64,000 bases of DNA. Origin: Haloarcula regularis. GTDB lineage: Archaea; Halobacteriota; Halobacteria; Halobacteriales; Haloarculaceae. Under the pieces are notes generated by a model, which was not told the DNA's origin, did no database searches, and worked only from the letters and a program-made list of their open reading frames with translations. Positions 1 to 64,000 of the stretch are shown in pieces. The translations under genes were made by a program, and so were the position numbers. The stretch is from assembly GCF_029338315.1 (NCBI RefSeq), contig NZ_CP119794.1, positions 1,922,001 to 1,986,000 of the forward strand, written 5' to 3'. How positions within the stretch are numbered: position 1 is the first letter of the stretch; the number at the start of each line of letters is the position of its first letter.

Positions 1-988
<988 letters not shown>

Positions 989-1020
989 CTAAGCCGCTAC
1001 GTCACGTCCGCGACCCGGAA

Positions 1021-1330
1021 TCAGGCCGTGGTCTCCGGAGCGTAGACCAGCACCTCGCCGTCGCCCGAGACGCTGACCTCGAAGCCGTCGTGGGAAGGTT
1101 ACGGTGCAGTCCGACGCGGACTCGCCGTGTCGAACCAGCGAATCCAGCGCGTCGGAGTCGACGGTGTCGTAAAGGGGCCCGACTTCGGCGGGCTCACAGC
1201 CGGCGGCGTCGGCCAGGAGTTCCGCGACGGCCGTACTCGGGTCGACGACCGACCAGTCGAAGTGCCCCCGAGTAATCTGGCCCGGTCTGGCCGTCTCGGT
1301 TGCATCAAGTCCGACGTTGCTTTTACTCAT
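1021..1330 (-). CDS. HalOD1 output-domain protein (frameshifted)
   Basis: A single-domain protein of about 102 residues matching the haloarchaeal output domain 1 (HalOD1) pattern: a helical half, with D-x-x-x-L-D-x-L in its middle, then a beta half that reads T-V-T-F-H-D-G-F-E-V and G-D-G-E-V-L-V-Y. HalOD1 is often the output of response regulators, but here it stands alone and its role is unknown. The beta half is in another frame. One extra base in the GGG run at 1092-1094 explains this, and removing it gives 103 clean codons ending at the TGA at 1021. It lies between ligA and an aminotransferase, all on the minus strand. A similar solo HalOD1 gene is at 16867. Confidence 0.7.
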
Positions 1331-1521
1331 TTCATCGTCACCTACGTACCACTATCGGCTGGGATGTCATATAGTCTCCCCATCATTATCAGCATGTGAA
1401 ACAGCCGACAGAATCGGCAGAGTGGCGATCACAGCCCCGGAACCCAGGTAATCGCCGAACCCCGGTCCCCGTCCGGGAGAGTCGGTGCGGGAATCGACGG
1501 CCGGGCCGCTGACCGCGCGGC

Positions 1522-2623
1522 CTACAGGCCGGCGACGTCTTCGATGGCGTCCGTGAGCGCCCGGATGCTCTCGACGGTGTGTTCGCCCATGTGACCGATG
1601 CGGAACGACTCCTCGCTCAGGTCGCCGTAGCCACTGGAGAAGACCATGTCGTACTGCTCGGAGACGGCGGCGGTGGTCTCGGCGACGTCGATGTCGCGGG
1701 TGTTCTCGACGCAGGTGACCGTCTGGGACTCGTATCCCGCCTCCGGGAAGAGACCGAAGTGCTTGCGGGCCCACTCGCGGGTGTACTCGGCCATCTCGCG
1801 GTGGCGCCGGTCGCGGGCCTGGTGGCCCTCCTCGAGCATGTGTTTCATCTGTTTGCGGTAGGCAAGCATCAGCGGGATGGCCGGCGTCGAGTGGGTCTGG
1901 CCCTTCCGGTCGTAGTAGTCCAGACAGCGCTGGAAGCCGCCGTACCACGACGCAGAGTCCGTGTCCAGTTCGCGCTCGTAGGCGGCGTCGCTGACGGTGC
2001 AGACCGCCAGGCCCGGGGGCATGGCGAAGGCCTTCTGCGTGGAGGTGAAGATGCAGTCGATGTTGTGGGCCTCCACGTCGATGTAGTCCCCGCCGAGACA
2101 GGAGATGGCGTCGACGACGAAGTAGGTGTCCGGGTAGTCACCCAGCAGGTCGCCGATCTCCTCGATCGGGTTGCGCACGCCGGTCGAGGTCTCGTTCATC
2201 ACCGCGCCGACGGCGTCGTAGTCGCCCGACTCGAGCGCCGCCTGGATGTCCTCGGGCTTGACGGCCTCGCCCCACTCGTACTCGATGCGGTCGACGTCCT
2301 TGCCCAGGCGCTCGGCGACGTTGGCCTGGCGCTCGCTGAACGCGCCGCTCGTGGGGACGAGCATCTTCTCGTCGACGAGGTTGAGCGTCGTCGCCTCCCA
2401 GAACTCGGTCCCCGACGCCGTGAGGACGATGACGTCGTTGTCCGTATCGAGGAACTCCTTCGTGTCCTCGACGATGGTGGTGTAGAGGTCGGTCATCCGG
2501 TCCATCCGGTGGCCGAACATCGGCTGGGCCATCGCGTCGATGACGTCCTCGCGGACCTCGGTGGGGCCGGGGAGATACAGCGTCTTCTCTGGATAGTCGT
2601 CGGTATATTCGCGTTTCGGTCAC
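1522..2623 (-). CDS. Class V PLP aminotransferase (serine/alanine-glyoxylate type)
   Basis: A fold-type I PLP enzyme of the alanine-glyoxylate / serine-pyruvate aminotransferase group. The PLP lysine lies in F-T-S-T-Q-K-A-F-A-M-P-P-G, and the conserved acidic residue that holds the PLP pyridine is in Y-F-V-V-D-A-I-S. The N-terminal Y-L-P-G-P-T-E-V segment is coded upstream of the first in-frame ATG (2530-2532). The natural start is probably the GTG at 2621-2623, with one extra A in the AAA run at 2614-2616. Correcting it gives 367 codons, the normal family length. The precise amino donor cannot be read from the sequence; serine or alanine with glyoxylate or pyruvate is likely. Confidence 0.85.
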
Positions 2624-2687
2624 GGGTGACACCTCGATACCTGGCCCCTCGTAGCCAGGTGGCATGGTAGTTTTGATACCGGCGCGG

Positions 2688-3179
2688 TCAGGTCTCGAGG
2701 AGACCCCGAATTCTGCGGGCGGCAAAGAGCAGGAGGGCGGCGTAGACCACCGGGCCGACGAGGACGCCAAACCCCACGGGCCGCCCGCCGAGTGCGGCGA
2801 CCACCCAGAGGGCGAAGGGCGCGAGCGCGAGCAGCTGGACGCCCCGGTCGACGGCGTCCGCGAACGTCTCGCGCTGGGCGGCCAGGTAGCCGACGGCGAC
2901 GACGGCGACGAGGTACAGCAGCGTGACCCCCGGCGGCGAGACGACCGGGAGCGTAAACAGGGCGACGGCCCCGAGCACGATGCCGGCGGCCGACGGGCCG
3001 TACTCGCTGTCGCCGACGACGACCAGGACGTCGTCCGTGTCGCCCCGTTCCAGGACCGACGCCAGGTCCGACCCGCCCGCATCGACCGGTTCCTCGAAGT
3101 CCGCGCCACAGTGCATACACCAGGTGGCCGTCGAACTCACCTTCTCGTTACAGTGGGGACAGCGAGGGTCAGGGCGCAT
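2688..3179 (-). CDS. Zinc-ribbon membrane protein of unknown function
   Basis: A 163-residue protein with an N-terminal zinc ribbon (C-P-H-C at about residues 8-11 and C-M-H-C at about 21-24). An acidic linker follows, then a hydrophobic C-terminal half with about four membrane segments (roughly residues 66-155). This build is common among small haloarchaeal membrane proteins with no assigned role. The start is the ATG complementary to 3177-3179, chosen because it directly precedes the zinc ribbon. It sits upstream of and co-directional with the aminotransferase gene, about 64 bases away, so co-transcription is possible. No function is claimed. Confidence 0.75.
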   Translation of the reverse strand: MRPDPRCPHCNEKVSSTATWCMHCGADFEEPVDAGGSDLASVLERGDTDDVLVVVGDSEYGPSAAGIVLGAVALFTLPVVSPPGVTLLYLVAVVAVGYLAAQRETFADAVDRGVQLLALAPFALWVVAALGGRPVGFGVLVGPVVYAALLLFAARRIRGLLET

Positions 3180-3419
3180 TGTCCGTGCTGTCGTCGGTCG
3201 TGAAGTTAGCCGTTTGGGTCGGTGGGGCAGACTCGGGAGCCTGTACAGTGGCACGGATGCTAGTGTGTCAGAACGCGTCGGCTGAAACCGGGCGGTCGGC
3301 CAGCACGGCCGGACCGAAAGCGCGGGGGGCTTGCTGGCCGCTCACTCCCGATACGTTTACCTAAACACGACCACCGGCGGAGTGCGCACATTCAAATCGG
3401 AGTACGCACAACGGTGGGT

Positions 3420-4016
3420 ATGGACTGGGTCGAACGGGCCGGGGACCTCCTGTACGACGGGGAAACCGTCGAGACGGAGGTCCGCGTGGGTACGGGCGGC
3501 CTCGTGGTGACGAGTCACCGCGTGCTCGCGTTCACGCCCGACCGCGACGGGCCGAACTACCGCGCCGTCGACCGGCCGAACGTCGAAGGCGTCGACGTGA
3601 CGACCAGCGGCGAACCGACGTTCCTAGAGCAGGGCATCAAGGCACTCGTCGCCGGCGTCGTCCTCGTCGCGGCGGGGCAGTTCGTCAGCTTCGACAGCAT
3701 GGTCGCGGGCGTCGCTGTCGACGGCGGCCAGGCGGCCAGCGCCGTCGGCATCGGCCAGATGCTGGGGCTGCTCCAGACCATGCTGACGCTACTGGCCCAG
3801 CTCGACGACCTCATGCAGCTGTTCGGCGGCCTGGCGCTGGCGCTCGCGGCGGTCGTGCTGGGCGTGTACGCGTGGAGCCGGGAGCGCGTCCTCGTCGTGC
3901 GCGTGGCCGGCGGCGAGGACGTCACGCTGTCGGCGCCCGCCGACGAGGGCGTCGTCGACCGAGTCAGGGCGGCCCTCCGCCCCGGGGACGCCCCCGCCGA
4001 CGGCCCGCTCCCGTGA
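3420..4016 (+). CDS. Membrane protein with PH-like N-terminal domain, function unknown
   Basis: A 198-residue protein. Residues 1-60 resemble a bacterial PH-like (bPH) domain: it opens with W-V-E-R-A-G-D-L-L-Y-D-G-E and contains V-V-T-S-H-R-V-L-A-F-T. Two hydrophobic stretches follow (about 75-95 and 135-160), with a Gly/Gln-rich loop between them, and then a charged C-terminus reading R-V-L-V-V-R-V-A-G-G-E-D. The ATG at 3420 is preferred over the GTG two codons upstream. It is divergent from the zinc-ribbon gene and upstream of uvrC, which starts 33 bases after its stop, so the two may be co-transcribed. I do not recognise a specific role. Confidence 0.7.
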   Translation: MDWVERAGDLLYDGETVETEVRVGTGGLVVTSHRVLAFTPDRDGPNYRAVDRPNVEGVDVTTSGEPTFLEQGIKALVAGVVLVAAGQFVSFDSMVAGVAVDGGQAASAVGIGQMLGLLQTMLTLLAQLDDLMQLFGGLALALAAVVLGVYAWSRERVLVVRVAGGEDVTLSAPADEGVVDRVRAALRPGDAPADGPLP

Positions 4017-4049
4017 CGTTCAACTCCGCCGAGCGCCAACCCCGGGGTG

Positions 4050-5785
4050 ATGGACACAGCGGCGGTCCGCGACCGAGCCGGTGAACTCCCCGCGAGCCGG
4101 GCGTCTACCAGTTCGAGACCGACGCGGACAGGGTGCTCTACGTCGGGAAGGCCGTCGACCTGCGGAGTCGCGTCCGGTCCTACGGCGACCCCCGGGGGAC
4201 CCGCATCGCGAAGATGGTCGCGCGAGCCGACCGCATCGACTTCGCGGTCACCGACACGGAGACCCAGGCGCTCCTGCTCGAGGCCAACCTCATCAAGCGC
4301 CACCGGCCGCCCTACAACGTCCGCCTGAAAGACGACAAGTCCTACCCGCTGGTGCAGCTCACCGACCACCCCGTCCCGCGAATCGAGGTGACCCGCGACC
4401 CCGCGGAGGGAGCGACGGTGTACGGCCCGTTCACCGACAAGGGCCGCGTGGAGACAGTCATCAAGGCGCTCCGGGAGACATACGGCCTGCGGGGGTGTTC
4501 GGACCACAAGTACAGCACGCGCGAACGCCCCTGTCTGGACTACGAGATGGGTATCTGTACCGCCCCCTGTACCGGCGAGATCAGCGACGAGGCGTACGCC
4601 CAGGACGTCGAATCGGTGACCCGCTTCTTCGAGGGTGAGACTGGCATTCTGGCGGACCCCCTGCGCCGGGAGATGGAGGCCGCCGCCGCGGCCCGGGAGT
4701 TCGAGCGGGCCGCCAACCTCAGGGACAAGCTCGACGCCGTCGAGGCGTTCCACAGCGGCGGGGACAGCGCCGTCAGCGACACGACCCACTCGGAGACGAC
4801 CGACGTGCTCGGCGTTGCCGTCGAAGGCGAGCGTGCCATCGTCGCCCGCCTGCACGCCGAGGGCGGCAAACTCGTCGACCGGTCCCGGCACACGCTCGAC
4901 GCCCCCGACGACGAGGGCGCCGCGGGCGTCTACCGGGCGTTCATCCCGCAGTACTACGCCGAACGCGAGTTGCCGGACGCCATCCTCTGTGCGGAAGCCC
5001 CCGCCGACGCCGAACTGGAGGGGTGGCTGGCGGGCGAGGGTGTGGCACTGCGGGTCCCCGGCGCCGGCCGGGAGGCGACGCTGGTCGACCTCGCCCTGAA
5101 GAACGCCCGCCAGCGGGGGGGCACCGACGACGGTGTGGGACGACTCGCCGACGCGCTCGGTATCGCCCGGCCCGAACGCATCGAGGGCTTCGACGTGAGC
5201 CACGCCCAGGGCAGGAGCGTCGTCGGGTCGAACGTCACGTTCGTCGACGGCCGGTCGGAGACGTCGGGCTACCGGCGGAAGAAACTCACCGAACGCAACG
5301 ACGACTACGCGAACATGCGTGACCTGGTCCGGTGGCGGGCGAGACGTGCCCTCGAAGGCAGGGACGACAGGCCCGACCCGGACCTGCTGCTCATCGACGG
5401 CGGCGACGGCCAGCTGGGCGCGGCCCGCGACGCGCTGGCCGAGACGGGATGGGACGTCCCGGCCATCGCGCTCGCGAAAGACGAGGAACGCGTCGTCACG
5501 CCCGACGGGGTCTACGACTGGCCCGACGACGCCCCGCACCTGCACCTGCTCCAGCGCGTCCGGGACGAGGCCCACCGCTTCGCCGTCCAGTACCACCAGA
5601 CGCTCCGGGACGACGTCTCGACGGCGCTCGACGACGTGCCCGGCATCGGCCCGAAGACGCGGACCCGCCTGCTCCGGCGCTTTGGCAGCGTCGACGGCAT
5701 CCGGGCCGCGTCGGTGGACGAACTGACCGCCGTCGAGGGCGTCGGCGAGGCCACGGCGGAGACGATTCGGACCCGGCTGGGCTGA
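4050..5785 (+). CDS. uvrC: UvrABC excinuclease subunit C (frameshift near start)
   Basis: Makes the two incisions around a lesion in bacterial-type nucleotide excision repair, acting on the UvrB-DNA complex. The GIY-YIG nuclease domain starts with P-G-V-Y-Q-F and L-Y-V-G-K-A. The UVR domain is at about residues 200-230 ([14 protein letters not shown]). The RNase H-like endonuclease has G-F-D-V-S-H and [10 protein letters not shown], and a helix-hairpin-helix pair ends the protein. The first 13 codons are in another frame; one missing C in the run at 4088-4091 restores E-L-P-R-E-P-G-V-Y and gives 579 codons. uvrB lies 8 kb away on the opposite strand. Confidence 0.95.
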
Positions 5786-6703
5786 TTCTGTATAGCGGTT
5801 ATCGATATATTGCTCGAAACCGTCGAGCTGTGCGTGAGTCGCCAATAACGCCCATTTCGTGGGTTTCAGTCGTCCTCTGTCCGGTGCAACGCGGCGCCGT
5901 CCGAACCGCCGCTCGCGAGGCGACACTCAGTCGGGGCGCTGACCGCAGGCGTAGTGACAGACGGCTGGCGGTCGTCGTCGAGACAACTCCGTCGTCGTAG
6001 TCGTCAGTGCCCGGCCAGCACCGCCAGGCGGGCAGCCGGTGGCGCGGCCGCGCTGATCGTGCCCCTGGCAAAGTCCGTGGGTAGTCTACCACCGCCGCCC
6101 GCCTGGGCCAGAACGGCGGGGGTGGCCGTACGTGCTAGCTCTCTCCGGGACCCGTCGTCGACGTCGAAGGGGCTTCTCGACTGACCTCCCGCGTGGCAGA
6201 CGGTAACACTCAGCCAGACACGCGACCTGGCTGCGGGGGAACATCATCGCCGTCCCCGGAACCCACCCAGTGAAGAGGCCGCCGGGTCGGATTTGAGTCG
6301 CCAGCAGGTCGGAGAGTCCCAACTGCCGTGTCGCGCGGCCGTCGGACTGCGGCCAAGTCCCTCAGAGCGTGCTCAAGGCGGTCTATCGCCGACCCCTGTC
6401 GCTTCGCTGACCGGCCGAGAGAGCGCTTCAGGGAAGTGGATTCCCTCGCCGGGGGGTGGTTGGGGGAATTCGTCCGATTTCGACCCCCAGAGCCGACTGA
6501 GAGTGTATTCTCTGGTCGATAGGTATCGGTTGGCGTCTGACGCTGTATATCAGTGGCCGCTATACGAAATCGGCCGCTGGCCGGTGCAGGCGGACACAGA
6601 ACGGCTCCGGGAAAGAGCGCCAGTCGTCATCCGGAAACTCGGCACCCGAGCCCGACGAGGGGGCCACCGAAGCGATTTCAACGGCCCCCACCTAGCCCTG
6701 GCC
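5786..6703 (+). other. Gene-free stretch between uvrC and htpX
   Basis: About 0.9 kb with no open frame that looks coding on either strand: the candidates are short, Arg/Ser-rich and lack haloarchaeal acidity. The left end is AT-rich and carries the string tatagcggtta at 5793-5803, repeated at 8657. The rest is moderately GC-rich and shows no clear hairpins or inverted repeats that I could find. It may contain the promoter for htpX and decayed sequence. Confidence 0.5.
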
Positions 6704-7644
6704 ATGCACCCTGGACGACGACTCGCGATGGCGGTCGTCGGGATCGCGTCGCTCTGTGTCTACGTGCTGGCGGCGGGGGTCGGCTACCGCCTGTTCGTCG
6801 AGCTGTGGGCGCGCCGCCCCTCGCCGGCGGTGGCAGCGATTGCGATACTGTCCGGGGCCGTCCTCTTCGGCCTGGTGAGTTACTGGGCCGGGACGACACA
6901 GCTCAAGCGGTCGCTGGACGCTGTCGAACTCCCGTACGCCCGCGCACCGGGCGTCTACCAGCGCCTGGCGTGGCTCACCGAACGCATGGACGTCCAGACC
7001 CCGCGGCTGCTCGTCGCCCGCCTGCCGGTGCCAAACGCCTTCGCGGTCGGCGGGACCCAGGGAGCGATCGTCGTCGACAGCCGGCTGTTCGGTTTCCTCT
7101 CGGGAGACGAACTAGAGGCGCTGTTCGCCCACGAGTGGCACACCTCGAGAACCGGGATGCGCTGGTCCAGACGCTCGCCTACAGCCTGTTCCAGAACCTC
7201 GTCGGGCTCGTCGTCGTGCTCGTCCTCCCGCTCGTGATTCTGGCCGGTGGCATCGCCAGGGCGCTGGCACTGGTCCGGGGGCGGCCGGACCGGTGGACCG
7301 AGTCGCTGCTCGGGCGGGTCCAGCACAGCGCGCTCGGGGTCGTCGGGCTCCTGACCGTTGCCCTGACGCTGCTCGTCCTCGCGTACTCCCGCCGGCGGGA
7401 GTGGGCGGCCGACGACCGGGCGGCGGCGGTGACGGGCAACCCCCTCGCGCTCGCGCGGGCGTTACGGAAGATCGAGCGCGCATCGACGCCGGACCTGGGG
7501 CTGTTGACGCCACTGTACGTCCACGGCGAGGACGACAACGCGCTGTCGCGGCTGCTCTCGACACATCCGCCGATGGACGAGCGCATCGACCGACTCGTCG
7601 AGCGCGCAGAGCGCGATGGCGTTCCGATGCAGATTCGCCGCTGA
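6704..7644 (+). CDS. htpX: HtpX-like M48 membrane zinc metalloprotease (indel in active site)
   Basis: An M48-family integral membrane protease that degrades misfolded membrane proteins. There are two membrane segments near the N-terminus (about residues 8-28 and 40-62), then L-P-V-P-N-A-F-A-V-G-G, which precedes the catalytic helix in HtpX, then a pair of membrane segments (about 160-235), and the third zinc-ligand region R-R-R-E-W-A-A-D. As read, the frame breaks inside the H-E-x-x-H motif: after F-A-H-E one base is missing near 7135. Restoring a C gives H-E-L-A-H-L-E-N-R-D and 314 codons to the stop at 7644. Its stop abuts the stop of the convergent gene at 7645. Confidence 0.88.
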
Positions 7645-8617
7645 TCACGCGGGAAAGAGGTCACGGAGCGTCGTCCGGAGGTTCTCGCTCCCTGGCGTCT
7701 GGGGCACCTGCTGGACAACGTCGGCCTGGAGCCGTTCGAGTGCCTTCGAGGGCGATGTTCTGTCGAGCATCGGGCCGTACTTTAGCGCGACGCGGGGCGA
7801 GACGTCGAACAGCAGGTCGCGTTTGCCGACCAGCGAGTGCGTTATCGAGAGCGTCTCGACGGCCCCGGCGACGAACGTCTCGCGTGCCGCCGCCGACCCC
7901 GCGTCGATTGCCTCCGAGAGAAGTGCCTCGAGTTTCGCCTCCCGGTCGTGAATCGCGGGCGGATCGTCGAGATAGGTCGTCCCGTCGGGCAGTTCCGGGA
8001 GCATGCCGCGACGGGGGGCATACGAGAGGACGGCGCCGGCGAGCGGCGTGGTCGAATCCGGGAGTGGCACGTCCAGGCGCTTCGACGGGCTGGTGTCAGT
8101 GAAGACGACGACAGCGTGGGCGGGGTCGCCAGAGATGGCGCTCCGGTCGTCGGTCGCGGGCCGTTCGTAGCCCCGGGCGACGGCCTCTCTGAGCGTCGGC
8201 GGGACCGGACCGGTCTCCCCCCCGGAGTTCGACGTACACGACGACCGGTCCGCTGGCACTCGCTTCGAGTATCGTCCAGAGCGTCGGCACCGAATCGCGG
8301 GCGCTCGTCGACAGCTGGTAGCACGGACCGCCGACCTCGGCGGCCAGCAGCCGGGCCAGCGCACTCCCGTGCCACCCGGTCAGGTCGGCGACGTAGAACC
8401 ACGGCAGTGGGAAGACCGGTCCGAAGGCTGCATCGCCCGCGTCCGGGTCCAGCGACGCCGGGACCAGGTCGAGGTACGCCGTCAGCGACGCGTGCTCGGG
8501 GGCGAAGTAGTCGCCAGCGGCGTCCGGAAGTGACACGTCAAGTCGGCAGTGGGGCGGAACGGCGGGCATACCCCCTGATTCGGCCGTCCCGGGGAAAACG
8601 ATGCTGTCTCGCTCCAT
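7645..8617 (-). CDS. Uncharacterised haloarchaeal protein (frameshifted)
   Basis: I do not recognise this gene. After removing one base from the seven-C run at 8217-8223 it codes for 323 residues, soluble and acidic, with no signal peptide or membrane segment. Visible features are a hydrophobic W-F-Y-V-A-D-L-T-G-W-H-G-S segment at about residue 70-85, a beta strand P-V-V-V-Y-V-E-L near 125, and an Ala/Glu-rich helical C-terminal third. No P-loop or metal cluster is apparent. It is convergent with htpX with no gap. Both halves keep haloarchaeal composition, so the frame break is more likely a sequence error than decay. Confidence 0.6.
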
Positions 8618-8740
8618 CCCCGAGAGCCGGGGTCCAGACGGCAGTGAGGCATTCGATATAGCGGTTAGAGGTTTATTCCCAGAACTGCTGGACGGTCCCT
8701 TGAACGGTAAAAACCGCTCTGTTCCGTCGAATCCGCACCC

Positions 8741-9579
8741 TCAGCCCTCGACAGCCGTTCGAATCTGTGCTGCGACGCGCCCGGGCCGTTCCCGTGGCGC
8801 CCAGTGGCCACAGTCGTCTAAGACGGTCAGCGTCGCGTCGGGAACCCGGTCGGCGGCCCGCTCGGCCCACGAGACCGGGAACAGCTGGTCCTCGGCCCCG
8901 TGGACGAAGTGGGCGGGCACCGAGACAGCGTCGAATCGGTCCCGGAAGGTCGTCCGGTAGCCCTCGGTGGTGATCTCGGCGGTCCGGAACCGCCGGAACG
9001 CCGCGCCCGCGGCCGGTCGCTGCACCTCTTCGAAGACGGCGTCGACGGCAGCGGCGGGGAGGCCTCGAGGTCGTGGACGATACCGCCCAGGCTGGCCCGC
9101 GTGAGGCCGCAGCTCCGCCGGAAGAGGGCGACGGCGATCTCGTTGAGGACCTGCACGCGAGCGAGCAGGTACGAGAGCCGGCCGTTCGGAAGCGTGGCAC
9201 CCAGCCCGTAGGCGTCGACGGGGACCAGTCCGGTCACCGCGTCCGGCCGGTCGAGCGCAACCTGGATGGCGACCCCGCCGCCCAACGAGTGGCCGACCAA
9301 CGTCGCGGGAGCCAGGTCAAGTTCCGCCAGGAAGCCGGCGACGACGTCCGCGTGGCGCTGGACCGAGTAGGGCCCCGGCGGCAGGTCGCTCTCGCCGTAG
9401 CCGAGCAGGTCCGGAACGACAACGGTGTGGTCGGACGCGAGTCTGTCGACGACCGGCGGCCAGGTGACGTCGGCCGCGTCGATGATGCCGCCGTGCAAGA
9501 GGACGACCGGGGGGCCGTCGCCGGCAGCGAGGTAGTGGATGCGGTCGCCGTCGACCGTGACGGTCGCGTCGGAGTCCAT
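8741..9579 (-). CDS. Alpha/beta hydrolase (frameshifted)
   Basis: A soluble serine hydrolase of the alpha/beta fold, of the esterase, haloperoxidase or lactonase kind. The oxyanion-hole segment V-V-L-L-H-G-G is near residue 27 and the nucleophile elbow G-H-S-L-G-G-G is near residue 95. The acid lies in V-H-G-A-E-D-Q and the histidine in D-D-C-G-H-W-A-P. The acid and histidine sit in a different frame from the nucleophile. One missing base in the GGGG run near 9056-9059 joins them into 280 codons, the usual family size. The substrate is unknown. The start is the ATG complementary to 9577-9579. Confidence 0.85.
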
Positions 9580-9940
9580 GGCCGAGCTTGGGCACGCGAC
9601 ACCGAAGCGTTTTGGGCGATACTGGAGTTGTCGGGCCGTTTCGGCGGCGAACCTGTGTGAGGGGAGTCCACCGTAGTATATTCTATTTCGCTATATCAAA
9701 TCGAGATTCGGAAGCCGACCCCGACCACAGTAGAAAGGCAACGGAACGGCAACTGATTGTGGTCGGATGTGTCCAGCCTCGCATCGAGCAGTCGACGAGT
9801 GCAGTCCGGCACAGCCGGTCTGGACCGGCCGTCACCGGATTCTCGGCGGCGCCACCGGATGCTCTTGGTCGGGAGCGCGGGTGAGAACTGGCTACCTGGT
9901 GGTGTGCTGCCGACTCGGGCGAGGAAAGTCGCGGGCCGCC
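9580..9940. other. Intergenic region with AT-rich patch
   Basis: About 360 bases between an upstream promoter region (minus strand) and the 3' end of the antiporter gene. An AT-rich patch at 9671-9700 contains, on the minus strand, the string gatatagcg that also occurs at 8655. The remainder shows no coding frame that I would support. Confidence 0.4.
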
Positions 9941-11137
9941 TCACTCGGTGCTCGCCGTCCGGGCGAGCAGCGTGTCGGTGATGCTATCGGCCCGCTGGAT
10001 GAGCACCGAGCCGAGGATGCTCATCACGAGTACGTAGCCGACGGTGAACGCGGGGATGACCGTCCCGAGCCGGCCGGTCCCGATGCTGGCGGCGAGCGTC
10101 GCAAGGACGAGCGAAAACTCTCCCCGGGGGACGAGACCGAGACCGACCCGCAGCGAGCGCCGGGTCGAGAGGTCGTAGACCCGTCCCGAGAGCGAGCCGC
10201 TGGTGAACTTCGCGAGCGTCGTGAAGACGACCGCGACGGCGACGATGCCGGCGACGCCGGCCACGAGGGTCACGTCCGTCGTCAGCCCGATGCTGAAGAA
10301 GAACACCGCTGCGAAGATGTCACGCGCGGGCGTGACGACGTGTTCGATGCGCTCGACGTGACTGGTCTGGCTCAGGCCCGTCCCGAGGAAGAACGCGGCG
10401 ACGGCCTCGCTGACCCCGAGTGCGAGCGCCGCACCGGCCACGAGCGTCGTGAGGCCGACAATGCGCAGGACAAACAGCTCGTCGGACGTGGTGTCGAAGA
10501 CCCGGTCGAGCCAGCCCGCGCCGTACCAGGCGACGGCCGCGAGGCCGCCCAGGAAGAGAAACGCCGTCCCGACCGAGACCAGTCCCTCGCGGAGGCCGCC
10601 GCCACCGGTGATGGCCGCGAGCAGGGCCAGGTAGACCGCGATGAGGATGTCCTCGAAGACGAGCGTCCCCAGGATTGGGCTGGACTCGTCGTTGGCGATC
10701 CAGCCCTCCTCGATGAGCGACTTGGTGACGACGGCGCTCGAGGAGATATAGACGATGCCGGCCAGGAAGAGCGTCTCGACGACGGTCCACCCGAGCGCCA
10801 GGCCGATGGCCGCGCCGACGCCGAAGTTGACGACGAAGTCGAGGCTTCCGACGGTGGTGATGCGCTTGCGGTCCTCGAGGAGCTGGTTGACGCTGAACTC
10901 CAGGCCGAGGAAGAAGAGGAGGAAGACCACGCCCAGTTCGGCCAGGACGTCGATGAACTCTCTGTCACCCACGAGGGCAACCGGGACGCCGAGCACCGAC
11001 GTCGGTTCGTTCGGGCCGAGGACGATGCCGACGACGATGTAAGCCGGGATGACCGAGAGGGTGCCACGCGTCGCGGCCGCCCCGGCGACGGCGATACCGG
11101 TCAGCGCGATGCCGACCTCCAGCAGCAGCTCGGCCAT
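9941..11137 (-). CDS. Kef/CPA2-type K+(Na+)/H+ antiporter
   Basis: A 398-residue protein with about twelve membrane helices, of the monovalent cation:proton antiporter-2 family. Characteristic parts are G-I-V-L-G-P near residue 38, L-F-F-L-G-L-E-F near 75, the ion-binding region containing I-S-S-S-A-V-V-T-K-S-L, and the late segment G-L-V-P-R-G-E-F-S. It lacks the C-terminal TrkA-N domain of KefC. Instead it is preceded by a separate TrkA-C gene whose stop codon overlaps its start (TGATG). This is the layout of two-gene antiporters such as Bacillus KhtT-KhtU. It probably moves K+ out in exchange for H+, in pH or potassium homeostasis. Confidence 0.9.
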   Translation of the reverse strand: MAELLLEVGIALTGIAVAGAAATRGTLSVIPAYIVVGIVLGPNEPTSVLGVPVALVGDREFIDVLAELGVVFLLFFLGLEFSVNQLLEDRKRITTVGSLDFVVNFGVGAAIGLALGWTVVETLFLAGIVYISSSAVVTKSLIEEGWIANDESSPILGTLVFEDILIAVYLALLAAITGGGGLREGLVSVGTAFLFLGGLAAVAWYGAGWLDRVFDTTSDELFVLRIVGLTTLVAGAALALGVSEAVAAFFLGTGLSQTSHVERIEHVVTPARDIFAAVFFFSIGLTTDVTLVAGVAGIVAVAVVFTTLAKFTSGSLSGRVYDLSTRRSLRVGLGLVPRGEFSLVLATLAASIGTGRLGTVIPAFTVGYVLVMSILGSVLIQRADSITDTLLARTASTE

Positions 11138-11625
11138 CAGTCGCCGTCCGCTTCGACCAGCGCTTCCAGGGCGTCGAGTTCCTCGCGGGTCCCCAGCGCG
11201 ACGAGGATATCGCCCGCGTGGAACGAGTCGTCGGGATCGGGGTTGGGAATCGTCTCGCCCCCGCGCTGGATGGCGATGACGGAGGCTCCCGTCCGCTTGC
11301 GCAGGTTGGCGTCGGCGAGCGTCTGGCCGTCCAGGCCACACCCCGTCTCGACGTCGACCCACTCGATGATGGCGTCGCCAAGCGGGACGTCGACGTCGCT
11401 CAGCTCCACGGGCTGGAAGTACGCTCCCTGGATGATGGCACCGACCTCGCGGGCGCGCTGGCCCGAGAGCGTGAAGAGTCGCTCGGCGTCCGCGTCGGGG
11501 TCGGACTTGTGGAAGAACTCGCGTTTGCCGTCGTGGTGCAACACCAGGACGAGGCGCTCCCCGCCGTCTAAGTCGACCTCGAACTTCTTGCCGACGCCGG
11601 GGACGTCGGTCTCGTAGACGGTCAT
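11137..11625 (-). CDS. TrkA-C (RCK C-terminal) regulatory subunit of the antiporter
   Basis: A 162-residue cytosolic protein that ends in a TrkA-C/RCK-C domain (about residues 78-158). This shows the typical A-N-L-R-K-R-T-G-A-S-V-I-A-I core and F-H-A-G-D-I-L-V-A-L-G-T ending. Residues 1-70 form a separate N-terminal domain, opening M-T-V-Y-E-T-D-V-P-G-V-G-K, as seen in KhtT-like proteins. Its TGA overlaps the ATG of the downstream antiporter by one base, so the two are translated as a pair. KhtT-like subunits gate the antiporter in response to nucleotides or pH; that role here is inferred from family and context. Confidence 0.88.
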   Translation of the reverse strand: MTVYETDVPGVGKKFEVDLDGGERLVLVLHHDGKREFFHKSDPDADAERLFTLSGQRAREVGAIIQGAYFQPVELSDVDVPLGDAIIEWVDVETGCGLDGQTLADANLRKRTGASVIAIQRGGETIPNPDPDDSFHAGDILVALGTREELDALEALVEADGD

Positions 11626-11671
11626 ACCGGAGTAACTCGGCGAGCGGAGATAAATTTCGGGCCCGTGGCCG

Positions 11672-12133
11672 TCACTCGACGGCGAGGATCTCGACCTCGA
11701 AGGTCAGCGTCTCGCCGGCCAGGTCGTGGTTGAAGTCGACACGAACGACCTCGTCGTCGACGTGAGAGACAGTGCCCGGGAGGCCCTGTTCGGTCTGGAT
11801 CTGCATGCCCTCCCGGGGCGTGTGGCCCTCGACCATCGCGGCGAAATCGTCGGCGTCGTACTCGACGACCCGATCTTCGCTTCGCTCGCCGTACCCCGCT
11901 TCGGGCGGGATGGTGACGGTATCGGTGTCGCCCTCAACCATTCCTTCGAGGGCATCGTCCAGGCCCTCGATGACCTGGCCGGACCCGACCTCGACCGTGA
12001 GCGGACTGAACTCGCGGGCCGTCTCAAGGCCCGCCTCCTCGGCGACCGACTCGCGGGAGGTGTCGAAGACGGTCCCGTCGTCGTGGCGACCGACGTACTC
12101 GATGGTGACTGTGTCACCGGCAGTGATCGGCAT
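11672..12133 (-). CDS. FKBP-type peptidyl-prolyl isomerase (SlyD-like)
   Basis: A 153-residue cytosolic PPIase that speeds cis-trans proline isomerisation and acts as a chaperone. The FKBP start T-V-T-I-E-Y-V-G-R and D-G-T-V-F-D-T-S are followed by V-I-E-G-L-D-D-A-L-E-G-M. The fold is interrupted by an inserted flap domain (about residues 75-125), as in archaeal short FKBPs and SlyD. It ends with the strand L-T-F-E-V-E-I-L. It lacks a histidine-rich metal tail. It is in the same direction as the antiporter pair, 47 bases upstream of it. Confidence 0.93.
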   Translation of the reverse strand: MPITAGDTVTIEYVGRHDDGTVFDTSRESVAEEAGLETAREFSPLTVEVGSGQVIEGLDDALEGMVEGDTDTVTIPPEAGYGERSEDRVVEYDADDFAAMVEGHTPREGMQIQTEQGLPGTVSHVDDEVVRVDFNHDLAGETLTFEVEILAVE

Positions 12134-12186
12134 AGCGGCGAGACGCGAAGGCGACTGATAAAGGACGGGGTCCGTGGCCGTCGCGC

Positions 12187-14247
<2,061 letters not shown>

Positions 14248-14300
14248 TACCCGAGGGTAGGGCTGGATGAACTTGAGGCTAGCGAGAGTCTGAGCGGTAG

Positions 14301-14633
14301 TGTTTAGTGAAGCGGTATTCGGGTTGTAGAGCCAGAAAGCCCCACCCATGCCGGCTGGCCATCCGGCTTCGGGTGGGGCTGAAAGGCAGCGAGGGACCGG
14401 CGGTCCCTCGGGCCGTGCGAACGGGCACGCAGTGCCCGTGAGCAGAGGCCGTGCTATCGGCGAACCCCGACGACGTCACCGAAAGACGCGACGCGTCTTT
14501 CGAGATGCTGAAAATCGCCGCTGGCGATCTTCAGATCACAAGCACCTACCGGAGCGCAGCGAGTCGCGGGAGCCGATAGCACGGGGCTTTCTGGCTGTTC
14601 ACGATCTGAATCCCTTAACTAAACACCGCCGTC
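14301..14633 (+). mobile_element. Hairpin-rich terminal-inverted-repeat element, copy A
   Basis: Non-coding element just upstream of uvrB. Ends are TGTTTAGTGAAG (14301-14312) and the inverted CTTAACTAAACA (14614-14625), followed by CCGCCGTC, which also follows copy C. Inside each end is GCCAGAAAGCCCC in inverted orientation (from 14331; to about 14597). The left arm forms a stem AGCCCCACCC/GGGTGGGGCT (14338-14347 with 14371-14380). Further stems include one with a GAGGGACC/GGTCCCTC core, one of CGGGCAC/GTGCCCG, the perfect 11-base CGAAAGACGCG/CGCGTCTTTCG (14480-14502) and one built on ATCGCC/GGCGAT. There is no open frame. The build resembles a MITE. Confidence 0.75.
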
Positions 14634-14851
14634 TGAGCGGAGCGAAGACTCTCGAACCGGAGCGGCGATCAGCGGGAGCCGTGGAGGCTAGCGAGGCACA
14701 CGAGCGAAGCGAGTGGGCCTCGACATGCGACGCGGGGAGCACCGCGACCCGCGGAGCACCGGGCGACGCGAATGGACCTCGAACTAGCGCAGCGGAGAGT
14801 CTTGCGGCCCACTGAGCGAGAGCTGAAACAAGTGAGAGAGTCCCCGCCGCG
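14634..14851. other. Unassigned sequence beside element A
   Basis: About 220 bases between element A and the small zinc-finger gene. It contains repeated gcgaagcgag-like and gagcggagcgaag-like strings and no supported coding frame. It might be remnant element sequence, but I see no second terminal repeat. Confidence 0.35.
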
Positions 14852-15013
14852 TCAGGGTTCCTGAGCCTCGAACGGGAGGTCACTGGGGTCCTCGACGACG
14901 AGCCACCACTTCTGGTTGCCGTCGGCGTGGCGGGTCTCGACGTGGTTGCGCCACGGTTCGAACCGGTCGAAGTCGCGTCCACAGATGTGACACCGGTAGT
15001 GATGTTTCGGCAT
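14852..15013 (-). CDS. Small C2H2-type zinc-finger protein
   Basis: A 53-residue protein that starts M-P-K-H-H-Y-R-C-H-I-C-G-R-D-F and continues to H-V-E-T-R-H. This gives a classic C-x2-C-x12-H-x4-H finger at residues 8-29, with the F and W positions of the C2H2 core filled. After the finger come W-W-L-V-V-E-D and an acidic tail. The stop is the TGA at 14852-14854 and the start is the ATG complementary to 15011-15013. Short one-finger proteins of this kind are common in haloarchaea and can bind DNA or RNA or mediate protein contacts; the target is unknown. It is downstream of and co-directional with the gene at 15054, with a 40-base gap. Confidence 0.8.
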   Translation of the reverse strand: MPKHHYRCHICGRDFDRFEPWRNHVETRHADGNQKWWLVVEDPSDLPFEAQEP

Positions 15014-15053
15014 GCCCGAGCTAACGGGCGCCGGCGCGATAGTAACGAGGGGC

Positions 15054-15668
15054 TTAACAGATCGGCTTGGGGTTGACCCCTAGGTTCTCCAGCGTCTCGA
15101 AGAACTCATCGTAGGCCGCCTCGACGACGGCGATCGCGGCGTCGCGGGCGCGCTCCCAGTCGTCCTCGCCTTCACAGACGGTATCGAGCAGGTCGCTGGT
15201 CTCCTCGCGCAGGTCGACGACGTCGCTCCCGGCGCTGCGGAACGTGCTCGCGGTCTGGGGGTCGGCCTGGCCGGTGAAGAAGCCGGTAAGCTGTTCTTTG
15301 ATCTTCTTGTCGACGAGCGTCCAGGCGAGCAGGCCGCCCAGGCGGGCGACGGTCCCGTCGATGTCGTCGAGCGTGTCGTGCATCGCCGGCGTCCAGTCGG
15401 CGGGGTCGGCGTCGAGACTCACCAGGCGGTTCTCGGCGGCCTCGGCCGCGTCGGCAAACAGGGCCGCCGCTGTGTCGTCGGGCTCGTCGTCGGCCCAGGC
15501 CGCGAACGTCTCGCTGGCGGCGGCCTCGCGGGCGGCCGCGGCGGCGAAGACAGTGGCTTCGTCCATCTCGCCGCGCGTGTCGGCGTAGAGCGTCTTCGAG
15601 GAGCCGAGCCGCGAGAGCTCGGTCTGTTTGTCGTCCGTGACGTCGTCGATGAGAGCCGCTGTGTCCAT
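15054..15668 (-). CDS. Conserved-looking helical haloarchaeal protein
   Basis: A 204-residue soluble, acidic protein that is almost entirely predicted helix, rich in Ala, Asp and Glu, with no signal peptide or membrane segment. It opens M-D-T-A-A-L-I-D-D-V-T and ends in V-N-P-K-P-I-C. Its single cysteine is the last residue. The length and regular helices suggest a four-helix (ferritin-like) arrangement, but I see no clear E-x-x-H metal pairs to support that. It lies between rnpB and the small zinc-finger gene, all on the minus strand. The start is the ATG complementary to 15666-15668. Confidence 0.7.
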   Translation of the reverse strand: MDTAALIDDVTDDKQTELSRLGSSKTLYADTRGEMDEATVFAAAAAREAAASETFAAWADDEPDDTAAALFADAAEAAENRLVSLDADPADWTPAMHDTLDDIDGTVARLGGLLAWTLVDKKIKEQLTGFFTGQADPQTASTFRSAGSDVVDLREETSDLLDTVCEGEDDWERARDAAIAVVEAAYDEFFETLENLGVNPKPIC

Positions 15669-15744
15669 ACCCGTCACTGCGGGCGGACCGTGCTTGTAAC
15701 CATCGTTAGCGCGACTGTCACGCTCGCGGGGCAGCGGCGTCGGC

Positions 15745-16200
15745 ACTCGACGCGTCGCGGCTGAGGGGAGTAAGCCCCCTTCTGTTCGGGCCGGCATTCG
15801 GCTCAGCGGCCACGTCCGAGCGCTCTCGCGCGGTGTCGAACTACCTGTCGACGCGGCCTTGCACCGGAGAGGATTCGCCGTTCCATCGGTCCGTCGGGGG
15901 CGTTGGGCGCCGTCAGGCGGCCAACGTTGATCCTCGGTGGGTTAACTCCCCCTTCCTTCGGCAGCGTGGGGCGCAAAGCGGCCCACGGAAGCCTCGGTCG
16001 GGGTTCGCGCACCTCATCGGTCCCGCGACGACGTGTCGTTGCTGTTCCATCGCCGACGGTCTCCCGCCCCGGACTTGCGCCCGGTCACCTGTTCGACGGG
16101 TGGGGGGACTTTCCTCATGCCTCGCGGCACGGGAGCCGGCCTCCCTCTGCCAGTGGCGAGTAGACGACTGGCGCCGATAAGGCTTGCCCACCCACCTTTT
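15745..16200 (-). ncRNA. rnpB: RNase P RNA (archaeal type)
   Basis: The catalytic RNA that trims tRNA 5' leaders. On the minus strand the universal CR-I signature gaggaaagtcc is at about 16107-16117, preceded by a GGGAG/CTCCC stem and a CCAGT/ACTGG stem. Then come gaccgggcgcaagtccgg, ggaacagcaacgacac and gatgaggtgcgcgaacc. The 3' region has gaacagaagggggctta (about 15774-15790), which can pair with aagtccccc to make helix P4, including the conserved ACAGAA. Both ends are approximate because I could not fold P1 with certainty. The length of about 450 nt fits haloarchaeal examples. It is transcribed with, or just before, the gene at 15054. Confidence 0.93.
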
Positions 16201-16211
16201 TCCACGGGGGC

Positions 16212-16320
16212 ATCGCGCTCGCCGTCGGCGAGCGCTCACCCCCCGCGCAAAAATCTGGATCAAAAAGGCCGGTCGCTCGCTGCGCTCGCGACCGGGGAAC
16301 CGGCGGCGTCGCCGCCGGAT
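16212..16320. repeat. Cluster of GC-rich hairpins upstream of rnpB
   Basis: Three close palindromes lie in the rnpB upstream region: gcgctcgccgtcggcgagcgc (about 16216-16236), ggtcgctcgctgcgctcgcgacc (16271-16293) and ccggcggcgtcgccgccgg (about 16300-16318). The string gaccggggaaccggcggcgtcg (16290-16311) recurs exactly at 16530-16551 inside the next gene. No coding frame is supported here. The hairpins could end transcripts arriving from 16437 or be repeat debris. Confidence 0.5.
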
Positions 16321-16436
16321 GCTGGTTGTGGGCCTGCCTGTCCCCGTCGCCGGCGACGAGACGCCGGCGCGGCCACGGTAGTCGTTCGGTCACGTCGTCG
16401 TCTCGACGGTGACCCGAAAGAGCGCGTCTGCGGGGG

Positions 16437-16796
16437 TCAGTTGCAGGTCGCTGCGGCGTAGTACCGGGTCCGGTCGGCGTCGTCGGGGAGCCGGACCACC
16501 GAGGGGTCCTCGACGGTGGCGGTCGTCGTGACCGGGGAACCGGCGGCGTCGGCCTTCGTCACGGCCCGGTGGACCGGCGAGACGAACTCGAAGTCGTCGT
16601 GGCGGTGGACCGTCGCGTCGGCCGGGACGCTGTCGACGGGGGCGGCGGTCACAGTGACCGACACAGGCTGATCCGACGGGGAGGTCCCGCCAGTGGCAAA
16701 GAAGAACAGAGCGACCACGAGGAGGGAACCCAGGAGGACGGCGAGCAGCGGGCGGAGCGCCCGGGCGTCGGCGTTCGGGGAGGGCACGTGACGCAT
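16437..16796 (-). CDS. Small membrane-anchored protein, function unknown
   Basis: A 119-residue protein with one membrane segment at about residues 16-38 (L-L-A-V-L-L-G-S-L-L-V-V-A-L-F-F-F) and an outside-facing domain rich in Val, Thr and Asp. The domain includes T-V-H-R-H-D-D-F-E-F and ends Y-Y-A-A-A-T-C-N. This is the type II topology of many small haloarchaeal surface proteins. The segment R-A-V-T-K-A-D-A-A-G-S-P-V-T-T is coded by a 22-base string also present just downstream at 16290. The start is the ATG complementary to 16794-16796. No function can be assigned. Confidence 0.6.
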   Translation of the reverse strand: MRHVPSPNADARALRPLLAVLLGSLLVVALFFFATGGTSPSDQPVSVTVTAAPVDSVPADATVHRHDDFEFVSPVHRAVTKADAAGSPVTTTATVEDPSVVRLPDDADRTRYYAAATCN

Positions 16797-16866
16797 AGCT
16801 GGCGGTCGGAGCGCGACACCGGAGTGTCTTGTGATGGCTCGACAGGACAGGCGCGTCCCGGTCGGG

Positions 16867-17143
16867 TCACTCGATGGGCTCGACCACGGAGACCCGGCGG
16901 TCGGCGTCGACGGTCACCCGGAAACCGGCATAGCGGAACGTCACCCGGCCGTTCGTCCGGTCGCCCGCGAAGAGGGCGTCGAGCGCGTCCGGGTCGATCA
17001 CGTCGGTCAGACTCGGGAGCGCCGTCGGGGCCGTCCCCGCCGCGTCCGCCACCGATTCGACGACCCTGCGACTCGCCTCGTCGACGGCCCCGTCGTTCGT
17101 CTCTGCTCGTGACTCCCGCTTTGGTCCCCACCTGTGAAGACAT
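16867..17143 (-). CDS. HalOD1 output-domain protein, second copy (frameshifted)
   Basis: A short HalOD1-type protein, about 91 residues when one base is removed from the CCCC run at 17126-17129. The corrected protein runs from M-S-S-Q-V-G-P-K-R-E-S through A-S-R-R-V-V-E-S-V-A-D-A-A-G to F-R-Y-A-G-F-R-V-T-V-D-A-D-R-R-V. The helix-then-beta order and D-x-x-x-L-D-A-L-F match the domain at 1021. The ATG at 17141-17143 lies about 30 bases from a TATA-like tttatg that is part of a palindrome, so expression is probably leaderless and may be controlled. Its role is unknown. Confidence 0.65.
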
Positions 17144-17155
17144 GACAGTCACACC

Positions 17156-17175
17156 TTATGTTCAACTGTACATAA
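17156..17175 (-). promoter_or_regulatory. Palindrome overlapping a TATA-like box
   Basis: TTATGT (17156-17161) and its inverse ACATAA (17170-17175), separated by 8 bases, lie 13-32 bases upstream of the HalOD1 start at 17143. The right half overlaps the TATA-like tttatg on the minus strand, a position where a bound repressor would block transcription factor B/TBP. Confidence 0.45.
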
Positions 17176-17272
17176 AATCGCGTCAGACGCGCGTCAGCCG
17201 TCCGGCTCCCGTTGCGCCGGGCAACCGCACTCGAAAGTCGCCGCGACGCCCGTCGGCGAGCGTCCGGCAGGC

Positions 17273-19084
17273 TCAGTCGTCGGAGGCGAGCGGCTGGCCC
17301 TGGCCGTCGGTGGGCGCGGGCGAGGCCCCCATGTCGTCGTCCTCGGCGTAGGGGTACCACGTCATCTTCGTGTTGTGCATGTACGGGTCCTCGTAGTCCG
17401 TCTCCTCGGGTTCGACCAGGTCCGCGAGCGTCTCCTCGTCGCGGGCCTCGACGAAGTCCCGGAAGGTCTCTCGCTCGACGGCTTCGCCGTCTCGCCCTCG
17501 CTGTCCCTCCGGGACAGCGCGCTCCTCCCGCAGCTCTTTGAAGTTCTCGACGAGGTTCTTGATCGCACCGGGTACCTCGTCGGCGGGCACGCGCATCGCC
17601 ACCCAGTCGGCGAAGCGCGGATCGTCGCCCAGGCCGCCGCCCAGGCCGATGTCCAGCGCCTCGACGGGTTCGCCGTCCTTGCGGGTCTTCATCCCGCGCA
17701 GGGAGACGTCGGCGATCTGGGGCTGGGCGCAGGAGGCGGTACAGCCCGAGAGGTGGATGTGGAACTCGTCGTGGTCGGCAGGCAGGTCGACGTTGTCGCG
17801 CAGCCAGCGGGCGTAGCGGACCTGACGGTTCTTCGTCTCCACGATGGAGAGCGAACAGAACTCCGTGCCCGTACAGGCGATCGAGCCGCGCATGAACGGC
17901 GAGGGGTCGGGTGAGTAGTCCTCGAGCAGCGGCTCTGCGAGGAACTCGTCGAGGTCTTCCTCGGCGATGTCCGTGACGATGACGTTCTGGCGCTGAGTCA
18001 GGCGGACCTCGCCGGAGCCGTACTCGTCGGCGAGTTCGGCCAGTTCCAGCGTGTCGTCGGCACCCATCCGGCCGACCAGGACGTTCAACCCGACGTAGTA
18101 GTTGCCGTCGGGCTGTTCGGTGACGCCGACGTGATCGTTGTGGCCGGCCTGCGTCCCGGTGTTGTAGGTGTACTGGTCGCGCATGTCCTCGCCGGCGGTG
18201 GGCAGCTCGAAGTCGACGAACTCCTCCTGGAGGACCGAGCGCATCTTCTCGGTGCCCCACTCGTCGACGAGGAACTTGATGCGGGCGTTGAAGCGGTCCT
18301 CGCGGTCGCCGTACTCGCGGAAGAGCGCGGACATGCCGTGGGCGACGTCGGCGGCCTGCTCCGGAGGCACCCAGACGTCCAGCGAGCGAGCCAGTCGCGG
18401 TTCCTTCCGGGAGAGGCCGCCGCCGACGCGGACGTTGAAGCCGAGTTCGCCGCCCTTCTCGGCGGGCTCGAAGGCCAGATCGTTGATGTCGCCCTGGCCA
18501 CAGCCCTCGTCACAGCCGGTGATGGCGACCTTCCACTTCCGGGGGAGGTTCGCGTAGTCGTCGTTGCCCTTGAACGTCTCGTTGAGCTCCTGGGCGACCG
18601 GCCAGGCGTCGACGTGTTCGTGCTTGTCCTTGCCGGCGACGGGACAGCCGACGATGTTGCGCCAGGAGTCGCCACAGGCCTGCTGGGTCGAGAGGCCGAC
18701 CGACTCCAGTCGCTCGAAGATCTCGGGGATATCCTCGAGTTTGATCCAGTGCAGCTGGATCGACTGGCGCGTGGTCCAGTCACAGTAGGCGTCGCCGAAC
18801 TCGGGGTTCTCGGCGGGCCCCTGCGCGTACTCTTTGGCGACCTCGCCGATGACCTCGAGCTGGCCCGGTTCGATGACGCCGTTTGGCGTCCCGATGCGCA
18901 TCATGAAGTACGACTCCTGGCCCGAACGCTGGTGGTACAGCCCCCACCACTTGAACCGCTCGAACCAGGCGTCCTGCTCGTCGTCCGGGATGGCCTCCCA
19001 GCCCTGCTCGGCGAACTCCATGAGGTGGTCGCGAATCTCGTTTCCGTAGACTTCGTCCTTCCAGTTCTCTACCTTGCTCGGCAT
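17273..19084 (-). CDS. nirA: Ferredoxin-dependent nitrite/sulfite reductase
   Basis: A 603-residue siroheme and [4Fe-4S] enzyme that takes nitrite to ammonium (or sulfite to sulfide) with six electrons from ferredoxin. The cluster ligands are C404 and C410 (C-T-G-T-E-F-C) and C448 and C452 (C-T-A-S-C). Two internal ferrodoxin-like half-repeats are visible, with T-T-R-Q-S-I-Q-L-H-W in the first and T-Q-R-Q-N-V-I-V in the second. The C-terminus past residue 560 is an acidic, Pro-rich tail. The nitrite role is preferred because haloarchaeal assimilatory NirA proteins have this length and the gene stands apart from sulfate genes. The short Cys-rich gene at 19179 lies upstream. Confidence 0.9.
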   Translation of the reverse strand: MPSKVENWKDEVYGNEIRDHLMEFAEQGWEAIPDDEQDAWFERFKWWGLYHQRSGQESYFMMRIGTPNGVIEPGQLEVIGEVAKEYAQGPAENPEFGDAYCDWTTRQSIQLHWIKLEDIPEIFERLESVGLSTQQACGDSWRNIVGCPVAGKDKHEHVDAWPVAQELNETFKGNDDYANLPRKWKVAITGCDEGCGQGDINDLAFEPAEKGGELGFNVRVGGGLSRKEPRLARSLDVWVPPEQAADVAHGMSALFREYGDREDRFNARIKFLVDEWGTEKMRSVLQEEFVDFELPTAGEDMRDQYTYNTGTQAGHNDHVGVTEQPDGNYYVGLNVLVGRMGADDTLELAELADEYGSGEVRLTQRQNVIVTDIAEEDLDEFLAEPLLEDYSPDPSPFMRGSIACTGTEFCSLSIVETKNRQVRYARWLRDNVDLPADHDEFHIHLSGCTASCAQPQIADVSLRGMKTRKDGEPVEALDIGLGGGLGDDPRFADWVAMRVPADEVPGAIKNLVENFKELREERAVPEGQRGRDGEAVERETFRDFVEARDEETLADLVEPEETDYEDPYMHNTKMTWYPYAEDDDMGASPAPTDGQGQPLASDD

Positions 19085-19178
19085 CGTTAGTCGTACGCCA
19101 ACCTCTAGAGAGCCGGCCTTATACGGTACACTTTGCCGTCAACCGTCTCCCCCACTGCCGGAAAACGGAAAATGTTGC

Positions 19179-19520
19179 TTACTCCTCGGGACGGGCCAGG
19201 CGGGTGCGCTTCGCCGGGAAATGGACGCTCTCGGGGACCACACCGTAGAACTCCCCCACATCCGGGTCTACGACGCGGCCGACGGTCAGCCAGTCCGTGA
19301 CGCCACTGGCACCGCAAGCGATACACTGGCCGGCGATACGCGCCTGGATGTCCGGGTGGTCGACGCCGACCTCGACGAACCCCTCGGCGAGGAAATCGGT
19401 CGTCTCACACCCACAGAAGTCGCTCCGTGCCAGCAACCACAGGTCCGAGACGTTCACTTCGCGGGCGTCGTTCACCGAGATCCAGGCGCCGTCGTCGAGC
19501 TGGTGAACGTCGGTCGTCAT
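19179..19520 (-). CDS. Cys-rich haloarchaeal protein beside nirA
   Basis: A 113-residue soluble protein with two cysteine pairs: F-C-G-C-E-T near residue 36-38 and C-I-A-C-G-A near residue 67-70. These would make a rubredoxin-like or zinc-ribbon metal site. Other visible strings are W-I-S-V-N-D-A-R-E-V and H-F-P-A-K-R-T-R-L. It lies 94 bases upstream of nirA in the same direction, so it may belong to the same regulon, perhaps in cluster insertion or electron transfer. That is inference; I do not recognise the family. Confidence 0.65.
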   Translation of the reverse strand: MTTDVHQLDDGAWISVNDAREVNVSDLWLLARSDFCGCETTDFLAEGFVEVGVDHPDIQARIAGQCIACGASGVTDWLTVGRVVDPDVGEFYGVVPESVHFPAKRTRLARPEE

Positions 19521-19774
19521 TACATCTCATTAGGTCGCCGGCGTACCTTAGCCCGTCGCCGGTCGCAAGTTTCACCGGAGTCCGGGTCGTCGCGCTCCCG
19601 TCCGACGGTGCGTGTCACCCGCTGCCACGGAAAGCGGCGTGCACAAGATAGCGGAGTCTGTTGCCTGTAAGCCGCAGTGCTGGTCGTTGTTGCAGGGGAG
19701 AGCGCCGTTAAGGGGGACGGAGTGATATGAAGGGGTACGAACGGGCCGGACCGCGCCCGACCGAGAGAGCAACG

Positions 19775-19939
19775 ATGACGAAGGCACACCAGACCCACGA
19801 CGAAACCGACGCCGAGACCGACGCCGAAGCCGAAGCGCCCGCGACCGACCACCTCGAGGACGTCGAGGACGGCTGTGGCTGTACCGAGATCTGGGAGCAC
19901 CTGAGCGAGGAGCGTGACCGTCCCGCCGACGACGACTGA
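19775..19939 (+). CDS. Very acidic small protein with C-G-C motif
   Basis: A 54-residue protein beginning M-T-K-A-H-Q-T-H-D-E-T-D, extremely rich in Asp, Glu and Thr, with a single D-G-C-G-C-T-E-I-W-E-H-L core near residues 34-45. A longer start at 19727 exists in frame, but its extra 16 residues are basic and look less natural. The C-G-C pair next to a short amphipathic helix might bind a metal or form a disulfide. It lies 39 bases before the gene at 19978. The ORF is short, so I hold it with moderate confidence. Confidence 0.5.
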   Translation: MTKAHQTHDETDAETDAEAEAPATDHLEDVEDGCGCTEIWEHLSEERDRPADDD

Positions 19940-19946
19940 CGGGATG

Positions 19947-19954
19947 CTTTTATG
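19947..19954 (+). promoter_or_regulatory. TATA-like box for the gene at 19978
   Basis: cttttatg sits about 27 bases before the ATG at 19978, the spacing of a leaderless haloarchaeal promoter. Confidence 0.5.
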
Positions 19955-19977
19955 AGTCCGCCGCCAACGGCCTACTG

Positions 19978-20646
19978 ATGCCAGACGACCACGCACCGTC
20001 GACCGACCGGAAGTCCCCGGTCGGGAAGCCGGTCATCCGCGGCGACCCGGCGCTCACCGGCCAGCGGGCCAAGGAGGCCGTCGAGTTCGACCCGGACGAC
20101 CCCGAGAGCCTCGCGCTCGCGGCCGAGACGGTGCGCCGGTTCTCCGAGAACACCGCCGGTGCCGACGACAACGTCTACATGCTCCGGGGCGCCGCGGCGT
20201 GTGCGGCGCTGGTCCGTGGCGAGGGGTCCTACAAGGACGCCGCCGCCCGCGCCGGCGGCGACGCCACCGTCTCCTTTATCCGCAAGTGGTCCCGGGTCCA
20301 CGACCTGCCGCGCTCGATCCGCGTCCACGTCGCGAAAGGCGAGATCGCTCCGACGGCCGCGAAACACATCGCCCGCGTCTCCGGGGAGGCCCGCCTCCTG
20401 CTCGCGTGGGCCGCCCTCGATCACGACCTGACGGTCCGCCAGATCCGCGCGGTCGCAAGCAGGATCAACGACGGCGCGTCGGTCGAGGCCGCCCTCGCCG
20501 AGGAAGGGTACACGCTGGGCGAGCTCACCGTCAGCATCGACCGCGACGCCTACTGCAAACTCCGCCGCGAGGCGGCCCTGGACGCCACCGACCCGAGTGC
20601 CGTCATCACCGAGTCCCTCGAATCGACGCTCGGCGACGGATCGTAA
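19978..20646 (+). CDS. Helix-turn-helix-like haloarchaeal protein
   Basis: A 222-residue soluble protein. Residues 25-60 read like a lead helix (G-Q-R-A-K-E-A-V-E-F-D). The middle contains G-S-Y-K-D-A-A-A-R-A-G-G-D-A-T-V-S-F-I, a helix-turn-helix-like segment near residue 82-100, followed by A-P-T-A-A-K-H-I-A-R-V-S-G-E-A-R. The C-terminus ends E-S-L-E-S-T-L-G-D-G-S. The pattern suggests DNA binding with similarity to ParB-like or RHH/HTH proteins of haloarchaea, but I cannot name a target. It lies directly before tRNA-Lys, in the same direction. Confidence 0.7.
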   Translation: MPDDHAPSTDRKSPVGKPVIRGDPALTGQRAKEAVEFDPDDPESLALAAETVRRFSENTAGADDNVYMLRGAAACAALVRGEGSYKDAAARAGGDATVSFIRKWSRVHDLPRSIRVHVAKGEIAPTAAKHIARVSGEARLLLAWAALDHDLTVRQIRAVASRINDGASVEAALAEEGYTLGELTVSIDRDAYCKLRREAALDATDPSAVITESLESTLGDGS

Positions 20647-20680
20647 GGCCTTAGCCGTCTGTCCACCCAGCGAGTATCGT

Positions 20681-20753
20681 GGGCCGGTACTCAGTTAGGC
20701 AGAGCGTCTGGCTTTTAACCAGATGGTCGGGGGTTCAACTCCCTCCCGGCCCG
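20681..20753 (+). tRNA. tRNA-Lys (anticodon TTT), one base short in the D arm
   Basis: The acceptor stem is GGGCCGG/CCGGCCC with discriminator G. The anticodon arm is TCTGG-CTTTTAA-CCAGA, giving TTT, and the T arm is GGGGG-TTCAACT-CCCTC, with one mismatch in its stem. The D arm reads gtactcagttaggcagagc where a tRNA should read gtagctcag; one G is missing between 20689 and 20690, inside an AGCT site. The length of 73 rather than 74 bases reflects this. No intron is seen and CCA is not encoded. A lost D-stem base in a single-copy tRNA would be harmful, so sequence error is likely. Confidence 0.93.
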
Positions 20754-20852
20754 TTGTCCTGCGAACGACAGTGAGCAGTGACAACGCCACGGAGGGCGTT
20801 GAACCCTGGAAGTCGCAGCGGCCGACCAGCGGGAGGCCGACCGTCTTCCTCC

Positions 20853-20874
20853 GGTTCAACTCCCTCCCGGCCCG
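20853..20874 (+). repeat. 22-base copy of the tRNA-Lys 3' end (att-like)
   Basis: Exact repeat of the last 22 bases of the tRNA (20732-20753) beginning ggttcaactccctcccgg, 121 bases further on. Such direct repeats arise when an integrative element recombines at a tRNA 3' end. The 99 bases between hold no gene, so this is either the scar of a lost element or a spare attachment site. Confidence 0.7.
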
Positions 20875-21010
20875 CTTCTGCGACAAAGACGAGACGTGAC
20901 CGACGGGAGCGTCTCGAACTCCTGAGCGGTGACACCGCGAACGGACGTGCGAAGCGAAGCCGCCACTGGAGACCGGACCATTTACCACCGCGTCGGTGTA
21001 CAGGGTCGGT

Positions 21011-21226
21011 ATGAACCTCCGCTCGGAGTACGTCACGGACACGCTCGAACCGCTCGGCGTCGGCGTCGGGGCCTTCCTGGTCCTGGCGGCTCTGGGGACC
21101 ATCGCGGGCGCGCCGTGGGCCACCCACGCCAGTGTGGCCTCGGCAGTGGTCCAGGTCGTCGGGGCGGTCCTGATGGCCGTCGTCGGACTCGGCCTCGCCT
21201 ACGTCAGCTGGACGGGTCGGGAGTAA
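21011..21226 (+). CDS. Small two-segment membrane protein
   Basis: A 71-residue protein with two membrane segments, about residues 15-35 (L-G-V-G-V-G-A-F-L-V-L-A-A-L-G) and 44-66 (V-V-Q-V-V-G-A-V-L-M-A-V-V-G-L). The loop between them is short and the tail is W-T-G-R-E. The ATG at 21011 follows a TATA-like catttacc about 30 bases upstream. Tiny bitopic proteins of this sort are frequent in haloarchaea; the function is unknown. Confidence 0.65.
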   Translation: MNLRSEYVTDTLEPLGVGVGAFLVLAALGTIAGAPWATHASVASAVVQVVGAVLMAVVGLGLAYVSWTGRE

Positions 21227-21281
21227 GCGCGCCGCCGGGGTCGAAAATCGGGAGTACAGCGGCAGTCGAACCGGCGAGTTC

Positions 21282-22142
21282 TCAGCCGCGGGTCGGCATG
21301 TAGGCCATCCCGAGGAGCAACACGGCGGCGATGCCGCTCAGGATAGAGACGCCCCAGAGACCGTTCTTGCGTTCGTGGAAGTAGTCCTGGCGCTCGAGTG
21401 CCGTCTGGTACTCCGGATACTCGTCGATGCTGACGACCTGGACCGTGCTGTGGTCCGGGAAGTGAGCGAAGTACTGCTGCCCGCTCAGCGTGACGTTGCC
21501 GCCCTCGCTGAGTTCGCGCGTCTGTTCCTCGGCGCCGGTCCACTCGAGGGTCGCCCCGCTCCCGGAGACGGCGGCGACGGTCGCCTGTTGGGTGCCGCTG
21601 TCGGTGGTGAGTTCGTACGTGTCGCCGGGCGAGAACGCCAGGGTCTCGGGCTCGGGGAGCCACTGCTCGAGCGGGCGGAGCGTCTCGTTCTCGCGGTAGA
21701 CGACGTACTGGGTCCCGTTCTGGGTCGCCAGCGAGTTCCGGACTGCCGGGTCCTCGCGGAGCAGCTGGGAGACGTTGAACTGCTGGCGCAGGGTGAGCGT
21801 GCTGGTCTCGTTGTCAGTCAGCGCCAGGTACGTCTCGTTCTGGTACGTGGTCGTCGTGTTGTGCTCTACCGTCTGGGTGAATCTGGCGGACTCGTTCGTC
21901 CAGGCCAGTTCGGCGACCATCGACCCGCCGCCACCGTGTCCACCACCGCCGGACGCCAGGTGGATGTTCGATGCCGTGTAGGTCGTCCCGTCGACGCTGA
22001 ACGTACTCTCGTTGGTCAGTTCGGCGGTCTCGTCGAGGTTCACCTCCGGCCGCTGACTCTCCGCGACGCCAATGTACGCGTAGGCTGCGACACTGACGAC
22101 GAGGAAGAACACGAAGTATGCCGCGGCGGCTCGTCGTTGCAT
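21282..22142 (-). CDS. Membrane-anchored extracellular protein, function unknown
   Basis: A 286-residue protein with an N-terminal membrane segment (about residues 8-28) and a C-terminal one (about 262-282) that bracket an outside domain of about 230 residues. The domain is rich in Thr and Asn with many N-x-S/T sites (N-E-S, N-T-T, N-E-T), as in glycosylated haloarchaeal surface proteins. It also has a Gly/His-rich loop G-G-G-G-H-G-G-G-G. The start is the ATG complementary to 22140-22142. It is the last gene before the accessory region. No enzymatic motif is visible. Confidence 0.7.
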   Translation of the reverse strand: MQRRAAAAYFVFFLVVSVAAYAYIGVAESQRPEVNLDETAELTNESTFSVDGTTYTASNIHLASGGGGHGGGGSMVAELAWTNESARFTQTVEHNTTTTYQNETYLALTDNETSTLTLRQQFNVSQLLREDPAVRNSLATQNGTQYVVYRENETLRPLEQWLPEPETLAFSPGDTYELTTDSGTQQATVAAVSGSGATLEWTGAEEQTRELSEGGNVTLSGQQYFAHFPDHSTVQVVSIDEYPEYQTALERQDYFHERKNGLWGVSILSGIAAVLLLGMAYMPTRG

Positions 22143-22925
22143 GTTCGAACGGTCGGTCGGCGCGCGGTTTAATGATTACTTTCGGCTGGACGGTGTAGCG
22201 GGGGCCTCGGTGGGCACATCGCACCTGACTGTGGAGCAGCGTCGTGCCTACTGGTCGAGCACCGTGGACCCGATGGCCCCGAGCAGCCGACGGCCCCGCA
22301 CAGACGAGTTCAGGTTGGAGAGGGGAGTCCCTTCACGAGGGTACGCAGAGGAAGGGAGAGCTGTACCCACAATACAGGCAAAACAGTCACAGAATGCCAA
22401 TATAGGAAACATTCCCCGTCTGCATGGTGATATAATCCGACAAAACAGTATAATAAACTCTAATGTGCACATATAATACTCCATCTAAGACATTTTTGGA
22501 ACTGTTTTGATAAAAGTGTGCCTGTTAACCGAGACAGTGAGATAGTAGTGCTCTATTTAGGTTTTGATTTTGGACATACATCGATACTCTATCGAATTCG
22601 AGGCCCGACCACGTCGGCACACAGTGGCGGTCCGGAGCAACCGAACCAGAGATCGCAAGCCCGTGACGCTCTGTTGTCGGCCACCCCCAGCGGGTGGAAT
22701 CCTCGGATCGAGACCGGAGGCTGCCATCACGATCCACGACCACGTAGGACGAGGAGTCTCGGTAGCCGGTCTGAAGGAGGAACAAGCGCCGTTTGGTCTC
22801 CGAGTGGACCAGTTCGGGTGTATTCTGACGCCGGAGCACCCGGGCCCGAGGAGCGTCGGCATGAGTACTCGGGAGGTTCCCCCTACGGGAACAACGATTT
22901 GTAAGCGCAGCGCATTGGCCTCACT
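22143..22925. other. AT-richer gap at the core/accessory junction
   Basis: About 780 bases without a supported gene. The middle (about 22380-22580) is strikingly AT-rich for this chromosome, with runs such as gtataataaactc and acatttttgg. The right part is GC-normal and probably carries the IclR promoter. The frames seen on the minus strand here (for example 22557-22862) are not acidic and start in odd places, so I leave them out. Confidence 0.5.
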
Positions 22926-23708
22926 ATGTCACGCACGACCGGCGGAGGGGACGAACGCACTGGGCGAACGATTCGCTCGGTCGAGATCGCACTCAACATC
23001 ATCGAGTTACTACAGGAACGGGGCCGAATCGGGGTCACGGAGATCGCGAACGACCTCGGACACTCGAAGAGTACGGTCCACAGTCACCTCCGGACGCTCG
23101 AGAAGCGACGGGTTCTCGTTCGAGAGGGGGACGGGTACCGGCTCAGTCTCCGCATCATCGACATGGCGACACGCGTTCGCGAACAGGTGGGCAACTACGA
23201 CGTGATCGAACGGGAGGTCGACAAGCTGGCGACCGAGACCGGCGAGATCGCGCACTTCGGGATCGAGGAGTACGGGGAGGTCTACTACCTCTGCAAGGCG
23301 AGGGGCTCGCAATCGGTCGAGACGAAGTCGCGAATCGGGACCCAGCAACCGATGTACTCGACGTCCCTGGGAAAGACGATTCTCGCACACCTCCCGCCGG
23401 AGCGACAGGAACAGATCATCGAGTCCTGTCGTTTCGAACCGCACACCCCACACACCATCACCAGCCCCGACGCGCTCTACGAGGAACTCGAGACCACGAT
23501 CGAACGCGGGTACGGCATCGACGACGAGGAGAACATCGAGGGGTTACGGTGCGTCGCTGCGCCAGTGAAAAACGGCGAGACGGTCCTGGGCGCCATCAGC
23601 ATCTCGGGGCCGACGAGCCGGTTCACCGACGAGCGGCTCCACACAGAGCTCGCAGAACACGTCAAACGCGCGGCCAACGTCATCGAACTCAACACGAAGT
23701 TCTCGTAA
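22926..23708 (+). CDS. IclR-family transcriptional regulator
   Basis: A 260-residue regulator. The winged helix-turn-helix is at about residues 15-75, with R-I-G-V-T-E-I-A-N-D-L-G-H-S-K-S-T-V as the recognition part. The IclR ligand-binding domain follows, with the typical S-L-G-K-T-I-L-A-H-L, G-Y-G-I-D-D-E-E-N and G-L-R-C-V-A-A-P-V strings. IclR proteins control sugar and sugar-acid operons in haloarchaea. Here it precedes two sugar-acid dehydratase genes and a uronate-dehydrogenase-like gene, so a sugar acid or its keto-deoxy product is the probable ligand. The ATG is at 22926. Confidence 0.92.
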   Translation: MSRTTGGGDERTGRTIRSVEIALNIIELLQERGRIGVTEIANDLGHSKSTVHSHLRTLEKRRVLVREGDGYRLSLRIIDMATRVREQVGNYDVIEREVDKLATETGEIAHFGIEEYGEVYYLCKARGSQSVETKSRIGTQQPMYSTSLGKTILAHLPPERQEQIIESCRFEPHTPHTITSPDALYEELETTIERGYGIDDEENIEGLRCVAAPVKNGETVLGAISISGPTSRFTDERLHTELAEHVKRAANVIELNTKFS

Positions 23709-23872
23709 CCCCTCAGGGCAGGAGCCTCCCACCGGCGACCCGCGTTCGGTCCGCTCACCGACTGCACCGAGCGTTCGATGGACGAGCGCTCGCCCGGGAG
23801 AGTGGCGTGACGGTCCCGCAAGGACATGTCTGTCTACGTCGGGCCACGACCGGCACGGTTTCGGAATCCCAG

Positions 23873-23882
23873 TATACTTTAA
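23873..23882 (+). promoter_or_regulatory. TATA-like box for the dehydratase at 23907
   Basis: tatactttaa is centred about 30 bases before the ATG at 23907, leaving no room for a leader or Shine-Dalgarno sequence. Confidence 0.6.
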
Positions 23883-23906
23883 GGAATCGCACGCGCTTGC
23901 ACTCGT

Positions 23907-25154
23907 ATGGACATCGCAGCGGTCGCTGGATACGCGTTGTCGTCACGAATCGACCGGACACAGGAACGGCAGTTCCACGGTGGGGTTCGCCGGCTGCACA
24001 AGCGAGACGTCGTGCTGGTCGTCGTCGAGACGAAAACCGGGGTTCGTGGCGTCGCGACGGCCGGTGCGAGCAGTTCGGCGATGCGAGAATACTTCGACGG
24101 GGACTCGCAGGGGACGTTCGCGGAGGTGATCGAGGGGCCCGTCGCGGACGCCCTGGAGGGCGAGCGTATCGACGAGATTCCCGACGCCCACGCACGCATC
24201 GACGAGGCTGGACTGCCACCACATCTACGGAAAGAGGCCGTCTCGGCTATCGACGTGGCACTCCACGACATCCGCGGGAAGGAACTCGGTGCCCCCGTCT
24301 ACGAGCTGCTCGCCGAGGAGTACGACACCGAGGCGACCACAGAGCTCCCGCTGTACGCCAGCGCGGGGATGTACATGGAACCGGCGGGCTACGTCGAACA
24401 GGCCAAACTGCTCGAGGAGCTGGGCTTTATCGGATACAAGTACCGCCCCGGCATCGGCGCCGACGCTGACCGGCGGACGGTGGAGTTGCTCACCGAGGCC
24501 ACTGGCGAGATGGAGATCATGCTCGACGTGCACACCTGGTGGAAGCTTCGCGATGGGTACGGCGATGCCGTCGTCCGTGAACTCGTCGAGCACGCGGACG
24601 AGCACGGTGCCTACTGGATCGAAGAACCGGTCGCGCCCGACGACCACGACGGCTACGTCGCCTTGGCCGAGGCCGGAGCACCGATGGCCGGCGGGGAGAG
24701 CGAGGAGTCCCCCGCGGGACTGGTGGCGCTCGGACGGACAGGGGCGGTCGACTTTTTGCAGGGCGACGTCAGACACCACGAGGGGTTCACCGGGTGTTGG
24801 ACCGCCGTCGAGTTCTGCCAGGGCCGGGACGTAACGTTCGTGCCGCACAACTTCGGAACGTGGCTCGGACTGGTAGCCAACGCGCACCTCGTCGCGGCCG
24901 CACCGGAGGTCGAACTGCTGGAGTACCCGGTGTTCGAGCGAGACCCACTCCTCACGCCGCACGTCGACGGTGACCCGGGGATGTATCCGTTCGACCTCGC
25001 GTTCGACCTCCTCGAAGGCCAGCCATCGGTCGAGGAAGGAATCCTCACGGTTTCTGACGACCCGGGACTCGGCCTGGAGGTGAACCTGGACGTCGTCGAC
25101 GAGTATCCGTTCATCGACGGGGCGTGGACGGAGTTCGACTACGAGGACGACTGA
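23907..25154 (+). CDS. Enolase-superfamily sugar-acid dehydratase/cycloisomerase
   Basis: A 415-residue enzyme of the mandelate racemase/muconate lactonizing group, which removes a proton alpha to a carboxylate. Expected residues are present: the base in G-Y-K-Y-R (K178), metal ligands D207, E239 and E264 (L-D-V-H, I-E-E-P, G-G-E-S), and the second base in P-H-N-F-G (H314). These fit glucarate/galactarate dehydratase-like or galactarolactone-cycloisomerase-like enzymes. It sits between the IclR regulator and a DapA-family gene of opposite direction, and near a uronate dehydrogenase-like gene. Substrate assignment is inference from that set. Confidence 0.88.
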   Translation: MDIAAVAGYALSSRIDRTQERQFHGGVRRLHKRDVVLVVVETKTGVRGVATAGASSSAMREYFDGDSQGTFAEVIEGPVADALEGERIDEIPDAHARIDEAGLPPHLRKEAVSAIDVALHDIRGKELGAPVYELLAEEYDTEATTELPLYASAGMYMEPAGYVEQAKLLEELGFIGYKYRPGIGADADRRTVELLTEATGEMEIMLDVHTWWKLRDGYGDAVVRELVEHADEHGAYWIEEPVAPDDHDGYVALAEAGAPMAGGESEESPAGLVALGRTGAVDFLQGDVRHHEGFTGCWTAVEFCQGRDVTFVPHNFGTWLGLVANAHLVAAAPEVELLEYPVFERDPLLTPHVDGDPGMYPFDLAFDLLEGQPSVEEGILTVSDDPGLGLEVNLDVVDEYPFIDGAWTEFDYEDD

Positions 25155-25292
25155 GCGAGAGACCGCGGACAACAGCGCACGACACGCCCACCCGTTGTAG
25201 GTCCAGTCAGAAGCCGCGGGACCGGAGCACACAGTCAGCGCGCACTTCCTGGTGGTTCTCGCAGCGTGTGCACAGATGCTGGCGAGGGACGA

Positions 25293-26231
25293 TCAGCCGA
25301 TGAGTCGGTCGATGTCGTCGTCGAGCTGGTCGTACAGCGCCTCCGCTCGCGTCTCGTCTTCCGCCGAGAGCGGACAGATCGGTTCCCGGACGTTGCCGCC
25401 GTGCAACCCGGCGAGTTCGAGTCCTTTCTTCACTGCGGAGATGCTGATGGCGCCAGCGAGTTCGTTGTTCGCGCCGGTCTCGTCGCGGAACCGCTGATAC
25501 GGAAGGCAGATGTTGCGGAGCCGTCGGGCCCGTTCCCAGTCCCCCGCCGAGAGGGCGGCGAACAGTTCGAGGCCGACTTCGGGACGGAAGTTGCTGACCC
25601 CCGCAGAGAAGCCCTCGATACCCTCACCCCAGAACGCGACGGCGTACGGTTCGGCGAGTCCGTTCACCCACACCACGTCGTCTGTGCCGGCGGCGACCGC
25701 CGAGCCGAGTTTGACGCAGTCCTCCAGCGCGTACTTGATACCGACGACCCCATCGATTCGCGTGAGGTCGCCGAGGAAGTCGACGGATGGGTCGAAGCCT
25801 TTGACGTATGGGACGAGTGGGCGCTCGCTCGCGGCGTCGAGTTTTCGATAGTAGTCGAGGAGCCCCTGTTCGTGGACGAAGGTATGCGCCGGTGGCATCA
25901 CCATCAGGGCGTCGACGCCGATCTCGTCGTACGCGCCGATCAACTCGGTTGCCTCGGGCGTACTTCCGCCAACGCCGGCGATGACACAGGCCGCATCTGG
26001 AAGCGCGTCGACGCTCGTCCGTGTTACCTCGACCCGTTCTGCCTTCGAGAGGGAGTGGTACTCGCTGATGTTCGCCGTCGCGAGGAACGTCCGGATGCCC
26101 TGGTCGTAGAGACACCGAGCGTTCTCACCGAGCTCGTCGTGCATCACCTCGAGTTCGTCGTCGAACGGTGTCAACAGGCCGGCAGCGACGCCACGGAGAC
26201 GTGTTCGTACCTGCTCGGCAGACGATTGCAT
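25293..26231 (-). CDS. DapA-family aldolase or keto-deoxy-sugar-acid dehydratase
   Basis: A 312-residue TIM-barrel lyase that uses a Schiff base. The lysine is K166 in V-V-G-I-K-Y-A-L-E-D and the partner tyrosine is Y142 in L-V-P-Y-V-K-G. The early string G-L-L-T-P-F-D is typical. Family members cleave 2-keto-3-deoxy acids or convert 5-keto-4-deoxyglucarate to alpha-ketoglutarate semialdehyde. With dehydratases on both sides and a uronate dehydrogenase-like gene near, the second reaction is attractive. It is transcribed against its neighbours, starting at the ATG complementary to 26229-26231. Confidence 0.88.
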   Translation of the reverse strand: MQSSAEQVRTRLRGVAAGLLTPFDDELEVMHDELGENARCLYDQGIRTFLATANISEYHSLSKAERVEVTRTSVDALPDAACVIAGVGGSTPEATELIGAYDEIGVDALMVMPPAHTFVHEQGLLDYYRKLDAASERPLVPYVKGFDPSVDFLGDLTRIDGVVGIKYALEDCVKLGSAVAAGTDDVVWVNGLAEPYAVAFWGEGIEGFSAGVSNFRPEVGLELFAALSAGDWERARRLRNICLPYQRFRDETGANNELAGAISISAVKKGLELAGLHGGNVREPICPLSAEDETRAEALYDQLDDDIDRLIG

Positions 26232-26396
26232 GCTATGACGGTAACGGTGAGATAGCATAAACCCATCGTCTGTGTGAACCGCCGACGGAGCGGAACATGA
26301 GCCGCCGGAAGGCCGACCGAGACAGTCCCTGAATCGACCCGGAGAGGGGCGTTCAGCCGGCACAAGCTATTTCGGCCACGCCGTGAATCGGTCTGT

Positions 26397-27533
26397 ATGG
26401 AAATCGCAAGCATCGAGCCGATTCCGTTGTCGTATTCACTTCCAGCGGGCGAGGGACTGGGTGACGCTCGTGGGTTCGGCCACGAACGGGCGACGACGCT
26501 GCTCCGACTCGAGACCGACACGGGCGTCGTCGGCTGGGGCGAAGCGTTCGCCCCGGGCCCGATCGCGAGCGCGACCATCGAGGAGCTGTTCCGCGACGAC
26601 GTGCTGGGGATGGACCCCTACGCGGTTGAGTCACTGGCCGAGCGCTCGTACGCCGACCCGTACCACTTCGGCGGGAGCGCCTTCGTCCAGAGCGCGGTCA
26701 GCGCAATCGACCTCGCGTGCTGGGACATCATCGGAAAGACGGTCGGGAAACCCGTCCACACACTGCTCGGTGGGACCGAGCGGACCACGCTCACGCCGTA
26801 CGCCTCGACCATGTACTTCACCGAGAAAGACCGGCCCATCGAGGAGCCGATGCGCGAGGCCGTCGAAGCGGGGTTCACCGCGGCGAAGATAAAGATCGGC
26901 ACCACGCTGGAGGAGGACGTCGAGCGTGTGCGAACCGCCCGCGGTATTCTGGGCGAGGACGGCCACCTGATGGTCGACGTCAACGGCAACTACCGACCCG
27001 ACCAGGCGATTCGGACCGCGAAGGCCATCGAGGAGTACGATATCACGTGGATCGAAGAGCCGGTCCCGCCGGAGAACCTGAGTGGGTACCGTGAAGTGAA
27101 ACAGCACGTGGACGTCCCAATCGCCGCTGGCGAGGCGCACTTCGGCCGCTTCGAGTTCAAACGACTCGTCGACGACCGCCTCGTCGACGTCGTCCAGCCC
27201 AACCTCGCCCGCTGTGGCGGGCTGTCGGAAGCACGCACCATCGCGAAGCTGGCGTCGGCCGAGAACGTCGGCGTCAGACCCCACATCTGGAACAGCGGCG
27301 TCGGCCTCGCGGCGGCCGTGCAGTTCGCCGCGAGCGTTCCCGACTATCCCAACACACGCAACGTCCCCGAGCCGATGCTGGTCGAGTTCGACCGCAGCGA
27401 CAACCCGCTTCGGGACGGGATTCTCGAAGCCCCCTTCGACCCGACCGGTGGCTCTCTCGACGTCCCGCAGGAGCCAGGCCTGGGTATCACGGTCGACGAA
27501 GACACCGTCGAGACGTACCGCGCCGACGACTGA
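26397..27533 (+). CDS. Second enolase-superfamily sugar-acid dehydratase
   Basis: A 378-residue mandelate racemase-type enzyme. It has K164-x-K166 in A-A-K-I-K-I-G, metal ligands D194 (V-D-V-N-G-N), E220 or E221 (I-E-E-P) and E246 (A-G-E-A), and H296 in R-P-H-I-W. The N-terminal capping domain is complete. It is clearly a different subgroup from the gene at 23907, so the pair may act on epimeric acids (for example glucarate versus galactarate) or one may be a lactone cycloisomerase. It is divergent from the DapA-family gene, with a 165-base shared control region. Confidence 0.9.
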   Translation: MEIASIEPIPLSYSLPAGEGLGDARGFGHERATTLLRLETDTGVVGWGEAFAPGPIASATIEELFRDDVLGMDPYAVESLAERSYADPYHFGGSAFVQSAVSAIDLACWDIIGKTVGKPVHTLLGGTERTTLTPYASTMYFTEKDRPIEEPMREAVEAGFTAAKIKIGTTLEEDVERVRTARGILGEDGHLMVDVNGNYRPDQAIRTAKAIEEYDITWIEEPVPPENLSGYREVKQHVDVPIAAGEAHFGRFEFKRLVDDRLVDVVQPNLARCGGLSEARTIAKLASAENVGVRPHIWNSGVGLAAAVQFAASVPDYPNTRNVPEPMLVEFDRSDNPLRDGILEAPFDPTGGSLDVPQEPGLGITVDEDTVETYRADD

Positions 27534-27645
27534 CCGACGGCCGCTGTGACAGCACACGGAGGGTGAGTCGCACCCCCGACGGCACGGCCAGGATCGCGGT
27601 AGAGGAACCGACGGCAACTCAAGACGCGCACGGGATTACCCACGG

Positions 27646-27655
27646 TATTATATAG
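27646..27655 (+). promoter_or_regulatory. TATA-like box for the gene at 27679
   Basis: tattatatag is centred 28 bases before the ATG at 27679. A perfect palindrome, ataggcctat (27670-27679), lies at the expected start of transcription and translation. Confidence 0.6.
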
Positions 27656-27678
27656 CCGAGTTTCCCACATAGGCCTAT

Positions 27679-28518
27679 ATGGACGTACTCGTGACCGGCA
27701 GCTACGGCCGGTGTGGAACCGCACTTATCGACCACCTGCACGACCGCGCGGAGTACGACTTCACGTACTTCAACCGCACCGACCGGCCGGACGACCATCC
27801 GTACGGAGGGTACGACACCGTCGTCGGCGACATCACCGACGCCGACGCCCTGGTCGATGCGAGTACGGGACAGGATGCGATAATCCACATGGCGGCGTAT
27901 CCGCACCCGACCGGCGACTGGGGCGACGTGTTCGAGCCGAACATCCTGGGGACGTACAACGCGCTCGAAGCGGCGCGCGAGAACGAGGTCGAATCGTTCG
28001 TCTTCCTCTCGTCGAACCACGTCGTGGGGATGTACGAGCAGGAATTCGCCCCCGACATCTACTATCCGGGCCACGGCCTCGTGGTCGATCACACCGACCC
28101 GGTCCGTCCCGACTCGTTCTACGGCGCGACCAAGAGCTTCGGGGAGGACGTTGGTCGGTACTACGTCGAGAACTACGACTACCCGAACCGACTCTACGCC
28201 CTGCGTGTCGGGACGGTGAACAGCGCAGCGTACGACCACCCGTACGGCAACGCCGAGCAGGGCGTCGACGAGGGACGCTGGGAGCGTGGCAGCGACGAGT
28301 ACGACAGGCAGGTCGCCCGGATGAAGGCGATGTGGCAATCTCGCCGGGACTTCGTCCACCAGCTGGAGTGCTGTCTCGCGGACGACGACGTGGCGTTTGG
28401 CATCTTCAACAGCGTGAGCGACAACTACCGACGCTGGCTCGACCTCGAACACGCGCGGGCCCGTATCGGGTACGACCCGCAGGACAACGCCGAGGAGTGG
28501 GACGCCCCACCGGCGTGA
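27679..28518 (+). CDS. NAD-dependent uronate-dehydrogenase-like SDR
   Basis: A 279-residue extended-type SDR. The NAD motif is G-S-Y-G-R-C-G at residues 7-13, the NNAG-equivalent is H-M-A-A-Y-P, and the catalytic triad is S-S-N-H with Y-G-A-T-K. Tyr and Lys are in the normal Y-x3-K arrangement. This resembles hexuronate dehydrogenases that oxidise glucuronate or galacturonate to the aldarolactone, more than nucleotide-sugar epimerases, which are longer. The promoter is leaderless. It provides the first step for the two dehydratases upstream. Confidence 0.82.
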   Translation: MDVLVTGSYGRCGTALIDHLHDRAEYDFTYFNRTDRPDDHPYGGYDTVVGDITDADALVDASTGQDAIIHMAAYPHPTGDWGDVFEPNILGTYNALEAARENEVESFVFLSSNHVVGMYEQEFAPDIYYPGHGLVVDHTDPVRPDSFYGATKSFGEDVGRYYVENYDYPNRLYALRVGTVNSAAYDHPYGNAEQGVDEGRWERGSDEYDRQVARMKAMWQSRRDFVHQLECCLADDDVAFGIFNSVSDNYRRWLDLEHARARIGYDPQDNAEEWDAPPA

Positions 28519-28626
28519 GAGCGGTCGCTCCACTGAGTCGGGACTCCGTTCGACAGTCGCGGCGCTGACGTACAGTGAACGCACGGCCAAAATGATGACG
28601 GCCGTCCGGGGTGGCCTACACGCCGG

Positions 28627-29799
28627 TCAGAGGTACTGCCGGGTATGTGCCGGGATGGCGTCGGGGTCGGTGAAGTTCAGGCATCTGACGTCGTCTTCCT
28701 GGATGTGTACCATGCGTTCGACCCTGAGACCGCCGCCGGGGATGCCGTGGAGGTCGAACTTGATCGCGACGACCATTCCCGGTTCGAGTTCCACGTCGGT
28801 GTTCGGACCGAGGTTGGGCCACTCGACGACGTCGACGCCCACCCCGTGGCCGATGGCGCGAACGCCCTGTGCCCACGGCTCGAACTCGTCGCGCCAGCCC
28901 GCCTCTTCGGCCCGTTCGAGCATTCGTTCGTAGAGGCCGGAGGCGCTGACGCCGGGATACATATCCTCCTCGATGAAGTCGTTCGTCAGCTGGTTCGCCC
29001 GCGCGTACGTCTCGGCCTTCTGTTCGTCCTCGCCGGCGATCGCGGTGATGGCGACGTCGGCGGCGTAGCCCCGGTACTGCGGTGACGCGTCGATGATGAC
29101 GTAATCGCCCGCCTCGACGTAGTGGTCGGGCGACGGGCGCCAGGTCGGGTGACGGGTGTTGTCACCCGCGAAGATCACGTAGGCCGATCCGATCTCGGCG
29201 GATTGTCGACGGGCACTGTACTCGCCCACTGCGGCGAGATCCGCCTCGCTGTCGCCGACCTCCATCGCGTCGACCACGTCGACGATGCTCTGATCGCCGA
29301 CGTGGGCGGACTGCTCCAGCATCCGGATCTCCGCGTCGCTCTTGTACTGGCGCAGCCGGGCTAACAGGTCATCGTCGTGGACGAGCTCCTGCCCCGAAAG
29401 GGCATCGTCGATCTGGTTGTAGTACCGGACCGGCAGGAGCTTTTCGCCAGCGAGGCCGACCTTGGAGACGCCCTCGGATCTGCTGACGACGTCCTCCAGG
29501 GTCTCCGTGAGGGTCTCGAAGTACCGGACGTCGTCGATCCACGATCGCTCCTTCGCCCCGTAACTGTTGAGAGTCCCCGTGAGCAACACCGGATCGTCGT
29601 CGATCGGAATGAGGACGAGCTGATGTGCCTCTTCGAGGACGTTGATCGGCTTGAAGTTCGAGAGGTAGAACCCGTCGCCGAGTCGGTACTCGTCCGAGTA
29701 CACGACGAACAGGTCGTATCCCTTCGCTGCCATCGACTCGCGAACGGCGCTCACTCGTCGCTCGTACTCCGATGTAGGGAGTGTCGGTTGCTGAGCCAT
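28627..29799 (-). CDS. M24-family protein (Xaa-Pro peptidase/creatinase fold) with altered metal site
   Basis: A 390-residue pita-bread-fold protein with a creatinase N-terminal domain (to about residue 145) and an M24 domain. Metal ligands D237 (I-I-D-A), D248 (A-D-V-A), H318 (G-H-G-V-G) and E361 (G-L-R-V-E-R) are present. The place where peptidases carry a glutamate (V-E-P-G) reads I-K-F-D here, with K347. That makes ordinary dimetal peptidase action doubtful; creatinase-like or lyase-like chemistry (as in DddP) is possible. A TATA-like cttttatc lies about 25 bases upstream of the start, and the gene is convergent with the SDR at 27679. Confidence 0.85.
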   Translation of the reverse strand: MAQQPTLPTSEYERRVSAVRESMAAKGYDLFVVYSDEYRLGDGFYLSNFKPINVLEEAHQLVLIPIDDDPVLLTGTLNSYGAKERSWIDDVRYFETLTETLEDVVSRSEGVSKVGLAGEKLLPVRYYNQIDDALSGQELVHDDDLLARLRQYKSDAEIRMLEQSAHVGDQSIVDVVDAMEVGDSEADLAAVGEYSARRQSAEIGSAYVIFAGDNTRHPTWRPSPDHYVEAGDYVIIDASPQYRGYAADVAITAIAGEDEQKAETYARANQLTNDFIEEDMYPGVSASGLYERMLERAEEAGWRDEFEPWAQGVRAIGHGVGVDVVEWPNLGPNTDVELEPGMVVAIKFDLHGIPGGGLRVERMVHIQEDDVRCLNFTDPDAIPAHTRQYL

Positions 29800-31726
29800 G
29801 CGAGAGAGTTCCGTCCCACCGATAAAAAGATGCCGGCTCTTCGTTGTGGAACGCGGACAGCCACGGACCGGGTGTTGCTGGTGGGGGAGTCGACGAGTTG
29901 GTCGGATTGCACTCGATCAGGTTTGACGGACCATCGAGATGATGTGCCCGTGTCGCCGCCTACCCCTGACGGCACGGGCCAACAGCGTTCCCTCCTCGGG
30001 AACTGACGAGAGCGGGCCGGATGTGAGCTGTACCGGTGCGGCTCCGGACCGGAGGGAATCTACAGGGCCGACGACGCTAACCGAGCGCTCCACACCGCGG
30101 AGTTCCCCGGGACCGTGTAAGGGCGACCGTTCCCCTCTGGCGAACCCCCTGTCGACAGAATCGAGACACCCCGTGGATCCCCCCATCCTGCCGATCCGAG
30201 AGGGTCCTCGGGGGAAACAGCGTGGCCGGATTCGAGTACTTGCACGCGTCAGTCCCGGGACTGTCTGCGGGAACGCAAGAGCCCTCGGTCCTCCCACCCC
30301 GGGACGCCCAGGACGGATTGCACAGGTCGACACGACAGTCTCTCAGCAGGGCGCTCGGACAGGGGAGGCCGGAACGTGCCCGTAAGGACGGCCGGTCTAC
30401 GGTCGTGGTGACCTGACTAGCCTCGGACGGGATAGATGCGGCGGGGTCGACGGAGAGCTCGGAAATCCATCTCGATTGACGTGCGTTGACCTCGGCACCC
30501 GTGTGAACCGTATGCGAACCGGGCAGCGGAGAATAGAATAACCAGTGTGCGGCTGTTAGGTTCGAAGTTCCACCGACAGGACCACCCAGCCGAAGATGTT
30601 CTCAGCGACAGCCATCAAGAGTGAGCGGTCAGACACGCCACAAGATAACAGGTGTACGCCTGATAGTATACAGAGGTTCCAGAGCGAGGGATGCCCGGCA
30701 CCGAAAGATCCACAAATCGAGTTCACTCCTGGTGAACGCTCTAGAACCAATAATTATGAGCGAACGCCGGAGTGTCAGGATGGCAGGAAGTCGACGTGTG
30801 GTGAGTCCAACTCCGCCAGAAGCGTCCGGACGGGCTCTCACTGATACGGACGGCAGCAAGCTTCTCTGTGGGACCGGCGGCGCGTCTCATCCCGGCACCT
30901 CCTTGGGTTCCAGACAGGAACCGGCGATACGGTGCAGGTCCCGAGACCGCACATCCCCGGGCCGACGGCAGGGACGTACGCACAGCGGACCAGAAGCAAT
31001 GGTCAAACACAGAAGGTCAGCCTGGCTTCGACGACGGGGACCCCAGTGCAACCGTCGCACGGGGGCCCTGAAGGGAGCAGTCGGGCGATTTCAGCAGGCT
31101 GACGGCGTCGACACGACGGTGCAGTCTATTTCCCCCAGGATTCAACAGAACTGAACGCAGCCCCGGATGATCCGCTGAACGGTGCACAACGGAGCCGATA
31201 TATGTCGTTCGTTGGTCAAATGCAGAGGACACGTTCAGGAGACCGGAACCGCTGTTCGCCGTGTCTACCCCACGCTGTATGTCGCCGCGGCCACCCGTGA
31301 GGCTGGCGGGCACGAGCTCGGCGCGAAGCAAATATCGCCGAGACCAGTGCCGCGGCCGCGGTGACGGTGTCGATCAGGGATGACGGAGACCTCGTAATGA
31401 TCGTGTTCCGTGGAGGTGAGTACGCCAGTATCTCGGCGTTCACCCAGGCCGAACGGCCATTGTCACCAATTCACAAATACAGGTGGTCGGAGGGCTCGTC
31501 GGCGACACCACCCGGAGAGTTGCCAGTCTCGGGAGCGTCCGCCGGGTCAAACAGCCTCGCACGCTCGACCACGAGAGCCTCGACGACACTGGGGTTCAGC
31601 GTCGGCCGCGTCCGGAATCTCCGAGCGGCCAATCTCCCCGACGGCGAGCGAGTGCTGGTCGAGGTCGTCACTCGAACATCGCCGCACCCGGCACCGAACG
31701 GCCAGCCAAATCAGGTGATCCCCCGC
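29800..31726. other. 1.9 kb stretch without a supported gene
   Basis: The longest gene-free stretch in the window. Frames such as 30621-31154 and 29939-30385 are Arg/Ser/Gly-rich rather than acidic and have no recognisable domain. The centre (about 30440-30780) is clearly less GC-rich. I see no terminal repeats, tRNA-like fold or CRISPR units. It may be a decayed gene region, an uncharacterised RNA locus or a former insertion. Confidence 0.5.
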
Positions 31727-32505
31727 TTACTGGTCGCCCGCACCCCACGCGTAGGCCTTCCATCCGCCGTCGGCGTAGAGGACCTCGCCGGTGACGAAGT
31801 TCCGCGTGCTCGTGAGGAACTCCGCACACTCGGCCATCTCTTCGACGGTGCCAAAGCGACCCAGCGGCGTCCGGTCGCGGATGTCGTCGTCGGTGTAGCC
31901 CGCCGACCCCTGTGTCTGGTCCGTGATCTCCGTCCAGATGTACCCGGGCGCGAGCGCGTTGACGTGAACGTCGTGTTCGGCCCACTCGACGGCGAGCGTC
32001 CGGGTGAGGTTGTTGACGCCGGCCTTCGACGAGCAGTAGGGAGCCCGCCGGTGGAGCCCGCGCGTGCTCATCAGCGACGAGATATTGAGGATGGCCCCGC
32101 CCTCGCCCTGGTCGATGAACTGTGTGCCGGCGACCTTCGACCCGACGAAGGTCCCGGTGAGGTTGACGTCCACGATCCGGCGGAACTCGTCGACGTCGAA
32201 CGTCTCGGCGGGACCGATAGTCGTGATGCCGGCGTTGTTCACCATGACGTCCAGCGCGCCGAACCGCTCGACCGTGGTCTCGACGAGCGCCGACATGGCG
32301 TCCTCGTCGGTGACGTCGGCGGCGACGGGGATGGCCTCGCCGTCCGTCTCGTCGGCTATCTCGGCCGCCGCCGCCTCCGCGCGCTCCTGCGACCGGGAGT
32401 TCACGACGACGTTCGCCCCTGGGAGGCGAAGTGCTCGGCGATTCCCTTCCCGATGCCCGCGCTCGACCCGGTGACGATGGCAGTCTTGCCGCTGAGATGT
32501 GACAT
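31727..32505 (-). CDS. Short-chain dehydrogenase/reductase (frameshifted)
   Basis: A classical SDR. The start M-S-H-L-S-G-K-T-A-I-V-T-G-S-S-A-G-I-G with the NAD(P) glycine motif is in one frame. The rest, with N-N-A-G-I, the catalytic S of I-S-S-L-M, Y-C-S-S-K and the P-G-Y turn, is in another. One missing C in the run at 32416-32419 joins them into 260 codons. It is close in sequence to the SDR at 39794, including the tail G-G-W-K-A-Y-A-W-G. Likely an oxidoreductase for a sugar, sugar acid or keto-deoxy acid; it shares strand with the alcohol dehydrogenase and FAH hydrolase that follow. Confidence 0.88.
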
Positions 32506-32723
32506 GACATACGAGACCAATTCCTATCGATGCTTGGTTCTATCGGTGTTCCATGCAGACGCTTCGCGGGGGAGTCACTGGAGTCCGTCGCGGTTCAACG
32601 GCGGACGCGTTCGACGTTCCCGAGCAGGCACTCGGCCGCGCCCGGGCCGTCAGTGTATCCCGACTCCGGGCGAGACGGCGACACGACTCCCGCGGCGAAG
32701 GGTTCTCGCGGTTCCGTCGACCG

Positions 32724-33768
32724 CTACTCCCGGAGTTCGGAGACGTCGAACATCGGTTTCACCGTTTCGCCGGCGAGGAACGCCTCGAACGCCTCGTCGG
32801 CGTCGAGCAGCGAGAACCGGTCGTCGACGAGCGTCGCCGCGTCGACCTCGCCACGCCCGATCAACCGGAGGGCGTGCTCGAAGTCCTGATACGTCGAGGC
32901 GTACGAACACTGGACGTCGACCTCCCCGCGCACGAGCGGCGAGTACGGCATCGTGGTTTCGCCGGTCTGCCCGACGAGGACGATCTGGCCCCCCCTTGCG
33001 CACCGCATCGACGGCCCCGGTGAGTCCGGAGGGGTGACCGGTCGTGTCGAAGACGACATCGTACCCGACGCCGTCCGTCAGTTCGTCCCGCCGTTCTTCC
33101 GCGTCGTCTTCGGCGACGTTGATCGTCTCGAACCCGAGGTCTTCGGCCAGCGGGAGTCGATAGTCCGCGTCCTGGCCGACGCCGGTGACGACGACGTCGC
33201 CGCCCTGCGCGCGGGCGATCTGGGCCGTGAGGAGGCCGATGGGTCCCGGTCCCTCGACCATGACACGGTCGCCGGCGCGGACCCGCGAGTTCTCGATGAC
33301 GGCGCGCGCGCCGACGCTCGTCGGTTCGACCGTCGCGGCGTGGCGCTGGTCGACGTTGTCGGGGACCGGGTGCAGCGCCCGCTCCGGGACGGCGAGATAC
33401 GGCTCGTAGGCCCCGTCGTGGTCGACGCCAGTGATGGCCGCACGCTGACAGACGTTCTCCTCGCCGATATCGCACTGGTAGCAGTCACCACAGGCACGGA
33501 TGGGGCGCTCGACGACGCGGTCGCCGACCGCGAATTTCGTGACGGCGTCGCCGACCTCGACGACGCGTCCGGCGTACTCGTGCCCGATGACGGTCGGGAG
33601 CTCCATCCGCTCGAAGGCCGACTCGAACTCGTAGATGCCGGCGTCGCTCCCGCACATGCCGGCGTAGTCCACCGCGACGAGCGCCTCGTCGGGGGCCGGG
33701 TCCGGCTTCGGTCGGTCGAGCAGCTCCATCGAGGCGTGACCGCGGCTGGTCTTGGCAAGCCCACGCAT
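32724..33768 (-). CDS. Zinc-dependent alcohol/polyol dehydrogenase (frameshifted)
   Basis: A medium-chain dehydrogenase. The catalytic zinc site has M-C-G-S-D and G-H-E-Y-A-G, and the structural zinc uses A-C-G-D-C-Y-Q-C with a fourth Cys in E-N-V-C. The Rossmann start is V-E-G-P-G-P-I-G-L-L. It resembles threonine, sorbitol and galactitol-phosphate dehydrogenases. The last third is in another frame: the C run at 32989-32995 has seven bases where six are needed, and correction gives 348 codons. It lies in a minus-strand set with the SDR at 31727 and the FAH hydrolase at 33961. Confidence 0.88.
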
Positions 33769-33960
33769 ACAGGGATATCAGCCCCCGTCCGTATTAGCTC
33801 TATGGACCCGGCCGGGGAGACACATCGGGTTCCCGAACGGGGGCTGCGGTTCTGTTCACGCCCCGGTCACCGCTGGATGGCGAGTCCCCTGACAGAAGCG
33901 ACGGGGCCGGACAGGCTAACTGAAACAGCAATGCACCGGGTCGCAGCCGTCGCCGGACGA

Positions 33961-34810
33961 CTACTCGCCGTCGACGACCGGGTTCGACAGCGTGCCGATC
34001 CCCTCGATTTCGACCTCGACGGTATCGCCCGCTTCGAGCAGTTCCGGCGGCTCGCGGAAGATGCCGACACCACCGGGGGTGCCCGTCGAGATGACGTCGC
34101 CGGGGCGGAGCGTCATCGCGTGGCTGATGTACTCGACGAGCTCGTAGGCGTCGAAGATGAACTCCGACGTGTTCGAGGACTGCATCGTCTCGCCGTTGAC
34201 CCGGCAGGCGACGTCGGTGGCGTTCGGGTCGAAGTCGCCCCCCCTTCGTGAGCGCCGGTCCCATCGGCGCGAAGGTGTCGAAGCTCTTCCCGCGGAGGAA
34301 CTGCCCGTCCTCGAACTGCGCGTCCCGACCGCTCACGTCGTCGACCACGGTGTAGCCCGCGACGTACGACTCCGCGTCAGCGGCGTCGACGCGGTGGGCC
34401 TCCCGGCCGATGACGACGCCCAGTTCGACCTCGAAGTCGACCTCTTCGATCTCCGGCGGGCGGCGGATGGGCGCGCCCGGGTTCGTCACGGCGGTGGGGG
34501 CCTTCCCGAAGAGGAGCGGCTTGTCCGGGATGGGTTCGTCCTGTTCCTCGGCGTGGTCTCGGTAGTTCATCCCGACGCAGACGATCTTCCCCGGCTCGGA
34601 GACGGGGGCGAGCAGGCGAACGTCGGCGACCGGGAGCGTGGTCAGTGCTCCCTCGTCGACGAGCGTCCGGACGTGTGCCCGGTAGCTGTCGTTCGTGATG
34701 TCCTGTAGCGACGGCGACCCGGCCGGGTGGTCGGCCAGTGAGTGGACGTCGTCGTCGTCGAGCACACCCCAGTGGCCGGCTCCGCCGGCACTGTATCTGA
34801 CAAATTGCAT
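33961..34810 (-). CDS. FAH-family hydrolase, 2,4-diketo-3-deoxy-acid type (frameshifted)
   Basis: A fumarylacetoacetate-hydrolase-fold enzyme of 282 residues after correction. The metal ligands sit in E-I-E-E-V-D-F-E-V-E-L-G and Y-T-V-V-D-D-V-S-G-R-D, and the C-terminal part has P-G-D-V-I-S-T-G-T-P-G-G-V-G. The C run at 34238-34244 has seven bases where six keep the frame. FAH relatives in sugar clusters split 2,4-diketo-3-deoxy acids, for example in the L-rhamnose/L-fucose diketo-hydrolase route to pyruvate and lactate. The neighbouring SDR and alcohol dehydrogenase fit that, but substrate is inferred. It is divergent from azlC. Confidence 0.85.
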
Positions 34811-34920
34811 CTTCTAAGCGGAGTCCTCGTTCGCACTTAACCCTTGTCGTAGCAGCAGCGGCGGCGTCCCGTCCCCCGAATGCGAATCGTTTTATGATAG
34901 TGTCCCACTTTGCGTAGGTA

Positions 34921-35605
34921 ATGACCGCGCGAGACGATTTCGTCGCCGGGGTGCGGACGATGGCGCCGGTGTTACCCGGGATACTCCCGTTTACGCTGAT
35001 CTTCGGCGTCGTCGCAGTCAGCGTGGGGATAACCCCGCTGCAGGCGGTCGCGATGTCGGTGGTGCTGTTCGCCGGCACCTCCCAGCTGGCGGCCATCGAG
35101 CTCATCGGTCAGCACGCGCCGGCCGCGGTGGTCGTCCTGACCGTCGTCGTCATCAACCTCCGGGTCGTGATGTACAGCGCCTCGATGGCGCCGTACTTCA
35201 GTGACCTCGGGGTCCGCTGGCGCGGGGTGCTCTCCTATCTCCTCACCGACCACGTGTACGCGCTGGCGATTACGGAGGCCGAAGTAACGGACGGGTCCGT
35301 CTCGCTGCGGTGGTACTTTCTCGGGCTCGGCACCGCCATCTGGGTCGCGTTCCAGGCGGGCACCGTCGCGGGTCGTCCTCGGAGCGACTGTCCCGGACCG
35401 GTGGGGCCTCGAGTTCATCATCCCGCTCACCTTCCTCGCAATCCTGGTTCCCGAGATGAAAGAGCGGACGAACGCGGTGGTCGCCGTCGTTGCGGGGGCG
35501 GTCGCCGTCGTCGGTGCGGGGCTCCCGGTGAACCTCGGCCTCTTTGTCGCCGCCGTCGTCGGCGTGCTCCTGGGGGCCGTGCTGAACGGGGTGAGCGGCG
35601 AGTGA
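34921..35605 (+). CDS. azlC: AzlC-like branched-chain amino-acid exporter subunit (frameshifted)
   Basis: A membrane protein of about 227 residues of the AzlC/YgaZ family, the large subunit of a two-part amino-acid exporter. It starts with the family pattern of G-I-L-P-F-T-L-I-F-G and F-A-G-T-S-Q-L-A-A-I, includes a Y-L-L-T-D-H-V-Y segment, and has about seven helices. The frame changes near 35370-35372 (GGG where GG is needed), after which L-G-A-T-V-P-D-R-W and the remaining helices follow to the TGA at 35603-35605. A TATA-like gttttatga lies about 30 bases before the ATG. The next gene overlaps it by four bases. Confidence 0.88.
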
Positions 35606-35937
35606 CCCCCTCGTCCGACTGGCTCATCTGGATGGTCGTCGTCGTCGGCGGCCTGGCTACCTTCGCACTGCGCGCGTCGTTCATCTTCCTGTTCGAGCAG
35701 CTCGGCGATCTGCTGGCGCGGCTCGAGCCGGTACTGGACTACGTCCCGGCAGCGGTGCTTGCGGCACTTGTCGCCCCGAGCTTCGTCGCGCTGGACGGTC
35801 CCGCTACCGTCGGTCTGGCGAGCGAGCAGCTCCTGGCCGGCGTCGGCGCGTTCGTCGTCGCCTGGGTGACCGAGAACATGCTGGCGACGATCGTCGCCGG
35901 GATGGCCATCTTCTGGGCGGTCCGGTTCGTCGCGTAG
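35602..35937 (+). CDS. azlD: AzlD-like exporter small subunit
   Basis: A 111-residue protein with about four membrane segments, of the AzlD/YgaH family. The start is the GTG at 35602, which overlaps the azlC stop (GTGA). Characteristic strings are T-F-A-L-R-A-S-F near residue 20 and V-P-A-A-V-L-A-A-L-V near 50. AzlC and AzlD together export branched-chain amino acids or analogues. The gene lies close to a leucine-dehydrogenase-type gene (40625), so a link to branched-chain metabolism is possible but unproven. Confidence 0.9.
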   Translation: MTPSSDWLIWMVVVVGGLATFALRASFIFLFEQLGDLLARLEPVLDYVPAAVLAALVAPSFVALDGPATVGLASEQLLAGVGAFVVAWVTENMLATIVAGMAIFWAVRFVA

Positions 35938-36153
35938 GGGGCCGGCGCAGGTGAGATGCGACGGCAGATCGGTGCAAGGAGTGACTCCGGATACGTCGAA
36001 CGCGTCCGATCGACCGGATACATTTAAGCGTGGTCACGAATAATTCTCGGCCGTGACCCCACTGATCGACGGTACGAACTGCACGCAGTTGAGCCATCCC
36101 CGCGGTCGCGCGGGCACCAGCGGTCCAGAATCGGCAAGCACCCACGAACACGC

Positions 36154-37251
36154 ATGACCTACAGAGCAGGCATCATCGGCGCCGGCGGCATCGCGGGCAT
36201 GGGCGTGCTGGGCTTCCACGACGACGACGCCATCGGGAAAGAGAAGATCGACTCGAGTCACGCGGGCGGGTACAACAACACCGACGACATCGAACTCGTC
36301 GCCGTCGCCGACGTCGACGAGGAGAAACTCGCCACGTTCGGCGAGGCGTGGGACATCCCTCCGGAACGACGGTACGTCGGCCACGACGCGATGCTTTCCG
36401 CGGAGGACCTCGACGTCGTCTCCGTCTGTACACCCTCGTTCCTCCATCACGACCACGTCGTCGATACGGTCCGGTCCGAGGCCGACCCCGACGTGATCTG
36501 GTGTGAGAAACCGATCGCCTCCTCGGTGACCGACGCCGAGAACATGATCGATCTGTGTGACGAACACGGCACGGAGCTCGTCATCAACCACTCGTTCCGG
36601 TTCACCGACAAACTGCAGACCCTCGAGGAGCACATGCGCGACGGCGACCTGCTGGGCGACGTCCACTCCGTGTCGACGCAGTTCCGGATGGAACTGCTCC
36701 GGAACTCGACGCACCTCCTCGATACGCTCGTCTATCTGCTGGACGCCCGTGCCGAGGACGTGAGCGGGTACATCACGGGCGAGAACCAGGCGGTGGACAC
36801 GCTCGAGGCGGGACAGACTGTCGACGACTCGGGCGGCGGCGGCTACGTCGTCATGGACGACGGCACGTTCACGACCATCGACTGCACGCCCCCGCGCGAC
36901 GAGTCCTCGATGACGCTGAACTTCATCGGGTCGAGGGGGAAGCTGTACATGAACAACGACGACGGCGAGTGGCGCTACTGGACCCACGACGGCGACGGCT
37001 ACGTCGAGGAGTCACTCCCGGGTATCGAGGGCGCCTGGACCTGGGAAGACGACTACACGCGCTCCTTTGCAAACGCAGCACAGCACGTCGAGGCGCTGCT
37101 CGATGGGACGGCGGAGAACCACTCTACGGGCGAGGAGGCAAAGCGCTCGCTGGAGATCATCGTCGGGTTCTACATCTCACACTACACGGGCGGCGACGTC
37201 TCGATTCCGCTCGACCGGCCCCTTCGCGACGTAGAGATCACCTCCTGGTAG
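36154..37251 (+). CDS. Gfo/Idh/MocA-family oxidoreductase
   Basis: A 365-residue NAD(P)-dependent enzyme acting on sugars, inositols or sugar acids. The Rossmann start I-I-G-A-G-G-I-A-G-M is at residues 7-16. The E-K-P motif (W-C-E-K-P-I-A) near residue 114 is the family hallmark, and the C-terminal Gfo_Idh_MocA_C domain is full length. A TATA-like catttaag at about 36021 lies some 130 bases upstream, so the transcript may carry a real leader, unlike many neighbours. The exact substrate is unknown. Confidence 0.9.
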   Translation: MTYRAGIIGAGGIAGMGVLGFHDDDAIGKEKIDSSHAGGYNNTDDIELVAVADVDEEKLATFGEAWDIPPERRYVGHDAMLSAEDLDVVSVCTPSFLHHDHVVDTVRSEADPDVIWCEKPIASSVTDAENMIDLCDEHGTELVINHSFRFTDKLQTLEEHMRDGDLLGDVHSVSTQFRMELLRNSTHLLDTLVYLLDARAEDVSGYITGENQAVDTLEAGQTVDDSGGGGYVVMDDGTFTTIDCTPPRDESSMTLNFIGSRGKLYMNNDDGEWRYWTHDGDGYVEESLPGIEGAWTWEDDYTRSFANAAQHVEALLDGTAENHSTGEEAKRSLEIIVGFYISHYTGGDVSIPLDRPLRDVEITSW

Positions 37252-37324
37252 GGCCGGCGCTCCGTCGCAGGTTCCGTGGGACCGGCGACAGCTCCGCGGA
37301 AGACCGGCACTCAGTGTCGGCGGC

Positions 37325-38673
37325 TCAGTGGTCCCGGGGCACCGGCGAGGGCGCGGCGAACGAGCCGTCGACGAATTCGACGGGTTCGGGCTCCCTTACG
37401 ACCTCCAGGTCGGGTCGCTCACGGGCCGCTTCGACGAGAGCCTCGGAGACGTACAGCTCTTCGAGCCGCATCGTATCGGTGACCCGGGCCACCCTGGCGT
37501 CCTCGGGCGACGACGCCGACGGTCGAGAGGGAGGCGACGAGCCCGGCCCGGTCCGTCTCGACCGGGGCCGGCACGCGGGTCCCCGGAAGCGTGCTGGCCG
37601 TGATACAGTTGATCAGCGACTTCGAGATGTCCATCTCCGCGAGGAGGTCCGCGTGGATCAGGTCCGCGGAGCCGAGCCCGGTCGCGTTCCCGTGGGAGGG
37701 GTCGGTGAGCGATCGGACGTAGATGCGCTTGATATCGGGCCGTTCCGGTTCCGGTTCGTCGAATCCGAACACGAGCCGCCCGATCACGTTCGTGTCCATG
37801 CCGGACCCGCTGATGTCCTTCCCCATCTGGTCGACGACGAGGACGTCGAGTTCGTCGAACGGGATGGTGGGCATGAAGCTCGTAGGACGTCTCTAAGAGT
37901 TCCGCCTCGCGGTCGAGGAAGCCCGACGGCGGGACCCCCTCGACGATGGCCGTGTCGTCGTGCTGGTCCTCGACGATGGCGACACCCCCGACGACCGGGA
38001 GTTCCTCCCGGAGGAGCGTCGATATCTCGGGCAGCATCTCCCTGAGGCTCCAGTCGACCGACCACTCGTGGGCGGTCTTGGCGCCGCGTTGCTTGCCCAT
38101 CCCGATGACGAGCATCTTCGAGAGCCCGCTCTCGACCTCGCCCTGGAAGTCCGTGTGGGCCTTGACCCGGTTGATCGGGAGGATCGCGTCGGCCGCCGCG
38201 GCGTTCGCGTCGGCGACCGCCGGGATGTCCCGCTCCGGCGTCCGCCCGACCTCGACGACCTCCATCGTCGCCCTGACCGGACAGCCGACGGTCTCCTCGT
38301 TGACGCCGAGCGCGTCGAGTTTGGCCCGCTGGCCGTCGGCCGTCGCGCCGCCGTGGCTCCCCATCGCGGGGAAGACGAACGGTTCGTACCCTCGCGCCTG
38401 GAGCTCCTCGACGACGCCGCGGACGATCGCCGGCAGGTTGTTGATACCGCGACTGCCGACGCCGACGGCGACCGACCCGCCGTCCGGGACCGAGTCGAGG
38501 TCGAGGTCGTCCAGCGTGGTTGCCGCGACTGCCGCCACCTCGTCGTCGGGGATCGGATCCGTCTCCCACGTCTGTCTGATGGTGCCCATCTCCGGGAGCG
38601 GGCGGTCGTGACACGCCTCGAGCACCGTCTCCTCGGGAACCGGGTACACGCCGGGCTGGTTCTGGTCGGACAT
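37325..38673 (-). CDS. LarA-like (DUF2088) protein, lactate-racemase fold (two frameshifts)
   Basis: A protein of about 448 residues in the nickel-pincer lactate racemase fold. It has V-G-S-R-G-I-N-N-L, the G-S-H-G-G-A-T-A-D-G-Q segment and V-K-A-H-T-D-F, the region that in LarA carries the catalytic Lys/His. Two extra bases break the frame: one near 37875-37880 and one near 37504-37508. Removing both gives 449 codons to the stop at 37325. LarA relatives racemise or epimerise 2-hydroxyacids; the gene may act on lactate or a sugar-derived hydroxyacid. I see no larB/C/E cofactor genes in the window. Confidence 0.8.
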
Positions 38674-38791
38674 GGCTCGGTAGAGTCGGGGCAGGCTGAT
38701 AAATGCCCCGTCGGGACGGTGGACGGGTCGGGGCAGGACCGACAGGTGACGACCCCGCCAGACGCGTCGATGCGGCCACTCACCCCGTGGG

Positions 38792-39565
38792 TCAGAAGGC
38801 GCTGTCGCCGAAGCCGCCGTCGACCGTGAGAACCTCCCCGGTCACGTACGAGGACGCGTCGCTCCCGAGGTAGATCGCCGCGCCGACCATCTCCTCCCGG
38901 TCGGCGACTCGCCCGAGAGGGGTTCGTTCGTCGATCTCGGCCCGCTTGTCGGTCCCCTCTGCGTACGTCTCGGCGTTCTGGGGCGTGATGACGAAGCCGG
39001 GTGCGATGGCGTTGACCCTGACCGCCGGTGCGAGTTCCTTCGCCGACGCGCGCGTGAACGCCTCGACGCCGCCCTTCGCGGCGGAGTAGGCCGGCAGGTT
39101 CGCCATCGCGAGTCTGGCGGCCAGCGAGGAGATGTTGACGACGGACCCGCCGTCGTCCATTCCCGGGACCATCGCCTGTGTGACCTTCCGGACGCCGTCG
39201 AGTGCCACGTCGGTGACGAACTCCCACGAGTCGTCGTCGATGCCGAGGACCGTCTCCCGGGAGATGGCGCCCTGCGAAGCGACGACCACGTCGATACCGC
39301 CGAGTTCCTCGACCGCCGTCTCGCGGACGCGGTCGAGCGAATCGCGGTCGGTCACGTCGCAGGTCACGCGGGCCGTGTCGGCGCCGCGTTCTTCGAGTGC
39401 CGCGGCCGTCGCCTCGACGCTCTCCTCGCTCCGGCTCGTCGCGACGACGTCGGCACCGTCCGCCGCGAACCCGAGTGCGATCGCCCGTCCGATGCCGCTC
39501 GTCCCGCCGACGACGACGGCGCGCTTCCCGTCGACAGTCACCGGCGTGTGCTCGTAGTCGACCAT
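38792..39565 (-). CDS. Short-chain dehydrogenase/reductase
   Basis: A complete 257-residue classical SDR. The coenzyme motif is G-G-T-S-G-I-G, V-A-S-Q-G-A replaces the usual N-N-A-G, and the catalytic residues are in I-S-S-L-A and Y-S-A-A-K. The tail is V-L-T-V-D-G-G-F. The start is the ATG complementary to 39563-39565. It resembles 2-keto-3-deoxy-gluconate or glucose/xylose dehydrogenases of haloarchaea. It is divergent from the SDR at 39794 with a 228-base intergenic region, which carries a palindromic operator-like site. Confidence 0.9.
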   Translation of the reverse strand: MVDYEHTPVTVDGKRAVVVGGTSGIGRAIALGFAADGADVVATSRSEESVEATAAALEERGADTARVTCDVTDRDSLDRVRETAVEELGGIDVVVASQGAISRETVLGIDDDSWEFVTDVALDGVRKVTQAMVPGMDDGGSVVNISSLAARLAMANLPAYSAAKGGVEAFTRASAKELAPAVRVNAIAPGFVITPQNAETYAEGTDKRAEIDERTPLGRVADREEMVGAAIYLGSDASSYVTGEVLTVDGGFGDSAF

Positions 39566-39754
39566 ACGTAGGGCCCGCCGCGTGCCCCCATTACGTTTGT
39601 GGGTGGGAGGTCGTCGTAGACGAGCTGGTCCTCGCCGGATCCGTGACGGACGAGCGCTCGGAACCGTCCGACGTGAGTCGTGACGGCAGCCACGACGGGA
39701 ACGGTCTCCGGGACGGAGCCGTGCTGGATCACTGCTGGCGGCGTGTCCAGGATA

Positions 39755-39774
39755 GCGTATAGAATTATATACGC
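39755..39774 (+). promoter_or_regulatory. Palindromic operator-like site over a TATA box
   Basis: GCGTATA (39755-39761) and TATACGC (39768-39774) form a perfect 7-base inverted repeat around gaatta. The tatata part is about 25-28 bases before the ATG at 39794, so the palindrome overlaps the probable TATA box. A dimeric repressor bound here would block initiation. Confidence 0.6.
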
Positions 39775-39793
39775 CCGACCGGAACCATCGGGC

Positions 39794-40618
39794 ATGCCAG
39801 AGGACCTCACGGGAGAGACGGCGATAGTCACCGGATCGAGCAGCGGCATCGGCGCGGCGATCGCAAAGCGGTACGCGGCGGCCGGCGCGAACGTCGTGAC
39901 GAACTCGCGGTCGTACGACCGTGCGAAGTCGACGGCCGACGAGATCGAGGCCGACGGCGGCACCGCCATCGCGGTCGAGGCGGACGTGACCGACCGCGAC
40001 GAGATGGGCGACCTCATCGCGGCGGCCGTCGATGAGTTCGGCTCGGTCGACGTGATGGTCAACAACGCCGGGACGACGGTCATCGACTCGGCCATGGAGA
40101 TGGACCCCGAGGACTGGCAGCAGGTCGTCGACATCAACCTCACCGGCGTGTTCTTCGGCGCGCAGGCCGCGGGCACCCAGATGATCGAGCAGGAGACGGG
40201 CGGCCAGATCATCAACGTCGGGAGCATCTTCGGCGAGGTTGGGGTCCAGGGGCGAGCCCCCTACAACGCGACGAAGGGGGGCGTGCACAACCTGACGCGG
40301 GCGCTGGCCGTCGAGCTGGCCGAACACGACATCGGCGTCAACGCCCTCGCGCCGGGGTTCATCAAGACCGCGATGGACGAACAGACCAGGGAGAGCGACG
40401 AGGCGGACGAAGATGCGCCCGACCGCTCCGACTGGCCGTACTACGGGTACGAGGACCAGCACATCCGCAACCGCGTGCCGCTGGACCGCTACGGGTCGGT
40501 CGAGGAGATGGCGAACTGCGCGCTGTTTCTCGCGGCGGGCGACCACTACATGACCGGCGAAGTGCTGACGGCAGACGGCGGCTGGCTGGCGTTCGGCTGG
40601 GGCAGCAAGGGAACCTGA
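39794..40618 (+). CDS. Short-chain dehydrogenase/reductase
   Basis: A 274-residue classical SDR. It has T-G-S-S-S-G-I-G at about residues 14-21, N-N-A-G-T, the catalytic S in N-V-G-S-I and Y-N-A-T-K. The tail G-G-W-L-A-F-G-W-G closely matches the SDR at 31727, so these are paralogues. A longer acidic insert (about 201-225) precedes the substrate loop. The promoter is leaderless with a palindrome over the TATA box. Its substrate is probably a sugar or keto-deoxy sugar acid. It is convergent with the leucine-type dehydrogenase gene six bases away. Confidence 0.9.
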   Translation: MPEDLTGETAIVTGSSSGIGAAIAKRYAAAGANVVTNSRSYDRAKSTADEIEADGGTAIAVEADVTDRDEMGDLIAAAVDEFGSVDVMVNNAGTTVIDSAMEMDPEDWQQVVDINLTGVFFGAQAAGTQMIEQETGGQIINVGSIFGEVGVQGRAPYNATKGGVHNLTRALAVELAEHDIGVNALAPGFIKTAMDEQTRESDEADEDAPDRSDWPYYGYEDQHIRNRVPLDRYGSVEEMANCALFLAAGDHYMTGEVLTADGGWLAFGWGSKGT

Positions 40619-40624
40619 GCGAGG

Positions 40625-41719
40625 TCACCACTGCGGTTTGCGGCGTTCCGTGACCTTCTTTCGGGCCGCATCGACGTTCTCGATTCGCTCGCGTGCGATC
40701 TCGTTGGCGATGGCGTAGGTTGGCCGTTCCTCGCGGTCGGCCCGCTCGCCGATGACGAGCATCCGGTCGTAGATCTCGTCGATCATCGCCCGTGACCTGG
40801 TGTGGTTGTACCCACCCTTCCGGAGCAGGTCGGTGTCGTCGATGGTGCGGCCGGAGTTGGCGAGGTAGTCCGGCGCGTAGAGGATGCCCTCCTCGTGGAG
40901 CAGGGTCCCGTGCTCGTCCTCGTCCTCGAGCTGGTTGTTCGCGGCGCCACAGACGACGTCACACTCCAGGCGCGGAATCGTGTCGTCGTTCAGGGCGCCC
41001 CCGAGCGCACAGGGGGCGAGCACGTCGCAGTCGACGTCGAATATCGCATCCGTCGAGACGGTGGTGGCGCCGAACTCGTCTTCGGCGCGGTCGGTCGCGG
41101 CCTCGTTCACGTCGGCGACCGTGAGCTGTGTCCCGCGCTCTGCGAGATACTGGACGAGGGCCATCCCCATCTCGCCGACGCCCTGGACGGCGACGTGGCA
41201 GTCCGAGAGGTCGCGGTCCTCGAATGCCAGGTCGCAACAGGCCTCCATCGCGCGAACGACGCCGAGGCCGCCGCCGTGGAACCCCTCGGGGTGGTCGAAC
41301 TGCTCGGGGAGGCCCACGACGTAGTCCGTCTCCATGTTGATCCACCGGAGCTCGCGGTCGTCCGTGCCCACGTCGGCCCCGGTGATCCACCGGCCGCCGA
41401 AGGAGTCGACAATGCGCCCGTAGCTCCGGTAGAGCTCCTCGGTGCAGTGGTCCGGGTCGTCGACCCAGATGACCGCCTTCGCCCCGCCGAGGTTGATCCC
41501 CGAGATGGCGTACTTGTAGGTCATCGACCGCGAGAGTCGCAGCACGTCGCGAACGGCCTCCTCCTCCGACGCGAAGGCGTAGCGACGCGAGCCCCCGGTG
41601 GCTGGACCGAGCGTGGTGTCGTGGATGCCGACGAACCCTTTCAGTCCGACCGCGTCGTCCCGGAACGCCTTGAACTCGTTGTGGCCGTACTCGGCCAGCT
41701 GGTCTTGTAAATTGACCAT
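40625..41719 (-). CDS. Leucine/phenylalanine/valine-type amino-acid dehydrogenase
   Basis: A 364-residue NAD-dependent enzyme of the Glu/Leu/Phe/Val dehydrogenase family that reversibly deaminates branched-chain or aromatic amino acids. The glycine-rich substrate site is T-L-G-P-A-T-G-G and the catalytic lysine is in M-T-Y-K-Y-A-I-S-G, followed by G-G-A-K-A. The Rossmann domain holds V-Q-G-V-G-E-M-G. The length fits leucine dehydrogenase rather than hexameric glutamate dehydrogenase. A TATA-like element (aaataagcc) lies upstream of the ATG at 41717-41719. Confidence 0.9.
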   Translation of the reverse strand: MVNLQDQLAEYGHNEFKAFRDDAVGLKGFVGIHDTTLGPATGGSRRYAFASEEEAVRDVLRLSRSMTYKYAISGINLGGAKAVIWVDDPDHCTEELYRSYGRIVDSFGGRWITGADVGTDDRELRWINMETDYVVGLPEQFDHPEGFHGGGLGVVRAMEACCDLAFEDRDLSDCHVAVQGVGEMGMALVQYLAERGTQLTVADVNEAATDRAEDEFGATTVSTDAIFDVDCDVLAPCALGGALNDDTIPRLECDVVCGAANNQLEDEDEHGTLLHEEGILYAPDYLANSGRTIDDTDLLRKGGYNHTRSRAMIDEIYDRMLVIGERADREERPTYAIANEIARERIENVDAARKKVTERRKPQW

Positions 41720-41784
41720 AGCAGGCTTGCGGTGGGTGTTGGCTTATTTCTTTGCACCCCGCCGGGTGACGGGAACCGGTCGGG

Positions 41785-42596
41785 TCAGCGGTTCCAGGGG
41801 GCGTACTCCCGGTCGATGATCCGTCGTTCGCGATCGATCGAGTCGATGCGAGCGAGGTCGGCCTCGTCCAGGTCGAGGTTCGCCGCGGCGAGGTTGTCAC
41901 GGAGGTGGTCGAGACTGGACGCCTTCGGAATGACCGCGACGTTGTCCTTCGATAAGAGCCACGCGAGACTCACCCGGGCCGGGGAGACACCGTGTCGGTC
42001 GGCGACCTCGCGAACCTCGGGCACGTCGAACACCGCGCCCTGTGCGAGCGGGCAGAACGCGACGAGCCAGTGGTCGTGTGCCTGGGCGTCCGCGAGGAGG
42101 TCCGCCTGCTGGAGCAGCGGATGCATCTCGACCTGGTTGGCGAACAGCGGCGGGTCGAGCACCTCGCGGGCGCGTTCCAGTGGTCTGGTTCGAAGTTACA
42201 CACGCCGGCGTGGCGGATGGTCCCGGCGTCGTAGAGCTCGTTGAACGCCCCCAGCGTCGTCTCCGGGTCGTAGAGGTCGGCCGGCCAGTGGACGTACAGC
42301 AGGTCGAGGTAGTCGGTCCCGAGCCGGTCGAGACTCCCCCGGACGCCCTCGATGACGTCCTCGCGTTCCGGCCCCGGCTTCACCTCGTGGACTGTCTTCG
42401 TGGCGAGAAAAATGTCCTCGCGCGGGACGTCGGCGCGTCGGATCCCCTCGCCGACGTACGTCTCGTTCCCGTACACTTCCGCGGTGTCGATGTGTCGGTA
42501 GCCGGCCTCGATTGCCTGGGACACGTTCTCCACCCACTGCTCCCGGTTCTCGTCTGAGTACGTGCCGAGCCCGATCCGCTGGAAATCTGGGGCCAT
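41785..42596 (-). CDS. Aldo/keto reductase (frameshifted)
   Basis: An NADPH-dependent aldehyde or ketone reductase of about 270 residues. The catalytic Asp and Tyr are in D-T-A-E-V-Y-G, the Lys in F-L-A-T-K-T and the His in Y-V-H-W-P. The second half, with I-P-K-A-S and the N-x-x-x-x-N-L tail, is in another frame. One missing base near 42178-42183 joins them into 271 codons. It is divergent from the EamA exporter gene. The substrate may be a sugar or keto-acid aldehyde. Confidence 0.88.
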
Positions 42597-42700
42597 ACTC
42601 CGGCTATTCCCGCCACCCTTATCAGCGTACTGACGGGACGGCGTGCACGCGTCGCCCCGGTTCCGTAATGTATATCGCCGCCCCGTCACTGGTCCCAGCA

Positions 42701-43609
42701 ATGAGTAAAGCGTCGACGACGGGGCTGTTTCTCCTGCTGGGACTCATCTGGGGTGGCTCGTTCGTCGCCATCGAGGTCGGACTGACGGACTTCCCGCCGC
42801 TGCTCTTCGCGGCCTTCCGGTTCTACGTCGCGGGCGCCGTCATGCTCGGCTACGCGTTCGTCTCGACCGACCACTGGCGGCCCCACGGCGACGACGAGTG
42901 GCTCGTCGTCGGCATCGCCGGCAGCCTGCTGATCGCCGGGACGCACGCGTTCCTGTACCTCGGCGTACCGTACATCTCCGGGGCCGTCGCGGCCATCATC
43001 ATCAGTTCCAGCCCGGTGCTGACCGCCGTCTTCGCCAGCGCCATCCTCGGGGATCGACTCACCGCCGTCGGCCTGGTCGGGTTCGCGTGTGGCCTCGTGG
43101 GCATCGGGCTGGTCAGCCAGCCCGACCCGTCGAACCTGCTCTCGGCGAACGTCGTCGGTGTCGGCCTGGTGTTCGTGGCTGCCACCTTCTGGGCACTCGG
43201 CGCCGTGCTCACCCGGCCGTTCCGGACCGCCATTCCGGTACAGAGTCTGCAGGCCTGGGCGATGCTGACCGGTGCACCGCTGTTGCACGTGACCGCGGTC
43301 GCACGTGGCGAATCGCTCGCTGCGGTCACCTGGACGCCGGTCGTCACGGGGTCGCTCGCGTATCTGGGGCTGATCGCCGGCGCGGTCGCGTTTCTCATCT
43401 ACTTCGAGCTGCTCGACCGCGTCGGCGCCGCCGAGATCAACCTCATCGGCTACCTCGAACCGGTGGCAGCGACGGGGCTCAGCTACCTGCTCCTCGACCG
43501 GGTGATCGGCCTGCCGGTCGTCGCGGGGTTCGTCGCCATCTTCGTCGGCTTCGTCCTGATAAAGCGCACTGCGATACGGGAGTCGGTCGTCTCGGCCACC
43601 AGTCTGTAG
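42701..43609 (+). CDS. EamA-family (DMT superfamily) transporter
   Basis: A 302-residue membrane protein with about ten helices in two EamA repeats (residues 5-140 and 150-290). It opens L-L-L-G-L-I-W-G-G-S-F-V-A-I-E, the typical first helix, and ends with a single basic tail. Family members export metabolites or amino acids, or import sugars. The ATG at 42701 is chosen; a TATA-like taatgtata is some 30 bases upstream. The cargo cannot be read from the sequence. Confidence 0.9.
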   Translation: MSKASTTGLFLLLGLIWGGSFVAIEVGLTDFPPLLFAAFRFYVAGAVMLGYAFVSTDHWRPHGDDEWLVVGIAGSLLIAGTHAFLYLGVPYISGAVAAIIISSSPVLTAVFASAILGDRLTAVGLVGFACGLVGIGLVSQPDPSNLLSANVVGVGLVFVAATFWALGAVLTRPFRTAIPVQSLQAWAMLTGAPLLHVTAVARGESLAAVTWTPVVTGSLAYLGLIAGAVAFLIYFELLDRVGAAEINLIGYLEPVAATGLSYLLLDRVIGLPVVAGFVAIFVGFVLIKRTAIRESVVSATSL

Positions 43610-43930
43610 CCCGGGCCGGCGTATGTCCGCGAGTGTGCGTGACGTCTCCCGACCGAATCGACGCGTGCGGTGCGACGAGCGGCGAACTCGCTCAGTCCGT
43701 TCGCGCCAGAGCGTCCCGTGCTGTCAAATCGACAGTGTAGGGTGTTGCGCCGTGGGACGGCACGCGTCCCGTCCTCGTCGCGGGACTGGAGACGGGAGTC
43801 CCGGGCGGGAGACCACACAGGGTGACCGTTCTCAGTCCCAGGGAATTGCGTTCCGCACGCGAGCTGGGGACAGTAAGTCCACATTATCCGTCGGCGAGTG
43901 ATAGAAACCGACCGGAAAGACACTCCCCCG
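43610..43930. other. Intergenic region between convergent genes
   Basis: About 320 bases between the stops of the EamA gene and an FAH hydrolase gene. I see no coding frame and no strong hairpin. Confidence 0.4.
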
Positions 43931-44748
43931 TCAGCGAACGACCGCCGCGTCCACCGACCCGAACCGGTCGACCTCGGCACGGACGCGGTCGCCGGGACGG
44001 ACGACGTGTGCGCCGGGCGTCCCGGTGCTGATGACGTCACCGGGTTCGAGCGTCATCACGCGCGAGTGGAAGGCGACCAGTTCGCGCGGCGGGACGTGCA
44101 TGTTCGCGACGACGTTCCGGGCGCGGGGCTCGTCGTTCACGACGGTCCGGACCTCGACGTCAGAGAGGTCCGTCCCCCGGTCCGGGACCGCGATGTGCGG
44201 GCCGAGGACGAGGAAGGTATCGAAGCTCTTCGCCCTGGTGAGGAAGCGAGGGTTCCGGCGGAGCACGTCCTCGGCGGTCACGTCGATGACCGGGAGGTAC
44301 CCGGCGATCACCTGGTCGGCCGACGCCGCCTCGACGTCCCGGCAGGTCCGGCCGATGACGACACCCACTCGGCCTCCGCGGTCACGCGGTCGGAGATGTC
44401 GGCCGGTGGCAGTCTGATCGGTCCGCCCGGGCCAGTCGCGGCTGTCGCCGGCTTGAAGAAACTCGCGGGCTCCGACGGGGCGTCCTCGTCGAGGTCGGCG
44501 GCGTGGTCGGCGTAGTTGAGGCCGATGCCGAACAGCTTCCCCGGGTCGGCGAGCGGCGCCCCGAAGGAAAGGTGTGCCGCCGGAACGCGCCGGGCGGGCG
44601 CCGTCTCCGGGTCGGGGAGCGTGTCCGGCGCCGTCGGGAGGACGTCCCGGATCGACTCGGCGTCGGGAACGGCCGCCTCGAGCGGGACGTACCCCCGGTC
44701 GTCGCCGAGCATGGGGGTACCGTCGGCGGTGCGTGCGAGGTAGCGCAT
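43931..44748 (-). CDS. Second FAH-family hydrolase (frameshifted)
   Basis: A FAH-fold enzyme of 272 residues after correction. It has L-F-G-I-G-L-N-Y-A-D-H, the metal site near E-A-E-L-G-V-V-I-G-R, D-V-T-A-E-D-V-L-R-R and P-G-D-V-I-S-T-G-T-P-G. The frame breaks at E-A-E: one missing C near 44366-44368, inside what would be an AGCT site, restores it. It is only distantly like the FAH protein at 33961, so the two may cleave different acylpyruvate or diketo acids. Its start overlaps the stop of the cupin gene (TGATG), so they form an operon. Confidence 0.85.
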
Positions 44749-45098
44749 CACTCCGCCTCCCGGTCGAGCCAGAAGTCAAAGGAGCGCCCCGGCGCGAAGG
44801 CGTCGATGCCCACCGCACGGGTCTCGCCCGTGTTCTCGACGCGGTGGGGCTCGTTCGCGTCGAGCCACACCGAGTCGTATGCGTCGAGCGTCACGGCGTC
44901 GTCGTCGGTGACCACCGTGAGCTCGCCGGCGAGGCAGAGACACACCTGCTCGTTCTCGTGGTCGTGCATCGGCGAGGAGTGCCCGGGTGGCTTCTCGAAC
45001 CACTCGAAGGAGAACGACTCGCTCCCGGCCATCGCCACGCGGCGCCACCCGGCATCCGGCTCGTAGGTCTCGGCGTCGTCGAACGGGACTGGTTCCAT
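44748..45098 (-). CDS. Small cupin protein
   Basis: A 116-residue single-domain cupin with the metal-binding histidines in S-S-P-M-H-D-H-E-N-E and the second cupin motif in A-N-E-P-H-R-V-E-N-T. Small cupins bind a metal and isomerise, open or sense sugars and keto acids. It overlaps the FAH gene that follows, so a shared pathway is likely. The start is the ATG complementary to 45096-45098. Confidence 0.88.
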   Translation of the reverse strand: MEPVPFDDAETYEPDAGWRRVAMAGSESFSFEWFEKPPGHSSPMHDHENEQVCLCLAGELTVVTDDDAVTLDAYDSVWLDANEPHRVENTGETRAVGIDAFAPGRSFDFWLDREAE

Positions 45099-45252
45099 AC
45101 CTTCTGACTCCGTGCGTGCTGTAATCAAGATTGGTGTTGGTGCCACTGCGAGTTGTGTGACCGTCGGCGTGTGCCGAGGCGTCCGTGGCGACCCACGCGC
45201 TCCCGGCCGAGGGACGCCGAACGCGCCGGGGGCTGTTCGAGCCCGTCGCTCG

Positions 45253-46257
45253 TTACTGGACCGCCGGCAGGACCTCGTCGCCGAGCCGCTCGATACACTC
45301 CCGGACCTCGTCGGCTTCGAGCCCCGGCACGTACGGACGCAACAGCACGTGCACGTCGTCACCCAGTTCCTCCTGGAAGCGACCGACCTCACGGGCGACC
45401 TCGGACGGCGTCCCCACGATCGCCTGCTCCTCCATGTGCTGTTTCCGTTCGGCCGAGAGCTCCTCGATGGGTTCGTTCGCGGAGTACTCGTCGTACTTGC
45501 GCTGCATGTAAAAGAGGGGCTCGCGGAACCGGTCCCAGGCCGCCTCGGCGGAGTCGTCGACGAAGCAGTACCGCTGGACGTACGTGGTGAACTCGCCGTC
45601 GAGTTTCTCGGCCTCGCGGAGCCGCCGCTGGTAGCGGACGCGCTTCGTGATCTCCCCGAACGGGAGGGTCTCGGGCGCCGTCCACCCGTCGCCGAGCATC
45701 GCCGCGCGCCGGACGGCCGCTTTCGCGGTCCCGCCGAGGGTGATTCGGGGCGGGTCGACGGGCTTGGGCGTCACGTTCGCGTCAGCAGTGGCCGGGTGAA
45801 AGCGGGGGTCGAACCCGAGCGGGCCGTCGCTCCAGGCATTCCGGGCGACGCGGATCGCCTCCTCGGTCTTGAGGGCGCGGTCGCGCTTGTCGACCCCGAA
45901 CTGCTCGAACTCCTCGTCCCGGTAGCCGTTGGTCAACCCGAGCGTCACCCGACCGTCCGAGAGGAGGCTCAGCGTCGCGGCGTCCTCGGCAACCCGCACG
46001 GAGTCGTGCAGCGGCGCGAGCAACATCGACGTCCCGAGCGAGATGTCCTCGGTCGCCCCAGCGAACGCACCGAGCGTCGGGAGGAGACTCGACATGTACC
46101 CCTCCGGCGTGAAGTGGTGGGCCGAGACCCACGCGCTCTCGAGACCGACCTCGTCCGCCGTCGTGACGAGGTCGAGCATGTCGTCGTACACCGCCGTCAG
46201 CGGGCGGTCGTCGTCCGGGTGCTGGAGCCCATTGAACAGGCAAACGCCGATATCCAT
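45253..46257 (-). CDS. LLM-class flavin-dependent oxidoreductase
   Basis: A 334-residue luciferase-like monooxygenase with a TIM barrel. Typical strings are W-V-S-A-H-H-F near residue 45, L-G-T-S-M-L-L-A-P-L-H, G-R-V-T-L-G-L-T-N-G-Y and V-G-T-P-S-E-V-A near the end. It uses FMN or F420 with an unknown substrate. The start is the ATG complementary to 46255-46257; further upstream is repeat element B. It lies just upstream of the cupin/FAH pair on the same strand. Confidence 0.88.
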   Translation of the reverse strand: MDIGVCLFNGLQHPDDDRPLTAVYDDMLDLVTTADEVGLESAWVSAHHFTPEGYMSSLLPTLGAFAGATEDISLGTSMLLAPLHDSVRVAEDAATLSLLSDGRVTLGLTNGYRDEEFEQFGVDKRDRALKTEEAIRVARNAWSDGPLGFDPRFHPATADANVTPKPVDPPRITLGGTAKAAVRRAAMLGDGWTAPETLPFGEITKRVRYQRRLREAEKLDGEFTTYVQRYCFVDDSAEAAWDRFREPLFYMQRKYDEYSANEPIEELSAERKQHMEEQAIVGTPSEVAREVGRFQEELGDDVHVLLRPYVPGLEADEVRECIERLGDEVLPAVQ

Positions 46258-46302
46258 AGCCGACACCACCGTAGCCATCGGCTTATACTTGGGGTATCGG
46301 TG

Positions 46303-46570
46303 GATGGCGGTGTTTAGTTAAGAGATTAAGCTCGTGAACAGCCAGAAAGGGGCGGCTGTCATCGGGCGCGAAGCGCCCGATTGCCCGCGAGACCTTCGGT
46401 CTCGCCCTGGCTGAACTCGGGGGTGGTTCGAAAGACGCGTCGCGTCTTTCGGCGACGTCGTCCGCCGTCGTTCAGCCAGCCGCCCCTTTCAGCCCCACCC
46501 GTAGCCGGATGGTCAGCCGGCCTGGGTGGGGCTTTCCGGCTCTCTGGAACGAGTGCTGCTAAAGTAAACA
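46303..46570 (-). mobile_element. Hairpin-rich terminal-inverted-repeat element, copy B (inverted)
   Basis: Same family as the element at 14301, in reverse orientation. Terminal repeats are TGTTTAGTTAAG (46311-46322) and CTAAAGTAAACA (46559-46570); the first is preceded by GATGGCGG, matching the CCGCC flank of copies A and C. Shared inner parts are gaacagccagaaagg on the left, the CAGCCCCACCC/GGGTGGGGCTTTC stem on the right, and the CGAAAGACGCG/CGCGTCTTTCG stem (46429-46451). The other stems (TCGGGCGC/GCGCCCGA and GCGAGACC/GGTCTCGC) differ from those in copy A. It sits between divergent genes. Confidence 0.75.
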
Positions 46571-46686
46571 CTAGCAGCTGGAGAGCGCCGCCGACCGGCG
46601 ACCTGGCGCATCTCGTCGCCCGGTCTCGTCACACGTTACCGAAAGGGGAACCGATATAATGCCGGCATCTGTTGGACGAGTTACGA

Positions 46687-47658
46687 ATGAGCGCAATCGA
46701 CGTCCTCGTGCTCCGTCAGGAGACCCACGGACTGCCAGTGAGCGACTACGCGGCGGACCTCAGGGAGCGACTGCCCGACGCGACTGTCGAGGTCGCTCGG
46801 ACGCCCAAAGAGGAACGGGACATGGTCCCGGAGGCGCGAGTCATCACGTCCGTCGAGTTCGACACCGAGTTGCTCGAGCGCGCGGGGAACCTCGAGCTGT
46901 TCGCCGGTGTCGCGGCCGGCTACGAGCATCTCCCGCTCGACGCGCTGGCGGCGAACGGGGTCGCCGTGACCAACGCCTCCGGCATCCACGCACCCAACAT
47001 CGCCGAACAGGTCATCGGCTACGTCCTCCAGCACACCCGCAACCTCGACGTCGGACGCCACCGCCAGGAACGGCGGGAGTGGCGCCACTTCCAGTCGGAC
47101 GAGCTGATGGGGAGCACGGTCACTATCGTCGGCCTGGGTGCCATCGGCGAGGCCATCGCCGAGCGCGTCCAGGCGTTCGGCGTGGACACCATCGGCGTCC
47201 GCTACACCCCCGAGAAGGGCGGGCCGACCGACGAGGTCGTCGGCTTCGACGACGACGAGTTCCACGCGGCGCTCGCCGAGACCGACCACCTCCTGATCGC
47301 CTCGCCGCTGACCGAGACGACCAGAGGGCTCGTCGACGAGGAGGCGTTCAAGACGCTGCCACCCCACGCGTACCTGGTCAACGTCGGCCGCGGCCCCATC
47401 GTCGACACCGACGCGCTCGTCTCGGCGATCCGTTCGAACTCCATCGCGGGGGCCGGCCTCGACGTCACCGACCCCGAACCGCTCCCGGCCGACCACCCGC
47501 TCTGGTCCTTCGAGAACGTCACCATCACCCCCCACAACGCCGGGCACAGCCCGAAACACTGGACTCGCCTCGCCGACATCGTCGCCGGCAACGTCGAACG
47601 ACTCGACGCCGGCGCGGCTGCCGAGGAACTCGAGAACCTGGTTCAGGCGCCGGAGTAA
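46687..47658 (+). CDS. D-isomer-specific 2-hydroxyacid dehydrogenase
   Basis: A 323-residue NAD(P)-dependent enzyme. The coenzyme motif is V-G-L-G-A-I-G-E-A-I (residues about 145-155). The catalytic Arg lies in N-V-G-R-G-P-I-V and the Glu in D-P-E-P-L-P. The His lies in T-P-H-N-A-G. The family includes phosphoglycerate, glyoxylate/hydroxypyruvate and lactate dehydrogenases; the substrate here is open. The ATG at 46687 is 34 bases after a TATA-like gatataatg. It starts block 3 and is followed 99 bases later by an aldehyde dehydrogenase gene. Confidence 0.9.
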   Translation: MSAIDVLVLRQETHGLPVSDYAADLRERLPDATVEVARTPKEERDMVPEARVITSVEFDTELLERAGNLELFAGVAAGYEHLPLDALAANGVAVTNASGIHAPNIAEQVIGYVLQHTRNLDVGRHRQERREWRHFQSDELMGSTVTIVGLGAIGEAIAERVQAFGVDTIGVRYTPEKGGPTDEVVGFDDDEFHAALAETDHLLIASPLTETTRGLVDEEAFKTLPPHAYLVNVGRGPIVDTDALVSAIRSNSIAGAGLDVTDPEPLPADHPLWSFENVTITPHNAGHSPKHWTRLADIVAGNVERLDAGAAAEELENLVQAPE

Positions 47659-47728
47659 CGCGTCCCGGTCGCGGAGGCCGGCGGTGTGCCGGTCCGTTCG
47701 GTCCAGTGGCGCTTGCCCAACAAGTACA

Positions 47729-47736
47729 TATTTATC
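47729..47736 (+). promoter_or_regulatory. TATA-like box for the aldehyde dehydrogenase gene
   Basis: tatttatc lies about 26 bases before the ATG at 47758, a leaderless spacing. Confidence 0.6.
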
Positions 47737-47757
47737 GCTCGAAGTCGGGTTTCCAGT

Positions 47758-49236
47758 ATGGTCGATCAGGTACAACTCCCAGGCCAGGGTACGGTACGTA
47801 ATTACGCCGGCGGCCAGTGGCACGAGGTCGAGGGCGAGGCGGATCAGGCTGTCACGAACCCCGCGACGGGCGAGACGCTGGCGACGGTCACGTTCAGCGA
47901 CGAGGCGACCGTCGACGAGGTCGTCGGGACCGCACGCGAAGCGTTCGAGTCGTGGAGCGAGCGCCCCGTCGAGGACCGGATCCAGCCGCTCTTTCGATTC
48001 AAACAGCTCCTCGAGGAGAACCAGGACGAGCTCGCCGAGCTGCTGGTGAGCGAACACGGAAAGACGCGCGCGGAGGCGCTCGGAGAGATACGCCGGGGCA
48101 TCGAGAACGTCGAGGTCGCCTGTGGCATCCCCTCGATGATGCAGTCCGGGACCCTGCTCAACGCAGCGCCCGACATCGACGAGAGCGCCGTCCGCAAGCC
48201 GCTGGGCGTGTTCACGGCCATCACCCCGTTCAACTTCCCGGCGATGATCCCGCTGTGGTTCATGCCCTACGCCGTCGCGACCGGCAACTCGTTCGTGCTC
48301 AAGCCCAGCGAGCGGGACCCGCTGACTGCACAGCGCATGTTCGAACTCGTCGACGAGGCGGGCTTCCCGGACGGCGTCGTGAACCTGGTCAACGGCGGGA
48401 AAGACACCGTCAACGCGTTGCTCGAGCACCCGGACGTCGCCGGCGTCTCGTTCGTCGGCAGCACCCCGGTCGCCGAGTACGTCTACGAGACGGCTGCCGC
48501 GAACGGGAAGCGCGTGCAGGCCCAGGGCGGGGCGAAGAACCACATCATCGTCAGCGAGAATGCCGACCTCGAGTTCGCGGCCGAGAAGACAGTGGGCTCG
48601 TCCTTCGCGAACGCCGGCCAGCGGTGCCTGGCGAACCCGGTCGCGGTCGTCGAAGACGCCGTCTACGACGAGTTCGCGGACCTCGTCGTCGAACGCGCTG
48701 ACGCGATGCGCGTGGGCAACGGCCTGGACGACGACACCGACATGGGCCCGCTCGTCTCACCGGCGGCCAAGGACCGCGTCGTCAACTACATCCAGACCGG
48801 CGTCGAGGAGGGCGCGACGCTCCTGCTCGACGGGCGGGAGACCGACGGTGACGGGCGTCAGGAGACGTTCCTCGAACCGACCGTCTTCGGCGACGTCACG
48901 TCCGACATGACGATCGCCCGGGAGGAGATCTTCGGGCCGGTCCTCGCGCTCGTCCGGGTGTCCGACTTCGACGAGGCAATCGCGACCCACAACCAGAGCC
49001 CCTTTGGCAACGCCGCCAGCCTGTTCACCAACGACGGCGGCGAGGCGCGTCGCTTCCGCCACGAGTCCACGGCCGGCAACCTGGGTGTCAACGTCGGGAC
49101 GGCGGCGCCGATGGCGTTCTTCCACTTCGGGGGTCGGAAAGACTCGTTCTTCGGCGACCTGCACGCGCAGGGCGAGGACATGATCCACTTCTACACCGAC
49201 AAGACGATCTACATCGAGCGCTGGCCCGACGCCTGA
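47758..49236 (+). CDS. mmsA: Aldehyde dehydrogenase, CoA-acylating methylmalonate-semialdehyde type
   Basis: A 492-residue NAD-dependent enzyme that turns malonate or methylmalonate semialdehyde into acetyl- or propionyl-CoA. The catalytic Cys is in G-Q-R-C-L-A. The T-P-F-N-F-P-A-M oxyanion region and S-F-V-G-S-T coenzyme motif are typical of MmsA/IolA. The C-terminus reads F-F-G-D-L-H-A-Q-G and ends with I-E-R-W. The general aldehyde-dehydrogenase Glu is absent near V-Q-A-Q-G-G-A-K-N, as expected for the acylating class. It could also serve a sugar-derived semialdehyde. Confidence 0.9.
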   Translation: MVDQVQLPGQGTVRNYAGGQWHEVEGEADQAVTNPATGETLATVTFSDEATVDEVVGTAREAFESWSERPVEDRIQPLFRFKQLLEENQDELAELLVSEHGKTRAEALGEIRRGIENVEVACGIPSMMQSGTLLNAAPDIDESAVRKPLGVFTAITPFNFPAMIPLWFMPYAVATGNSFVLKPSERDPLTAQRMFELVDEAGFPDGVVNLVNGGKDTVNALLEHPDVAGVSFVGSTPVAEYVYETAAANGKRVQAQGGAKNHIIVSENADLEFAAEKTVGSSFANAGQRCLANPVAVVEDAVYDEFADLVVERADAMRVGNGLDDDTDMGPLVSPAAKDRVVNYIQTGVEEGATLLLDGRETDGDGRQETFLEPTVFGDVTSDMTIAREEIFGPVLALVRVSDFDEAIATHNQSPFGNAASLFTNDGGEARRFRHESTAGNLGVNVGTAAPMAFFHFGGRKDSFFGDLHAQGEDMIHFYTDKTIYIERWPDA

Positions 49237-49295
49237 CCGGTCGCCACACCGCGGTGTCCGCAAGTACTAAGCGCTCCTCCGCGTTGTGTGTTCGT

Positions 49296-50527
49296 ATGTC
49301 ACACTCGAGTCCTGCCGATGGCACTCGCGTCGTCGTCTCGCCCGGAAAGACGGTCCTCGGCGTCGGCGCGGTTGAGGAAACCGGAGCGTACGCGGACCTC
49401 TATGGCACGAAGGCACTGGTCGTCGCCAGTGAGGTCATCTTCGACATCCACGGGGAGCGCGTCGTCGAGATTCTCGAGGACGCGGGCGTCGAAACCGCCA
49501 CGTTCACGGGTTCGCCCGGACCCGACGGTCGAGAACGTCACAGCGGCCTACGAGGTGTGGGAGGAGGAGTCCTGCGACGTCATCGTCACCCTCGGCGGGG
49601 GGGTCATCCATCGACACGGGCAAGTCGGTCGGCATCCTCGCGACGAACGACGGCGGCATCCGACAGTACGGTGTCGACGAGGCTGGCTACGAGGGCGTTC
49701 CAGAGCCGATCCCGCCGCTCATCGCCGTCAACACGACGGCGGGGACGGGCAGCGAGACCACCCGGACGGCCGTGCTGACCGACGAGTCCACGTCGACGAA
49801 GTTCATCATCGTCTCCCAGAACATCGTCCCCGACGTGGCCATCGAGGACCCGGAACTCACCGTCTCGCTCCCGAAGAGCCACACCGCGTTCACCGGCATC
49901 GACGCGCTGACCCACGCTATCGAGGCGTTCGGGTCGGTCAAGTCCTACAGCGTCACCGACGAGTTCGCCCGCGACGCGATGCGTCGGATCACGGACTCGC
50001 TCGTCCCGGCGTGGGCGAACGGCGAGGACATCGAGGCTCGCACCGAGATGATGATCGGCCAGTTCAAGGCCGGCAAGGCGTTCGGGAACTCCTCGGTCGC
50101 CCTGGTCCACGGGATGGCCCGCCCGCTCGGCGCGCAACTGCACCTCCCACACGGCCTCGCGAACGGGCTCATCCTCCCGTACGTCGTCGAGTTCTCACAG
50201 ATGACGAAGCCCGCGAAGTACGCCGAGGTGGCGCGGATTCTCGATGCCGCCGACGCGCACGAACCCGACCGGGTCGCCGCGCGGAAGGCCGCCGACGGCA
50301 TCGAGGCACTGTGCGAGGACATCTCGCTGACGGACTACCTCGACGACTTCGGCGAGGTGCCGTCGCGCGAGGAGTATCTCGAACTGGTGCCGGAGATGAC
50401 CCAGGACGCCTTCGACTCGGGGTCGCCGGACAACAACCCGCGGAAACCGACCCACGACGAACTGGAAGCCCTGTTCGTGCGAGTGTACGACGACGCCCTC
50501 GCACCGGACAGCAGGCGCCGGTCCTGA
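49296..50527 (+). CDS. Iron-containing alcohol dehydrogenase (two frame breaks)
   Basis: A group III, Fe-dependent NAD(P) alcohol dehydrogenase of about 410 residues. The glycine-rich coenzyme site is L-G-G-G-S-S-I-D-T-G-K. Metal ligands are in I-E-D-P-E-L (D), T-H-A-I-E-A-F, V-H-G-M-A-R-P-L-G-A and P-H-G-L-A-N-G. The frame breaks near 49508-49520 (two bases missing or one extra) and at the seven-G run at 49597-49603 (six needed). Correction gives 410-411 codons, the family norm. It follows mmsA in the same direction. Confidence 0.88.
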
Positions 50528-50654
50528 CGCCCCGAACCCCGGACGCTGACCGTCGAGGGTGCGTCTGCGTACCTCGCCGCGAGCGGTCGCTGGCCATCGA
50601 GGGGCGACCGACCCACGCGATAGTTTTAATGAACCGTGCCAAGTCGGATGTCGT

Positions 50655-51641
50655 ATGGAGTACACCACTCTCGGCCGGAGCGACCTCGAAGTGAGTCGCA
50701 TCGCGCTCGGCCTCTGGAACATCAGCGGCGGGTCGGACTGGGACAGGACGGACCGCGACCAGGCGATCGAGACCATCCACACGGCCGTCGACGAGGGGAT
50801 CACCTTCCTCGACACGGCGGAGGTCTACGGCGACGGCTACTCCGAAGAGGTCCTCGGAGAGGCGCTCGAATCGCTCGACAGGGACGACGTCGTCGTCGCG
50901 ACGAAGGTCTACCAGAACCACCTCTCCTACGAGGACGTGAAGGCCTCCTGTGAGGCGAGCCTCGACCGCCTCGGCACCGACTACGTCGACGTCTTCTACG
51001 TCCACTACCAGGACCCGGAGACGCCGTTCGAGGAGACGGCGCGCGCGTTCCGCGAACTGCAAGACGAGGGGAAGATCCGCTACCCGGCCGTCTCCAACAC
51101 GGGCGTGAACGACCTCGAGACGACCGTCTCCGAACTCGACGTGGTGGCGAACCAGCTCCCCCTCAACCTGCTGTGGCGAGCCATCGAGTACGAAGTCGCC
51201 GACGCCTGCCGGGACGCCGGCGTGGACATCGTCGCCTACAGCCCGCTCGGGATGGGGCTGCTCACCGGGAAGTACTCCTCCATCGACGAGTACCCGGAGG
51301 GGCGGATGCGAACACGGCACTTCTCGAGCGACCGACCGGAGGCGAGACACGGCGAGTCGGGCGTCGAGGACCTGGTGTTCGACACCGTCCGGCGGGTCGA
51401 GTCAATCTGTGAGGAGTACGACCGCGACATCGTGCAGGTCGCGCTGGCCTGGCCGCTCCACCAGGACGGCGTCGCCTGCGCCATCGCCGGCGCGAGCAGC
51501 CCCGAACACGTCAGGGACAACGCGAGGGCCGTCGACGTCGATCTCTCGGACGACATCCTCGCCGACTTAGACGAGGCGACGGCCGAACTGAAGGAGGCGT
51601 TGGGCACGAATCCGGATCCCTGGGGCCACCGGTACAACTGA
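50655..51641 (+). CDS. Aldo/keto reductase
   Basis: A complete 328-residue aldo/keto reductase with catalytic Asp/Tyr in D-T-A-E-V-Y-G, Lys in V-V-A-T-K-V and a histidine in Y-V-H-Y-Q-D-P-E-T. The NADP site region is G-A-S-S-P-E-H-V. The length and Y-G-x-G-Y-S-E-E are nearer the AKR11/12-like bacterial groups than to the AKRs at 41785 and 51777. The promoter has gttttaatg about 30 bases upstream. It may act on a sugar or sugar-acid aldehyde produced in this block. Confidence 0.9.
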   Translation: MEYTTLGRSDLEVSRIALGLWNISGGSDWDRTDRDQAIETIHTAVDEGITFLDTAEVYGDGYSEEVLGEALESLDRDDVVVATKVYQNHLSYEDVKASCEASLDRLGTDYVDVFYVHYQDPETPFEETARAFRELQDEGKIRYPAVSNTGVNDLETTVSELDVVANQLPLNLLWRAIEYEVADACRDAGVDIVAYSPLGMGLLTGKYSSIDEYPEGRMRTRHFSSDRPEARHGESGVEDLVFDTVRRVESICEEYDRDIVQVALAWPLHQDGVACAIAGASSPEHVRDNARAVDVDLSDDILADLDEATAELKEALGTNPDPWGHRYN

Positions 51642-51776
51642 CGCCGTCCGGAGACGAGCGTGACTCGCATGTGCTGATGGCTGACCGGTGAGCGCCCGTC
51701 GGCCAGTCGAGCGGGAAACGCCGCCTTCCCAGGGAAAACTGTTAACACGAACCCCTCAGAAGTCCGATTGTATCAC

Positions 51777-52619
51777 ATGACACAGCCACCAACCGTCACA
51801 CTACCGAGCGGCGACGAGCTCCCCATGGTCGGCGTGGGGACCTGGGACATCGGCGGCGACACCGTAAAGGGGTCCGTCCGCGCCGGGCTGGACGCCGGGT
51901 ACGGGCACGTCGACACGGCAGAGGGGTACAAGAACGAGGCGGAGATCGGCGACGTCCTCGAGGATTACGACCGCGAGGACGTCTTTCTCACCTCGAAGGT
52001 CCTGCCCAAGCACCTCGGATACGAGTCGGTCATCGAGGCCTGCGAGGCCTCGCTGGACAAGCTCGGCACGGACTATCTCGACCTGTATCTCATCCACTGG
52101 CCCAACCCGGCCATCTCCCTGCGCGAGACCATGTCGGCGATGGCGACGCTGCACGACCGCGGCTGGGTCCGTAACGTCGGCGTCTCGAACTTCTCGGCCT
52201 ACCAGCTGAGCTGTGCCCAGCACGTCTCCGACGTCCCCGTCGCTGTCAACCAGATCGAGTTCCACCCGCTGTTCCAGCGGCCGGACCTCGTCGACTACTG
52301 CCGCGAGACCGACACCGTGATCGAGGCCGCCGCCCCGCTGGGTCGGACCGAGGTCTTCGACCACCCCGTCGTACAGGATCTCGCCGAGAAGTACGACAAG
52401 TCCGCGCCCCAGATCGTCCTGAAGTGGGAGATCGAGCGGGACATCGTCGTGTTACCGAAGTCCTCGACGCCCGACCACGTCCGGTCGAACCTCGAACTGT
52501 TCGACTGGGAGATGGACGACGGCGACCTCGAACGCCTCGACGACGCCGACGAGGACGAGCCCGTCTACGACTTCCCCGCACGCGACTGGAGCCCCTACAC
52601 CTACGGCATCTCCGAGTAG
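51777..52619 (+). CDS. Aldo/keto reductase (AKR5-like)
   Basis: A 280-residue aldo/keto reductase with D-T-A-E-G-Y in place of the usual D-T-A-x-x-Y-G (glycine absent, Asp/Tyr kept), catalytic Lys in F-L-T-S-K-V and His in L-I-H-W-P. The NADPH-binding tail is V-L-P-K-S-S-T-P-D-H. Such enzymes reduce 2,5-diketo acids, methylglyoxal and small aldehydes. The ATG at 51777 starts a clean frame and the gene follows another AKR of a different subgroup. It precedes the unsaturated-uronyl hydrolase gene in the same direction. Confidence 0.9.
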   Translation: MTQPPTVTLPSGDELPMVGVGTWDIGGDTVKGSVRAGLDAGYGHVDTAEGYKNEAEIGDVLEDYDREDVFLTSKVLPKHLGYESVIEACEASLDKLGTDYLDLYLIHWPNPAISLRETMSAMATLHDRGWVRNVGVSNFSAYQLSCAQHVSDVPVAVNQIEFHPLFQRPDLVDYCRETDTVIEAAAPLGRTEVFDHPVVQDLAEKYDKSAPQIVLKWEIERDIVVLPKSSTPDHVRSNLELFDWEMDDGDLERLDDADEDEPVYDFPARDWSPYTYGISE

Positions 52620-52738
52620 TCCACTCCCCGGTCCACTCGTCGCTCAGTGCGGAGGTGGGGTCCCCGACCGCCGCACGGCCAGAGCGACTGTGACCCTCGG
52701 CACGCTTTAGTCACGGCACGCAGAAGGGAGGAGTGCTC

Positions 52739-53766
52739 ATGACCGACGTACCTTCGGACCTCATCGAGCGAGTGGCAGCACACACCGTCGCGAGAGACAT
52801 GGAGAGCGAGGAGTGGGAGAAGGGCATCGCGATGCTCGGCCTCCTCGCGACGGAAGACCAGCGGTTCGTCGACGAGGCACAGTCGCTGGCTGACCGCTCT
52901 ATCGAGACCCAGACGAGCGCGGGCCAGTACTCCTACGGGTCGCTCGACGTCAAGCCCACCAGGGCTGGACCGACCTCGAGGACTTCAAGGGCCTCGTCGA
53001 CCCCAGCGTCATCGGCGTCTCCGTCCTGGAGTTCTACCGCCGAACCGGCGAGGAACGCTACCTCGACTCCGCGAGGCGCCAGTACGAGTTCCTCCGCGAC
53101 GCGCCACGCACCGCCGACGGCGGCATTCCACAGCACAAGGGGGCCCTGGAGCTCTGGGTCGACACAATATACGAGATCTGCCCGTTTCTCGCCGCCTACG
53201 GCGAGGCGACCGGCGACGAGGCGGCGTTCGACGAGGCGACCCACCAGATTCGCATCCAGGCAACGCACCTGCAGGACCCTCACACCGACCTCTTTCGACA
53301 CGAGTGGCGCGAACAGCCCAACACGTTCCCGGAGAGCGCCTTCTGGTCGCGCGGGAACGGCTGGGCCGCTGCGGGCATCCTCGACACGCTTGAGTCCCTC
53401 CCGGACGACCACGAGGACCGCGAGGAACTGGCGGACATCTTCCGGCGACTGGCCGCGGCCATCCGCCCCCTGCAGGACGCCAGCGGCTACTGGCACAACG
53501 TCCTCGACGACGATCAGACGCCGCTCGAGACCTCCGGGACCACCATGTTCGCCTACGCCTTCCACAAGGGATACGAGATGGGGCTGCTCGACGACGAGGC
53601 GTACCTCGAGGCCGCGGACCGGGCGATGGCGGTCTGTACCGGCGTCGTCGACGACGACGGCGCCGTGCGGCGCGTCGCCGGCCCGCCGGGCGGCCCCGGG
53701 GCGCCCCTCACCGTCACCTCCTACGGACAGGGCTGGTTCCTCAAGGCCGCCTGCCAGCTGGACTAG
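52739..53766 (+). CDS. GH88/GH105-type unsaturated uronyl hydrolase (frameshifted)
   Basis: A glycoside hydrolase of the YteR/unsaturated rhamnogalacturonyl hydrolase kind, a six-hairpin alpha barrel of about 342 residues. It hydrates the C4-C5 double bond left by polysaccharide lyases and so releases the end sugar. The catalytic Asp lies in L-W-V-D-T-I-Y-E and the substrate loop in F-W-S-R-G-N-G-W-A. Only the first 70 residues are in the first frame; one missing A near 52952-52957 joins the rest. No signal peptide is seen, so it works inside the cell on imported oligosaccharides. No lyase gene is in the window. Confidence 0.88.
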
Positions 53767-53864
53767 CACGCCCGTCCTCCGACCATCGGTTGGGACGTCG
53801 GCGACGTCCGCGTCGCTGGACGCCGGAACGGCTAAGGGCTTGTGTAGAGGATACCGGGTATACT

Positions 53865-55070
53865 GTGACAGACGTGAGTACCCCGGCGGCCGACGAAGAG
53901 CAACTCCTGATGGGTTACTCCGGCAGGATGCTGGTCGTGATGTCCATCGGGACGATGTCCATCATGGCCGGACGCCTCGTCATCTCCCCGCTACTCCCCT
54001 CTATCATCGACGACCTCGCCATCACGCCCTTTGCTGCCGGCATCGCGCTGTCGCTGATGTGGGCGCTCACGGCCACCCTCCAGTACTTCAGCGGACGGAG
54101 CGCGGACGAACTCTCGCGGAAGACGGTCCTCCTGACCGGACTCCTCGTCGCCGTCGTCGGCCTCGCGCTGCTCTCGACCGCGACGAGTTACCCGCTCTTC
54201 TTGCTGGCTACCGCGACGATCGGCGCGAGCGCGGGGATCTATCCCGTCGCGGCGTACGTCCAGACGACGGACCTGTACGTCGAACGGCGCGGCGCGGCGT
54301 TCGGCGTGCTCTCGGCGTCGATGGACCTCGGGGGGGCGGTGGCACCCGCGATCGCGGTCGGCGTCCTGGCTGTCTGGATCTGGCGGGGCGCCTTCCTCCC
54401 GATTCTCGCAGCCGTGCTCCTGGTGGCGTCCCTGCTACACTTCTGGAACCGGGAGGAGTACGTGGTCGAGCGCGTGAACCTGAACATCCGCGAGACGGGC
54501 ACCCGGATCCTCGGCAAACAGAGCACGCGGCGTATCCTGGTGGCCGCCGGGCTGGTCGCGTTCACCTGGCAGGGGATGGCCAGTTTCCTCCCGACCTATC
54601 TCCAGGTCGAGAAGGGGTTCTCGCCGACGGTCGCCAGTGTCATCTTCACCGGCCTCTTCGTCGTCGGGGCGACCGCGCGGCCAGTGAGCGGGCGACTGGG
54701 CGACCGGTACGGCTACCTCCGTATCTCGGTGCTGATGGCGCTCGTCGGCGCGACCGGACTCGTCTCGCTGCTGGTCACGGAGTCGTTCCTGGCCGCCGTC
54801 GCCAGTACCGCCCTGTTCGGGGCCGGGATCGCCGGCTTCTGGCCGACCACACTGACGATGATCTCGCAGGTGTTCCCCGACGGGAGCATGGGCGGTGACT
54901 TCGGCGGGAGCCGGATGATGTACGTCGGGTTCGGGAGTCTCGGGCCGGCCTACATCGGCTACGTCGCGGGGAAACTGAGCTACACGGTCGCGTTCATCGG
55001 CCTCATCGGCTGTCTCCTCCTGAGCGGGACCGTCATCTTCTGGCAGCTCCGCTTCGGGAGCGAGGTGTGA
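53865..55070 (+). CDS. Major facilitator superfamily transporter
   Basis: A 401-residue carrier with about twelve membrane helices. The loop 2-3 motif is present as S-G-R-S-A-D-E-L-S-R-K, and the second-half counterpart as G-R-L-G-D-R-Y-G. I chose the GTG at 53865 because it is preceded by gggtatact and gives a hydrophilic N-terminus of suitable length; the ATG at 53910 is an alternative. It lies between the unsaturated-uronyl hydrolase and the DapA-like gene, suggesting import of a sugar acid, but no binding data are visible. Confidence 0.85.
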   Translation: MTDVSTPAADEEQLLMGYSGRMLVVMSIGTMSIMAGRLVISPLLPSIIDDLAITPFAAGIALSLMWALTATLQYFSGRSADELSRKTVLLTGLLVAVVGLALLSTATSYPLFLLATATIGASAGIYPVAAYVQTTDLYVERRGAAFGVLSASMDLGGAVAPAIAVGVLAVWIWRGAFLPILAAVLLVASLLHFWNREEYVVERVNLNIRETGTRILGKQSTRRILVAAGLVAFTWQGMASFLPTYLQVEKGFSPTVASVIFTGLFVVGATARPVSGRLGDRYGYLRISVLMALVGATGLVSLLVTESFLAAVASTALFGAGIAGFWPTTLTMISQVFPDGSMGGDFGGSRMMYVGFGSLGPAYIGYVAGKLSYTVAFIGLIGCLLLSGTVIFWQLRFGSEV

Positions 55071-55171
55071 CCGCGGCGACCGGGCAGGCACGGCGGCGGT
55101 CTCCCGCCAGTGTGTTCCTCTCACTGCGGGAACACGAACGCTGAAGTGCCCGTCGAGCGACCTCTGTTAGT

Positions 55172-56089
55172 ATGTCACTCGACCTGACCGGTGTCCACCC
55201 CGCCCATCTGGTACCGTTCGACGACCGCGGCGAGATCCACGAGGAGTCGCTCGGCGCGCACGTCGCCGCGCTCGACCGGGTCGACGGCCTCAACGCGATG
55301 GTGACCAACGGCCACGGCGCGGAGGTGTTCGCGCTGTCACACGACGAGCGCGTCCGCCTCGTCGAGGTCGTCGACGCCAACGTCGGTCCGGGGACGCCCG
55401 TCGTCTCCGGCCTCGTCGCCGGGTCGACCCGCGAGGCCGTCGAACAGGGCCGCCGACTGCGGGACGCCGGTGCGGACGCGTTCCTGCTGTTCCCGCCGCA
55501 CACGTCGATAAACCACCGGGCCGACGCGGCACGCGAGTACGTCGAGACGGTCGGGCAGGCGCTCGACGTGCCGCTCGTCCTCTTCCAGCACCCCGTGTGG
55601 GCCGGCGGCACGTACGACTCGGACCTGCTGGTCGAACTCGCGGGCTTAGAGGAGGTCGTCGCGGTGAAAAACGCCTGCTGGGACATGGACCGGTTCCAGG
55701 ACGACGTCTACGCGCTGGGGAACGCCGAGACAGACGTCCAGTTGCTCGTGGCCAACGACGAGCACCTGCTGGCCTCGTACGCGCTCCGGGCCGACGGCAC
55801 GCTGCTCATCCTGGCGGCGGTCATCCCGGAGCTGATCGTGGACCTGTTCGAGGCCGTCCAGGCGGGCGACTTAGACGCCGCCCGCGACGCCTACGAACGG
55901 GCGGACCCGTTCATCCGGATGGCCTTCGGCGAGCCGCGTGCCGACTCGAACGCGCGGTTGAAGAAGGTCCTCGAGCTGCAAGGAACCTTCCCGAACGCGG
56001 CACCGCGGCCGCCGGCACAGCCGGTCGCCGACGACGCGGTCCCCGAGATTCGCCGGGCGATGGAACGCGTCGGGCTCGCCCCGGCGTAG
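55172..56089 (+). CDS. DapA-family lyase with altered catalytic tyrosine
   Basis: A 305-residue TIM-barrel lyase. The Schiff-base lysine K166 is in V-V-A-V-K-N-A-C. The strand that holds the partner tyrosine in most members (Y-N-x-P) reads L-F-Q-H-P, with F138 in its place, so the mechanism may be different or the reaction a simple retro-aldol or decarboxylation. The start M-S-L-D-L-T-G-V-H-P-A-H-L-V-P-F matches the family. It is well separated in sequence from the paralogue at 25293 and is followed by a CoA transferase gene. Confidence 0.85.
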   Translation: MSLDLTGVHPAHLVPFDDRGEIHEESLGAHVAALDRVDGLNAMVTNGHGAEVFALSHDERVRLVEVVDANVGPGTPVVSGLVAGSTREAVEQGRRLRDAGADAFLLFPPHTSINHRADAAREYVETVGQALDVPLVLFQHPVWAGGTYDSDLLVELAGLEEVVAVKNACWDMDRFQDDVYALGNAETDVQLLVANDEHLLASYALRADGTLLILAAVIPELIVDLFEAVQAGDLDAARDAYERADPFIRMAFGEPRADSNARLKKVLELQGTFPNAAPRPPAQPVADDAVPEIRRAMERVGLAPA

Positions 56090-56114
56090 GCCCCGGGTCA
56101 CGCCCGCAGGAGGA

Positions 56115-56120
56115 TTTATA
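56115..56120 (+). promoter_or_regulatory. TATA-like box for the CoA transferase gene
   Basis: tttata lies about 28 bases before the ATG at 56146, so this gene probably has its own leaderless promoter. Confidence 0.6.
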
Positions 56121-56145
56121 CGTCGTTCGAGAGAATCCGAGTCGT

Positions 56146-57342
56146 ATGTCCGACGCACTCGAGGGAATCACTATCGCCGATTTCAGTCAGATGATGCAGG
56201 GGCCGTGGGGGACGATGGCGCTCGCGGACATGGGCGCGGACGTCATCAAGATCGAACCCCTCGGCGGCGAGTACGAGCGCCACCTGCGGGTCGCCGGCGA
56301 GATGTACGAGGGAAAGAGCCCCTACTACCTCGCGATGAACCGGAACAAGCGAAGCGTGGCGGTCGACCTCAAGGACGACCGGGGGAAGGCGGTCGCCCGT
56401 GACATCGTCGCCGACGCCGACGTCGTGGTCGAGAACTTCCGGCCGGGCGTCATGGAGAAACTGGGCTTTGGCTACGAGGACGTCCGCGAATACAACCCCG
56501 ACGTCGTCTACGCGTCCGGGTCGGGGTACGGGTCGTCCGGGCCGTACGAGACCCGGCCCGGACAGGACCTGTTGATACAGGCGATGAGCGGCCTCATGGA
56601 CGCGACCGGGCGGCGAGACGACCCGCCGACGGCCGCCGGGACGTTCGTCGCCGACCAGCTGTCGGCACTGTTCATCGCGCTCCACGTCGTCATCGCGCTC
56701 TACCACCGGGAGCAGACGGGCCAGGGCCAGAAGATAGAGGCCAGTCTCCTGAACTCGATGATCGCGGGGATGTGCCAGGAGGTGGCCGCCACGACGAACT
56801 TAGACCGGGAGTTCGAGCGGCCTGAAGCGAGCCTCTCGCACGCCCAGTTCGACGCCCCATACGGCGTCTACGAGACCGCCGACGGACACGTGGCCATCTC
56901 GCTGGGCGACCTCGACGACTTCGCGGAGGTGCTCGCGGTCGAGGGACTCGAGACGGACGGGTCGGCCGCGGCGGCCTACGAGCGACGCGACGAGATACAT
57001 GGAATCATCGAGCGCGTCACGCGCGAACGCGAGACCGAGGCCCTGCTCGACCAGCTCCTCGAGGCGGACATCTGGGCGGCACCGGTCAACGACCTGGCGG
57101 CGATGATCGACGACCCGCAGGTCCGGCACAACGACATGATCATCGAGATCGACGACCCCGACGTGGGGTCGTTCGTGACGACGGGGTTCCCCGTGGAGAT
57201 GTCCGAGACGCCCGCGAGCGTCGAGCGCCCGCCGCCACGCGTCGGCGAGCACACGCGGGACGTGCTCGAAGAGCGGGGATACGACGCCGACGTCATCGAG
57301 GAGCTGGTCGGCGACGACGTCGTCGAGGCGTTCGAGGAGTAG
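56146..57342 (+). CDS. CaiB/BaiF (family III) CoA transferase
   Basis: A 398-residue class III CoA transferase that moves CoA between carboxylates. Family strings are present: D-M-G-A-D-V-I-K-I-E-P, N-R-N-K-R-S-V-A-V-D-L and V-E-N-F-R-P-G-V. The catalytic Asp is likely in T-F-V-A-D-Q-L-S. The C-terminus ends with G-E-H-T-R-D-V-L-E-E. Known members act on carnitine, formyl/oxalate, succinate or mesaconate. Here, next to a DapA-like lyase and near MaoC hydratases, it may activate a keto or hydroxy acid, but that is only context. Confidence 0.92.
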   Translation: MSDALEGITIADFSQMMQGPWGTMALADMGADVIKIEPLGGEYERHLRVAGEMYEGKSPYYLAMNRNKRSVAVDLKDDRGKAVARDIVADADVVVENFRPGVMEKLGFGYEDVREYNPDVVYASGSGYGSSGPYETRPGQDLLIQAMSGLMDATGRRDDPPTAAGTFVADQLSALFIALHVVIALYHREQTGQGQKIEASLLNSMIAGMCQEVAATTNLDREFERPEASLSHAQFDAPYGVYETADGHVAISLGDLDDFAEVLAVEGLETDGSAAAAYERRDEIHGIIERVTRERETEALLDQLLEADIWAAPVNDLAAMIDDPQVRHNDMIIEIDDPDVGSFVTTGFPVEMSETPASVERPPPRVGEHTRDVLEERGYDADVIEELVGDDVVEAFEE

Positions 57343-57630
57343 CGTCGCACGTGAACCAGACGGCGACGATCTCGTCCGTCGAGCAGTCCGAATCGGAACT
57401 CCCGGTTCCAGTGACCGCCCTCGAGCGTCGGGGACGAACCATCGCCCGTGAACGCGATCAGGCCTGCTCCATCGGCCCTTCCCGAGGATCAGACCGGTGG
57501 GACACCGAAGACAGAATCCGCATCCGAGTTAATATTTCGGCCGTTCGGTCGCTGAGGACGGCACCTTCGGCTCAATATATCACTGGATCGGGAAAAGATA
57601 TAACTATCAGTACTTGGTTGTACACCTTGT
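57343..57630 (+). promoter_or_regulatory. Upstream region of the sugar ABC importer operon
   Basis: About 290 bases, turning AT-rich after 57528 with taatatttc, aatatatcac and gatataac. The last is about 35 bases before the ATG at 57631, and is the best candidate TATA box. No coding frame is convincing. Confidence 0.5.
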
Positions 57631-59271
57631 ATGTCATCTGATAACAACCGCGATTCGAATTCGTCCAGTGGTCGGGACAAGAGCTCGACCAGTGGGCTTT
57701 CACGCTCGTCGTTCGGTGGACGGCGAAAGTTCATGAAAGCGACAACAGTCGGCCTCGGGACGCTGCTGGCCGGCTGTGGCGGCGACGGCGGCAGTGGTGA
57801 CGGCGGCAGTGGCGGCGACGGCGGCGACGGCGGCAGTGGCGGCGACGGCGGCAGTGGCGGCGACGGCGGCGACGGCGGCGACGGCGGCGACGGTGACGGC
57901 GGTTCCACCAACGGCGACCAGGGCGACGACCTCTCCGGGGTCAGCATCGACTACTGGGACGTGATGAACGTCCAGTCCCAGACGGCGTCCGAACGGGTCA
58001 GCGCGTTCATCCAGGAATTCCAGAGCGATACCGGCGCCCGCGTCCAGCTGAACAAGTCCGGGTACAGCCAGATGAGCGGCCAGAAGTGGGTCCAGGCCTG
58101 GCAGAACGAGAACTACCCGGTCGCGTTCAACTGCGAGGACTTCTACTTCGGGCGCATCATCAGGACGGGCCACCTGATGCCGTTCGACGACTACAAGTCC
58201 GACATCGACGACTCCCTCATCGACGGGATGGATTGGGCGATGGACCTCAAGCAGGACGCGTACCGGTTCTGGGACATCCCCGGCGAAAGCGACATCATCA
58301 ACTTCCCGCACGCGACCGGCGTCCGCAACCCGATCCACGTCCGTAAGGACCTGATCGAAGAGGCCGGGTACAGCATGGACGACATCCCGGACACCGGCAG
58401 CGCGGTCGACGACTGGGAGGGGCTGATGGAGATGGCCGTGGGAGTCCAGGAAGACTCCAGCGCCCGGTACGGGTTCCACGGACACGGCACCTGGCCCGAC
58501 TACAACGACAACATGGCACCGTGGATGTCCGCCGAACTGGGGTCGGGGAGCCGCTACATCAGTGAAGACGGCTCTGAGGCCTACCCCGCCGACACGTGGG
58601 CGGAATGGGTCCAGCGGTACCAGGACATGGTCCACGAGTACGAGGTCTCCGGCCCGGCCACGGCGTCGACGTCCGACGAGGAGGTCGCCAACATGATGTA
58701 CGCGGGCGACGTCGCGATGGGGAACATCGAGACGCTGAACTACCCGACCTTCCTCCGGCGCGCCCCGGACCTCATGGCGAACGGGAACCTGAAGATCGTC
58801 CCGTACCCGGGCGGCGACAGCGGTGCCCCCGGCCACGTCGGCTTCCACGACAGCGGGCTGAACAAGAAGCCGTCCAACGCCGACGCCCAACGCTGGGAGC
58901 GAAAGCTCGCCGTCGGCAAGGCACTCATGAACAAGCTCGGGTCGTCGGACTTCCAGAACGGGTACCCGGACATGGTCGGCTGGATGCCCATCCGGCAGGA
59001 CCTCTGGGGCGAGGCCAACGCCACGCACGCCGAGCAGACCGGCTTCCTCGAGACGAATGCCACGATGCTGGAGAACGCCGAGACCACGTGGCCCTACCAC
59101 CGCTTCAGCAACGCGATCATCTTCCGGACCATCGCACCGTACATCCAGAGTGCGATCAACCAGGAGATGTCGCCGGAAGACGCGATGGCACAGGCCCGGG
59201 AGGAGTCCAACGCGGACATCCAGTCTGCGATCGACGAACTCGGTGAAGTCGGCAGCTGGCCGATCTCGTAA
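57631..59271 (+). CDS. ABC transporter sugar-binding lipoprotein (Tat signal)
   Basis: A 546-residue solute-binding protein. It is exported by the Tat route (R-R-K-F-M-K at about residues 31-36) and anchored by a lipobox L-A-G-C at about 46-49. A Gly/Ser/Asp linker follows. The binding domain begins with I-D-Y-W-D-V-M and is of the family-1 (maltose-type) or multi-sugar kind. It has W-binding-site residues such as D-W-A-M-D-L-K and W-P-Y-H-R. It probably captures an oligosaccharide or uronic-acid sugar. Two permease genes follow; the ATPase is not in the window. Confidence 0.9.
   Translation: MSSDNNRDSNSSSGRDKSSTSGLSRSSFGGRRKFMKATTVGLGTLLAGCGGDGGSGDGGSGGDGGDGGSGGDGGSGGDGGDGGDGGDGDGGSTNGDQGDDLSGVSIDYWDVMNVQSQTASERVSAFIQEFQSDTGARVQLNKSGYSQMSGQKWVQAWQNENYPVAFNCEDFYFGRIIRTGHLMPFDDYKSDIDDSLIDGMDWAMDLKQDAYRFWDIPGESDIINFPHATGVRNPIHVRKDLIEEAGYSMDDIPDTGSAVDDWEGLMEMAVGVQEDSSARYGFHGHGTWPDYNDNMAPWMSAELGSGSRYISEDGSEAYPADTWAEWVQRYQDMVHEYEVSGPATASTSDEEVANMMYAGDVAMGNIETLNYPTFLRRAPDLMANGNLKIVPYPGGDSGAPGHVGFHDSGLNKKPSNADAQRWERKLAVGKALMNKLGSSDFQNGYPDMVGWMPIRQDLWGEANATHAEQTGFLETNATMLENAETTWPYHRFSNAIIFRTIAPYIQSAINQEMSPEDAMAQAREESNADIQSAIDELGEVGSWPIS
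57773..57910 (+). repeat. Tandem GGCGGCGACGGCGGCAGT-type repeat in the binding-protein linker
   Basis: A run of imperfect 9-18-base repeats (ggcggcgac, ggcggcagt) coding for a G-G-D-G-G-S linker of about 45 residues just after the lipid anchor. Such tracts change length easily by slippage, so the linker may vary between strains. Confidence 0.85.
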
Positions 59272-59383
59272 GCGGCCCCGACCGCACCGGTTACTACCAC
59301 TTCGTTCCCACTATCGCCAATATTATTAGGACCCACATCAAGATGAATAACTATGATAAAACACCGTCCCAAGGTGTCTATCC

Positions 59384-60329
59384 ATGAGTAATGTAACCGC
59401 ACAACGGCAAGAGACCGGTCAGGTGTCACGGGTCGACCGGTTCGTCGGCGCCATCCGGGAGCACTGGTTCTCGTACCTGCTGTTCCTGCCCACACTCCTC
59501 TATCTCGTCTTCCTGCTGTGGATCCCGTTCTTCCGCGGCGTGTGGATGAGTTTCCACGAGTGGTCGTCCGGTGGGGCGAACCCGACGTGGGTCGGGGCGG
59601 GGAACTACGTCTACCTGCTCAACTGGGACCCGTTCTACCAGTCGCTCCAGGCGACGCTCGGGTTCGGCATCGCGACGTTTCCAGCTCGTGTTGGCCGTCG
59701 CTGCCGCCTGCCTCGTCGCGAACCTCGATAAGTTCAAGGCAGCTATCAGCACCGGCCTCATCATCCCGTACACGATGCCGCCGGTCGTGACGGGGACCGT
59801 CTGGCTCTACCTGCTCGACCCGAACTACGGGCCGATATTCAGCTACCTGATGGAGTGGGGAATCATCCAAGAGGCCGTCTACTGGTCCTCGGAGGGGCTG
59901 CCCGCACTCACCGTCGTCTCGGGCGTCCTCATGTGGACGTTCTGGCCGTTCATGTTCCTCATCATCCTCGCCTCCCGGGAGTCCATCCCGGACGAGTACT
60001 ACGAGACGGCACAGGTGTACGGCTCGAACCGCGTCCAGACGTTCCTGCGGATCACCCTGCCACAGCTCAAGTCGGCCATCCTGGTCGCGCTGAGCATCCG
60101 GCTGGTCTGGAACCTCGCGAAGGTCTCACAGGCGTTCCAGCTGACCCAGGGCGGACCTGGGTACGAGACGTCGGTCCTCGGCGTGCTCCTGTACCGCTTC
60201 GCGTACAGCGACGGTCAGTTCGGTATGGGCTTTGCCGTCGGGATGTTCCTGCTGGCGGTGACCATCGGGTTCGTCGCCCTGTTCATCCGTGAGTTCGAGA
60301 AGGCACGCAAGGAGGGGACCTCGGCATGA
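59384..60329 (+). CDS. ABC sugar transporter permease, first (MalF-like; frameshifted)
   Basis: A membrane protein of about 314 residues with six helices. The EAA loop is Y-Y-E-T-A-Q-V-Y-G-S-N-R-V-Q-T-F, which binds the ATPase. The first 100 residues are in a different frame from the rest: TTT at 59678-59680 has one T too many, and with two T the frame reads A-T-F-Q-L-V-L-A-V-A-A-A. The correction gives 315 codons. Its TGA overlaps the ATG of the second permease (ATGA). Confidence 0.9.
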
Positions 60330-61171
60330 GCACCGCTAGCGGCCCCCTCTGGTATCAGGACCGTGAGGACGCCCTGTTCGCACTGCTGAAGTACACCACC
60401 ATCATGTTCTTCACGGTGCTCGTGCTCGTGCCCATGATCTCCGTCGTGGCGGTCTCGTTCTGGTCGCCGCCGGAGTTCTTCGGCGCGGGCCCACACATCA
60501 TCCCGCAGGAGCCGACGTTAGACGCGTGGGTGACCGCGTTCAGCGGCTTCCAGGACAACCTGATCAACTCGGCGCTCATCGCGACGGGGACGACGGCGCT
60601 CGCGCTGCTCATCTGTATCCCCGGCGCGTACGTGTTCGGTCGACAGGAGTTCCCGGGCAAGGAGTGGGGCTTCCGTGTCATCATGGTCGCCCTGCTGTTC
60701 CCCTACATCCTGCTCATCATCCCGCTGACCGACACGTGGTACGGCCTCGGGCTCTTCAACACCATCCCCGGAGTCATCCTCGCCTACCAGGTGTTCGTGA
60801 CGCCCTTTGCCATCTGGATCCTTCGGGACTTCTTCGAGGACCTCCCGGCGAACTTAGAGGAGGCGGCCCAGGTGTTTGGCTGTAGCCAGTGGCAGGCCTT
60901 CTACAAGGTCATCCTGCCCCTGTCGCTCCCTGCGGTCATGGCGACGGGCTTCCTGGCGTTCCTGGTCGGCTGGAACGACTTCCTGTTCTCGAACATGCTG
61001 ACCACCGGGACCGGTCCGCGTCCGGCCGTCGTGACGCTGTACCTGCAGACGGTCGGCGGCGAGAGCCGCTACTGGGGCCTGGTCATGGCACAGGCGCTCA
61101 TCGTCGGCACCCCGCCGACGGTGCTGTACATGATCGCCCGCCGGCACCTCACCCAGTCGTTCGCGGTCTGA
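60326..61171 (+). CDS. ABC sugar transporter permease, second (MalG-like)
   Basis: A 281-residue permease with six membrane helices. The EAA loop is L-E-E-A-A-Q-V-F-G-C-S-Q-W-Q-A-F. It overlaps the upstream permease by four bases, so the two are translated together. The ATP-binding subunit is missing from the region; haloarchaea often share one MalK/MsmX-like ATPase among several importers. It ends block 3, and repeat element C follows 35 bases later. Confidence 0.93.
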   Translation: MSTASGPLWYQDREDALFALLKYTTIMFFTVLVLVPMISVVAVSFWSPPEFFGAGPHIIPQEPTLDAWVTAFSGFQDNLINSALIATGTTALALLICIPGAYVFGRQEFPGKEWGFRVIMVALLFPYILLIIPLTDTWYGLGLFNTIPGVILAYQVFVTPFAIWILRDFFEDLPANLEEAAQVFGCSQWQAFYKVILPLSLPAVMATGFLAFLVGWNDFLFSNMLTTGTGPRPAVVTLYLQTVGGESRYWGLVMAQALIVGTPPTVLYMIARRHLTQSFAV

Positions 61172-61206
61172 CCGCGAACGCATCATTCGCCGCGTCGTTT
61201 TAACTG

Positions 61207-61290
61207 TGTTTAGTCAAGCGACGGGAGCCGCAAACAGCCAGGGCTTTCTGGCTCTCCGAAGAGAGCATTGCGAAACTAAACACCGCCGTC
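61207..61290 (+). mobile_element. Short terminal-inverted-repeat element, copy C
   Basis: A 76-base version of the element at 14301 and 46311 plus its conserved CCGCCGTC flank. Ends are TGTTTAGTCAAG (61207-61218) and CGAAACTAAACA (61271-61282). Between them are caaacagccag and gggctttctggctctcc, the two inner end motifs brought together, forming a stem AGCCAG/CTGGCT. The hairpin core of copies A and B is absent, as in an internal deletion. Confidence 0.72.
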
Positions 61291-61336
61291 GTTTTCGAAG
61301 CAAGGTTTATGATGGTCGGCGGTGTTCGTTCGAGCA

Positions 61337-61537
61337 ATGCTACAGCGACTATCAGGCACCAGAGGGTCGAGAGTCATTCAGATTACATACGAGATACTGG
61401 CCGTGCTACTCGCCGTCGCCTGGTTCGCGCTCATCGGCTTCATCCTGCTCCAGGGCGCCTACGAGGTCGGTGGCCTCTTTATCGTCTTCACGATACTCAT
61501 CGCCGGCCTCGCCTACGCCAACGAACGTCCCGACTGA
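61337..61537 (+). CDS. Small membrane protein
   Basis: A 66-residue protein with two membrane segments: about residues 20-42 (Y-E-I-L-A-V-L-L-A-V-A-W-F) and 46-62 (G-G-L-F-I-V-F-T-I-L-I-A-G-L-A). The N-terminus is basic and the end A-N-E-R-P-D is acidic. The ATG at 61337 follows a TATA-like ggtttatg region about 30 bases back. Function is unknown; proteins of this size often regulate a larger membrane complex. Confidence 0.55.
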   Translation: MLQRLSGTRGSRVIQITYEILAVLLAVAWFALIGFILLQGAYEVGGLFIVFTILIAGLAYANERPD

Positions 61538-61771
61538 GCACCGGCCGCGCTCTCGCTTCTGCAGTCGCTGCTGTCGTCGATGTCACGCTCGCGACTGCTC
61601 GGTAGTCTCCCGATTTCAGGCATCCACGTTCGTCATCGACTGGTACTGACCAGTACACGACCGTCCGGGAGCAACATCGAGTCGGTCGCCCGTCGCGGGG
61701 CGTCGGCGGTGACGGATACAGAGGGTGCCTGTCAGGTCGACCGCCCCGGCAGCCACGTGAGTCACGACAGG

Positions 61772-63041
61772 TCAGTTGAACAACCGCCGGAGCGAGAGGG
61801 ACGTGCTGCCCGGAGGTGGTCCCCAGCTTCAACAGCCCGATGATCCCGGCGCCGACGAGGAAGAAGGCTCCCACGAGGAACATCGACACGCCGACCCGCG
61901 AGACGTCGATGGCGGCGCCGATCATGACGGGACCGACGGTCCCGCCGACAGCGGCACCGGTGAACACGAGCCCGAAGCTCTTCCCGACCGACTCCGCCGG
62001 CGAGTACTCGGCGACGAGTCGGTCCCTCGCCGGCATCGCCAGGCCGTATCCGAGACCGATGGCACCGAAGAGGGCAAGCGAGGCCAGGACCGTGGCCGGC
62101 AAAATCTCGAGAGTAAGCAGGAACGTAACGGCCGCCGCACCGCCGATGCAACCGAAGATTACGTTCGCGGGGGCAAATCGGTCGGCGAGATACCCACCGA
62201 TCAGGACGCCGAAGGCCGCGAGGACGAAGAACGTCGTCAGCGCCGTGTTCCCCGTCGATTCGGTGAGGCCCAGCGACTCCACGAGGAAGACGATGGTAAA
62301 GGACTGGATGCCGGCCTCGGCGACGACGATGACGACGAACAGGAACATCGCGAGGATGGTCAGCCGGAAGAAGGGACGGAGGAGCTCCCGGACGACGGAC
62401 TCGTCGTCGTCGCGCTCGTCGTCCGCCGGTTCGGTCCGGGACGCCAGTTCGTTCGCGTAGACGGTGTCGACGCCGAGCTGGACGAGGATAGCGTAGCCGA
62501 TCCCGACGACCCCGGCCATGACGAGCGCGGGCCGCCAGCCGTACCGGAGCCCGAGTCCGCCGACGACGACGGGCGCGAACCCCGAGCCCGCGTACCCGGC
62601 GAACGTGTGGATGCTGAAGTTTCGGCCCGCGCGGTCGTCGGTGCTCACGACGTCGATGAGCGTGTAGTTCGCGGGGTGATAGGTGGCCTGGCCGACGCCC
62701 GAGATCAGCGCGAACGCGAGCAAGACCGGGTAGGACGTGGCCGTACTCGCACCGAGGATGCCCCCGGCGGTGAGGAGCAGACCGCCGACGAGGACGGGCT
62801 TTGCGTATCCCTTGTCCACGACCCACCCGAACGGGATCTGGAAGACGAACATCATCGCGAACAGCGACGAGACCAGCAGTCCGAGTTCGGCGTAGGTGAC
62901 GTCGAACTGCGCGAACAGGAGCGGGAACAGCGGCGGGAACGTAAGGAAGTACGCGTGCGAGAGGAAGTGGCCGACGCTGACGGCACCGATGAGGGCGGTC
63001 GGCGTCTCGGCGGACAACCGCGAGGGGAGAGACCAGCTCAC
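61772..63041 (-). CDS. Major facilitator superfamily transporter (frameshift near C-terminus)
   Basis: A carrier of about 422 residues with twelve helices and an acidic cytoplasmic loop after helix 6 (D-D-E-R-D-D-D-E). It starts with GTG (complement of 63039-63041), ten bases after the stop of the MaoC-like gene, so they form an operon. The last dozen residues lie in another frame: an extra base near 61809-61816 explains it, and the corrected tail is S-T-S-L-S-L-R-R-L-F-N before the TGA at 61772-61774. The cargo may be an organic acid. Confidence 0.85.
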
Positions 63042-63051
63042 TGTCGGGTTG

Positions 63052-63534
63052 TCAGCCGGTCGTCTCGTCGGTGCCCTCGACGGCGGACGCGGACTTGGCG
63101 ATGAGCATGTGGTGGTCCTCGACGAGCACGGTCTCGCCGTCCTGGTTGGTAAGGTCCACGTCGAGGGTCAGCAGTCCCCAGGTGTCGTCCTTGCTCTCGG
63201 TGTCGACGACGGTCACCTCGCCCGAGACGGTATCGCCCACGTACACCGGCTGCAGGTAGCGGACGTTGTCGTGCCCGTAGTTCATCCCGTAGGTGGCGGG
63301 GCGGGAGATGGTCTCCGCACAGAAGGCGTCAGCGAGACTGAGGGTGTAGACGCCCGGAGCGACGATGTCGTCGAACACCGGGTGGTCCGCGGTGTACTCG
63401 CTGTTGACGTGGTTCGGGTGGGTCGCGTCGGTGGCGCCGATCCACATCCGGATGTCCGAGTGGGTGACTGTCCGTCCGATCGACGTGTGCGACTCGCCGA
63501 TCTCGTAGTCGTCGAAGACTCTCTCGCCGGTCAT
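63052..63534 (-). CDS. MaoC-like (hot-dog) hydratase
   Basis: A 160-residue single hot-dog domain protein of the MaoC / (R)-specific enoyl-CoA hydratase group. The hydratase motif has catalytic Asp in A-T-H-P-N-H-V-N and the strand F-D-D-I-V-A-P-G-V-Y-T. The second strand, P-V-Y-V-G-D-T-V-S-G-E-V, is also typical. It starts at the ATG complementary to 63532-63534 and is followed directly by the MFS gene. The substrate is probably an enoyl- or mesaconyl-type CoA thioester; the CoA transferase at 56146 could supply it. Confidence 0.85.
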   Translation of the reverse strand: MTGERVFDDYEIGESHTSIGRTVTHSDIRMWIGATDATHPNHVNSEYTADHPVFDDIVAPGVYTLSLADAFCAETISRPATYGMNYGHDNVRYLQPVYVGDTVSGEVTVVDTESKDDTWGLLTLDVDLTNQDGETVLVEDHHMLIAKSASAVEGTDETTG

Positions 63535-63660
63535 GTGTGAACCACTCTCGCACCGCTAATCAACCTTCGGGATGCCAGCCGGAAGATTCGACCGAGAGCG
63601 CGGTTCCCGGACCGCTTCGACGGGCGGAGAAGTCGGCGTCGCGCGCGGGCGCGAGCGGGC

Positions 63661-64000
63661 TTAGGGCCGGCGTTTGACGAGCAGCGTGTGCCGGTCGACG
63701 AACACCGTCTCGCCGTCCTGATTCGTGGTCTCGTACTCGTAGATCGCGCGGCCGTAGTCGTCGTCGTACGGTTCCGTCTCGACGAGTTCACGCCGTGCCG
63801 AGAGCGTATCGCCCGGGTACACCGGCTTGACGAAGCGGGTGCCGTCGTGCCCGTAGGAGAAACAGTGCATGTTCTCCTCCATCGCGATGCTCTCGGTGAT
63901 GTCCGCGATCATCTGCCCGTGGGCGATCCGCCCGTCGAACTGCGTCTGCTTGCGCGCGAACTCGCTGCTCATGTGGAGCGGGTGGAAGTCCCCCGTGAGG
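63661..64000 (-). CDS. Second MaoC-like hydratase, C-terminal part (cut by window edge)
   Basis: The visible 112 codons hold the second half of a MaoC-like hot-dog domain: L-T-G-D-F-H-P-L-H-M-S-S, G-R-I-A-H-G-Q-M-I-A-D and V-Y-P-G-D-T-L-S-A-R-R. The catalytic Asp/His are in D-F-H-P-L-H. The start lies beyond the right edge. It is 126 bases upstream of a paralogue in the same direction, so two hydratases may form a heteromer or act on different substrates. Confidence 0.85.
   Translation of the reverse strand, partial: LTGDFHPLHMSSEFARKQTQFDGRIAHGQMIADITESIAMEENMHCFSYGHDGTRFVKPVYPGDTLSARRELVETEPYDDDYGRAIYEYETTNQDGETVFVDRHTLLVKRRP

Follow-up and report, generated by a model that had tools for sequence, protein, structure and literature searches.

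RESULTS

Three related elements in a Haloarcula regularis window

The window, i.e. the whole 64,000-nucleotide stretch of Haloarcula regularis DNA that was analyzed, contains three intergenic elements of a single family, which we call A, B and C. All conform to the end formula GGYRG-TGTTTAST-N22-GCCAGAAAG; at either end of each element, precisely 22 nt lie between TGTTTAST and GCCAGAAAG. An earlier note on this DNA had described a family of three elements with shared terminal inverted repeats (TIRs) and an inner motif, which these common ends and spacing confirm. The limits it gave need refinement. The three sites are real, but the true termini (GGYRG...) lie 5 bp beyond TGTTTAGT, and the elements begin at 14,296 (A), 46,306 (B) and 61,202 (C). 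A supposedly conserved flank of sequence CCGCC(G/A)TC comprises the last 5 bp of the element itself, CCGCC, followed by the first bases of the target-site duplication (TSD) of A (GTCTGAGC) or C (GTCGTTTT). There is therefore no shared flank.

Element A is 335 bp in length (14,296–14,630; GGTAG...CCGCC), with TIR-N22-GCCAGAAAG at both ends, and is flanked by matching (8/8) copies of its TSD at 14,288–14,295 and 14,631–14,638. The left strand of its base stem P1 (GCCAGAAAG, 14,331–14,339 on the + strand) pairs with 14,587–14,595, and this motif recurs at every end matched in the genome. Comparison with full cores identifies 14,340–14,379 as the central P3 hairpin (CCCCACCC...GGGTGGGG), fused to P1 after loss of the left arm. 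This is followed by an inserted pair of hairpins at 14,390–14,439, with stems of 9 and 8 bp and 3-nt loops, found by a hairpin search against dinucleotide shuffles. The surviving arm (14,450–14,583, + strand) lies in what we term the sense direction, is of beta type, and contains a further inserted hairpin pair at 14,480–14,532. It scores 56 bits with our covariance model R1.

On the basis of its sequence and the end pattern, element B (46,306–46,575) is an IS6-type MITE of 270 bp in the opposite orientation, without a recognizable TSD (5/8). Its surviving arm (46,350–46,487) is of alpha type with its sense on the − strand, and the inner X/Y part has been replaced by inserted hairpins at 46,361–46,405 and 46,429–46,451. 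P3 is again fused to P1 (46,492–46,533), and the other arm is gone. Element C (61,202–61,287) is an ends-only MITE of 86 bp, GCCAG-GGCTTTCTGGC, lacking both arms and P3. Its TSD copies at 61,194–61,201 and 61,288–61,295 are identical (8/8). The earlier description of C as keeping only its two ends is thus right but incomplete; it is a product of arm deletion, and A and B each lack one of the two arms.

Perfect hairpins with a stem of at least 7 bp number three in A and three in B, compared with 0.06–0.10 in dinucleotide shuffles (maximum 1 in 200 shuffles). The hairpin richness reported previously is therefore above chance. The stem CGAAAGACGC-GAC-GCGTCTTTCG, given as 11 bases, is indeed perfect, but has 10 bp and a 3-nt loop. 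In an Rfam search of the window the only matches at gathering score were RNase P and tRNA, and no family matched A, B or C.

Element A is upstream of uvrB, at a distance of 48 bp from its start (14,248–14,295), and may affect the promoter of this gene. The element is located within the loop of another intergenic hairpin repeat, CGAGAGTCT-GAGCGGAGCGA-AGACTCTCG (14,280–14,295 and 14,639–14,780), which has many partial matches throughout the genus. The stem of this host repeat differs in the relative G030, where it is GAGGAGCC/GGCTCCTC, with the pairing retained.

The elements are IS6-type MITEs

The end pattern has 51 matches in the 3.6-Mb genome of the organism, compared with 12 for a reversed-pattern control, and most of these pair to give about 18–20 elements. 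We collected 36 distinct elements from the genus Haloarcula and one neighboring genus. A TSD matching at 6 or more of the 8 positions was found for 22 of these 36, compared with 1.2% in shifted controls. The elements range from 86 to 554 bp, within a limit of 600 bp for a short element, and have hairpin cores and no transposase gene. The proposal that they are MITE-like and free of transposase is thus borne out by IS6 TIRs and 8-bp duplications.

Empty sites had been suggested as a further check, and were found. The site of C is uninterrupted in the relative G017 (92% identity), where GTCGTTTT is present once, i.e. an exact empty site. An uninterrupted site for A was found in G030, one of four relatives aligned. 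A scan of genome contigs with the IS6-end pattern gave no match, near relatives probably lying outside that collection.

A search with the 14-bp TIR showed that several congeners have paired ends with a spacing of 692–697 bp. Between these ends is encoded a transposase of 211 aa, which scores above the cutoff for the NCBIfam IS6 model NF033587 (182.3 bits, cutoff 125) and weakly, below the cutoff, for Pfam PF13610 (DDE_Tnp_IS240; 23, cutoff 27). The IS6 copies share 14–18 terminal bp with the MITEs. There are two distinct types of MITE end, L and R, and these match the upstream and downstream ends of the IS separately. One IS6 copy is flanked by an exact duplication of GTTTAAAC. The absent transposase that had been postulated is therefore encoded elsewhere and can be named as IS6 family; the partner is intact in congeners, and the copy found in the H. 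regularis genome is frameshifted.

GG tips, the motif TGTT and duplications of 8 bp are general features of IS6 elements (PMC7986276), and the ends of the A/B/C family agree in all three. GG-tipped TIRs, 8-bp duplications and a partner IS with the same ends together indicate that the elements are IS6-type MITEs and not PATEs. Mobility via the IS6 ends is close to certain, and from the shared ends and the insertion polymorphism we infer that the MITEs are moved in trans by the IS6 transposase.

More than one IS6 lineage is involved. Halonotius roseus has a second, with a transposase 59% identical, the TIR TGTTCAGATAAG and the TSD CTAGTACC. Cores in other genera bear the TGTTCAGATAAG end, also about 22 nt from P1, and one such locus (L169) is a single-armed MITE with this TIR and the TSD GGGCGGGC (8/8). 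Since the same core is found with two types of IS6 end, a single cargo is shared by at least two lineages of IS6.

Two individual cases may be added. The incomplete 2.2-Mb genome G024 has about 131 end matches, mostly of one near-identical subfamily, which is a recent burst. At 2,600,092–2,600,441 of contig C1 of the H. regularis genome (L036) there are two tandem elements, the second placed at the duplication of the first (CATCTAGC).

The core is an inverted dimer found throughout the order

A full core has, in order, the P1 base stem (NNNN-GAAAG-CCCC), an arm in reverse sense, the central hairpin P3 (CCCCTTTCAGTCCCACCC ... GGGTGGGACTGAAAGGGG), an arm in sense, and P1'. It is therefore an inverted dimer, and quasi-palindromic. 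Read in sense, the outer part of the arm comprises a 12-bp stem, a GA(A/C)/GA loop, 2 bp, a C·C mismatch, 3 bp and a C–G pair. The inner part continues with a GA(C)/GA loop, GC, an AA/GCA loop, GC, A·A, CC and a variable tip, usually GNA-capped, followed by the complementary strand. Larger versions have extra paired hairpins at fixed places. On inspection the core is found to face either way with respect to the two IS6 ends. Judged from their sequences, A, B and C would owe their shapes to the deletion of one arm or of both, at the CCCC/GGGG repeats of the arm bases. P3 has a possible likeness to CRISPR repeat ends.

Further copies in relatives, as sought in the earlier note, are widespread. 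Within the order, the 247-bp core (without IS6 ends) has relatives in 281 of the 392 genomes and in 74 of the 95 genera, and numerous named haloarchaea have them on plasmids as well; about 200 genomes from outside the order yielded none. When 247 genomes of the phylum were searched with covariance model R1 of the arm, 38 were matched, every one of them in the order, and no genome from outside it. When 84,980 species genomes were scanned with a strict pattern, all of the matches listed were haloarchaeal records. Phage records contained no copies, nor did IMG/VR when searched with the strict pattern. No haloarchaeal occurrence of the core motif strings, and no description of the core in work on haloarchaeal MITEs and structured RNAs, was found in the literature outside subscription journals and ISfinder.

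Many copies outside Haloarcula have no recognizable IS6 ends. At one orthologous locus of the genus (L114; loci L275–L289), G005 has the core, and in G031 and G028 it is missing precisely, from the P1 base. The junction shares only ACA, without an IS6 signature. This may be a precise loss between short repeats, or a precise gain by a non-IS6 route. Precise presence and absence without the IS6 signature suggests that the core may also be gained or lost by a second route.

The arm is conserved as a fold

In an alignment of 42 arms, 98.6% of cells are paired, and both sides have changed in 18 of the 24 pairs. The covariation score of the arm is 0.677, compared with 0.176 for shuffled alignments and no more than 0.11 in slid controls. 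The earlier view that structure is kept as sequence changes, beyond simple MITE divergence, is well borne out. It had named the lack of further copies and the lack of covariation as grounds against it, and both copies and covariation are found. The tandem G·A loops and the C·C and A·A mismatches are retained in most copies.

The wobble pairs are strongly asymmetric. In the sense direction the ratio G·U:A·C is 18:2 for 61 unique stems gathered without a model. For 138 arms it is 110:27 (p = 4e-13), in a larger set (A3) gathered with a model that itself favors G·U. Copies within a genome are related, so that these counts are not phylogenetically independent. When the opposed arms of palindromic cores were scored separately the ratios were 11:0 and 8:2, so that any bias of the genome strand cancels. 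An excess of G·U over A·C in one direction indicates that selection acts on the arm in the form of a folded single strand. A site in duplex DNA, or symmetric mutation, would give no such asymmetry, and both are thereby disfavored. Selection of the arms as a folded strand is thus well supported by comparison of their sequences.

Single-stranded DNA or RNA

The arm tips are C(GNA)G in 55 of 88 cases and 3 nt in 78 of 88. Loops of 3 nt also close 33 of 38 inserted hairpins, among which there are no GNRA tetraloops. Triloops of the GNA type are known for their particular stability in DNA; in RNA, tetraloops are the prevailing form. The prevalence of triloops therefore tilts the balance toward single-stranded DNA, and the loops of the arms hint at this in preference to RNA. 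G·U counts do not separate the two. Nearest-neighbor folding energies of sense and antisense arms were no different with either RNA or DNA parameters. RNA folding of two sense arms gave z = −4.6 and −6.5.

Single arms on plasmids

Six haloarchaea (Natrinema, Haloprofundus, Halobacterium DL1, Natribaculum, DL31 and Halorientalis; loci L181–L183, L185, L187 and L188) have plasmids with single arms, each accompanied by one half of P3 and one half of P1, about 460–660 bp upstream of a divergent gene for an RPA-like OB-fold protein of 290–300 aa. The intervening 550–650 bp are conserved and hairpin-rich, ending in the single arm copy. The same RPA-like gene adjoins arms at further genome loci. Rfam gave no match on the plasmid loci, and when the ~600 nt of plasmid sequence preceding the gene were folded to a consensus, neither a strand nor a structure stood out clearly. 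The plasmid locus may be the home locus from which the arm came, or one more of its landing places.

DISCUSSION

The carriers are IS6-type MITEs, and the core is an undescribed structured cargo. We favor, with a probability of about 0.6, a joint reading of MITE-like elements mobilized by IS6 that bear an order-wide palindromic cargo, the arm of which is selected as a folded single strand and acts as a putative recognition structure. IS6-family transposases would mobilize A, B and C in trans. The cargo consists of two inverted copies of the conserved arm flanking the central hairpin, and because of the palindrome either DNA strand has a sense arm, whatever the orientation of insertion. The arm would form its recognition structure when a strand is exposed; single-stranded DNA, as exposed in replication or plasmid transfer, would be more probable here than RNA. 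A haloarchaeal protein, either a nuclease or one that binds single strands, might bind the arm, and the IS6 ends would serve to spread it. Comparison of copies suggests that cores vary because entire arms are deleted between the CCCC/GGGG repeats of the arm bases, because copies exchange arms, and because paired hairpins are gained or lost. We would extend this only speculatively, to a proposal that we consider rather doubtful. The arm could be a new class of selected haloarchaeal single-stranded DNA structure recognized by a replication or transfer protein, with a working single-arm copy kept upstream of the plasmid RPA-like gene and the inverted dimer dispersed through chromosomes order-wide by IS6 MITEs.

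The arms could alternatively be RNA domains. The elements' own or read-through transcripts would fold the sense arm for regulation, processing or protein binding, and the palindrome would remove the dependence on orientation. The G·U excess, the strong covariation and the tandem sheared G·A pairs are classic marks of structured RNA, and the RNA folding z-scores fit with this. However, the hairpin loops are nearly all 3 nt, with C(GNA)G in the arms and no GNRA tetraloop in the inserted hairpins; most structured RNAs differ from the arms in loop type, 3-nt loops being atypical. Neither the window elements nor the plasmid loci match an Rfam family. We regard RNA domains as possible, if on the unlikely side. 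The simpler suggestion of structured RNA genes moved as cassettes does not accord with a core that is a DNA palindrome, with one sense arm per strand and triloops more like those of single-stranded DNA.

The other explanations fare worse. Quasi-palindrome correction by template switching is known in bacteria, and in an ordinary MITE template switching between hairpin arms could make compensatory changes as a mutational by-product; the inserted hairpins are often perfect, as this would predict. Yet such arm-to-arm copying should erase the tandem G·A, C·C and A·A mismatches, and is disfavored by their being kept in most copies. It should also be symmetric between strands, contrary to the G·U:A·C ratio, and the unpaired letters conserved across the order call for selection. 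We find this explanation improbable. Scarcely better, and if anything slightly worse, is a double-stranded DNA site, such as one for a dimeric chromatin or regulatory protein, or a cruciform. The whole core is quasi-palindromic and the window copies are intergenic, as might be expected of such a site, but stem sequences vary freely with pairing held, and a wobble asymmetry by strand is unexpected in duplex DNA. The earlier note had also considered a PATE-like element, which would be driven by an IS200/IS605 tyrosine transposase. There are palindromes close to the ends, but the TIRs, the 8-bp duplications, the empty site and the match of the ends to an IS6 IS lead us to reject that origin as extremely improbable.

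Several known systems resemble these elements in part. The IS6-family MITEs of ISfinder, two of which (227 and 336 bp) are mentioned in PMC7986276, are alike in GG-tipped TIRs, TGTT, 8-bp duplications, size and lack of an ORF. Unless those two are themselves members of the family, the core described here differs in being conserved across an order, covarying, palindromic and present on two types of IS6 end. The MITEs and PATEs of Haloquadratum walsbyi are also transposase-free haloarchaeal repeats. In the portion of PMC3119063 that deals with them, the MITEs share only terminal bases with an IS, the PATEs are without TIRs or target duplication, and a covarying structured core is not described. 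QMITE2 of C. burnetii and other hairpin-forming MITEs likewise have TIRs, 7–9-bp repeats and predicted stem-loop transcripts, and order-wide covariation like that of the arm is not among the properties reported in the corresponding portion of PMC10969869.

MITEs are usually regarded as decaying passengers with freely drifting cores. Here two IS6 lineages share one core, the fold of which compensatory changes have preserved throughout an archaeal order, with loop letters conserved. Either transposons spread a functional DNA or RNA structure, or the cargo is selected for a reason not yet described. The elements are abundant in culturable Haloarcula, Halorubrum and Natrinema, so direct testing is feasible.

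The bacterial REP/BIME sequences provide a working analogy only. These are intergenic hairpins with conserved mismatches, associated with RAYT transposases and often occurring as inverted pairs, so that each strand shows one. REPs have neither TIRs nor 8-bp duplications and depend on an HUH nuclease, whereas the A/B/C family has IS6 ends. The pairing of imperfect hairpins in inverted orientation, with both strands represented, is nevertheless found here as well, as minus-then-plus pairs of arms.
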